From the NCBI GenBank assembly GCA_027292975.1, contig JAPUGG010000274.1:1-41003 (forward strand): a DNA stretch of 41,003 bases, in the 5' to 3' direction. This DNA is from Alphaproteobacteria bacterium. GTDB lineage: Bacteria; Pseudomonadota; Alphaproteobacteria; SMXQ01. The position numbers and the translations under genes are program-made. Under the pieces are notes generated by a model. The model was not told the origin of the DNA. It did no database searches and saw only the letters and a program-made list of their open reading frames with translations. Shown piece by piece: positions 1-41,003 of the stretch. Every line of letters begins with the position of its first letter. The first letter of the stretch is position 1.

Positions 1-1712
<1,712 letters not shown>

Positions 1713-1752
1713 AGAGTGATCGCCCGCGGCATCCGGCACCACGGGTTCAGGC

Positions 1753-1770
1753 CCCTCGTGGTTGCGAGGG
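1753..1770 (+). promoter_or_regulatory. Small hairpin in the rpsA leader region
   Basis: A perfect 6-bp stem (CCCTCG/CGAGGG) with a 6-nt loop lies in the cmk-rpsA gap, about 115 nt before the rpsA start. Ribosomal protein S1 represses its own mRNA in enterobacteria, so a structured leader would make sense here. The stem is short, no known alphaproteobacterial motif was recognised, and a chance hairpin is possible. Confidence 0.2.
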
Positions 1771-1885
1771 ACAAATTGTCGGTGGGGTTCGCGGTATCAG
1801 CGGCCCAGGGATAGGACCGAGGGACGGTGATTCGGCCGAGGGGCGTCAGGACCGGCCCGAAGGCATTGGAAGGCTAGGAGAACAT

Positions 1886-3772
1886 ATGTCTGATCAACAC
1901 GCCGGAGATGTGGCCGAGCCGTTTTCGACCGGCGAGAACTTTGCCGAACTGCTCGAGGAATCTCTTGGCGACAGAGGCCCCGTCGAGGGCACCGTGCTCA
2001 AAGGCACCGTCGTCTCCATAGAGAACGACATGGCGGTGGTCGACGTCGGACTCAAGTCCGCCGGCCGCGTCGCCCTGAAGGAATTCTCCTCTCCCGGCCA
2101 GGGCGCCGAATTGAAGCCCGGGGACGAGGTCGAGGTCTATCTCGAGCGCTACGAGGACCGCAACGGCGAAGCGGTGCTCAGCCGCGACAAGGCTCGGCGG
2201 GAAGAGGCCTGGACCCTGCTTGAAAGCGCGTACAATGATAACCTGCGCGTCTCCGGAACCATCTTCGGCCGCGTCAAGGGCGGGTTCACCGTGGATCTTT
2301 CGGGCGCGGTGGCGTTTCTCCCGGGGTCCCAGGTCGACATCCGGCCGGTGCGCGACGTCAGCCACCTGATGAGCACGCCCCAGGAATTTCATATCCTCAA
2401 GATGGACCGCTCTCGGGGCAATATCGTGGTTTCGCGCCGCGCCGTGCTCGAGGAATCCCGCGCCGAAGCCCGTTCCGAACTGATCGCCAACCTGAAAGAG
2501 GGGCAGGTGCTGGAGGGCGTCGTCAAGAACATCACCGACTACGGCGCCTTTATCGACTTGGGCGGCGTCGACGGCTTGCTGCATATCACCGACATCTCGT
2601 GGCGGCGCATTAGCCATCCCAGCGAAGCGGTCAATGTGGGCGATTCGGTTAAAGTTCAGGTGATCCGATTCAACCCCGAGAACCAGCGCATCAGCCTCGG
2701 CATGAAACAGCTGGAATCCGACCCCTGGGAAGGCATCGAGAAGAATTATCCGATCGCAACCAAGCTCAAGGGGCGGGTGACCAACATCACCGATTACGGC
2801 GCCTTCGTGGAGCTCGAGCCCGGCGTCGAGGCCCTGGTCCATGTGTCCGAAATGAGTTGGACCAAGAAGAACATCCACCCGGGCAAGATCGTCTCCACTT
2901 CCCAGGAACTGGAAGTCATGGTGCTCGACGTCGATCCCCAGAAGCGTCGCATCAGCCTCGGCCTAAAACAGTGCACCGAAAATCCCTGGGAAGCCTTTGC
3001 ACAGCAATACAGCGCCGGCGCCGAGCTCGAAGGCGAAATCAAGAACATCACCGAATTCGGCCTGTTTGTCGGCCTGCCCGGCGATATCGACGGCATGGTG
3101 CACCTTTCGGATCTCGACTGGACCCGGCCGGGCGAAGAGGCCATCGCCGATTTCGAGAAAGGCGATATGGCCAAGGTCAAGGTGCTGGAAATCGACGTCG
3201 AGAAGGAGCGCGTCAGTCTCGGTATCAAGCAGCTGACCGATGACCCGTTCGAAGGTCGGGCGGCGGCACTCAAGAGGGGCAAGGTCGTGACCTGTACCGT
3301 CAAGGTGGTCACCGACCGTGGTATCGAGGTCGACGTGGATGGCGCCCATGGCTTCATCCGCAGGGCGGATCTCGCCCGCGACCGGTCCGAGCAGCGTCCC
3401 GACCGTTTCGCCGTCGGCGAAAAGGTCGATGCCAGAATCACCAATATCGATCGCGCCTCGCGCAAGCTGTCGCTCTCCATCAAGGCCCACGAATTCGCCG
3501 AAGAGAAGGAAGCCATGGCCCAATTCGGGTCTTCGGATTCCGGCGCCAGCCTGGGGGACATCCTGGGCGCCGCCATCTCCAAGGCCAACCAACAGCGCGC
3601 CCAGGGCGACGACGCCCCTGCGGAGGAAACCCCAACCGAGGACGCCGCCGAGGAGGACACCCCGGCGGAGGATGCACCCGAGGATGCCGCCAAGGGCACG
3701 GCCAGCGAAGAGTCCCCGGCAGCGGTTGATGCCGCCGCCGCGGACGAGGACAAAAAAGACAAGGACGGCTGA
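1886..3772 (+). CDS. rpsA: 30S ribosomal protein S1
   Basis: Binds mRNA on the 30S subunit and helps unfold leaders during initiation. At 628 residues it is a full six-domain S1. OB-fold S1 repeats lie near residues 35-105, 120-187, 205-275, 291-361, 378-449 and 465-535. Repeats 3 to 5 show the typical NITDYGAF or NITEFGLF and GLLHITDISW-like signatures. The C-terminal tail (about 575-628) is low-complexity, rich in Ala, Glu, Asp and Pro, and ends in Lys/Asp residues; this is the variable part of the family. A Shine-Dalgarno TAGGAG at 1875-1880 is 5 nt before the ATG and fixes the start. A 76-bp gap separates it from sppA. Confidence 0.98.
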   Translation: MSDQHAGDVAEPFSTGENFAELLEESLGDRGPVEGTVLKGTVVSIENDMAVVDVGLKSAGRVALKEFSSPGQGAELKPGDEVEVYLERYEDRNGEAVLSRDKARREEAWTLLESAYNDNLRVSGTIFGRVKGGFTVDLSGAVAFLPGSQVDIRPVRDVSHLMSTPQEFHILKMDRSRGNIVVSRRAVLEESRAEARSELIANLKEGQVLEGVVKNITDYGAFIDLGGVDGLLHITDISWRRISHPSEAVNVGDSVKVQVIRFNPENQRISLGMKQLESDPWEGIEKNYPIATKLKGRVTNITDYGAFVELEPGVEALVHVSEMSWTKKNIHPGKIVSTSQELEVMVLDVDPQKRRISLGLKQCTENPWEAFAQQYSAGAELEGEIKNITEFGLFVGLPGDIDGMVHLSDLDWTRPGEEAIADFEKGDMAKVKVLEIDVEKERVSLGIKQLTDDPFEGRAAALKRGKVVTCTVKVVTDRGIEVDVDGAHGFIRRADLARDRSEQRPDRFAVGEKVDARITNIDRASRKLSLSIKAHEFAEEKEAMAQFGSSDSGASLGDILGAAISKANQQRAQGDDAPAEETPTEDAAEEDTPAEDAPEDAAKGTASEESPAAVDAAAADEDKKDKDG

Positions 3773-3848
3773 AACTTTCGCCGTGGATCGGCTATACTCC
3801 GCCTAGCGGCGGCGGCGCCGTCCCAAGGAGACCACCGGTTCAGGTTTC

Positions 3849-4751
3849 ATGACCTTCGAATCCGATTCCCTGATCGATCGCAAGAGGCTCAAGCGTCGGC
3901 TGGCAAACTGGCGGCTTGCCGCGGTCATCGCCGTCGCCAGCGTGGGGCTGGCGTTGTTTGCCCGGTTCGATTCTTTTGAAAGCCGCAATCACGTGGCCCG
4001 GCTGTCGGTCAATGGCATTATTGTCGAGGATCGAAAGCGCGCTCAAGCCCTTGACCGCGTTGCCCGGGACAACAGCGCCAAGGCGCTGATCGTCCGCATC
4101 AACTCTCCCGGCGGTACCGTGGTGGGCGGCGAAACGCTCTATCACAAGCTGCGCAAGGTTGCCGCCAAGAAGCCGGTGGTCACCGTCATCGGCACGCTCG
4201 GCACGTCCGGCGGCTATATGGTTGCCATAGGCGGCGACCGCATTTTCGCACGGTCGGGCACCATTACCGGCTCCATCGGCGTGATCATGCAGACCACCGA
4301 CCTGACCGGTATGCTGAAGAAGTTCGGCATCACGACCGAGTCCATCAAGTCGGATCCGCTGAAGGCCGTGCCGTCACCCTTAGAGCCGCTGACCGACAAT
4401 GCGCGCGCGCTCATCAAGACGGTCATCAGGGATACCCATCGCCAATTCGTCTCCATGGTGGCCAACCGGCGTGGCCTCGGCCCCGACAAGGCCCGGAAAT
4501 TGGGCGATGGCCGGATTTTTACCGGCGACCAGGCGCTTTCCAACGGGCTGATCGACGCCATCGGCGGCGAAGCCGAGGCGCGGGACTGGCTGGCCAAAGA
4601 GCACGGCATCACCGCGAGCCTCCCCGTGCGTGACGTGCGAATCAACAGAGGCACCAAGAATCTGTTCGGGCTGGTCGAGGAAATGTTTGGAAAAACATTG
4701 TTTTCTGAACGACTTAGACTTGACGGGCTGATTTCCCTTTGGCACCCTTAA
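3849..4751 (+). CDS. sppA: Signal peptide peptidase SppA, S49 family
   Basis: Membrane-anchored serine peptidase that degrades cleaved signal peptides. A single N-terminal membrane segment spans about residues 22-38 after a basic stretch, giving an N-in, C-periplasm topology. The catalytic serine is Ser120 in GTSGGYMVA. The general-base lysine is probably Lys172 in [12 protein letters not shown], 52 residues later, the same spacing as the Ser/Lys dyad of the short Bacillus SppA. At 300 residues it is the short single-domain form, not the 67-kDa enterobacterial type. A possible weak promoter (CTGAAA, 18 bp, TATACT at 3793-3798) precedes it. The purine-rich AAGGAG at 3824-3829 is unusually far (19 nt) from the ATG, so the exact start is less certain than the identity. 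Confidence 0.93.
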
Positions 4752-4824
4752 GTGGATTCTTCGGTTACGATCAGGGCCAGGGGGCAAATTCCCCGGCCCG
4801 GAAGCGGAGGGGTACGACGGCCCC

Positions 4825-5106
4825 ATGACAAAATCTGAATTGATCCTGCATCTCGTGGAAAAGAATCCCCATCTCTATCATCGGGATGTGGAACGCATCG
4901 TCACGGCGATCTTCGACGAGATTACCGCCGCGCTGTCACGGGGCGACCGCGTGGAACTGCGCGGCTTCGGCGCGTTTTCCGTAAAGCAGCGCGATGCCCG
5001 GATCGGCCGCAACCCGCGCACCGGGGAAGCGGTCAGTGTCGCCGCGAAGCGGGTGCCGTTTTTCAAGACCGGCAAACTGCTTCGCGAACGGCTCAACGGG
5101 CGTTAG
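4825..5106 (+). CDS. ihfB: Integration host factor subunit beta
   Basis: Small DNA-bending protein that pairs with IHF-alpha and bends DNA sharply at specific sites in recombination, replication and transcription. The 93 residues cover the full HU/IHF fold. The DNA-binding beta-arm carries the signature [10 protein letters not shown], and the core has [10 protein letters not shown]. The N-terminal MTKSELI and the placement between sppA and a LapA-domain gene are typical of ihfB rather than hupB. The sequence GGAGGGG lies about 12 nt upstream of the ATG. The next gene starts 36 bp downstream. Confidence 0.96.
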
Positions 5107-5142
5107 CGCCCCCGTCTCCTTGCGGCCCGCGGCGAGGGCGAC

Positions 5143-5538
5143 ATGCCGACCACCACAGGCGATGGCACCGTGCGCATTCTCTTTTGGCTTTTCACCATCC
5201 CCTTTCTGGCACTGGCCGGCGCCTTTGCCGCGGCCAATCACGGGTCATTGACACTCAAGCTCTGGCCCTTTCCCTTCGAGGCCCAGGTGCCGGTCTACGC
5301 CGCCGTCCTGGGCGCGTTTTTCCTCGGCCTCCTGGTGGCGGCCCTATGGTTCTGGACGGCGGGCCTGGGCGGCCGCCTGGCGCGGCGGCGGTTGGCGCGT
5401 CACGAACGCGCCCTAGAGCAGGAAACCGCCCGTCTCAAACGGGAGTTGGCGGAAAAGAACCGCGCCCCGCCCGCCGCCACCGCGGCCGGGCACGACGACA
5501 CCCGGGCGCGTCGGCTGATCGCCGCGGGGGACGGCTGA
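5143..5538 (+). CDS. LapA-domain (DUF1049) inner-membrane protein
   Basis: Small membrane protein of 131 residues. Two hydrophobic segments, about residues 11-31 and 48-72, flank a short periplasmic loop with the family-typical N-H-G-S-L-T-L block. A cytoplasmic, Arg/Glu-rich, probably coiled-coil tail follows to about residue 108. In enterobacteria the related LapA works with LapB in controlling LpxC and LPS assembly. No lapB is visible here, so that role is only suggested by the family. In alphaproteobacteria a gene of this type commonly lies between ihfB and pyrF/trpF, as it does here. The start used is ATG 5143; the internal position of residue 11 onward fits the first membrane segment. 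Confidence 0.85.
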   Translation: MPTTTGDGTVRILFWLFTIPFLALAGAFAAANHGSLTLKLWPFPFEAQVPVYAAVLGAFFLGLLVAALWFWTAGLGGRLARRRLARHERALEQETARLKRELAEKNRAPPAATAAGHDDTRARRLIAAGDG

Positions 5539-5614
5539 CCCGCCCCCTGTTGCGGCGCCGCGATACAGGCTATAAGACCGGCCCCAGAGGCAACCCACCG
5601 GGCGCCACGACACC

Positions 5615-5767
5615 ATGAACGACACCCAGTCCCACGCCGCGGCGGATCGATCCATTCGGCAAAAGATCCTTTGCGCCATCGACACGCCCGACCTAGAGCA
5701 CTTCCGGGCCCTGGCGGCGGCGCTGAAGGGCCGCATCGTCGCCGAGGCGGCGGCCGAGCTCGCCTGA
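5615..5767 (+). pseudogene. Probable pyrF (orotidine-5'-phosphate decarboxylase) remnant, 50 codons
   Basis: An ATG-to-TGA frame of 50 codons lies 5 bp before trpF, where many relatives have a pyrF of about 230 codons. Residues 17-27 (KILCAIDTPDL) resemble the first beta-strand of OMP decarboxylase, and the following RALAAAL also fits its N-terminus. The sequence then goes straight to an alanine-rich end (EAAAELA) with no trace of the catalytic D-x-K-x-x-D block. I therefore read it as an internally deleted gene, or one rewritten as a small ORF. Codons for LEHFRA (5693-5710) are an exact 18-nt match to the end of the inverted-repeat family seen at 20972-20989. Alternatively it is a genuine small protein of unknown function. 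Confidence 0.55.
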
Positions 5768-5771
5768 TCCC

Positions 5772-6419
5772 GTGCCGGTCACCGTCAAGATTTGCGGCAT
5801 CAACGCGCCCGACGCCCTAGAAGCGGCGATCGAGGGAGACGCGGGCTACGTCGGATTGATGTTTTATCCCGCCTCACCCCGCTTCCTCGCCCTCGACGAG
5901 GCGGCCCGGCTAGCGGCCCTGGTGCCGGACGGGATCCAGCGGGTCGGCGTGTTCGTGGACGCGCCCGATGAGGTCATCGCCCGGACCCTGGATGCGGTGC
6001 CCATAGACATGGTGCAACTCCACGGCGCAGAGCCGCCCCGGCGCGTGGCCGAGATCCGAAGCCTCTTCGCGCGACCGGTGATCAAGGCCATCAAGATCGC
6101 CGGGCCCGACGACCTGGCCGAGGCCCGGGCCCAGGAAACGGCGGCCGACATGCTTCTGTTCGACGCCAAACCCCCCACTGATATGACCGACGCGCTTCCC
6201 GGCGGCAACGCGCTGGCCTTCGACTGGCAGATTATCGCCGGCCACCCTTGGGCGCGGCCGTGGATGCTGTCGGGCGGCCTCACCGCCGCCAATCTGGACC
6301 AAGCGGTCGCCACCAGCGGCGCGGCGCGCGTGGATGTTTCCTCGGGCGTGGAAACCGCGCCGGGACGAAAGGACCCGGCGCTGATCCGCGCCTTTATCCA
6401 GGCCGCGGCGGAGATTTAG
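5772..6419 (+). CDS. trpF: Phosphoribosylanthranilate isomerase
   Basis: Catalyses the Amadori rearrangement of N-(5-phosphoribosyl)anthranilate to CdRP in tryptophan synthesis. The 215-residue TIM barrel has the general-base cysteine at Cys8 (VKICGI) and the general-acid aspartate at Asp131 (LLFDAKPP). The phosphate-binding glycines are in LSGGLTAANL and VDVSSGVE near the C-terminus. The start is GTG at 5772, four bases after the upstream small ORF ends. The gene leads a trpF-trpB-trpA group, but an 82-bp gap with a good promoter separates it from trpB. The other trp genes (trpE, trpD, trpC) are not in the window. Confidence 0.96.
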   Translation: MPVTVKICGINAPDALEAAIEGDAGYVGLMFYPASPRFLALDEAARLAALVPDGIQRVGVFVDAPDEVIARTLDAVPIDMVQLHGAEPPRRVAEIRSLFARPVIKAIKIAGPDDLAEARAQETAADMLLFDAKPPTDMTDALPGGNALAFDWQIIAGHPWARPWMLSGGLTAANLDQAVATSGAARVDVSSGVETAPGRKDPALIRAFIQAAAEI

Positions 6420-6445
6420 CGCCCAGCCGCGGACCGGCCGCGGCA

Positions 6446-6474
6446 TTGGAATATGGCGGCGCCGGGAGTATAGT
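6446..6474 (+). promoter_or_regulatory. Candidate sigma-70 promoter for trpBA-accD-folC
   Basis: TTGGAA (6446-6451) and TATAGT (6469-6474) are separated by 17 bp, and trpB starts 27 bp beyond the -10 box. No attenuator-like leader peptide with Trp codons was seen in the 82-bp gap. The call rests on hexamer matching only. Confidence 0.5.
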
Positions 6475-6501
6475 TCGGCACCCCGATGACGAGTAAAAAA
6501 C

Positions 6502-7713
6502 ATGAGCACCGCCAACACCTTCCGGAGCGGGCCCGACGAGGGCGGGCATTTCGATCTTTTCGGTGGCCGATTCGTCGCCGAGACCCTGATGCCGCTGGTC
6601 CTGGACCTGGAACGGGCCTGGAATGAGGCCCGAACCGATCCCGGCTTCGCCGCCGAATTGGACCATTTCTTGGCCCATTACGCGGGCCGGCCCTCGCCGC
6701 TTTATTTCGCCGAACGGCTGACCCAAGAACTCGGCGGCGCCAAGATCTATTTCAAGCGCGACGAGCTCAACCACACCGGCTCCCACAAGATCAACAACTG
6801 CCTGGGCCAGATCCTGCTGGCCCGGCGCATGGGCAAGAAGCGGATCATCGCCGAGACCGGTGCCGGCCAGCATGGGGTGGCGACGGCGACGGTTTGCGCG
6901 CGCTTCGATCTGGACTGCACCATTTACATGGGCGAAATCGACATCGAGCGCCAACAGCCCAACGTCTTTCGCATGAAGCTTCTCGGCGCCAAGGTGGTGC
7001 CGGTTGGTTCGGGCTCGGCCACCCTCAAGGACGCCATGAACGAGGCCCTGCGCGACTGGGTGGCCAGCGTCGAGACCACCTATTACCTGATCGGCACGGC
7101 GGCGGGGCCGCACCCCTATCCGGCAATGGTCCGCGATTTCCAATCGGTGATCGGGCGCGAAACCCGCGACCAGCTGGACGCCGCCGAAGGCCGGGGGCCC
7201 GATACCCTGGTTGCCTGCATCGGCGGCGGATCCAACGCCATCGGCCTGTTTCACACCTTCCTCGACGAACCCGAAGTCGAGATGTTCGCCGTGGAAGCCG
7301 CCGGCGAAGGCATCGAAACGGGGCGCCACGCCGCCTCCATCACCGCCGGCGCGCCGGGGGTCCTGCACGGCAACCGCACCTATCTGTTGCAGGACGATGA
7401 CGGCCAGATCACCGAGGCCCATTCGATCTCCGCCGGCCTCGATTACCCGGGCATCGGCCCGGAGCATGCCTGGCTTCACGACCAGGGGCGTGTCAATTAC
7501 GTCTCGGCCACCGACGCCGAAGCCTTGGCCGCTTTCAAGCTGTGCTCCGAGTTGGAGGGCATCATACCGGCGTTGGAGCCGGCCCATGCGTTGGCCCACG
7601 TCATCCGCCACTGCCCGGGCCTGGCCCGGGACCATCTGGTGGTCATGAACCTGTGCGGCCGGGGCGACAAGGACGTTTTTTCGGTGGCCCGGCACCTGGG
7701 GGTTGAGTTGTGA
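6502..7713 (+). CDS. trpB: Tryptophan synthase beta chain
   Basis: PLP enzyme that condenses indole with serine as part of the alpha2beta2 tryptophan synthase. The 403-residue length is standard. The PLP-binding lysine is Lys96 in HTGSHKINN. The phosphate-binding glycine loop is GGGSNAIG (near residue 236), preceded by [10 protein letters not shown], the catalytic glutamate region. The sequence before the start is only weakly SD-like (GACGAG). The last codon and stop overlap the trpA GTG start by 4 bp (GTGA), which fits the coupled synthesis of the two subunits. Confidence 0.98.
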
Positions 7714-8570
7714 GCGCCGGCGCCGCACTCGACCGCATCCATGAGCGCTTCATGGCGCTTCGCGCCGAGGGCCGTGCCGGGCTGGTGACCTTCGTCACCG
7801 CCGGAGATCCCGATTTCGAAACCTCTTCCGAGATTCTCGCCGGACTTCCCCAAGCCGGCGCCGACCTCATCGAGATCGGCATGCCGTTTTCCGACCCCAT
7901 GGCCGATGGCCCCGCCATCCAGGCCTCCAGCCTGCGGGCGCTTGGAGCGGGCCAGAACATGGCCAAGACGCTCGACCTGGTGCGCCGGTTCCGCGCCGTC
8001 GATGCGACGACGCCGCTGGTGCTGATGGGGTACTACAACCCGATTTACAGATACGGCAACTTAACCTTCCTCGACGACGCCAAAAGTGCCGGCGTCGACG
8101 GGCTGATCATCGTCGACCTGCCGCCCGAGGAGGATTCCGAGCTCTGCCTGCCGGCCCGGGACGCGGGCCTCCACTTCATCCGCTTGGCGACGCCCACCAC
8201 CGATGAGGCGCGCCTGGCCAAGGTGCTCACCAACTCGTCGGGCTTCATCTACTACGTTTCCATCACCGGCATCACCGGTACGCGGTCCGCCCGGCCCGGT
8301 GATGTCGGCGAGCGGATCGCCGCCTTGCGGGTGGCCACGGAGCTCCCCATAGCCGTCGGTTTCGGCATCAAGACCCCGGATCAGGCGGCGGCCATCGCGC
8401 GCATCGCCGATGCCGCGGTGGTGGGCTCCGCCCTGGTTGAACGCATTGGCGATGGCCTTGACGCCGAGCGCCGCCCGGGGGCAAATTTGGTGGCCGAAAC
8501 GCTTAGCTTGGTGAAGCAGCTCGCCGCCGGCGTGCGCGGTGCGAGGCACTCAGAGGCCGCCACGGGGTAG
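7710..8570 (+). CDS. trpA: Tryptophan synthase alpha chain
   Basis: Cleaves indole-3-glycerol phosphate to indole and glyceraldehyde-3-phosphate; the indole channels to TrpB. The 286-residue TIM barrel has the catalytic pair Glu55 (LIEIGMPF) and Asp66 (MADGP), equivalent to Glu49 and Asp60 of the Salmonella enzyme. The loop GITGTR and the phosphate site VGFGIKTP are present. The GTG start overlaps the trpB stop by 4 bp. The C-terminus is about 15 residues longer than the compact enzymes. accD begins 3 bp after the stop. Confidence 0.97.
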
Positions 8571-8573
8571 ACC

Positions 8574-9500
8574 ATGAACTGGCTCACCAATTTCGTCAGA
8601 CCCCGCATCCGCGCCCTGGTGGGCAAGCAAGGCGTGCCCGACAACCTGTGGCACAAATGCACCGCCTGCGAACAGATGATCTTCCACCGGGAATTGTCGG
8701 CCAACCTGTATGTCTGCACCCATTGCGGCCATCACATGCGGATGTCGGCCAAGGACCGGCTGGCCATGATGTTCGACGGCGACAGCACCCAGACCATCGA
8801 ACTCCCCGAGACCATCGACGATCCCCTCAAATTCCGGGACCAGAAACGTTACGGCGACCGCCTCAAGGAAGCCCGGGCGAAGACCGGCATCAATGACGCG
8901 ATTCTGGTCGCCCACGGCGAGATCGGCGGGATTCCCGCGGTCATCGCCGCCTTCGATTTCCGTTTCATGGGCGGCTCCATGGGAACCGCCGTCGGCGACG
9001 GCCTGATCGCCGCCGCCCGCCTGGCGATCTTGCAGGACGCGCCGCTCATCGTTTTCCCGTCCTCGGGCGGGGCGCGCATGCAGGAGGGCATCCTTGCCCT
9101 GATGCAGATGACGCGGAGCACCATCGCCGTCCAGGAGATCCGCGAAGCGGGCCTGCCCTATATCGTCGTGCTGACCGACCCGACCACCGGCGGCGTATCG
9201 GCGAGCTTCGCCATGCTGGGCGATATCTCCATCGCCGAACCCGGGGCGATCATCGGCTTCGCGGGCGCGCGGGTCATCGAAAGTACCATCCACGAGACCC
9301 TGCCCGAAGGTTTCCAGCGCGCCGAATACCTTCTCGAACACGGCATGATCGACATGGTGGTGCCGCGCCATGAGTTGCGCGATACCTTGATCCGGGTGCT
9401 CGACCTCCTGCGCAACCGGAACCCGGCCGCAGAAGTGGTCGCCCTGCCCAAGTCAGAGGCCGCGGCCGATGACCAAGGGAACCCCGCCCCTGAACTCTGA
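8574..9500 (+). CDS. accD: Acetyl-CoA carboxylase carboxyltransferase subunit beta
   Basis: Beta half of the carboxyltransferase that moves CO2 from biotin to acetyl-CoA, the first step of fatty acid synthesis. An N-terminal zinc ribbon is formed by Cys29, Cys32, Cys48 and Cys51. The crotonase-fold CT domain follows, with GGSMG, SSGGARMQEG and DPTTGGVSASFAMLGD as landmarks. The 308-residue length is normal. Its 3' end overlaps folC by 32 bp, a common arrangement of these two genes. The partner accA is not in the window. Confidence 0.97.
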   Translation: MNWLTNFVRPRIRALVGKQGVPDNLWHKCTACEQMIFHRELSANLYVCTHCGHHMRMSAKDRLAMMFDGDSTQTIELPETIDDPLKFRDQKRYGDRLKEARAKTGINDAILVAHGEIGGIPAVIAAFDFRFMGGSMGTAVGDGLIAAARLAILQDAPLIVFPSSGGARMQEGILALMQMTRSTIAVQEIREAGLPYIVVLTDPTTGGVSASFAMLGDISIAEPGAIIGFAGARVIESTIHETLPEGFQRAEYLLEHGMIDMVVPRHELRDTLIRVLDLLRNRNPAAEVVALPKSEAAADDQGNPAPEL

Positions 9501-10776
9501 CGCGGTGCTGGCCCGCCTCCACCAGCTTCACCCAAAAAAGATCGACCTGTCCCTTGGCCGGATCCGGCGTCTCCTGGGCGCCCTGGGCAATCCGGAACGC
9601 GACCTGGCGCCGGTCATCCACGTCGCCGGCACCAACGGCAAGGGCTCCGTCATCGCCTTCATCAAGGCGATGGCGGAAGCCGCCGGGCGCAAGGCCAACG
9701 TCTATACCTCCCCCCACCTGGTGCGCTTCACCGAGCGCATCCGGCCGGCCGGCCGGGAGATCGGCGAGCGCGCCCTTGCCCGATTGCTGGGGGAATGCGA
9801 AGCCGCCAACGCAGCCCATCCCATCACCTTCTTCGAGATCACCACGGCGGCGGCCTTCCTCGCCTTCGCGCGCGTTAAGGCCGACCTCACCTTGATAGAG
9901 ACCGGTCTCGGCGGACGGCTGGACGCCACCAACGTGATCGCACGGCCCAAAGTCACCGTCATCACGCCGGTCTCCCTCGACCATCAGCAATTCTTAGGGC
10001 CGCGCCTTGCCGGCATCGCCGGGGAAAAAGCCGGCATCCTGAAGCGCCGCATTCCCGGCATCATCGGCCCCCAGCATGCCATCGCCGCCCGGGTGATCAA
10101 TCAGCGGGCCGAAGCACTTCAGGCGCCGCTGATCCGCTGGGGCCGGGATTTCAGGGCCGAATTGGGGCCTGGGTCGCTGATTTTCAGCGACCGGGACGGC
10201 GATCTCCAGCTGCCCCGTCCCGGGCTCAAAGGGGCCCACCAAGCCGCCAACGCGGCCATCGCCATCGCCGCGCTCAAGGCACTGGGGGACCGGGACATCG
10301 GCGCCGCCGCCTTCGCCCGGGGGATCGCCCGGGCCACCTGGCCGGCCCGCCTGCAACGGCTGACCGGCGGCCCGTTGAGCGCGCCGCTGATCGCCGGCGG
10401 GTTCGAGGTCTGGCTCGACGGCGGGCACAATCCCGCCGCCGGACGGGCGCTGGCCAAGACACTCAGCCAGGACGGCGGGACGCCGCTTTACCTGGTGGTC
10501 GCCATGGCGGCGCCGAAACGTGCGGGCGAATTCCTAAAACCGCTGGCCGGTCTCGCCCCCAAGGGCCTCTGGGCGGTGGCCGTGCCGGGCGACCACGCTT
10601 CCTTCCCCCCCGATCGCCTCGCCGCCCTCGCCCGGCGTCTCGGCATTGCCGCCCATCGGGCCGCCTCGCCGGCGGCGGCGCTCGGCGCCATCGCGGGGCT
10701 CCCGCCGGGCCGGGTCCTGATCACCGGCTCGCTTTACCTGGCCGGCGCGGTGCTGTCCGAGGATCGCGCCGGATAG
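9469..10776 (+). CDS. folC: Bifunctional folylpolyglutamate synthase/dihydrofolate synthase
   Basis: ATP-dependent ligase that adds glutamate to dihydropteroate and to folates. A Mur-ligase P-loop, GTNGKGS, lies at residues 54-60. ETGLGGRLDATN and the SLDHQ segment form the substrate and metal site. WLDGGHNPAA begins the C-terminal Rossmann domain, in a total of 435 residues. The start at 9469 lies inside the end of accD; it gives the usual short N-terminal helix before the P-loop. The gene runs convergently into pckA with only 28 bp between the stops. No clear hairpin terminator is visible there. Confidence 0.95.
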   Translation: MTKGTPPLNSDAVLARLHQLHPKKIDLSLGRIRRLLGALGNPERDLAPVIHVAGTNGKGSVIAFIKAMAEAAGRKANVYTSPHLVRFTERIRPAGREIGERALARLLGECEAANAAHPITFFEITTAAAFLAFARVKADLTLIETGLGGRLDATNVIARPKVTVITPVSLDHQQFLGPRLAGIAGEKAGILKRRIPGIIGPQHAIAARVINQRAEALQAPLIRWGRDFRAELGPGSLIFSDRDGDLQLPRPGLKGAHQAANAAIAIAALKALGDRDIGAAAFARGIARATWPARLQRLTGGPLSAPLIAGGFEVWLDGGHNPAAGRALAKTLSQDGGTPLYLVVAMAAPKRAGEFLKPLAGLAPKGLWAVAVPGDHASFPPDRLAALARRLGIAAHRAASPAAALGAIAGLPPGRVLITGSLYLAGAVLSEDRAG

Positions 10777-10804
10777 CGCATTAAACCGATAAGGGGAATT
10801 CCGT

Positions 10805-12412
10805 TCAGGCGACGGCGTGGATGGCCGCCTCCTTGACGCTGTCGGGCACCTGGGGCTCGAATTCCTTGAAGTTTTCTTCGAACATGCGCGCGACGTCGTG
10901 GGCGGCCTTGTCATAGGCCGCCTTGTCGGACCAGGTGGTCCTGGGATCGAGCACGTCCCGGGGCACGTCGGGGCAGCTCTCGGGCACCAGCACCCGGAAA
11001 TTGGGGTCGGGCGTCATGGCAACGTGGTCGAGCTCTCCGGCCAGGGCGGCGCGCAGCATGGCCCTGGTATAGGCGATTTTCATGCGGCTTCCGACCCCAT
11101 AGGCGCCGCCGGTCCAGCCGGTATTGACCAGCCAGCAGTTGGTTTCGTGCCGGGCGATGCGTTCGCCCAGGAGCTTGGCGTAAACCGTGGGATGCCGCGG
11201 CATGAAGGGGGCGCCGAAACAGGTTGAGAAGGTCGCCTCGGGTTTGGTCACGCCGCGCTCGGTGCCGGCCACCCGCGCCGTGTAGCCCGACAGGAAATGG
11301 TACATGGCCTGGTCGGGGGTCATGCGGCTGATCGGCGGCAGCACGCCGAAGGCGTCGGCCGTCAGCATCACCACATGGTCGGGATGGCCCGAGGTCAGGG
11401 TGTCGGAAATGTTGGCAATGAACTCGATGGGATACGACACCCGCGTGTTTTCGGTGAGAGCCTCGGAATCGAAGTCGAGCGCGCGCGTCACCGGATCGAT
11501 GACGACGTTTTCCAGGACCGTGCCGAAGCGATGGGTGGTGGCGTAGATCTCCGGTTCCGCTTCTTGGGACAAGCGGATCGCCTTGGCATAGCAGCCGCCC
11601 TCGAAATTGAAGATGCCGTTGTCGGACCAGCCGTGTTCGTCGTCGCCCACCAAGATGCGCGAGCCATCCGCCGACAGCGTCGTCTTGCCGGTTCCCGACA
11701 GGCCGAAGAAGATCGCCGCATCGCCCCCATCGCCGATATTGGCCGAGCAATGCATGGGCATCACGCCCTGGGCCGGCAGCAGGTAGTTGAGGATCGAAAA
11801 CACCGATTTCTTGATCTCCCCGGCATACCAGGTGCCGGTGATCAGCACCTCACGGGCGGCGAAATTCACGATCACGCAGATGTCGGAATTGGTGCCGTCG
11901 GTGGCCGGGTCGACGTTGAGCCCCGGCGCGTGCAGGATGGTGAAGGCGGGCTCAAAAGAGGCTAACGCATCATCCGCCGGCTGGATGAACATGTTGCGCG
12001 TGAACAGCGCATGCCACGCGGTTTCGGTGACCACCCGCACGTTCAGCCGGTAATCGAGATCGGCGCCGGCATAGCTGTCCTGGATGAACAGGTCGCGGTC
12101 GACGTAATAATCCAGGATCTTGCCGCGGATGGCGGCATAGTGCTCTTGGGAAATCGCCCGGTTGACCGACCCCCACCAGATATCGTCGCGGCTGGTGGCT
12201 TCCTCGACGATGAACTTGTCATTAGGCGAACGGCCGGTGTATTCGCCGGTCTCCACCGCCAACGCCCCGCCGGGGACTAAAAGGCCTTCGCCGCGTTTGA
12301 TCGATTCCTCGACCAAGGCAGGCGCGGCCATGTTCCAATAGGCCGCGCGGGCACCTTTGATCCCGTGCTTATCCAAGCCGATGCTGCTCTTGACGGATCC
12401 CCGCTCTTCCAA
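10805..12412 (-). CDS. pckA: Phosphoenolpyruvate carboxykinase (ATP)
   Basis: Converts oxaloacetate plus ATP to PEP, the entry step of gluconeogenesis from C4 acids. At 535 residues it is the ATP-type enzyme: the kinase-type P-loop GLSGTGKT is at residues 237-244, preceded by MHCSANIG and followed by DDEHGW. The TTG start is supported by GGAG 8 nt upstream on the minus strand. A TATATAAAG stretch at 12453-12462 could hold the -10 box, but no -35 consensus is obvious at the right spacing. In many alphaproteobacteria pckA lies directly beside chvI-chvG. Here a nickel/cobalt module separates them. Confidence 0.97.
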   Translation of the reverse strand: MEERGSVKSSIGLDKHGIKGARAAYWNMAAPALVEESIKRGEGLLVPGGALAVETGEYTGRSPNDKFIVEEATSRDDIWWGSVNRAISQEHYAAIRGKILDYYVDRDLFIQDSYAGADLDYRLNVRVVTETAWHALFTRNMFIQPADDALASFEPAFTILHAPGLNVDPATDGTNSDICVIVNFAAREVLITGTWYAGEIKKSVFSILNYLLPAQGVMPMHCSANIGDGGDAAIFFGLSGTGKTTLSADGSRILVGDDEHGWSDNGIFNFEGGCYAKAIRLSQEAEPEIYATTHRFGTVLENVVIDPVTRALDFDSEALTENTRVSYPIEFIANISDTLTSGHPDHVVMLTADAFGVLPPISRMTPDQAMYHFLSGYTARVAGTERGVTKPEATFSTCFGAPFMPRHPTVYAKLLGERIARHETNCWLVNTGWTGGAYGVGSRMKIAYTRAMLRAALAGELDHVAMTPDPNFRVLVPESCPDVPRDVLDPRTTWSDKAAYDKAAHDVARMFEENFKEFEPQVPDSVKEAAIHAVA

Positions 12413-12482
12413 TTCCTGATCTCCAGTTTGCGCCCGGGCAGGCCTCGGGCAACCTTTATATACGGGTTCGCCCTAGGGGATG

Positions 12483-12532
12483 CTAGAGCATTTTCCGGCC
12501 CAATTGAACCATTCGACCGGAAAATCCTCTAG
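12483..12532. repeat. Dispersed palindromic repeat, copy 1
   Basis: A 50-bp sequence with 16-bp arms (left begins CTAGAGCATTTTCCGG; one mismatch between arms) around an 18-nt centre containing ATTGAACCA. It is related to the arms of the element at 20748-20989. It lies between the end of cbtA and the pckA promoter region. The cbtA stop codon (12529-12531) falls inside its right arm. As RNA it would form a strong hairpin and may stop cbtA transcription before pckA. It resembles REP-type extragenic palindromes. Confidence 0.75.
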
Positions 12533-13224
12533 TCCGCCGGCCGGCCTGAAAATCGGCCGAGAAAGATGCTCACGGCGACGCCGAGAACGGCCCAGAACAC
12601 CGCCGAGGAGGTCATCGAAGCGGCCACGAAGGCGGCCACCAGCGCCGCCGGCAGGGCGGCGCCCGCGCCGGTGGCCGCTGCCGGCCCGCCGGCGATAAAC
12701 GGGAGCGCCAACAGGGCGAGGCCCGCGGCGCGCCAGCGCCGGCGCCCGGCAAAGACCACCAGGCCCAGGCCCGCCCCGGTGGCGCCCACCGCGCCCAGCC
12801 ACCACAATTGCCGCGTGGCGAGGTCGCTTTCGGCCATCCCCGGAAGGTGCGGAGGGACCACCAGGGCCGGGGCAAGGGTGAACACCGCAAACCCCGCGAT
12901 TCCCCAGAGGAGGCCCTCCATCACGGTGGGGTCGCGGCCGGAAAAGGCGATGGCGCCGGCCAGCAGGAGACCGAACCCGGCGCCCGTGAGCAGGCTGGCG
13001 GCCAGGGTCAAGCCGGCGCGCGCAAGGGATTGCCGCCGGCTGTCCGCCGCCACCACCACCGAGCCCGCCGAGCCCCCGCCGAGGCCCGCCCGGGCCAGGG
13101 CCGCCGCCTCGAAGATTTCCGCCTGGTGGATGAGTGGCACCACCTTCAGCGCCTGGACGGTGAACCCCACGGCGCCCGCGATTAGCCCTGCCATGATCCC
13201 GGCCAGCAGGATGCGGCGCATCAC
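12529..13224 (-). CDS. cbtA: CbtA family cobalt transporter subunit
   Basis: Membrane protein of 231 residues with five to six hydrophobic segments. It begins MMRRILLAG and GLIAGAVGF and has conserved histidines and an acidic EIFE in the first loop, as in the CbtA family (predicted cobalt uptake with CbtB). The start is GTG 13224 or, equally well, ATG 13221. It is the last gene of the nicO-cbtB-cbtA unit, 28 bp after cbtB. Its stop codon lies inside a dispersed palindromic repeat, so the final residues may have been set by that insertion. No cobalamin riboswitch was recognised upstream, although CbtAB units are often under B12 control. Confidence 0.85.
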   Translation of the reverse strand: MMRRILLAGIMAGLIAGAVGFTVQALKVVPLIHQAEIFEAAALARAGLGGGSAGSVVVAADSRRQSLARAGLTLAASLLTGAGFGLLLAGAIAFSGRDPTVMEGLLWGIAGFAVFTLAPALVVPPHLPGMAESDLATRQLWWLGAVGATGAGLGLVVFAGRRRWRAAGLALLALPFIAGGPAAATGAGAALPAALVAAFVAASMTSSAVFWAVLGVAVSIFLGRFSGRPAD

Positions 13225-13252
13225 CGCCCGGCCCCGTCAGTGGCAGGGGCCA

Positions 13253-13444
13253 TCAGTGGCAGGGGAAGGTGAAACCGTGGCGCACGTCATGGGCGGCGTC
13301 GTGGAGCAGGTCGGAATGGGCGAACCCGGTGCCCAGCAACAGGAACGACCCGAGCAGAACCGCGATCAGCCCCGCGGAAAGGTGTTGAGAATGGGTTCTC
13401 GCCCACGCGCCCGCCTTGGAATCCTCGTTCAATGACATGCCCAT
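13253..13444 (-). CDS. cbtB: CbtB-domain protein (predicted cobalt transporter subunit)
   Basis: A 63-residue protein with one membrane helix (about residues 23-42) and a histidine-rich C-terminus, HDAAHDVRHGFTFPCH, that is diagnostic of the CbtB family. The His/Cys tail probably binds the metal ion on its way to CbtA. It starts 6 bp after the NicO-like permease gene and ends 28 bp before cbtA, so the three genes are surely one transcription unit. The metal (cobalt or nickel) cannot be told from sequence. Confidence 0.87.
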   Translation of the reverse strand: MGMSLNEDSKAGAWARTHSQHLSAGLIAVLLGSFLLLGTGFAHSDLLHDAAHDVRHGFTFPCH

Positions 13445-13450
13445 GGCGTT

Positions 13451-14161
13451 CTATTGAAAGAGTCCCTGGGCCGATGCCACGCGCCAGGCGATGGAAACGC
13501 CCAGCACCACGGTGGCGGCGCCGATCCCCGCGGTCAGGCCACGGAAGGCCACGCTCAGGCGGCCCGCGGTGAAGCGGAGCGGCAGGGCGATGGCGCAGGA
13601 CAGGATTGCCATGCCGACGACGGAACCGAGGCCGAACAGCAGCATGTAGGCGAACCCCAGCCACAGCGAGGAGATGGTGCCCAGGGTCAGCAACACCAAG
13701 GCGGCGGAGCCGGCCAGGCCGTGGACGAAGCCGACCAGCAGGGCGCGGATGGGAAGGCCCCTGGGATGGGCATGGTGATGGGCGGAGACATCATGACCGC
13801 CACCCGGCGCATGGCGATGGGCGTGGAAATGACGCGCACCGCCATGGGCATGGGCATGGAAATGGGCCTTGCGCCGCGTCAAGCGGACCATGACGTCGAG
13901 CCCGAGTCCGACCAGCATCAGGCCGACCACGAATTCCAGGATTAGGGCGACGGTTTCCGGCACCACCCAATCCAGCATCAGCACCACGGAGCCGATGAGG
14001 AACAAGGTCAGGGTATGACCGAGACCCCAGGCCACGCCCATCCGGGTGGTTTCGCCGATGGATTGAGAGCCCGAGGCCAAGCTTGCCACGGCGGCGACGT
14101 GGTCGGCTTCAAGGGCATGCTTCATGCCGATCAGAAAGCCGAGCCCCAAGACGGAAAGCAT
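13451..14161 (-). CDS. NicO/UreH-type nickel/cobalt permease
   Basis: Membrane permease of 236 residues with about six hydrophobic segments. The first contains the metal-site motif GMKHALEADHVAA (H-x4-D-H), typical of nickel/cobalt permeases. A cytosolic or periplasmic loop at about residues 112-145 is packed with histidines (HFHAHAHGG, HHHAHPRG), a probable metal-gathering region. It may therefore supply Ni or Co alongside CbtBA. The ribosome site GGAAGGA is 7 nt before the ATG, and a good promoter lies about 60 bp upstream. The module is flanked by core genes that are normally adjacent. Confidence 0.87.
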   Translation of the reverse strand: MLSVLGLGFLIGMKHALEADHVAAVASLASGSQSIGETTRMGVAWGLGHTLTLFLIGSVVLMLDWVVPETVALILEFVVGLMLVGLGLDVMVRLTRRKAHFHAHAHGGARHFHAHRHAPGGGHDVSAHHHAHPRGLPIRALLVGFVHGLAGSAALVLLTLGTISSLWLGFAYMLLFGLGSVVGMAILSCAIALPLRFTAGRLSVAFRGLTAGIGAATVVLGVSIAWRVASAQGLFQ

Positions 14162-14218
14162 GTGGTGGTCCTTCCCCGAAATTTTTCTTGGTGTTCCAAA
14201 GCGGTTGGCCGCGTGGGC

Positions 14219-14246
14219 ATCATAGAAGAGGCCCCTGGCGAGTCAA
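14219..14246 (-). promoter_or_regulatory. Candidate sigma-70 promoter for nicO-cbtB-cbtA
   Basis: Read on the minus strand, TTGACT (14246-14241), a 16-bp spacer and TATGAT (14224-14219) precede nicO by about 57 bp. Both hexamers are one or two mismatches from consensus. No Zur, NikR or B12 element was recognised. Confidence 0.55.
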
Positions 14247-14318
14247 CCGAACGGCCTGAAATGCCCTCAGCCGCGGCCGCGCCTTGCCTTCAAATGGCCC
14301 TATTTGCCCTGTTCCGTA

Positions 14319-14347
14319 GCGCGGTTTCCCTGGTGCGCGGTTTCCCT
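14319..14347 (+). promoter_or_regulatory. 13-bp tandem direct repeat upstream of chvI
   Basis: GCGCGGTTTCCCT occurs at 14319-14331 and again at 14335-14347, a 16-bp period. It lies about 90-115 bp upstream of chvI. OmpR-family regulators bind direct repeats, so autoregulation by ChvI is conceivable. The period is not the usual 10-11 bp, and the known ChvI motif was not recognised. Confidence 0.35.
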
Positions 14348-14435
14348 ATGGGTCCGCCGCCAAATCGTGCAAAATGAACCTGTTGTGGGCACCAGGAGTG
14401 TCGCTCACACCAACAACCTAAGAAAGGGATGATCA

Positions 14436-15152
14436 TTGGCCCGGACCATTGCTCTCGTTGACGACGATCAGAACATCCTGGTGTCGATTTCCATGTCGCT
14501 CGAGGCCGAGGGCTTCGACGTGACCACTTATACAGATGGCGTCAAGGCCTTGGAGGGGCTTGCCGATCATCCCGTGGATCTCGCCATTCTCGACATCAAA
14601 ATGCCGCGCATGGACGGCATGGAGCTGCTCAACCGCATCCGGCGCAACTCTCAGATTCCGGTCATCTTCCTCACGTCGAAGGACGACGAGTTGGACGAGC
14701 TTCTGGGACTGCGCATGGGCGCCGACGATTACATTCGCAAGCCCTTCTCCCAACGGCTTCTGCTCGAGCGGATCCGGGCGCTGCTGCGGCGATCGGAGGC
14801 CAATGCCGACCAGGGCAGGACCGATGGCGCCAACGGCGGTGGCCAAGAAGACTCCATGGCGCGGGGCGAACTGGTGCTTGATTCCGCACGCCATCTCTGT
14901 ACCTGGCGCCGGGAACAAGTGCAGCTCACGGTGACCGAATTCCTCATTCTCCGGTCGCTCGCCGAACGACCCGGTCACGTCAAGAATCGCGACCAGTTGA
15001 TGGACGCCGCCTATGGCGAGCATATCTACGTGGACGACCGCACCATCGACAGCCACATCAAGCGCTTGAGGCGCAAATTCAAGGCCGTGGATTCGCAGTT
15101 TGCCCAGATAGAAACCCTTTACGGCCTGGGCTATCGTTATCGCGAAGCCTGA
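14436..15152 (+). CDS. chvI: Two-component response regulator ChvI (OmpR family)
   Basis: Transcription factor of the ChvG/ChvI envelope and acid-stress system of alphaproteobacteria. The receiver domain (residues 1-120) has the acidic pocket Asp10/Asp11, the phospho-acceptor Asp53 (LAILDIKMP), the switch Thr in IFLTSKDDE and the conserved Lys in IRKPF. A winged-helix DNA-binding domain follows (about 135-235), with [18 protein letters not shown] and the C-terminal [10 protein letters not shown]. The start is TTG, supported by AAGAAAGGGA ending about 7 nt upstream. The nearby ATG (14429) is out of frame. chvG follows after 56 bp. Confidence 0.95.
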
Positions 15153-15208
15153 TCGGGGGCGGCGCGCGCGCATGATGCGGGGCCCCTGGCGGAAAGCAGC
15201 CGGAGAGA

Positions 15209-16924
15209 ATGGCGGTCGAAACAACCAACAGGGACTCAACGGGTGAGAGGCGCGGGCGCGGCCGGGTTCGCGACCGCGACCGGGTTCGCACCCGGGAGCC
15301 TCGGCCGCGGGCAGCGGCCAAGCCCCCGGCGCGCTTCCGATCCCTGACCTGGCGCGTGCTCGCGGTCAACCTGTTGGGGCTGGCGATCCTCGCCGCCGGG
15401 CTGCTCTACCTCGATCGCTACAAGCAGTCACTGATCCGCGGCCAACTGGATTCTCTCGCCATCCAGGGCGGTATTTTCGCCGCCGCCCTGGGCGAGGCGG
15501 CGGTGACTTCCAACCCGCAGGAGGGCCGCGATTTACTGACCGTCCAGGCGCGGCCCATGGTGCGTCGGCTCGCCACTCCCGCGGGCTTGAGGGCCCGGCT
15601 GTTCGCCGCCAATGGCGATATCATCGCCGATTCGCGGTATTACGGGACCGCCGGCGGCAAGGTCCAGGTCGCCGTTCTGCCGCCGCCGTCCCGGGGCCGC
15701 ACCTTCGGGGGCTCGGTGGTGGATTTCTATGACTGGGTGGTACGCCAGTTTCCCGACCGCCACAGCTATCCCCCCTATATCGAACTTGCCGAACCCCGGG
15801 CCAATCACTACGCCGTGACCAAGAAGGCGATGATGGGAGAGATCGGCCGGGAGGTCCAGATCGACGAGAACGGCCGGCTGGTGATGCTGGTGGCGGTTCC
15901 CGTGCAGCACTACAAGCAGGTGCTCGGCGCGCTGGTGCTTTCGGTGGATGAGGAAGGGATAGAAAAAAGCCTGCGCAGCGTGCGGCTCGAGATCCTGACG
16001 GTGTTCGCCGGGGTCATCTTCGTAACCGTCCTGCTGTCGCTCTGGCTCGCCGGCACCATCGCCCGGCCGGTGCGCCTGCTTGCCGCCGCCGCCGACCGGG
16101 TACGTTCCGGCCGGGGCCGGGAATCGGAAATTCCCGACTTCACCAAGAGAGGCGACGAAATCGGCGCCCTCTCCGCCTCGCTCAGGGACATGACCCACGC
16201 GTTGTGGACCCGCATGGAAGCGATCGAAAGTTTCGCCGCCGACGTCGCCCATGAAATAAAGAACCCGTTGACCAGCCTGCGCAGCGCCGTCGAAACCGCC
16301 GCCCGGCTCGACGATGCCGATCAGCAACAACGCCTGATGACGATCATCCTCGACGATGTCGAGCGCCTCGACCGGTTGATCACGGATATCTCCGACGCGT
16401 CCAGGCTCGACGCGGAACTGTCGCGCGCGGACATGACGACCGTGGATATCAGGGGCTTGCTCACGACCCTGATGGAGGTCGAACTGATCGCCAGCGAGGG
16501 GCGCGGCGGCGACGCGCCCAAGCTTCGCCTCGATCTGCCCGAAGACGAGCCGCTCCGTGTGGTGGGCTTGGAGGACCGCATCGCCCAGGTGCTGCGCAAT
16601 CTGATCTCCAACGCGGTCTCCTTCTCGCCGCCGGGCGGCACCATCGGCCTAAGCTGCCGACGTCGGGACGCGAGCATCCACATCGTCGTCGAGGATGAGG
16701 GCCCGGGGCTGCCGCCGGCCATGTTGGAGGCGGTCTTCCAGCGCTTCTATACCGAACGCCCCGAAGGCGAGAAGTTCGGCACCCATTCCGGGCTGGGGCT
16801 GTCCATTTCCATGCAGATCGTCACCGCCCACCATGGGCACATCCGCGCCGAGAACGTGGAGCGCGACGGGGCCGTCACCGGGGCCCGTTTCATCGTCACC
16901 CTGCCGGCGGCGGCCGATGACTGA
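15209..16924 (+). CDS. chvG: Sensor histidine kinase ChvG
   Basis: Inner-membrane kinase that senses envelope conditions and phosphorylates ChvI. The 571 residues contain a very basic N-terminus, a first membrane helix (about 49-68), a periplasmic stimulus-sensing domain (about 70-260) and a second helix (about 262-283). HAMP, HisKA with His348 in FAADVAHEIKNPLTSLRSA, and an HATPase domain follow, with NLISNAVSFSPPGG, EDEGPGLP and GLGLSIS. GGAGAGA just before the ATG serves as ribosome site. The last 8 bp overlap hprK. ChvG-ChvI-HprK linkage is a hallmark of this class. Confidence 0.95.
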   Translation: MAVETTNRDSTGERRGRGRVRDRDRVRTREPRPRAAAKPPARFRSLTWRVLAVNLLGLAILAAGLLYLDRYKQSLIRGQLDSLAIQGGIFAAALGEAAVTSNPQEGRDLLTVQARPMVRRLATPAGLRARLFAANGDIIADSRYYGTAGGKVQVAVLPPPSRGRTFGGSVVDFYDWVVRQFPDRHSYPPYIELAEPRANHYAVTKKAMMGEIGREVQIDENGRLVMLVAVPVQHYKQVLGALVLSVDEEGIEKSLRSVRLEILTVFAGVIFVTVLLSLWLAGTIARPVRLLAAAADRVRSGRGRESEIPDFTKRGDEIGALSASLRDMTHALWTRMEAIESFAADVAHEIKNPLTSLRSAVETAARLDDADQQQRLMTIILDDVERLDRLITDISDASRLDAELSRADMTTVDIRGLLTTLMEVELIASEGRGGDAPKLRLDLPEDEPLRVVGLEDRIAQVLRNLISNAVSFSPPGGTIGLSCRRRDASIHIVVEDEGPGLPPAMLEAVFQRFYTERPEGEKFGTHSGLGLSISMQIVTAHHGHIRAENVERDGAVTGARFIVTLPAAADD

Positions 16925-17375
16925 GCTCGCCGAATGCACCGTTCACGGCACCTGCGTCGTCATCGGCGATGCCGGAATCCTGATCCGGGGCGGGCCCGGG
17001 GCGGGCAAGTCCGACCTGGCGCTGCGTTTGATCGACGATGGCGCGCGGTTGGTGTCCGACGATCAGGTGCGGCTCCAGAATCGCGGCGGCGCCGTCATCG
17101 CTTCGGCGCCCGATGCCACCAAAGAGATGATCGAAGTCAACGGCATTGGGCTGATTCGCTTGGACGCCGAGCGCATCACCGGCGAGGCCCACTTGGCGCT
17201 CCTGGTGGACCTGGTGGGGGCCGGCGGGATCGAGCGTCTGCCGCGGCCCCAAGTTGAAACCGTGTTGGGCGTTAGCCTCCCGCGCATCGCGCTTTCGCCT
17301 TTCGAGGCCTCGGCACCGGCCAAGCTGCGGCTTGCGGCGGGCCGGGGCACCGGGTCTATAATGACCGCCCCATGA
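16917..17375 (+). CDS. hprK: HPr kinase/phosphorylase, short alphaproteobacterial form
   Basis: Phosphorylates HPr on its regulatory serine and can reverse the reaction. The protein is 152 residues, lacking the N-terminal domain of the roughly 310-residue Firmicutes enzyme, as usual in alphaproteobacteria. The P-loop GGPGAGKS is at 25-32, and VSDDQV carries the conserved aspartates. IEVNGIGLI resembles the family's signature block. The ATG at 16917 overlaps the end of chvG by 8 bp; the longer in-frame extension inside chvG is not credible. Its substrate serine is present in the HPr encoded four genes on. Confidence 0.93.
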   Translation: MTELAECTVHGTCVVIGDAGILIRGGPGAGKSDLALRLIDDGARLVSDDQVRLQNRGGAVIASAPDATKEMIEVNGIGLIRLDAERITGEAHLALLVDLVGAGGIERLPRPQVETVLGVSLPRIALSPFEASAPAKLRLAAGRGTGSIMTAP

Positions 17376-17439
17376 CGCTCGATCGCCGTCGGCCGCCGAG
17401 GAGCAGGTCCCGACCCATGCCCCGCCATGAACCCATGAA

Positions 17440-18357
17440 ATGACCGCCGCGCGCGACCGTGGCATTCCGCCCAGGCGACGGCTGGTGCTGGTCACCGGCA
17501 TGTCGGGCGCGGGGCGATCATCGGCCTTGAAGACATTCGAGGACATCGGCTTCGACGCGGTCGACAATATGCCGCTGGCATTGTTGGGCAACCTCACCTC
17601 CGGGGCACCCGCGCTGTCCCGTGATGTGGCCGTGGGGGTCGATATCCGGACGCGGGATTTCGGGGTCGGCTCCCTGGTCGCGGAAATGGATCGGGTCATG
17701 GCCGACGGCGGCATCGAGGTACGGCTGGTGTTTTTCGATTCCTCCGATGAGGTGCTGCAGCGGCGCTTCACCGAATCCCGGCGGCCCCATCCTTTGGCCG
17801 CGGACCGGCCTGTGCTCGACGGCATCGCGCGGGAGCGGCAAATGCTCAGGGCCCTGCGCGAGCGGGCGGACCTGATCATCGACACCACGGAATTGACCCC
17901 GAGCGAGTTGCGGCGCATTCTCACCGGCCATTTCAACGACGTCGAGCCCAACGGGTTGACCGCTTTCGTGACGTCTTTTTCGTACCGCAACGGCATACCG
18001 CGGGAAGCCGACTTGGTGTTCGATGTCCGGTTTCTCGCCAATCCCCATTACGACGAAGAACTCCAACCGATGACCGGGACGGCGCCGGAGGTGGGTGCCT
18101 TTATCGCCGAGGACCCGCAATTCGAGCCTTTCTTCGGCGCGCTCACGGGGCTCATGGAGGTGCTGATGCCGGGCTACATCAAGGAAGGGAAGAGCTACCT
18201 GACAATCGCCATCGGCTGTACCGGCGGGCGCCACCGTTCGGTCTATGTGGCCGAGCGTCTCGGCGAATGGCTCAAGGGGGAATCGCTCAACGTCGAGGTC
18301 GCTCATCGTGACGCCGAGGACGCTGCCCAACACCCGCGAGGGGATGATCATCGATGA
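17440..18357 (+). CDS. rapZ: RapZ-family nucleotide-binding protein
   Basis: P-loop protein of 305 residues, formerly YvcJ/YhbJ. In E. coli RapZ senses glucosamine-6-phosphate and directs decay of the sRNA GlmZ; in alphaproteobacteria the role is less clear. The Walker A motif is GMSGAGRSS (residues 20-28), followed by TFEDIGFDAVDNMP. The C-terminal domain holds the family signatures FGFxY-like TSFSYRNGIP, DLVFDVRFLANP and IGCTGGRHRSVYVAE. The start at ATG 17440 follows a short stretch with other in-phase stops. The stop overlaps the EIIA gene by 4 bp. The last residues (NPRGDDHR-like) are rich in charged amino acids. Confidence 0.95.
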   Translation: MTAARDRGIPPRRRLVLVTGMSGAGRSSALKTFEDIGFDAVDNMPLALLGNLTSGAPALSRDVAVGVDIRTRDFGVGSLVAEMDRVMADGGIEVRLVFFDSSDEVLQRRFTESRRPHPLAADRPVLDGIARERQMLRALRERADLIIDTTELTPSELRRILTGHFNDVEPNGLTAFVTSFSYRNGIPREADLVFDVRFLANPHYDEELQPMTGTAPEVGAFIAEDPQFEPFFGALTGLMEVLMPGYIKEGKSYLTIAIGCTGGRHRSVYVAERLGEWLKGESLNVEVAHRDAEDAAQHPRGDDHR

Positions 18358-18812
18358 CCAGAGGTGGGGGTAGCAAAAGCGAAGACAAAACGGATCACGG
18401 TGTTGTCGGTCTTGTCCTGGTGACCCACGGGGCGGTAGGCGTTGCCTTGCTGGAGGCGCTGGAGAATATCGTCGGCGGCCAGGACAACGTGGTCTCGGTC
18501 TCGATCCAGCCCGACGACGACGTCGAGGCCCGCAGGGCCGAAATTCTCGACGCCATCGCCCGCGTGGGGGCCGGAGGTGGCTGCATCTTGATGACCGATA
18601 TGTTCGGCGGCACGCCCTCGAACCTCGCCCTTTCGGCCATGGGGGAAGAGGCGGTGGATGTCATCGCCGGGGTCAACCTGCCGATGCTGATCAAATTTGC
18701 CTCGGTCCGGGCCAGCGCCCCGCTCGCCGATGTCGTCGCCCAGGTGCAAGATGCGGGGCGGAAATACATCAATGTCGCTTCCTCCTTCCTCAACCCACCG
18801 GAGCCCGATTGA
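18354..18812 (+). CDS. PTS EIIA component, mannose/fructose-type (regulatory)
   Basis: Cytosolic EIIA domain of 152 residues. The phospho-accepting histidine is His25 in VLVTHGAVG, and the MTDMFGGTPSN motif is diagnostic of the mannose-family EIIA fold. There is no adjacent EIIB/EIIC, so it does not serve sugar transport here. In alphaproteobacteria this protein (PtsM or ManX-like) belongs to a regulatory phosphorelay with HPr, PtsP and HprK. It overlaps rapZ by 4 bp and sits just before ptsH. The first 14 residues are polar and variable. Confidence 0.92.
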   Translation: MTRGGGSKSEDKTDHGVVGLVLVTHGAVGVALLEALENIVGGQDNVVSVSIQPDDDVEARRAEILDAIARVGAGGGCILMTDMFGGTPSNLALSAMGEEAVDVIAGVNLPMLIKFASVRASAPLADVVAQVQDAGRKYINVASSFLNPPEPD

Positions 18813-18823
18813 AGGACCGGAAC

Positions 18824-19114
18824 ATGACAGGGTCCGATCGCCGGCCATGGCGGTCACGGACGGTGACCATCACCGGCGAACTCGGCCTCCATGCCCGGCC
18901 CGCCGCGCTCTTCGTCAAGCTGGCCGGCGCCTTCGATGCCGAGATCACGGTCGCCAACAAAAGCGGCGTGGTGTCGGGCGGCTCGATCATGGGACTGATG
19001 ATGCTGGCCGCGGCATCGGGGACGGAACTCGACATAACCGCGCGCGGGCCGGAAGCCGACCAGGCGCTGGACGCCCTGGTCGGCTTGGTCGAGGGCGGGT
19101 TCCAACGCGGTTGA
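18824..19114 (+). CDS. ptsH: HPr phosphocarrier protein
   Basis: Small phosphocarrier that takes phosphate from Enzyme I on His23 (LGLHARPAA) and passes it to EIIA. Ser54 in GGSIMGLMML corresponds to the Ser46 site modified by HprK. AAGGA 7 nt before ATG 18824 favours this start (96 residues). An alternative TTG at 18809 overlaps the EIIA stop and would add five residues. The gene closes the chvI-chvG-hprK-rapZ-EIIA-HPr run and is followed by an intrinsic terminator. Enzyme I (ptsP) is not in the window. Confidence 0.94.
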   Translation: MTGSDRRPWRSRTVTITGELGLHARPAALFVKLAGAFDAEITVANKSGVVSGGSIMGLMMLAAASGTELDITARGPEADQALDALVGLVEGGFQRG

Positions 19115-19146
19115 GCGGCGCCGGCCCCGGCGGCCCCCCGGCGTCT

Positions 19147-19180
19147 CCCGGGGAAGGCTCCGCCCCCGGGTGCCCTTTTT
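19147..19180 (+). terminator. Intrinsic terminator after ptsH
   Basis: A 7-bp GC stem (CCCGGGG/CCCCGGG) with a 10-nt loop is followed 5 nt later by a run of five T residues (19176-19180). It lies 33 bp after the ptsH stop and upstream of the ahcY promoter, separating the two units. Confidence 0.6.
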
Positions 19181-19216
19181 CGGAGAAATTTACCGCACGA
19201 ACCGGCTAATTCTTCT

Positions 19217-19258
19217 TGCAAACGGCCATATATAAAAATATAAGGCTCTCTTTATATT
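19217..19258 (+). promoter_or_regulatory. ahcY promoter overlapped by an inverted-repeat operator
   Basis: TTGCAA (19217-19222), a 17-bp spacer and TATAAG (19240-19245) form a good sigma-70 promoter. The inverted repeat ATATAAGG-CTCT-CTTTATAT (19239-19258; one mismatch in the 8-bp arms) covers the -10 box, so a bound protein would block transcription. Its AT-rich form recalls the operators of the ArsR-family SAM/SAH-responsive regulators of methionine genes. That family link is from memory and is inference. Confidence 0.55.
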
Positions 19259-19346
19259 TTGTTAAACCGTGGCATCGACAATACGCCGATCAAAGGACCC
19301 GTCCGCGGCCCCGATCGGCGCCGAGGGGCGCGCAAGGAGACCAATC

Positions 19347-20663
19347 GTGAGTGACCAATCCAGCATCGGGGACGGCGGCGCCGGCTACAAGGTCGCCGAT
19401 ATCGGCTTGGCCGAATGGGGCCGCAAGGAAATCTCCATCGCCGAAACGGAAATGCCGGGATTGATGGCGCTGCGCGAGGAGTATGGCGCCGCGCAGCCCC
19501 TCAAGGGCGCGCGCATCGCCGGCTGCCTGCATATGACCATCCAGACCGCGGTGCTGATCGAGACACTGATCAACCTCGGCGCCGATCTGCGTTGGAGTTC
19601 GTGCAACATCTTCTCGACCCAGGACCACGCCGCGGCGGCCATCGCCGCCGCCGCCATTCCCGTCTTTGCCTGGAAGGGGGAGACCGAAGAGGAGGCCGTG
19701 TGGTGCATCGAGCAGACCATCGACGGCCCCGACGGATGGCGGCCAAATATGATCCTCGATGACGGCGGCGACCTCACCAGGATCATGCACCATGAACATC
19801 CGGAACTGATGGCCGACGTGAAGGGCATCTCCGAAGAGACCACCACCGGCGTCATCCGTCTGTCCGAAATGCAGAAGCGCGGCGAACTGTTGGCGCCCGC
19901 CATCAACGTCAACGATTCCGTCACAAAGTCCAAATTCGACAATCTCTATGGCTGCCGGGAGAGCCTGATCGACGGCATCAAGCGGGCCACCGACGTCATG
20001 CTGGGCGGCAAGACCGCGGTGGTGGCCGGCTACGGCGACGTCGGCAAGGGCTGCGTCGCGGCCCTGGCCGGCCAGGGGGCGCGCGTCATCGTCACCGAAA
20101 TCGACCCCATCTGCGCCCTTCAGGCAGCCATGGAAGGCCATCAGGTGATGACCATGGACCAGGCCGCCCCGCTGGGCGATCTGTTCGTCACCGCCACCGG
20201 CAATATCGACGTCGTGACCATCGATCATATGCGCGCCATGAAGGACCGCGCCATCGTCTGCAACATCGGCCATTTCGATAGCGAGATCCAAATCAACGCG
20301 CTGCGCAACATGTCTTGGGACGAGATCAAGCCCCAGGTCCATGAGGTGACCTTGCCCGACGGTAAGCGGCTGATCATATTGGCCGAAGGGCGGCTGGTGA
20401 ACCTGGGCTGCGCCACCGGCCATCCCAGCTTCGTCATGAGCTTCTCGTTCACCAACCAGGTCATCGCCCAGATCGAGTTGTGGCAGAACCATGAAAAATA
20501 TGGCAGGGAGGTGTACTTCCTGCCCAAGAATCTGGACGAAAAAGTAGCGCGGCTCCACCTCGACCACGTCGGCGTGCGCCTGACCCAGCTGACCCGGGAA
20601 CAGGCCGAGTATATCGCCGTCCCCTCGGACGGCCCCTTCAAGCCGGATCACTACCGCTACTAG
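19347..20663 (+). CDS. ahcY: Adenosylhomocysteinase
   Basis: Splits S-adenosylhomocysteine into adenosine and homocysteine, clearing the inhibitor of methyltransferases. The 438 residues start at GTG 19347, supported by AAGGAGA six bases upstream; an in-frame start 78 bp earlier has no ribosome site. Substrate-domain landmarks include [28 protein letters not shown] and EETTTGV. The NAD-binding fold has [11 protein letters not shown], and the C-terminal [10 protein letters not shown] closes the active site of the neighbouring subunit. It is transcribed alone, with a promoter/operator before it and a strong hairpin after it. Confidence 0.98.
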
Positions 20664-20672
20664 GGCACGAGG

Positions 20673-20706
20673 GCCTTTCCCGGCCAACGCGTGGGCCGGG
20701 AAAGGC
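20673..20706 (+). terminator. Strong terminator hairpin after ahcY
   Basis: A perfect 13-bp stem (GCCTTTCCCGGCC and its complement) with an 8-nt loop begins 10 bp after the ahcY stop. Only a weak T-run (20711-20714) follows, so it may act as a terminator or mainly protect the 3' end. Confidence 0.65.
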
Positions 20707-20747
20707 GATGCTTTTCGCCAACGGCTTGTGGGCGGCCGGGGAGAGGC

Positions 20748-20989
20748 CGAGAGCATTTCCGGGCCAGATTGAACCATTTGACCGGGATGATTTTGCCCCA
20801 AGGCTAGGCGCGCGTCGCATGGCGATGTGGGGCATCGGCGAAGGTGGGCAACAACGCCTCGGGGTAAAAGCACCCGGCCTTTGGTGGGGCTCGTCATGCG
20901 AAGCGTGCATCCGCACGACGCCCCGCGTCTGCCCTGGAAACCGATGAGCACCCATCAAATTGATTCAATCTGGCCCGGAAGTGCTCTAG
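20748..20989. repeat. 242-bp element with ~30-bp terminal inverted repeats (MITE-like)
   Basis: The left arm (20748-20777) and the reverse complement of the right arm (20960-20989) match at 26 of 30 positions, sharing GAGCA and TTCCGGGCCAGATTGAA. The same motif forms copy 1 at 12483-12532. The 180-bp interior is GC-rich, codes for nothing recognisable and contains an imperfect hairpin (about 20886-20927). No target-site duplication is evident. It could be a non-autonomous mobile element or two facing copies of a REP-like repeat. Confidence 0.65.
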
Positions 20990-20998
20990 ACTGCCGCC

Positions 20999-23548
20999 GT
21001 GTTGCACGGGGGTTTCATCGACCGGCGAATGCCGCCCCGGCCAAGCCGGGCGCGGGACGCCGTGCTTAACGCCCCGCGGACACGTATGGGCCGGGTCCCC
21101 GCTGCCCTTCCCATCCCCTTTTTGGGGGCCCAAAGCGCCGATACCCTGAACCTCCAGATCCTCGCCGCGCTCTTGGTCGCCGGGCTCCTGATTGCCGTAT
21201 TCCTTGCCGTCCGGCTGGCCCTCGCCCGTGACCGCGGCCGAGATGCCCTGACGGATGCCGAGCTCCGGGCGGCGGGTTTGGACGCGGCGGCGGCCGCGGC
21301 TCCCGGCAGTTACTGGTCTTGGCCCGCATCCGCCCCGTCCGAGGACCCCGGGACCGGGGGACCGGGCTTGGCCGCCTTGCTGGGCGGCGGCGATGGTGAC
21401 CTCCAAACCTTTGATGGTGTCGTTGGAGCCTTGGCGCCGGGCCCGGCCGGCGACCTCAGCGACTACGTGGCGGCGCTGCGCAGGACGGCGGCGCCGTTTA
21501 CCCTGACCATTAGTGATGCCGGCGGCAAGCGCACCTTTGAAGTCCACGGTGCGCGCAGCGCCGGGTCCGAGGGCATCCCCGGCTTCGATACGGTCTGGTT
21601 CCGGGATATCAGCAAATCCGCGCAGGCGGCGGCGACGACCAAGCAGCGCACCGAGGAACTCACCTCTCTCAGCGCCCAATACCGCAATACTTTGGACCTC
21701 ACCGGAATCCCCGTATGGGTGCGGGGGCCGGGGCTCGATCTCGCTTATTGCAATCGGGCCTTCGCCGAGGCGGTGGAGGAGGACTCGCCCGCGGCGGCGG
21801 TGACGGGATGCGCGGAAATCGCCGGCGGGCCCACGGGCTGGGGACGGGAACTCGCCGAGGAGGCCCGGCGGACGGGCACCCCGGTCACCCGCAGCACCTA
21901 TGTGGTGGCGGGTGGAGAACGCAGGTTCATGGAAATAACCGAGCTTCCCATGGGCGGCGCTTCCAGCCCTTGGCAGGTTATGGGGATCGCCATCGACCGG
22001 ACCGACGCCGAGGAAGCCCGTGGCGATCTTTCACGCCACATGATGGCCCATGGCGAGGTCCTGGAGCGCTTAGGCACGGGGATCGTAATTTTCGGCGCCG
22101 ACACCCGCGTTCAGTTCGCCAACACCGCCTTTGCCCGGTTGTGGGACCTGGACGAGCAATGGCTCAAGACGGCGCCCACCCACGGCGAGGTGCTGGAGGA
22201 CCTTCGCGCCCGCCGGGTCTACCCCGACCAGACGGATTTCCAGCAATTCAAGCTCGAAGTCATGGGGCTCTACACCTCTTTGATCGACCCCCGGGAAGAA
22301 CTTCTCTACCTCCCCGATGAACGCGTCTTTCGCGAGGTGGTCAACGCCCATCCCTTCGGCGGCCTGCTGGTGACCTACGAAGACGTGACCGACCGGCTGA
22401 CCCTGGAACGGTCCTACAACACGCTGATCGAGGTGCAATCGGAAACCCTGGACAACCTCCTCGAAGGGGTCGTGGTGTTCGGCACCGACGGGCGCATCAG
22501 GTTGTCCAATCCGGGTTATGCGCGCATTTGGAAGCTCGACGCCCAAACCCTGCGGGGCGAACCGAGGCTCGCCGACATCATCGAGGAGGTGCGTGACCTG
22601 TTCATTTTCGAGGGTCCCTGGGAGACCTTCCGGGATAAGATCCTGGCCGGAGTCATGGACCGCACGCCGCGCACCGGAAGGTTCGAGCGCGCCGATGGTT
22701 CGGTGATCGACTATGCGGCGGTGCCCCTGCCCGACGGTGCCATGATGTTCGGCTATATCGACGTCACCGACACGGTCTCGGTCCAGCGCGCCCTGGCCCA
22801 ACGCAACGAGGCCCTGCTTGCCGCGGATGGCCTGAAATCGCAATTCATCACCAACGTGTCCTACGAATTTCGCACGCCGCTCAACAGCATCATCGGCTTC
22901 ACGGAGATCCTGTCTAATCAGTATTTCGGCACGCTCAACGAACGCCAGGGAGAATTTGCCGAAAATATTCTTCAGGCCTCGAGGGTCCTGTTGTTTTTGA
23001 TCGACAACATCCTCGATCTCGCCCTCATCGACGCCGGCGGGCTGGAGTTGGAGCGCGGTGAGGTGGATATCCACGCCATGATAGAATCCGTAGCGGCCCT
23101 GGCCCGGACCCGGAAACAAGAGATTTCCTTGGAGATCGATTGCCCCGAGGATATCGGCGCCCTGATCGGCGACGAGCGGCGACTCAAGCAGGCGCTGTTT
23201 AATCTGGTGATCAACGCCATTACCCATACGCCGGCCCACGGGCAAATTTCCCTTGCGGTGCGCCGTCAGAACGGTGCCGTCGAGTTTTCCGTGACCGATA
23301 CCGGGCCGGGGATCCCCGAAGAGGAATTCGACCGTCTCCTTGGCCGCTTCGAGACCGGTCGGGGCAGCGCCGAAAGGGGCAAGGGGCTGGGGCTTGGCCT
23401 GGCCCTTGTGAAAAGCTTCGTCGAACTTCATGGCGGCCGCCTGGTGCTGGCCTCGGCGCCGGGCGAGGGAACCACCGTGTCTTTCGACGTCCCCGCCGAC
23501 CGCACGGCCCCAACCGGGCAGGGTACCGAGGCCGAACCCGCGCCATAG
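20999..23548 (+). CDS. divL: DivL-like PAS tyrosine pseudo-histidine kinase
   Basis: Membrane-anchored cell-cycle regulator. In Caulobacter DivL couples DivK to the CckA-CtrA relay. One membrane helix (about residues 53-72) precedes several PAS domains (about 220-600), a HisKA-like helix and an HATPase domain (NLVINAITHTP, TDTGPGIP, GLGLGLALVKSF). The phospho-accepting position is tyrosine: SYEFRTPLNSIIGF, Tyr622 counted from the first start, where ordinary kinases have His. This is the defining DivL feature (Tyr550 in Caulobacter). The start is uncertain: GTG 20999 gives 849 residues, while ATG 21086 gives 820 and keeps the membrane helix near the N-terminus. Position next to ahcY supports the call. 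Confidence 0.88.
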   Translation: MLHGGFIDRRMPPRPSRARDAVLNAPRTRMGRVPAALPIPFLGAQSADTLNLQILAALLVAGLLIAVFLAVRLALARDRGRDALTDAELRAAGLDAAAAAAPGSYWSWPASAPSEDPGTGGPGLAALLGGGDGDLQTFDGVVGALAPGPAGDLSDYVAALRRTAAPFTLTISDAGGKRTFEVHGARSAGSEGIPGFDTVWFRDISKSAQAAATTKQRTEELTSLSAQYRNTLDLTGIPVWVRGPGLDLAYCNRAFAEAVEEDSPAAAVTGCAEIAGGPTGWGRELAEEARRTGTPVTRSTYVVAGGERRFMEITELPMGGASSPWQVMGIAIDRTDAEEARGDLSRHMMAHGEVLERLGTGIVIFGADTRVQFANTAFARLWDLDEQWLKTAPTHGEVLEDLRARRVYPDQTDFQQFKLEVMGLYTSLIDPREELLYLPDERVFREVVNAHPFGGLLVTYEDVTDRLTLERSYNTLIEVQSETLDNLLEGVVVFGTDGRIRLSNPGYARIWKLDAQTLRGEPRLADIIEEVRDLFIFEGPWETFRDKILAGVMDRTPRTGRFERADGSVIDYAAVPLPDGAMMFGYIDVTDTVSVQRALAQRNEALLAADGLKSQFITNVSYEFRTPLNSIIGFTEILSNQYFGTLNERQGEFAENILQASRVLLFLIDNILDLALIDAGGLELERGEVDIHAMIESVAALARTRKQEISLEIDCPEDIGALIGDERRLKQALFNLVINAITHTPAHGQISLAVRRQNGAVEFSVTDTGPGIPEEEFDRLLGRFETGRGSAERGKGLGLGLALVKSFVELHGGRLVLASAPGEGTTVSFDVPADRTAPTGQGTEAEPAP

Positions 23549-23574
23549 GGCACGATGGACCGAACCCGCGCCAT
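23532..23574 (+). repeat. 15-bp direct repeat with 28-bp period over the divL stop
   Basis: CCGAACCCGCGCCAT occurs at 23532-23546 and 23560-23574. The first copy encodes the last divL codons and part of its stop; the second lies just beyond. This looks like a small tandem duplication. Because 28 is not a multiple of three, it could have altered the C-terminus. Confidence 0.6.
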
Positions 23575-23628
23575 GGGCCGCGGCGCCGGGTCTACAAGCC
23601 AATCGATGCGAGGAAATCTTCGCCGACC

Positions 23629-24111
23629 ATGATCGAACTTGCACTTTCCGACCTCGAGGCCACCCGATCCCTGGCCCGGCGCCTGGCGCCCGCACTTGGT
23701 GCCGGCGACGTGATCGGCCTGGCGGGGCCCTTGGGGGCGGGCAAGACGACCTTTGCCCGGGCCCTGATCGAAGCACTGGCGAAGGCGGGCGGCGGGGGCC
23801 CCGTGGGCGAGGTGCCGAGCCCCACCTTTTCCCTGGTCCAGGTGTACGAGACCGGCGCCGTGCCGGTCTGGCACTTCGATCTCTATCGCCTGGAACACCC
23901 GGCCGATGCCCTGGAACTGGCCGTCGAGGAGGCCTTCGCCGGCGCCATATCCCTGGTCGAATGGCCCGAACGCCTGGGCGAGATTATGCCCGGCGACTGG
24001 CTGGAGTTGCGCATGGAGCGCCACGGCGACGGTGCCCGGCGCGCCGTCATCCGGGGCTATGGGCCTCGGGGGATGGCACTCGAGCGGGCCTTGCAGAAGA
24101 CCGCCCCATGA
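23629..24111 (+). CDS. tsaE: tRNA threonylcarbamoyladenosine biosynthesis ATPase TsaE
   Basis: ATPase of the TsaBDE complex that makes the t6A modification next to the anticodon of ANN-decoding tRNAs. The 160 residues include the P-loop GPLGAGKTTF (33-42), followed by VPSPTFSLVQVYE, WHFDLYRLEHP and SLVEWPERL, all family landmarks. It starts 80 bp after divL with a GAGGAAA-like ribosome site about 12-17 nt upstream. Its stop overlaps the amgK ATG by 4 bp. The pairing of tsaE with an amgK-murU unit is common in proteobacteria. Confidence 0.95.
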   Translation: MIELALSDLEATRSLARRLAPALGAGDVIGLAGPLGAGKTTFARALIEALAKAGGGGPVGEVPSPTFSLVQVYETGAVPVWHFDLYRLEHPADALELAVEEAFAGAISLVEWPERLGEIMPGDWLELRMERHGDGARRAVIRGYGPRGMALERALQKTAP

Positions 24112-25157
24112 ACGGCGGCGACGCAGCTCCGGCCCGCCATGATCGCCTCCGGGCCGGGTCGATCCAAAGCCTGCTGAACGACGCCGGCTTCGGGGCGGCG
24201 ACGTTCACCACTCTCGCGGCCGATGCCTCCTTCCGCCGCTATGCCCGCGTAACCGGCGGACCGCGCCCGGCCCTGCTGATGGACGCGCCGCCGGAAAAAG
24301 AGGACGTCCGGCCCTGGTTGGCAGTCGCCCGCCACCTGCGGCGTCTCGGTTTCAGCGCACCCGAGGTGTTCGCCGCCGATGAGGATGCGGGGCTGTTGTT
24401 GATCGAGGATTTCGGCGACGACACCTTTACCCGGCTGCTGGCCCAAGGCGGCGCTGAGGCGGCGCTTTACGACCTGGCGGTGGACCTGCTGGCGGCGCTC
24501 CATGAGATCGGCCGTGCCGACGCGGTGCCCGGCTGGCTGCCGCCCTATGACGACGACCGGCTGTTGGGCGAGGCGGCGTTGTTCACCGACTGGTACATGC
24601 CCGCGGCCCTGGGTGCGCCGACGCCGCCCGAGCTGCGCGTGGAGTTCTTAGGCCTTTGGCGTGAGGCGCTCCCGCCCGCCCGCGCGCTGCCGGAAACCCT
24701 GGTCCTACGCGACTACCACGTGGGCAACCTGATGCTGCTACCGGATCGCCATGGGATCGCCGCCTGTGGGTTGCTCGATTTCCAGGACGCGGTGGCGGGC
24801 GCCTGCGCCTATGACGTCGTCTCCCTCATCAAAGACGCGCGCCGCGACCTCGGCCCGGGGATCGCGGCGCGGGCCGAAGCGCGGTATCTGGAACGCTTCC
24901 CCGGCCTCGACCGCGCCGGATTCGCCGCCGCCGCCGCGGTGCTCGCCGCCGGTCGAGCCGCCAAGATCATCGGCATTTTCACCCGGCTTTGGAAACGGGA
25001 CGGCAAGCCGGATTATCTCACCCATATCCCAAGGGTCTGGCATTTGTTGGAAGCCGATCTCGGTCATCCCGCGCTGGCGCCTCTCAGGGACTGGTTCGCC
25101 AAGGCGGTGCCGCCCGCCAAACGCGCCGTGCCCGGACCGGGCGGGAGTGGGCGGTGA
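24108..25157 (+). CDS. amgK: Aminoglycoside phosphotransferase-fold sugar kinase, AmgK-like
   Basis: Protein-kinase-like fold of 349 residues. In Pseudomonas AmgK phosphorylates N-acetylmuramic acid (and GlcNAc) at the anomeric position for cell-wall recycling that bypasses de novo UDP-MurNAc synthesis. Here the catalytic loop is LRDYHVGNLML and the metal-binding motif LLDFQDAV. The N-lobe has DASFRRYARV. Neighbourhood decides the call: the next gene is a MurU-like nucleotidyltransferase. The ATG overlaps the tsaE stop by 4 bp, and the stop overlaps murU. Upstream in-frame extension (back to 23430) is a shadow of divL and tsaE. Confidence 0.85.
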   Translation: MNGGDAAPARHDRLRAGSIQSLLNDAGFGAATFTTLAADASFRRYARVTGGPRPALLMDAPPEKEDVRPWLAVARHLRRLGFSAPEVFAADEDAGLLLIEDFGDDTFTRLLAQGGAEAALYDLAVDLLAALHEIGRADAVPGWLPPYDDDRLLGEAALFTDWYMPAALGAPTPPELRVEFLGLWREALPPARALPETLVLRDYHVGNLMLLPDRHGIAACGLLDFQDAVAGACAYDVVSLIKDARRDLGPGIAARAEARYLERFPGLDRAGFAAAAAVLAAGRAAKIIGIFTRLWKRDGKPDYLTHIPRVWHLLEADLGHPALAPLRDWFAKAVPPAKRAVPGPGGSGR

Positions 25158-25891
25158 ACGGTCCAATGCCCGAATTCGCCATGGTGCTGGCCGCCGGGCT
25201 GGGCACCCGGCTGGGGCCGTTCACCGATGATCTGCCCAAGCCCCTGGTCGAGGTGGCGGGCCGCGCCATCCTGGACCGGGTGCTCGACGCGCTGGCCGAT
25301 GCCGCGGTGGCGCGCTGCGTCGTCAACACCCATTATCTCGCGCCGATGATCGAGGCCCACCTCGCCGGCCGCACGGCACCGGAAGCGGAGCTGTCCCACG
25401 AGGACCAGCTGCTTGATACCGGCGGCGGCGTCGCCCGGGCGCTGCCGGCCCTGGGCGCCCGGCCCTTCTTCGTGATCAATGCCGATATCCTGTGGAGCGA
25501 AGGCCCCGGCGGGGCGGCGCTGGCGCGCCTGGCCGCGGATTTCGATTCCCAGACCATGGACGCGCTGCTGCTTTTGGTGCCCCTAGAGCGGTCCATGGGC
25601 TATGACGGGCCGGGCGATTTCATGTGCGATGACCGGGGCCGTCTCAGGCGGCGGGGCCGGGCGGCCTCCGCGCCCTATGTCTTCACCGGGCTGCAAATCC
25701 TCGATCCGCGGCTTTTCGGCGATTGCCCCGATGGCGCTTTTTCCCTCAACATCCTCTACGACCGCGCCATTGCCTCGGGCCGCGCCTTCGGTATCGAGCA
25801 TACCGGGCGCTGGTTCCATATCGGTACGCCCGCGGGGCTGGAGTTAGCCTCGGCCGCCCTTGGCGCGGCGCCGGAACTTCGCCGCCCATGA
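25154..25891 (+). CDS. murU: MurNAc-1-phosphate uridylyltransferase, MurU-like
   Basis: NTP-transferase fold of 245 residues that would join UTP to MurNAc-1-phosphate from AmgK, giving UDP-MurNAc. The nucleotide-binding signature LAAGLGTRLGPFTDDLPKPL is at residues 12-31, with the KP lysine contacting substrate. HEDQLLDTGGGV and VINADILW form the metal and sugar sites. The GTG start overlaps the amgK stop by 4 bp; ATG 25166 is an alternative four codons in. The stop overlaps the addB ATG. The exact sugar specificity is inferred from the pairing with amgK. Confidence 0.86.
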   Translation: MNGPMPEFAMVLAAGLGTRLGPFTDDLPKPLVEVAGRAILDRVLDALADAAVARCVVNTHYLAPMIEAHLAGRTAPEAELSHEDQLLDTGGGVARALPALGARPFFVINADILWSEGPGGAALARLAADFDSQTMDALLLLVPLERSMGYDGPGDFMCDDRGRLRRRGRAASAPYVFTGLQILDPRLFGDCPDGAFSLNILYDRAIASGRAFGIEHTGRWFHIGTPAGLELASAALGAAPELRRP

Positions 25892-28800
25892 GCGCCCCTG
25901 GCCTGAATGTCTATACCATCGACGCCGGCATTCCCTTCGTCGATGCCCTGGCCCGGGGGCTGCTGGCGCGGATCACCCGCGACCATGGGGACGATCCCTT
26001 GGCGCTGGCCCGGGTGACCGTCTTGCTGCCGACCCGCCGCGCGGTGCGGTCGCTCAGCGAGGCGTTCCTCCGCGCTTCGGGCGGGACGCCCCTGTTGCTG
26101 CCCCGCATGATGCCGCTGGGCGATCTCGACGAGGACGAGCTGCTGATCACCTTTGAGGCCGCCGGCCCGGCGGCCGACGGAACGGGGCCCGAGGCCGGCC
26201 AGCCGCTTGCGCCGGTGATCGGCGGCCTGCGCCGGCAATTGATCCTGGCCCGCCTGGTGATGACCTTCGGCGGCCGCACTTGGCCGACCCCACCCGACGC
26301 CGGCCAGGCGGCGGAGTTGGCATCCGCGTTGGCCCGGCTGCTCGACCAGATGGAGACCGAGCGCCTCGGCTTCGAGGGTCTCGCCGACCTGGTTCCCGAG
26401 CGCTTCTCCGAGCATTGGCAGGCGACTCTGGAATTCCTCAAGATCGTGACCGAATTCTGGCCCCGGGAACTGGCCGAAGAGGGCGCCATCGGTCCCGCCG
26501 AGCGGCGCAACCGCCTGTTGGCCGCCCAAGGTGCTGCCTGGACGGCCGCCCCGCCCCGGGATTGGGTGGTGGCGGCGGGCTCCACCGGTTCGATTCCGGC
26601 GACCGCCGATCTGCTGGCCGTCATCGCCCGGGCCGATCGCGGGGCCGTGGTGCTGCCGGGCCTCGATGCCGCGCTCACCGACCGGGCCTGGGACGCCCTG
26701 CCCGAAAGCCATCCCCAGTACGGGTTTGCCCGGCTGCTGGCGCTGCTCGGCATGGCCCGCCAAGAGGTTCTCAGCTTCGCCGCCGATTGGCCCCATGGCG
26801 TTGAACCGGCGGCGCCTCAGCTTCGGGCCCAAGTGCTCTCCCGGGCCATGAATCCCCTTCCCCAGGGGCAGCCCCAGGGGACCGGCGCGGCGCTGGCGGG
26901 GGTCGGCCTCGCCAGTTGCCCGACCTCGTCCGATGAGGCGGCCACCATCGCTTTGCGCATGCGCGGCGCGCTCGAAAAGCCAGGCGCGACCGCGGCCCTG
27001 GTCACCCCCGACCGCGGGCTCGCCCGCAGGGTGGCCGCGCGGCTCGGCCACTGGGGCATCGAGGTCGACGATTCCGCGGGCACGCCGCTCGCCGCCACCG
27101 CGGCCGGATCCTTTTTCCGGCTGATCGCCGATATGGTCGGCGACGGTTTCGCGCCCCTTGCGGTGCTGGCCTGCCTCAAGCACCCGCTGGCCGCCGGTGG
27201 CACCGACCAAGCCAGTTTCAGGGGCGCCGTCAGGGCCCTGGAAACCCATGTCCTGCGCGGTCCCCGCCCGGGTCCAGGCCTCCATGGCCTCCGCCAGAGG
27301 ATCGAAGCCGCCCTCGAGTTCGCCGGGGAGGAAGACCAGGAGGAGCTCGAGCGTTTAGGGTCATGGACCCGCTCCATCGCCCAATTGATGGCGCCTCTCG
27401 CCGCCGCCATGACCGGACCGGACATCGCCTTGGGGGATATCGTGCGCGCCCATGTCGGCGCCGCCGAGGCGCTGGCGGCGACGGAAGGGGAATCGGGCGC
27501 CGCCCGGCTCTGGCGGGGCGACGATGGCGAAGCGCTGGCCGCTTTCGCCGCCGAGATCCTGGACTCCGGGGCGAGCATGCCGCCGCTTCCGGGCGCCCGC
27601 TATCCGGCGCTGCTGGGCGCCCTGATGGCCGGCCGCGTGGTGCGGCCCGGCTGGGGCCGCCATCCCCGCCTGTTCATCTGGGGACCGCTGGAGGCGCGCC
27701 TCCAACACGCCGATGTCATGATCCTGGGCGGCCTCAACGAAGGCACCTGGCCGGCCGATGCCGGCAGCGACCCGTGGATGAGCCGCCCCATGCGGGCCGC
27801 CCTCGGCCTGCCCCTGCCCGAGCGGCGCATCGGCCTCGCCGCCCACGATTTCGCCCAGGCGTTTTCCGCGCCCGAGGTGCTGCTGACCCGGGCCCAACGG
27901 GTGGACGGCACGCCGACGGTTCCCTCGCGCTGGCTGGCACGCCTGGAAAACGCGTTGCCCGAGGGGGAATTCGCGGCCCTCGAGGCGCGCGGCGAAGCCT
28001 GGCGGCGGGCCGCCGCCCAACGTGACGAACCGGCCGGGGGCGGCGGCGCGGCATTGGCCCGCCCGGCGCCCAAGCCGCCCCTTGCCGCCCGCCCGCGCCG
28101 GCTATCGGTGACCGAGATCGAAACCCTTCAGACCAACCCCTATGCCATCTATGCCAAGCGGATTCTCGGGCTGCGGCGGCTCGACGACATCGATGCCGAT
28201 TCCGGGGCCGCCGAGCGCGGCACCTTCACCCATCAGGCCTTGCAGATTTTCCTCGATCAATGGCCCGACAGGCTGCCCGGCGGCGGGGCGGAGGCGATCA
28301 CCGAAGCGATCATCGAGATCGGCCGCGAAGTGTTCCGCCCGGTCAAAGCGACCCCGGGCCTGTATGCCTTCTGGTGGCCCCGTTTCGAGCGCATCGCCCG
28401 CTGGGTCGCCGAAACCGAAATCGACCGCCGCCCCGGCCTGTTGCCACTGGGCGCCGAACGCCGGGGGAAAATGGTCATCGAGGCGCCGGGGGGCCCATTC
28501 ACCCTCAACGGCACCGCCGACCGGGTGGATCGGCGCGCCGCCGACCACGGGCTGGCGATCGTCGATTACAAGACCGGCGTGCTGCCTAAGGGCAAGGACC
28601 AAAGCACCGGCTTCGCCCCGCAATTGCCGCTGCTCGCGGCCATGGCGGCGGCCGGCGGGCTCGAAGGAATCGCGCCCGGACCGGTGATGGAGCTCGGCTA
28701 TTGGCGGCTCACCGGCGGCGATCCGGTCGGCGAGGAAAGGGCCTTCGCGGTCCCCGCCGCGGAGGCGGCCGAGGACGCCCTCGAAGGGCTCAAGGCCCTG

Positions 28801-28944
28801 ATCGCCCTGTTCGACGATCCCGGCTGGCCCTATCGCCCACGCCCGGTGGCGGGCCATGAGCCGCGCTTCGATGATTACGCCCATCTCGCCCGGGTCTCCG
28901 AATGGTCGATCCTGGAAACCGGGGCAGAGGACGGTGAGGGATGA
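25888..28944 (+). CDS. addB: Double-strand break repair protein AddB
   Basis: Nuclease and accessory helicase-fold subunit of the AddAB complex, which resects DNA ends at Chi-like sites for RecA (the RecBCD counterpart in alphaproteobacteria). It is 1018 residues, the usual alphaproteobacterial size. The N-terminus carries VTVLLPTRRAVRSLSEAF. The mid-region has LGGLNEGTWP, matching the family. The C-terminal PD-(D/E)XK nuclease shows LSVTEIETLQTNPYAIYAK and GLAIVDYKTG. The start ATG 25888 overlaps murU by 4 bp; addA starts 4 bp after its stop. Confidence 0.94.
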   Translation: MSAPGLNVYTIDAGIPFVDALARGLLARITRDHGDDPLALARVTVLLPTRRAVRSLSEAFLRASGGTPLLLPRMMPLGDLDEDELLITFEAAGPAADGTGPEAGQPLAPVIGGLRRQLILARLVMTFGGRTWPTPPDAGQAAELASALARLLDQMETERLGFEGLADLVPERFSEHWQATLEFLKIVTEFWPRELAEEGAIGPAERRNRLLAAQGAAWTAAPPRDWVVAAGSTGSIPATADLLAVIARADRGAVVLPGLDAALTDRAWDALPESHPQYGFARLLALLGMARQEVLSFAADWPHGVEPAAPQLRAQVLSRAMNPLPQGQPQGTGAALAGVGLASCPTSSDEAATIALRMRGALEKPGATAALVTPDRGLARRVAARLGHWGIEVDDSAGTPLAATAAGSFFRLIADMVGDGFAPLAVLACLKHPLAAGGTDQASFRGAVRALETHVLRGPRPGPGLHGLRQRIEAALEFAGEEDQEELERLGSWTRSIAQLMAPLAAAMTGPDIALGDIVRAHVGAAEALAATEGESGAARLWRGDDGEALAAFAAEILDSGASMPPLPGARYPALLGALMAGRVVRPGWGRHPRLFIWGPLEARLQHADVMILGGLNEGTWPADAGSDPWMSRPMRAALGLPLPERRIGLAAHDFAQAFSAPEVLLTRAQRVDGTPTVPSRWLARLENALPEGEFAALEARGEAWRRAAAQRDEPAGGGGAALARPAPKPPLAARPRRLSVTEIETLQTNPYAIYAKRILGLRRLDDIDADSGAAERGTFTHQALQIFLDQWPDRLPGGGAEAITEAIIEIGREVFRPVKATPGLYAFWWPRFERIARWVAETEIDRRPGLLPLGAERRGKMVIEAPGGPFTLNGTADRVDRRAADHGLAIVDYKTGVLPKGKDQSTGFAPQLPLLAAMAAAGGLEGIAPGPVMELGYWRLTGGDPVGEERAFAVPAAEAAEDALEGLKALIALFDDPGWPYRPRPVAGHEPRFDDYAHLARVSEWSILETGAEDGEG

Positions 28945-28948
28945 TGCC

Positions 28949-31900
28949 ATGACGGCAGCGCCGAATCCGAGCCCCGGCGCCGACGCCAAGGTGGCACAGC
29001 GCAAGGCCGCCGACACCAAGGCCTCGGTCTGGGTCGGCGCGTCCGCCGGCACCGGCAAGACCAAGGTCTTGACCGACCGGGTGTTGAGCCTGCTGCTGGC
29101 CGGCACGCCGCCCCAGCGCATCCTGTGCCTGACCTTCACCCGGGCGGCGGCGGCCGAGATGGCCAACCGGGTCCGCGAAGCGCTCGGCCTATGGGCCACC
29201 GATTCCGAAGAGGAACTCGATCGAAGCATCGAGGACCTGACGGGAAGCCGCCCCGACCCGGAGCTTTCGGGCCATGCAAGGGGGCTGTTCGGCGCCGTGC
29301 TCGATTGCCCGGGCGGGCTGAAGATCCAGACCATTCACGCCTTTTGCGAATCCTTGCTGCGGCGCTTTCCGGTGGAAGCGGGGGTGCAGCCCCATTTCCG
29401 GCTGATGGACGAGCGCACCGCACGGGAACTTCTCGCCCTGGCCGGGGACGAGGTCCTGGCCCGGGCCATGAACCGGGCCGAGCAAGGCGCATCGGGGGAC
29501 GGCATCGGCCTCGCATCGGCGCTCGCCGCCATCGCCGGAGAGGTCAACACGGAAGCGTTTCATAAACTCATGGACCGCCTTGCCAATGACCGCGCCCGCC
29601 TCGCCCGAATGCTGAACCGCACCGGTGGGCTCATTGGCGCCGCCCGGGCCATGGCGGCGCGTCTCGATATCGATCCCGGGACGCGGGCCGAAGACTTGAT
29701 CGCCGCCGCCTGCGCCGACGCCGTGTTCGACGGGCCCGGCTTGGGCGAGGCGCTCGCGGTGATGGCGGAAGGCCAAGCAACCGATAGGAAGCGGGCGGGC
29801 GCCATGGCACCGTTCCTCGCCGCCGATGCCGGCGGGCGCCCGGGCTTGATGGAGGAATACCGCAAGGGCTTTCTCAGGGCCGATGGGCAGGCGTTCGCCA
29901 GGTTCATCACCGAAGGCGGGCTCAAAGGGGTGGACCATGGGGAGGCGCTGCTTGCCATCATGGCAGCGGAAGCCGGGCGCCTGATGGCCCTCGCAGGAAG
30001 CCTCAACGCCCTCGCCAATTACCACTCTTCGGTGGCGGCGGTGACCCTCGGCGCGGCGCTGGTGGAGGCCTACGACGCCCACAAGCACGCCCGCGCCAGG
30101 CTCGATTACGAAGACCTGATCCTCAAGACCCGGGATTTGTTGGAGGGTGGCACCGCCGCCCAATGGGTGCTGTTCAAGCTCGATGGCGGGCTCGACCATA
30201 TCCTGGTCGACGAGGCCCAGGACACCTCTCCCGACCAATGGGGGGTGATCAAGGCCTTGGCGGAGGATTTCTTCAGCGGCGCCGGCGCCCGCGACGACCA
30301 CCGTACGGTGTTCGCCGTCGGCGACGCGAAGCAGTCCATCTACAGCTTCCAGCGCGCCGACCCGCGCGCCTTCGAGGAAATGCGCGCCTTCTTCAGGACC
30401 CGTGTCGAGGATGCCACCCAACGCTGGCGGGACATCGATCTTCACGTGTCTTTCCGCTCTACCGCCGCCGTGCTCAACGCCGTGGACGCGGTGTTCGCGG
30501 GCGATGAGGCGGGCCAGGGGCTTGGGCCCCCGGGGATGGAAATTCTCCACCGGCCCGACCGGGGCGGCATGGCGGGTCTGGTGGAAATGTGGCCGTTGAT
30601 GGCATCGGATAAGCCGAGCCCGGCCGACCCGTGGACGCCGGCAATGGACCTTGAGACCGGTTTCGACGCGCCTGCGCGCCTGGCCAGGGTGATCGCCGTC
30701 ACCATCAAAAATTGGATCGCCGACAAGGAGATGCTGCCGGCCCGCGGCCGGGCCATCGAAGCCGGCGACGTCATGGTCCTGGTGCGCCGGCGCACCGGCT
30801 TCGTCGAAGCCCTGGTGCGGGAATTGAAACGCTTGGACGTCCCCGTGGCCGGAGTCGACCGCATGGTGGTCACCAACCAGCTGGCGGTGATGGACCTGGT
30901 GGCCGTCGGCCGCTTCGCATTGTTGCCCGAGGACGACCTCAATCTCGCCTGCGTCCTTAAAGGGCCGTTCTTGGGTTTCGACGAAGACGCGTTGTTCGAC
31001 CTCGCCCATGGGCGCAAGGGCACGCTCTGGGCGGCGCTGAGAGCGCACGCACGCACCGATGAACGGTTGGCTCGCGCCCGGGACTGGCTGGGCGTCGTCC
31101 TCGGGCGGGCGGACTTTGAGAGGCCCTATGAATTCTTCGCCGCCATCCTCAATCGCGGGGGAGGCCGGGAGAAATTGCTGGCCCGCCTGGGCCGCGAGGC
31201 GGCCGACCCGGTCAATGAATTCCTGGAGCTCGCACTGGCCTACGAACAGATGACGGCGCCGTCCCTGGAAGGCTTTCTAGCCTGGGCCTGCGCCGGCGAG
31301 GTCGAGATCAAGCGCGACCTCGAGCAAGCGGTCCGTAACGAGGTGCGGGTGATGACGGTCCACGCCGCCAAGGGGCTTGAGGCGCCCATCGTTTTCCTGC
31401 CCGACACCACCCGGAACCCGCCTCCGCCGGACCTTCCCTATTGGACCGGGCCCGGGGATGGTAGTGGGCCGGGCTTGCCGCTGTGGGCCCCCAGAGTCGC
31501 CGAGTTCGGCGCCGATCTCACGGCGTTGCGGGCGAGGGGCCAGGCCGACCAGCTTGAGGAAACCCACCGGCTTCTCTACGTCGCCATGACCCGGGCCGAG
31601 GATCGGCTCTATGTCTGCGGCTGGCAGACCACCAAGATGCCGGCCCAAGGGTGTTGGTACGACCTGATCCGCGCGGGGTTGGAGGGGATGGCGGGCATCG
31701 AGGAGGTTGCGGTCGATTTCACAGCCGGTATCCCCGGCCTGATGGTGACCGGGCGCAGGCTCTCTTGCCCCCAGGATGCCCCCGCCAAGGCCGGCGACAG
31801 ATCTCCCGATCACCCGGTGAGCCCGCTGGCGGCCGCCTGGGCGGATCTGCCGCCGGCCCCGGAACCGGCCCGCGCCCAGCCTTTGGCGCCGTCGGATCCG

Positions 31901-32455
31901 GGCGAGGAGCCGCCGATCCTGAGCCCCGCCGGCGCCGGTGGCGACTGGTTCCTTCGTGGACGGGTGGTCCATGGGCTTCTCGAGCACCTGCCGGAGCTTC
32001 CCCCCGGGGCTAGGGCGGCGGCGGCGCGGGCCTACCTCGCGCGGGCCACCTTCGGCCTCGATGCCCAAACGAGGGCGGAGATCGCCGCCGAAACCCTGGC
32101 GCTGCTGGACGATCCGGCCTTCGCTCCCTTGTTCGGCCCGGGCAGCCTCGCCGAGGTGCCGGTGGCTGGCGTCATCGGCGATATCGCCGTCTCCGGCCAG
32201 ATCGACCGAGTCGTGGTGGGCGACGGCACCGTGCTGGTGGTCGACTACAAGACCGGCCGCCACTGCCCCGATGACGCCGCCGGGGTGCCGCCCGCCTATC
32301 TTCGTCAGATGGCGCTTTACCGGGCCCTTTTGCAACTGGCCTTTCCCGGCTTTGACGTCCGCGCGGCGCTGGTTTTCACGACCGTCCCTAAGCTGTTGGC
32401 GCTGCCCGGCGCGGCCCTCGACAAGGCGCTTGGGGCCCTCATTCGGCCAACTTGA
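28949..32455 (+). CDS. addA: Double-strand break repair helicase AddA
   Basis: UvrD-type helicase and nuclease subunit of AddAB, 1168 residues. Motif I is GASAGTGKT (30-38). Then follow the 1a region LTFTRAAAAEMANRV, motif II LVDEAQDTS, motif III VGDAKQSIYSFQRADP, motif IV SFRST, motif V TVHAAKGLEAPIVFLPDT and motif VI LLYVAMTRAEDRLYV. A C-terminal nuclease motif VVDYKTG completes the second active site. ATG 28949 lies 4 bp after the addB stop; an in-frame extension into addB is rejected. trxA begins 87 bp downstream. Confidence 0.96.
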   Translation: MTAAPNPSPGADAKVAQRKAADTKASVWVGASAGTGKTKVLTDRVLSLLLAGTPPQRILCLTFTRAAAAEMANRVREALGLWATDSEEELDRSIEDLTGSRPDPELSGHARGLFGAVLDCPGGLKIQTIHAFCESLLRRFPVEAGVQPHFRLMDERTARELLALAGDEVLARAMNRAEQGASGDGIGLASALAAIAGEVNTEAFHKLMDRLANDRARLARMLNRTGGLIGAARAMAARLDIDPGTRAEDLIAAACADAVFDGPGLGEALAVMAEGQATDRKRAGAMAPFLAADAGGRPGLMEEYRKGFLRADGQAFARFITEGGLKGVDHGEALLAIMAAEAGRLMALAGSLNALANYHSSVAAVTLGAALVEAYDAHKHARARLDYEDLILKTRDLLEGGTAAQWVLFKLDGGLDHILVDEAQDTSPDQWGVIKALAEDFFSGAGARDDHRTVFAVGDAKQSIYSFQRADPRAFEEMRAFFRTRVEDATQRWRDIDLHVSFRSTAAVLNAVDAVFAGDEAGQGLGPPGMEILHRPDRGGMAGLVEMWPLMASDKPSPADPWTPAMDLETGFDAPARLARVIAVTIKNWIADKEMLPARGRAIEAGDVMVLVRRRTGFVEALVRELKRLDVPVAGVDRMVVTNQLAVMDLVAVGRFALLPEDDLNLACVLKGPFLGFDEDALFDLAHGRKGTLWAALRAHARTDERLARARDWLGVVLGRADFERPYEFFAAILNRGGGREKLLARLGREAADPVNEFLELALAYEQMTAPSLEGFLAWACAGEVEIKRDLEQAVRNEVRVMTVHAAKGLEAPIVFLPDTTRNPPPPDLPYWTGPGDGSGPGLPLWAPRVAEFGADLTALRARGQADQLEETHRLLYVAMTRAEDRLYVCGWQTTKMPAQGCWYDLIRAGLEGMAGIEEVAVDFTAGIPGLMVTGRRLSCPQDAPAKAGDRSPDHPVSPLAAAWADLPPAPEPARAQPLAPSDPGEEPPILSPAGAGGDWFLRGRVVHGLLEHLPELPPGARAAAARAYLARATFGLDAQTRAEIAAETLALLDDPAFAPLFGPGSLAEVPVAGVIGDIAVSGQIDRVVVGDGTVLVVDYKTGRHCPDDAAGVPPAYLRQMALYRALLQLAFPGFDVRAALVFTTVPKLLALPGAALDKALGALIRPT

Positions 32456-32542
32456 CGGCTCTCGGCCGGGCCCCTAAACTGCGCCCCGCCTTCCGGTGGC
32501 CCACCGATCAAAACCATAAACCGGAACCATCAGGGGAACGAC

Positions 32543-32863
32543 ATGAGTGCGACCCATGTAACCGATTCCAGTTTCGAGGCCGACGTGCTCAATGCCGAAG
32601 GTCCGGTGCTGGTGGATTTCTGGGCCGAATGGTGCGCGCCCTGTAAGCAGATCGCGCCGATCCTCGAAGAGCTGGCTTCGGAACTCGAGGGCAACCTGAC
32701 CATCGCCAAGGTGAATATCGACGAGAACCCTCAGACCCCCACCAAGTACGGCGTCAGGGGCATTCCCACCTTGATCCTGTTCAACGGCGGCCAGGTGGTC
32801 GGCACCAAGGTGGGAACGGTCCCCAAGGGTGTCTTGTTGGATTGGGTGCAATCCAGCCTGTGA
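32543..32863 (+). CDS. trxA: Thioredoxin
   Basis: General cytosolic disulfide reductase of 106 residues. The active site is WCAPCK with Cys31 and Cys34. It has Ala in place of the usual Gly (CAPC rather than CGPC), a variant seen in some alphaproteobacterial thioredoxins. The cis-proline loop GIPTLILF and the start of the last helix ([10 protein letters not shown]) are intact. AGGGGAA lies 6 nt before the ATG. It is convergent with the MFS gene, 23 bp away; a T-run (32874-32880) lies between them but no convincing stem. Confidence 0.96.
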
Positions 32864-32886
32864 GCCCTCCGAAATTTTTTCCGGCC

Positions 32887-33996
32887 TCACAGGAGCCCCT
32901 TGGCCCGGCCGAAGAAAACGATGAAAACCGTCATGGCGCCAATCAGGGCGCCCACCACCAGAAAACTCCCATCGAGGCCCACCCAGGCGACCAGCGCCCC
33001 CATGACCATCGGCGTGACGGTCGAGGTCAGACGGTTCATCATGGTGCGCAACCCCACCGCCTTGCCCTGGTCGGGGCCAACGGCATGTGACAATTGGGAA
33101 ATGATCAGGGGCGTCGACATGCCGGCGCTGGCGCCGCGCGCCACCTGGGCGGCGAGAAACAGGACATAGAGTCCGAGCAATGGCGTCACCGCCATGGCCA
33201 AAACCGACAGCAAGGCAGTCGTCACCAGAAGCCAAGACGAATGCATCATGCGGGCAAGCGGCGCCGCGCCCAGGGCGCCGGCGGCGGCGGCAACCGCGCC
33301 GGTGGCCATGAGAAGACCGATGGCCGTGCCGGTAATTCCATGGCCGTTGAGATAAACCACGTAAAACGAGCCCTGGATGGAATAGCCAGTAATCCGCACC
33401 ATGGACAACATCACCACGAAGGCCACCATGGGCAGGGCCAACAATCGGAAGGCCGCGGTATAGCTTCTGATTTCCGGCTTGAGGTCGCGCGCCTTGAGCC
33501 ACCCATGGGGCTCTGCGACATGATCGCCAGCGGCCGGCGGCAGGGCAAAGACCGCCAGCAATTGCAGCGCCGTCCACGCGAACAGCACCCCGAACGCGCC
33601 CCACGGGCCGATGAAATCCCAGCCCGCGCCGGCCAAGGGCGGCCCCACCATGTTCCCCAGGACGCAAATGGCGGTGAACCGGCCGGCATGGCGGGGGCTG
33701 CCCTTCATCAGCTGGCCGATCAGGGTCTGGGCGCCGACCCAGCCCATGGTCGAGGCGAGTCCGCCGATCATCTGCAGCACGAACACCGCCCAGATGAAGG
33801 GAAGCACGGGAAACAAGAGCGGCGTCGCCGCCCCCATGACGGCGAAGGCGATCATCACCCGGCGCGGACCGAGCCGGTCCATGAGCGCGCCCCCGTGAAC
33901 CGAAAACAGAAACGGCAACAGGTTGAAACTGCCCAGCGCGAAACCGATCATCACCGGGCTGGCGTTCAGGTGGAGAAGCCATAGCGGCAATACCAC
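32887..33996 (-). CDS. MFS transporter, probably interrupted by an amber codon at its N-terminus
   Basis: Major facilitator of unknown substrate. From GTG 33996 it has 369 residues and about 11 hydrophobic segments; DRLGPRRVMIAF resembles the MFS loop 2-3 motif. Coding similarity seems to continue further upstream: the same frame reads AVYATGLFSSTQTVLVAVVL, a good first helix, back to an in-frame TAG at 34053-34051. Nine codons before that stop's end is TTG 34077 with GGGAGA upstream, a plausible original start (MDSVPVRV, then amber). Initiation at GTG 33996 would drop part of helix 1. Function is thus doubtful. It lies downstream of polA on the same strand. Confidence 0.75.
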   Translation of the reverse strand: MVLPLWLLHLNASPVMIGFALGSFNLLPFLFSVHGGALMDRLGPRRVMIAFAVMGAATPLLFPVLPFIWAVFVLQMIGGLASTMGWVGAQTLIGQLMKGSPRHAGRFTAICVLGNMVGPPLAGAGWDFIGPWGAFGVLFAWTALQLLAVFALPPAAGDHVAEPHGWLKARDLKPEIRSYTAAFRLLALPMVAFVVMLSMVRITGYSIQGSFYVVYLNGHGITGTAIGLLMATGAVAAAAGALGAAPLARMMHSSWLLVTTALLSVLAMAVTPLLGLYVLFLAAQVARGASAGMSTPLIISQLSHAVGPDQGKAVGLRTMMNRLTSTVTPMVMGALVAWVGLDGSFLVVGALIGAMTVFIVFFGRAKGLL

Positions 33997-34119
33997 GGCG
34001 ACCAGGACGGTTTGGGTGGAACTGAACAGGCCGGTGGCGTAAACCGCGGCCTAGACGCGGACGGGGACCGAATCCAACGGTGTTCTCCCTAGAGCATCAG
34101 GCGCGGGGCCGCTATTCCG

Positions 34120-36942
34120 TCAGTGGACCTCGGCCCAGTTGTCGCCGATCCCGGTCTCCACCTCGAGGGGGACCGAAAGGTTCACCGCCGGGAAGGGTGC
34201 GTCGGCCATCACCTTGGCGACCAATCGGGCGGTGGCCTCGGCCTCGGCCTCGGGCACCTCGAAGATCAACTCGTCATGGACCTGAAGCAGCATCTCCGCC
34301 CCCAGGTTGTTTTCCCTGAGCGCCGGCGGCACCCGGATCATGGCGCGCTTGATGATGTCGGCGGCGGCGCCCTGCAAGGGGGCATTGATGGCCGCCCGTT
34401 CGGCGAACGCCTTGTGGGGTCCCTTGGCGGTGATGTCCGGCGTGTGCATGCGGCGCCCGAAAATGGTGGTGACAAAACCCTGTTCGCGGGCCAAGGCCTT
34501 GGTGTCTTCCATGTAGTCCCTGATGCCGGGATAGCGTTGGAAATAGGCCTCGATAAAGTTTTTTGCGTCCTGTTGGGGGATCCCCAGCTGGCGGGCCAGG
34601 CCGAACGGGGAAATGCCGTAAATGATGCCGAAATTGATGGCTTTGGCCGAGCGCCGGGTCGCGGCGTCCATTCGATCCAGCGGCACACCGAATATTTCCG
34701 ATGCCGTCAGCGCGTGAATGTCGGCCCCGTCGCGGAACGCCTCCTTCAGGGCCGTGATATCGGCCACGTGGGCTAAAAGACGAAGCTCGATCTGGGAATA
34801 ATCGGCCGAGAGCAGCTTGGCGCCGTCCCTGGCGACGAAGGCCTCGCGGATCTTGCGCCCTTCCTCGGTGCGCACCGGGATGTTCTGCAGGTTGGGATCG
34901 GTCGACGACAGCCGCCCGGTGGAGGCGACGGCCATGGCATACGAGGTATGCACGCGCCCGGTGTCGGGATTGATCTGCTTTTGCAGGGCGTCGGTATAGG
35001 TCGACCGCAGCTTGGCCAGCAGGCGCCAGTCGAGCACCCGGGCGGGCAGGTCGTGACCCCGGGCGGCAAGGTCTTCCAGCACGTCGGCGCCGGTCGACCA
35101 GGCACCGGCCTTGCCCTTCTTGCCGACGGGGAGGGCCATATCCTCGAACACGATCTCGCCCAACTGCTTGGGGCTGGCGATGTTGAATTCGCGGCCGGCG
35201 AGCTTTTGGATCTCGGTCTCCAGCACCCCCAGCCGTTTGGCGAAGTCCCGGGACAGCGCCTTCAGACACTTGGAATCGACCTCGATGCCGGCCTGCTCCA
35301 TGGCCACCAGCACCGGGATCAGCGGGCGTTCCAGGGTCTCGTAGACCGTCGACAGGTGCTCCACCATGAGCCTGGGCTTCAACAGGTCGTGCAAGCGCAG
35401 GGTGATGTCGGCATCCTCGGCGGCGTAGTCCCGGGCCGCCTCCAGGGGGACCAGGTCGAAGGTCACCTGTTTCTTGCCAACTCCGGCCACCTCGGAAAAC
35501 TTGATATTGGTGTGATCGAGATGGCGTAACGCCAGCTCGTCCAAACCATGGCCGTGACGGCCCGCGTCGAGAACGTAGGACAGCACCATGGTGTCGTCGA
35601 CGGGCGCGATATGGACGTCGTAACGGGCCAGGATCTCGGTATCGTATTTGATATTGTGCCCGACCTTGAGGACCGAGGGGTCCCCCAGCATCGGCGCCAG
35701 CAGCGCCAGGGCGGCGGCGCGATCGATCTGCCCTTCCACCAGGCCGCCGGCCTGGCCGCCCGTTTGGCCGCCGCCATCGCCCAGATCAAGCGCCCCTTGG
35801 GAGACCGCGCCGCGGTGGGCGAGCGGGATGTAGCAAGCCTTCCCCGGCTCCAGCGCCAGGGAAACGCCGACCAGAACCGCCCGTTGCGCATCGAGCGAGG
35901 TGGTCTCGGTGTCCACCGCCACCCGGCCCTTTTCGGTCGCCGCGGCGATCCAGGCTTTGAGCTCCGCCTCCTCGGTCACCAGCTGGTAGCCGGCTTCGGC
36001 CTCGGCCTTGGCCCCGGCGGCGGCCTCGGCGCCCAGGCCATCACCGCCGATCTCGCTCATGACACGGGCGACGATGCGCTCGAATTCCTGGGCGCGCAGG
36101 AATTTCAGGAGTTTTTCGTGGTCCGGTGGGCGCATGGCGAAGGCGCGGTAGCTGCCCTTAACCGGCACGTCGTCCTTGAGGGTCACCAGTTCCAGGGAAA
36201 TCCGCGCGAGGTCGGCGAATTCCAGGAGATTCTCGCGCCGCTTGGGCTGCTTGATCTCCCCCGCCCGGGCCAGCACGGTCTCGAGATCGCCGAACTCGTT
36301 GATCAGCTGCGCCGCCGTCTTGACGCCGATGCCGGGCACGCCCGGCACGTTGTCCGTGGGATCGCCGGCCAGGGCCTGCACCTCGACCACCTTCCCCGGC
36401 CCGACGCCGAACTTCTCCACCACTTCCTCGGTGCCGATCCGGCGGTTGTGGATGGGATCGTGCATGGTGACGCGCTCGGTGACCAGCTGCATCAGGTCCT
36501 TGTCCGACGACATGATGGTGACCTGGTCGCCGGCCTCGCGCGCCTGGCGGGCATAGGTGGCGATCAGGTCGTCGGCCTCGAAGCCCGGCATCTCGATGGC
36601 CGGAACGTTGAACGCCTCGGTGGCCTCCAGGACCAGGGGGAATTGCGGGATCAGGTCTTCCGGGGGCGGCGGCCGGTTGGCCTTGTAATCGGCATAGATA
36701 TCGTTGCGGAAGGTCTTGCGCGCGGCATCGAAGATGACGGCGAGGTAATCGGCGTCGGTGTCGTCCAGCAGCTTCATCAACATGTTGCAGAAGCCGTACA
36801 CGGCATTGGTCGGCGTGCCGTCGGAGCGGGTCAGGTTGCTCTTGAGCCCGTAATAGGCGCGGAAGATGAAGCCCGAGCCGTCGACCAGGAACAAGTGGCG
36901 GGGCTTGCCCTCGCCGCCACCACTGCTATCCGCCGCGTTCAA
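34120..36942 (-). CDS. polA: DNA polymerase I
   Basis: Repair and Okazaki-fragment polymerase of 940 residues. The N-terminal 5'-3' exonuclease (about 1-290) has DGSGFIFRAYYGL and SSDKDLMQLV. The 3'-5' exonuclease keeps its metal-site VAVDTETTSLDA and the later DDTMVLSYVLD, so proofreading is likely active, unlike Taq-type enzymes. Polymerase motifs A (SADYSQIELRLLAH), B (RRSAKAINFGIIYG) and C (LQVHDELIFEVP) are intact. The start is placed at TTG 36942, which overlaps the stop of the upstream zinc-ribbon gene by 4 bp (TTGA). A longer frame begins at 36993 but adds residues with no similarity. Confidence 0.95.
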   Translation of the reverse strand: MNAADSSGGGEGKPRHLFLVDGSGFIFRAYYGLKSNLTRSDGTPTNAVYGFCNMLMKLLDDTDADYLAVIFDAARKTFRNDIYADYKANRPPPPEDLIPQFPLVLEATEAFNVPAIEMPGFEADDLIATYARQAREAGDQVTIMSSDKDLMQLVTERVTMHDPIHNRRIGTEEVVEKFGVGPGKVVEVQALAGDPTDNVPGVPGIGVKTAAQLINEFGDLETVLARAGEIKQPKRRENLLEFADLARISLELVTLKDDVPVKGSYRAFAMRPPDHEKLLKFLRAQEFERIVARVMSEIGGDGLGAEAAAGAKAEAEAGYQLVTEEAELKAWIAAATEKGRVAVDTETTSLDAQRAVLVGVSLALEPGKACYIPLAHRGAVSQGALDLGDGGGQTGGQAGGLVEGQIDRAAALALLAPMLGDPSVLKVGHNIKYDTEILARYDVHIAPVDDTMVLSYVLDAGRHGHGLDELALRHLDHTNIKFSEVAGVGKKQVTFDLVPLEAARDYAAEDADITLRLHDLLKPRLMVEHLSTVYETLERPLIPVLVAMEQAGIEVDSKCLKALSRDFAKRLGVLETEIQKLAGREFNIASPKQLGEIVFEDMALPVGKKGKAGAWSTGADVLEDLAARGHDLPARVLDWRLLAKLRSTYTDALQKQINPDTGRVHTSYAMAVASTGRLSSTDPNLQNIPVRTEEGRKIREAFVARDGAKLLSADYSQIELRLLAHVADITALKEAFRDGADIHALTASEIFGVPLDRMDAATRRSAKAINFGIIYGISPFGLARQLGIPQQDAKNFIEAYFQRYPGIRDYMEDTKALAREQGFVTTIFGRRMHTPDITAKGPHKAFAERAAINAPLQGAAADIIKRAMIRVPPALRENNLGAEMLLQVHDELIFEVPEAEAEATARLVAKVMADAPFPAVNLSVPLEVETGIGDNWAEVH

Positions 36943-37112
36943 TGGCCGCCGCCGGGCTGGAAGCCCTCGGCCAGAACATAGCGGCGGCCGCAATAGGGGC
37001 AGTCCACCTCACCGTCGGGGCCGAGGTTGAGATAAACCAGCGGATGGCCGAGGGTTCCCCCGTCGCAGCCGACCGTGGAGTACTCTACCGTGATGGTTTC
37101 AACGGGGTCCAT
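36939..37112 (-). CDS. CHCC zinc-ribbon protein (zf-CHCC family)
   Basis: A 57-residue protein whose Cys16, His23, Cys38 and Cys41 (GCDGG, LGHP, CPYCGRRYVL) form the zf-CHCC site. The family is the bacterial counterpart of the C-terminal domain of the mitochondrial complex I subunit NDUFS6. Its bacterial role is not established. ATG 37112 gives a compact protein; an in-frame extension to 37208 is not supported. The stop overlaps the polA TTG start, so the two are probably cotranscribed from a promoter at 37181-37208. Confidence 0.85.
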   Translation of the reverse strand: MDPVETITVEYSTVGCDGGTLGHPLVYLNLGPDGEVDCPYCGRRYVLAEGFQPGGGH

Positions 37113-37180
37113 GGCGTAAATACTTTCGCATCCGGGTTGGCGGTTGGCGGAACGGATTTGTTGACCGTCCCGACCCGCCG

Positions 37181-37208
37181 ATGATACCGATTGCCCCACC
37201 TCTTTCAA
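37181..37208 (-). promoter_or_regulatory. Candidate promoter for the zinc-ribbon-polA unit
   Basis: On the minus strand TTGAAA (37208-37203), a 16-bp spacer and TATCAT (37186-37181) lie about 70 bp before the zinc-ribbon ATG. On the plus strand TTGACC (37161-37166) with a weaker -10 overlaps it and could drive the divergent hydrolase. Confidence 0.45.
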
Positions 37209-37228
37209 CCGCGAGAAAGCATCCGTCC

Positions 37229-38281
37229 ATGACCGTCACGCGCCCCCACGACCGGCAAGGGAATGCGCTCCTGACGCCTCCTGAGCGGGGCTGGCGTTGG
37301 GCGGCCTGGGGTTGCCTCCTCATGGGGCTCACGCTCGGCGCTTGCGCGCCCAGGCTTCAGGAGAGCGGGCCCATGACCGGCCAGGCGCGCATCGTCGGCG
37401 ACACACTGATTGCCCGGGACGGCGCCCGCCTGCCGCTTCGCCGATGGGCACCGGAGGCGCAAGAGCCCTGGGCCGTGCTGGTGGCGCTGCACGGCTTCAA
37501 CGATTATTCCAACGCTTTTAACGCCGCCGCCCGTCACTGGGCCAAGCACGGGGTGGTGACCTACGCCATCGACCAGCGCGGCTTCGGGCGGACCGCCGAG
37601 GCTGGCCTGTGGGCCGGCATCGACGCCATGGTGGCCGATCTCCGGGCGCTCACCGCCATTGTCAGCAAGCGCCATCCGGGGCTGCCCCTCCATGTGCTGG
37701 GCGATTCCATGGGCGCCGCCGTCGCCATGGTGAGCCTGGCGCGGCACCCCGGGGGCGCCATCGACGGCGCCGTGCTGGTGGCGCCCGCGGTCTGGGGACG
37801 CCGCCACCTGGGCGCCATCAAGAGCGCAGCGCTCTGGCTCGCCGCCCATTCCGTGCCCTGGCTCAGGCTCACCGCCGAGGGGCTCGATATCCAGGCGTCG
37901 GACAATGTCGCCATGCTACGGGCGCTCGGCAAGGACAAGCTGGTCATCAAGGAGACGCGGATCGACGCCATCTGGGGCATGGTGAACCTGATGGACGCCG
38001 CCTTCGCCGCCAGTGACAAGATCGAAGCCCCGCTGCTGCTGCTCTACGGCGCCAGGGACGAGGTCATCCCCAAGCACCCCACGGTCGAGGTGCTGGGCAA
38101 GCTCATGGCAACGGGGCGGGTGCGGGCGGCCTATTACGCCGATGGCTATCACATGCTGCTGCGCGACTTGGCCGCCGAGCCGGTGCTCGACGACGTGCTC
38201 GCCTGGATCAGGGATCACCGCGCGGCCCTGCCGTCGGGCGCCGAGGCCCGGGCCCGGAGGTGGCTGGAAATGGCCGATTAG
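37229..38281 (+). CDS. Alpha/beta-hydrolase lipoprotein, lysophospholipase-like
   Basis: Probable membrane-anchored lipase/esterase of 350 residues. A signal sequence (about residues 21-38) ends in a lipobox, LGAC, so Cys39 should be lipidated. The catalytic triad is Ser160 (LGDSMGAA), Asp277 (YGARDEV) and His308 (DGYHML), with oxyanion segment ALHGFNDYS. The family (Hydrolase_4) includes monoacylglycerol and lysophospholipases; the real substrate is unknown. ATG 37229 is preferred over ATG 37181 because the latter overlaps likely promoter sequence. Its stop (TAG) overlaps the stop of the convergent gene by 4 bp. Confidence 0.85.
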
Positions 38282-39369
38282 GCGGCGCCGTCGAGGGTTC
38301 CTTGGGGAACCATGACCGCGCCCTGGAACAACAGCCGCGCGGTGCGCAGGATGCCGGCGCTCCTAACCTCGGGCGGGGTTCGCGAAAGATCGAGGGTCAG
38401 CGCCACGTCGATGGTCCCGGTGGGATGCTCGATGGCGATCTCCATTTTCTCACCAATCTCCATGTCGGCGAGCCCATGGGCGACGGTGCCCGGCGTCACG
38501 GCGGCGCAAGAGAGGCAGACGGCGCCGGTCACCGCGTGGGCCTCATGGGCGGCGTGGGGCGTGAAATAGCGCGAAGAGATGGTAGCGCCCGCCCGCGCGG
38601 GGGCGAGCAATACCGGCTTGGGGATCACCATGTCGGTGACATCGCCCAAGCCCATCATCTCGCCCGCCTGCAAGCGGATGGGCTCGAGCCGGGCGAAAAA
38701 ATCCCTGTCCCCGTCGAGATCGGCGGCCGTCTCATAACCGGTCTTGCCCATGGAATCGGCGGCCATCATCATCACCGGCATGGCCGCGTCGGCCAAGGTC
38801 ACCTCGATGCCGTCGATCAAGTCCACCACGTTACCGGTGGGGAACAGCGCCCCGGTCTTGGAGCCCAGGCAATCCATGAAATTGAGGATCACCGGCGCGG
38901 CGCTGCCCGGCACGCCGTCGACGGTGGCCGCGCCCGCGTACTCCACCGTGCCGCCCGGGGTCTGGATCACCGCCTCCACCAGATCGCCGGTATTGACCAG
39001 GCGGATGCGTACCCTTGTCTCGCCATGGGCCGCCGCCACCAGGCCGCGCTCTATGGCGAACGGGCCGACCCCGGCCAGAATATTTCCGCAGGTCGGGCCG
39101 GTATCGACCATGTCCTCGGCGACCAAAACCTGGGCGAAGAAGTAATCGACGTCGATTCCGGGCTCTTCGGACGGGCCGACGATGGCGACCTTGGAGGTCA
39201 GCGGCGTCGCCCCGCCCATGCCGTCGATCTGGCGCGCATCGGGCGAGCCCATGGCGGCCAGCAGGAGCCGGTCGCGGGCGGCGGCGTCGCGTGGCATGTC
39301 GCTCGCCTCGAAATAAAGCCCGCGCGAGGTTCCGCCCCGCATGAAAAGCGCAGGAATGGCTGTCTGCAT
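38278..39369 (-). CDS. PrpF-fold isomerase, probable 4-oxalomesaconate tautomerase
   Basis: 363-residue protein of the PrpF/DUF453 family, which isomerises double bonds in methylaconitate or oxalomesaconate. The N-terminus [13 protein letters not shown] and the block [20 protein letters not shown] carry the conserved substrate-site residues, including the cysteine. The second half has MMMAADSMG and the typical [14 protein letters not shown]. The GPTCGN form and length fit the GalD-like tautomerases of gallate breakdown, but no gallate genes adjoin it. ATG 39369 is the start: a longer frame reaching 39609 would read through the tRNA-Arg antisense and is spurious. Confidence 0.83.
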
Positions 39370-39531
39370 GTCTGCTCCGCTCCGTGCTCGATGGCGGCAG
39401 GTGTTCCTCATACTTAGCCCATGGCCACGGCCCATGACAAGGCGGCGGAGTAAGGTTTGCGCCGGGCCCACCATTGGGCTAGATTTCCGCCGCGCACGTT
39501 TCGGCCCCGCGCCGGCGCCCCCGAGACGGTT

Positions 39532-39608
<77 letters not shown>

Positions 39609-39655
39609 TATTTTCAATGGGTTAGAGTACATTCTCCAGGTAAGGCTCATCCCTT

Positions 39656-39706
39656 TAAGTGCAATGTAAGTGCAAATCCCTTTATGATTACCGCCTATTG
39701 CACTTA
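39656..39706. repeat. TAAGTGCAA iterated motif: two direct, one inverted
   Basis: TAAGTGCAA occurs at 39656-39664 and 39667-39675 (11-bp period) and inverted as TTGCACTTA at 39698-39706. It starts 48 bp after the tRNA-Arg gene. Such short repeats near a tRNA are typical of arm-type binding sites of tyrosine integrases, but no integrase gene is visible. Confidence 0.5.
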
Positions 39707-39990
39707 CCGCTCACCTAAAAAACGAATAACACTGCCGCGCTTAAGTCCTGCAAATTAAAGCCTCAAAGGCTTCCCGCAGAAGGGATTCGCATAAGAGCGA
39801 ATATGGAAACTGATGCATGGGCACTATACACTGCGACGGGTGCCGGCTTTCAGGTAGAAGTAGGTTCAAATCGGGGGCAGGATTTGTTCAAGACCCTACC
39901 ATGCTCAGGTTGAGGAAAGCTGTCTGAAATTGGTTGCGGGGGCCCGCAACTGCCTTGATTTGCTCTTGTCTGTAAGCAGTGTAAAATTCG

Positions 39991-40045
39991 GAGCAGCTGC
40001 CTCTTAATCAGCGGGTCCGGGGTTCGAATCCCCGATCGCCCCCCA
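39991..40045 (+). pseudogene. 3' fragment of a tRNA-Lys(CTT) gene
   Basis: The sequence carries the 3' two-thirds of a tRNA: GAGCAGCTG, anticodon loop CTCTTAA (CTT, Lys), TCAGC, T-arm CGGGG-TTCGAAT-CCCCG, acceptor 3' strand ATCGCCC and CCA. The matching 5' acceptor GGGCGAT and D-arm are absent upstream. One mismatch (C31-U39) and a C discriminator show decay. This is the usual mark left by an element that integrates in a tRNA gene. Confidence 0.75.
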
Positions 40046-40050
40046 ATTAA

Positions 40051-40087
40051 AACAAAGGCTTAGAGGTTTTTCCTCTAGGCCCTTGTT
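40051..40087 (+). terminator. Terminator-like hairpin after the tRNA-Lys fragment
   Basis: A 16-nt stem (one mismatch, one G-U) with a TTTTT loop begins 5 nt after the CCA end of the tRNA fragment. It probably came with the tRNA-Lys gene as its terminator. No T-run follows the stem. Confidence 0.45.
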
Positions 40088-40092
40088 CATTA

Positions 40093-40112
40093 TGGGTAAC
40101 AATTTGGGTAAC
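40093..40112. repeat. TGGGTAAC direct repeat
   Basis: TGGGTAAC at 40093-40100 and 40105-40112, 12-bp period, next to the tRNA-Lys fragment. By analogy with phage attachment sites these could be integrase arm-type sites, different from the TAAGTGCAA set beside tRNA-Arg. Confidence 0.45.
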
Positions 40113-40135
40113 TCAAGCGCCCGTTCATTGGGCGC

Positions 40136-40160
40136 AAAAAAAGCCGCCGCGAAGGGCGGC
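40136..40160 (-). terminator. Intrinsic terminator on the minus strand
   Basis: Read on the minus strand, GCCGCC and GGCGGC form a 6-bp stem around a 6-nt loop (40160-40143), followed by seven T residues (40142-40136). It could end transcription from the DUF6602-like gene, 282 bp away, or from a lost gene. A second stem (GCGCCC/GGGCGC, 40117-40135) shares the same A/T tract. Confidence 0.65.
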
Positions 40161-40441
40161 GCTGGTGTGGTAGGAAGGTCAGGAGAGGCCGGGGGAGGGC
40201 GTCAGTTGATGAACAATGTTTCAGGGTAGGCGTTTTTTCTGGGTAAAAATAAATGAGTAGGTAGGAGAACAGCCGGTCTTCGTTATCGCCTTGGAGTGCA
40301 TCACTGAATGGGGGCTTTGTGGGTACGCCCTTCCTTGTGCGGGTCTGATGGCATCACATGATGGTCAAATGTTGTGAAATTTATAGCCGCATTTAGCTGG
40401 CGGATCACTTCTACTTGGCATCAAAATCTGTCACCCAAAAA

Positions 40442-41003
40442 TTAAGAGTATTGCAGCGGATTAGTGGAAGCCGCTTGCAAAGAGTTAGTAATTAAATGAA
40501 GGACCGAAATCAGCCCCCAAAGCCCCCATGGACCTGTTGCTTTAATTCCTGCGTATTGGTTTGAAGAGACGAAAACACCGCTATCGATAACTAAGACACC
40601 GGCAATATCAGGATTTTTTCCGAGGTTCTGCTCCGCCGTCGAAACTTTTGTCCAACCGGTATAACCAGCAACAAACAGTGGAATTTTATCTGTAACTGCC
40701 AACCCCCCCATCTTCATGGAACTGCCAATTTTTTTGCGCAGGGGCGCGAGTTGATTTGCCGTCGCAATTGCTTGCCCCCACTGAGAAGCGATGTTCGATT
40801 TCACCTCAATTACGGCCGCAATACTTTCTGCAAGATATAGGCGTGTGTTTGCGTTCCGCCCAACCCCGGGCAAAGATGGAGAAATTGGATATTCCACAAC
40901 AACATCAAGTTGGCCACTTCTATGGCCCGAAATATCCGTAGCGTCACCAGTTCCGAACCGATAGATCGGCGGCAACACATTTGACAAAAAATCTTCAATA
41001 AAT
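40442..41003 (-). CDS. DUF6602-like protein, 5'-partial
   Basis: The frame is open to the window edge, so the N-terminus is missing; the TTG at 40987 is not necessarily the start. The visible 186 or so residues contain RFGTGDATD, GQLDVVVEYP and, 35 residues later, AAVIEVKSNI. This D...(E/D)xK arrangement resembles a PD-(D/E)XK nuclease core and the DUF6602 family. The C-terminus has PLFVAGYTGWT and GVLVIDSGVFVSS. DUF6602 proteins occur in genomic islands and near defence genes, but their function is unproven. Codon use is AT-richer than in the core genes, consistent with recent transfer. Confidence 0.7.
   Translation of the reverse strand, partial: FIEDFLSNVLPPIYRFGTGDATDISGHRSGQLDVVVEYPISPSLPGVGRNANTRLYLAESIAAVIEVKSNIASQWGQAIATANQLAPLRKKIGSSMKMGGLAVTDKIPLFVAGYTGWTKVSTAEQNLGKNPDIAGVLVIDSGVFVSSNQYAGIKATGPWGLWGLISVLHLITNSLQAASTNPLQYS

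Follow-up and report, generated by a model that had tools for sequence, protein, structure and literature searches.

The two inverted repeats of the 41,003-nt stretch analysed here (the window), a 236-bp insertion upstream of a sensor histidine kinase gene and a 44-bp palindrome facing pckA, belong to one dispersed family, which very probably consists of MITEs of IS630 (Tc1/mariner) type that occur in two forms, are moved by a transposase acting in trans, duplicate a TA target and often sit at the −10 box of a promoter. The initial annotation described facing arms at 20748 and 20960, taken as a MITE or a REP doublet, and a single third arm at 12483. The facing arms are indeed present, at 20750-20779 and 20958-20987 (30 nt each, 90% complementary, 178 nt apart), and form the ends of the 236-bp insertion. 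The features at this site are:

19269-20663, plus strand: ahcY (adenosylhomocysteinase; TIGR00936, E 1.7e-193), upstream neighbour of the long copy
20749-20750, no strand: left copy of the target-site duplication, changed to GA (the empty site of G003 has TA)
20751-20986, plus strand: long MITE copy, 236 bp, GAGCATTTCC...GGAAGTGCTC, with base-level boundaries taken from the orthologous site of G003, which is empty
20751-20779, plus strand: left terminal inverted repeat (inverted-repeat match; weight matrix)
20892-20920, plus strand: internal 29-bp module, CGTCATGCGAAGCGTGCATCCGCACGACG, found at 14 places and also seen in the alignment of copies
20958-20986, minus strand: right terminal inverted repeat (inverted-repeat match; weight matrix)
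20987-20988, no strand: right target-site duplication, TA
20999-23548, plus strand: gene of a sensor histidine kinase, next downstream of the long copy, with an uncertain start codon

The genome G003 belongs to the same genus as the source genome, that of an uncultured alphaproteobacterium, with an AhcY 91% identical. Its spacer between ahcY and the kinase gene reads GGGGAGAGGCC-TA-CACTGCCGCCGTG, and that of the window reads GGGGAGAGGCC-GA-[236 bp]-TA-GACTGCCGCCGTG; around the junctions themselves, GAGAGGCC-TA-CACTGCC in G003 corresponds to GAGAGGCC-GA-[element]-TA-GACTGCC in the window. The long copy is a precise insertion with TA duplication. Its right end, like that of the other long copies, carries GATTC (20962-20966), which fits the CcrM methyltransferase site GANTC.

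The third arm also exists, but it is not single: the arm at 12483/12484 has a partner, and the two (12483-12504 and 12511-12532) form a complete inverted repeat which, without its TAs, is a 44-bp palindromic copy.

10805-12412, minus strand: pckA (PEP carboxykinase; TIGR00224, E 4.5e-212), facing the short copy
12484-12485, no strand: TA left of the short copy
12486-12529, no strand: short copy, a 44-bp palindromic micro-MITE, recognized by its inverted repeat; 52 copies of exactly 48 bp, including both flanking dinucleotides, occur in 0.97 Mb
12530-12531, no strand: TA right of the short copy

On its other side, the last base of the short copy and the duplicated TA (12529-12531) together provide the TAG stop codon of a minus-strand CbtA-like gene (12529-13224).

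Genome-wide counts were made in the 2.58-Mb assembly, which is a MAG of ∼92% completeness, and statistics were taken from 0.97 Mb of this genome, mostly picked for carrying copies, plus 0.67 Mb of G003. The half-motif AGAGCATTTTCCGG with up to two mismatches gave 203 matches in the assembly, compared with 17 for the reversed control. Moreover, a 32-bp arm weight matrix at ≥14 bits detected 169 ends in the 0.97 Mb and none when reversed, so the arm repeat is far beyond chance. Spacings of facing ends showed a sharp peak at 48 bp (∼52 pairs) and a second group at 240-390 bp, corresponding to a 44-bp palindrome that is little more than a pair of ends, and to composite elements of ∼240-400 bp, in which two halves, each similar to a short element, enclose a conserved non-coding interior. 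The short consensus, TAGAGCATTTTCCGGCCAAATTGAACCATTTGACCGGAAAATGCTCTA, folds into a near-perfect hairpin (computed energy −27.3 kcal/mol), and the mean pairwise identity of short copies is 78%. At least 10 further long copies share the interior of the window's long copy; the best match is 89.7% identical across 243 bp, and several align with it from end to end. Both forms are short and non-coding, with terminal inverted repeats and many copies, as in MITEs; the reading of the initial annotation, a dispersed family that includes a MITE-like composite, is supported, and the genome-wide arm search gave neither a handful of copies nor an interior without conservation.

Long copies differ mainly in the presence, position and orientation of the 29-bp module, which is restricted to them and occurs in both orientations at several positions (e.g. 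window 20892-20920, L127:639, L127:689 and L132:440). CGTC-tagged REPs are defined by a CGTC tag, a stem beginning with AT, a 4-5-nt loop and a CCA-like tail (PMC3733652). The module can be read as CGTC-ATGCG-AAGCG-TGCAT-CC, with one G-U pair, and by its letters resembles such a REP nested in a MITE, yet it is found only within long copies. Besides complete elements, ∼28 lone ends retain the terminal 14-16 bases only (GAGCATTTTCCGGCC) and diverge abruptly thereafter (among L064-L153, e.g. L066:19290, L089:6680, L125:4068 and L133:2619). By length, 84 ends are full, 3 intermediate and 28 half. In comparison with G003, some lone half ends are full ends there (L100) and others have no counterpart (L125).

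Flanks of copies were surveyed for empty sites between the 0.97 Mb of the own genome and the 0.67 Mb of G003. Five further empty sites, which involve copies of either form and occur in both genomes, all fit a 2-bp TA duplication: the own-genome short copies at L082:2724, L087:3862 and L152:15366 have a precise empty site in G003, and the G003 copies at L205:2578 (short) and L187:4741 (long) have one in the own genome, which for the latter reads cgaaaccacTAgatataggg. At L152:15366 and L187:4741 both TAs are intact where the other genome has just one TA; at L082, L087 and L205 one dinucleotide copy, or its empty counterpart, is altered. Both forms have inserted precisely with TA duplication, which supports the mobility that the initial annotation raised as a possibility, and insertions have occurred since the split from G003. 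In 90 complete copies, TA is retained on both sides in 38, on one side in 49 and on neither in 3. Outward of the ends, the bases are T (88%), A (77%) and then G/A (92%), followed by background composition, which indicates a YTAR target of which the TA is duplicated. Insertions are almost exclusively intergenic: none of 55 short copies lies wholly within a predicted gene, although 86% of the DNA is coding; this is in part because the density of YTAR sites between genes is 5.8 times that within them (own genome). One long copy, L128:4483-4780, interrupts a perfect palindrome with 15-bp arms, CCGCGCCTGTCCGAC TA GTCGGACAGGCGCGG, precisely at its centre, as if it had inserted in the tip of a terminator-like hairpin.

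How the two forms are related bears on whether the 44-bp copies themselves move. Either end of the long form looks like a short element with one half decayed, and the first 35 bases of the long left end joined at CCGG to the last 8 of the right end give almost exactly the short element. Hence short copies could be immobile remnants of long insertions after deletion between internal CCGG motifs, and decay of ends in place is seen elsewhere (L100 compared with G003). We consider this unlikely, since the diagnostic TTCCGGGCC occurs in 11 of 20 long ends but in only 2 of 110 short ends (own genome), and 52 short copies have an identical length of 48 bp; the difference at the diagnostic site favours independent amplification of the two forms. 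It is much harder to maintain that the palindromes are fixed host sites, such as terminators, mRNA-stabilising hairpins or the operator of a regulator. The strong hairpin and the intergenic location would suit such sites, but presence and absence between two genomes of one genus are precise and accompanied by TA duplication, no T run follows the consensus hairpin, and the neighbours of short copies (28 tandem, 16 divergent and 8 convergent) track intergenic length, so that no strong terminator-like convergent bias exists. A terminator or orientation function was also considered for the family and set aside, there being no clear orientation bias beyond intergenic length.

Mobile elements of IS630 type are thus the preferred reading, and the ends point to their source. 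Among IS630-family IS from alphaproteobacterial plasmids, one of Bradyrhizobium (TAGAGCATTTTCCGACCGGAATGAATC) matches the MITE end at 22 of 27 positions, with 20 of 27 at its other end, and one of Sphingobium (TAGAGCATAATCCGACCTAACTGAATC) also matches at 22 of 27; in both, the TA lies in CTAG. As a control, none of 20,000 random sequences with TAGAGCA held fixed scored above 20 of 27. ISY100, a member of the IS630 family, inserts almost solely at TA and duplicates it, and 30 bp of each end are enough for its activity (PMC2170065). We place the family in the IS630 type because of these end matches, the YTAR target with its TA duplication and the TA behaviour of ISY100, and the mover of the family is by inference from its ends an IS630-type transposase. 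Such a transposase, supplied in trans, would bind the GAGCA...TCCGG ends and move the element, which would be joined to the TA of a YTAR target (often CTAG) and have this TA duplicated by gap filling. On the other hand, a 44-bp element is far below the persistence length of DNA, and synapsis of its ends by two bound transposases is not obvious.

The transposase expected by the initial annotation, bordered by exactly these arms, was found neither in the own genome nor in any related genome searched, and the IS630 transposase domains (DDE_3, PF13358; HTH_Tnp_IS630, PF01710) were not found in the own ∼92%-complete assembly. The ends are similar (22 of 27) to those of IS630-family IS of other Alphaproteobacteria, with no exact autonomous partner among the genomes searched; a driver in the same genome is usual for an IS630-family MITE, though a decayed family can do without one. 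The driver has probably been lost from the own genome, where the burst of insertion is probably over because no transposase was found and the copies have diverged. G003 carries one IS630-family IS (DDE_3 plus HTH_Tnp_IS630) between CTAGAGCGGTTTCAAT inverted repeats, which agrees with the MITE end in its first bases only (14 and 16 of 27). The transposase of this IS (L220:683-1738) is split between two frames that overlap close to a stretch of eight T, an arrangement like that of programmed frameshifting. Other candidates were rejected: IS630 transposases in the MITE-bearing MAG of L041 (G298) and in SS_bin_35 (G299) have different ends (TAGAGCGTGTC and TACCAAG), and when arm pairs 600-2600 bp apart were considered as autonomous elements, two G003 candidates of 1.4-1.5 kb proved to be chance neighbours flanking an apparent cation/proton antiporter gene and a polyA-polymerase-like gene.

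TA targets have also been reported for the IS427 group of IS5, and a MITE of this or another TA-duplicating family might be considered; it is highly improbable, as no DDE_Tnp_1 (IS5/IS4-like) was found in the own genome, and both the sequence of the ends and their CTAG context correspond directly to IS630-family IS. Least tenable is the REP/REPIN alternative raised in the initial annotation, in which the facing pair is a REP doublet moved by a RAYT (an IS200/IS605-like tyrosine transposase): the family is short, palindromic and intergenic, with hundreds of ends and facing pairs, but this reading is already largely refuted by the absence of Y1_Tnp (PF01797) from the own genome under a search that was positive in 5 of 14 control genomes, by ends that match IS630-family IS, and by empty sites with 2-bp TA duplications, REPs being characterized by no target duplication and TA duplication being, to our knowledge, not known for RAYT transposition of IS200/IS605 type.

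For the elements of IS630 type favoured here, the position relative to promoters is of particular interest. The native site upstream of the kinase gene is promoter-like in G003 (TTGTGG-17-TACACT), and its counterpart in two genomes from a different genus of the family reads TTGTTC-17-TACACT (G004) and TTGTTC-17-TAAACT (G008). The insertion in the window splits this promoter-like site at the TA of the −10 and leaves TTCAAT-17-TAGACT, and a similar arrangement faces pckA:

20964-20992, plus strand: predicted hybrid promoter of the histidine kinase gene, TTCAAT (20964-20969, element), 17 bp, TAGACT (20987-20992, target)
12480-12508, minus strand: predicted hybrid promoter of pckA, TTCAAT (12508-12503), 17 bp, TAGCAT (12485-12480)

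These two predicted promoters prompted a test of TAnnnT at gene-facing ends, i.e. those with a gene start within 150 bp, gene starts being taken from a simple home-made codon-usage caller. In the own genome, TAnnnT was present at 33 of 72 gene-facing and 8 of 65 non-facing ends (P = 2e-5), and G003, which was tested afterwards, gave 12 of 23 and 4 of 30 (P = 0.006). For all ends with TA, pooled, the values were 45 of 95 facing a gene start and 12 of 95 not (Fisher, 2e-7). The pooled 45/95 (47%) also exceeds the 249/904 (28%) of native start-facing YTAR sites (P = 1e-4), and the excess over native CTAG sites alone, in the own genome only, is marginal (P = 0.05). Thus, preferential settling of the family in −10 boxes is fairly well supported. 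TTCAAT at 17 bp was likewise commoner at gene-facing ends (57/87 vs 42/89, P = 0.016), with no significant excess in G003 alone (P = 0.21) and no association between TTCAAT and TAnnnT within gene-facing ends (P = 0.64). TTCAAT is a poor −35, with 3 of 6 matches to TTGACA. An insertion in a −10 box would set TTCAAT 17 bp upstream of the kept TAnnnT and might replace the lost −35, so insertions may remodel promoters; judged from motif and spacing, replacement of the −35 by the element end is only plausible. More tentative still, and on balance doubtful, is the combined proposal that a 44-bp element made up solely of two fused ends can itself transpose by an IS630-type reaction, and that the family would act as a portable −35, entering the TA of existing −10 boxes and restoring a promoter with 17-bp spacing, so that many insertions would rewire transcription while leaving genes unbroken. 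Another genome (G001) has downstream of ahcY (L163) a sequence similar to a MITE end, AATGGTTCAAACTTGGGGAGCCTTGCTCTAAACTGC, at the corresponding point of the promoter; it is either an old insertion or chance, no other copies having been found in G001.

A relaxed pattern gave 87 matches in G003 and one in G004; it was absent from two other genomes of the genus and six further genomes of the family, and a search of 289 genomes from across the class revealed no others with it. An exact 35-mer had no match in named genomes, a relaxed 27-mer found 22 loci in four MAGs (N075bin64, jk18x27bins.37, jk18x9bins.84 and SS_bin_35), and no copies were found in viral contigs. The long form elsewhere is more diverged (∼75% in G003, 67-69% in the jk18x MAGs).

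The points of interest are the very short mobile copies and the insertion at −10 boxes. Copies of 44 bp with precise, TA-duplicating empty sites offer a natural test system for the minimum size of a Tc1/mariner-type transposon, and a statistic repeated in a second genome suggests that elements of this kind settle in −10 boxes, where they may stand in for the −35.

The kind of element, an IS630-type MITE, is known, and the family appears to be new. It is most readily compared with RUP of Streptococcus pneumoniae, which is likewise non-coding, of high copy number and TA-targeted, with ends like those of an IS630-family IS, and for which mobilisation by IS630-Spn1 has been proposed (PMC2229807, PMC3049150); however, RUP has a single 107-bp form, whereas the present family combines a 44-bp palindrome with longer composite elements, and no driver IS was found in its genome. 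The Correia elements (NEMIS) of Neisseria share TA termini, have 24-bp ends and often lie upstream of genes, with promoters reported inside them (PMC10969869, PMC2229807), but belong to another host class, and here the element gives at most a −35, with the −10 coming from the target site. ERIC/IRU of enterobacteria are intergenic with TA termini and target duplication (PMC2229807), and are set apart by description through their 127-bp length and 7-bp ends. The CIR repeats of Caulobacter and Brucella are alphaproteobacterial and intergenic, with TA termini and a GANTC site, matched here by GATTC in the right end of the long form; by description they differ in a length of ∼110 bp and in having no terminal inverted repeat listed. 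IS630-family IS with TAGAGCA ends (Bradyrhizobium, Sphingobium, Mesorhizobium and Roseomonas) have ends up to 22/27 identical and a TA in CTAG, but are ∼1,050 bp long and encode a transposase. Finally, a rhizobial palindrome of ∼50 bp, TAGAGCATGATCCGGAAAAGTGG..., which matches 284 plasmid records (among them L241:601-654 from Rhizobium ruizarguesonis), has the terminal TAGAGCATnnTCCGG in common with the present family and another interior. From this shared terminus it may represent a sister set of IS630-type micro-MITEs, which offers a testable origin for the similar palindromes common in rhizobia.
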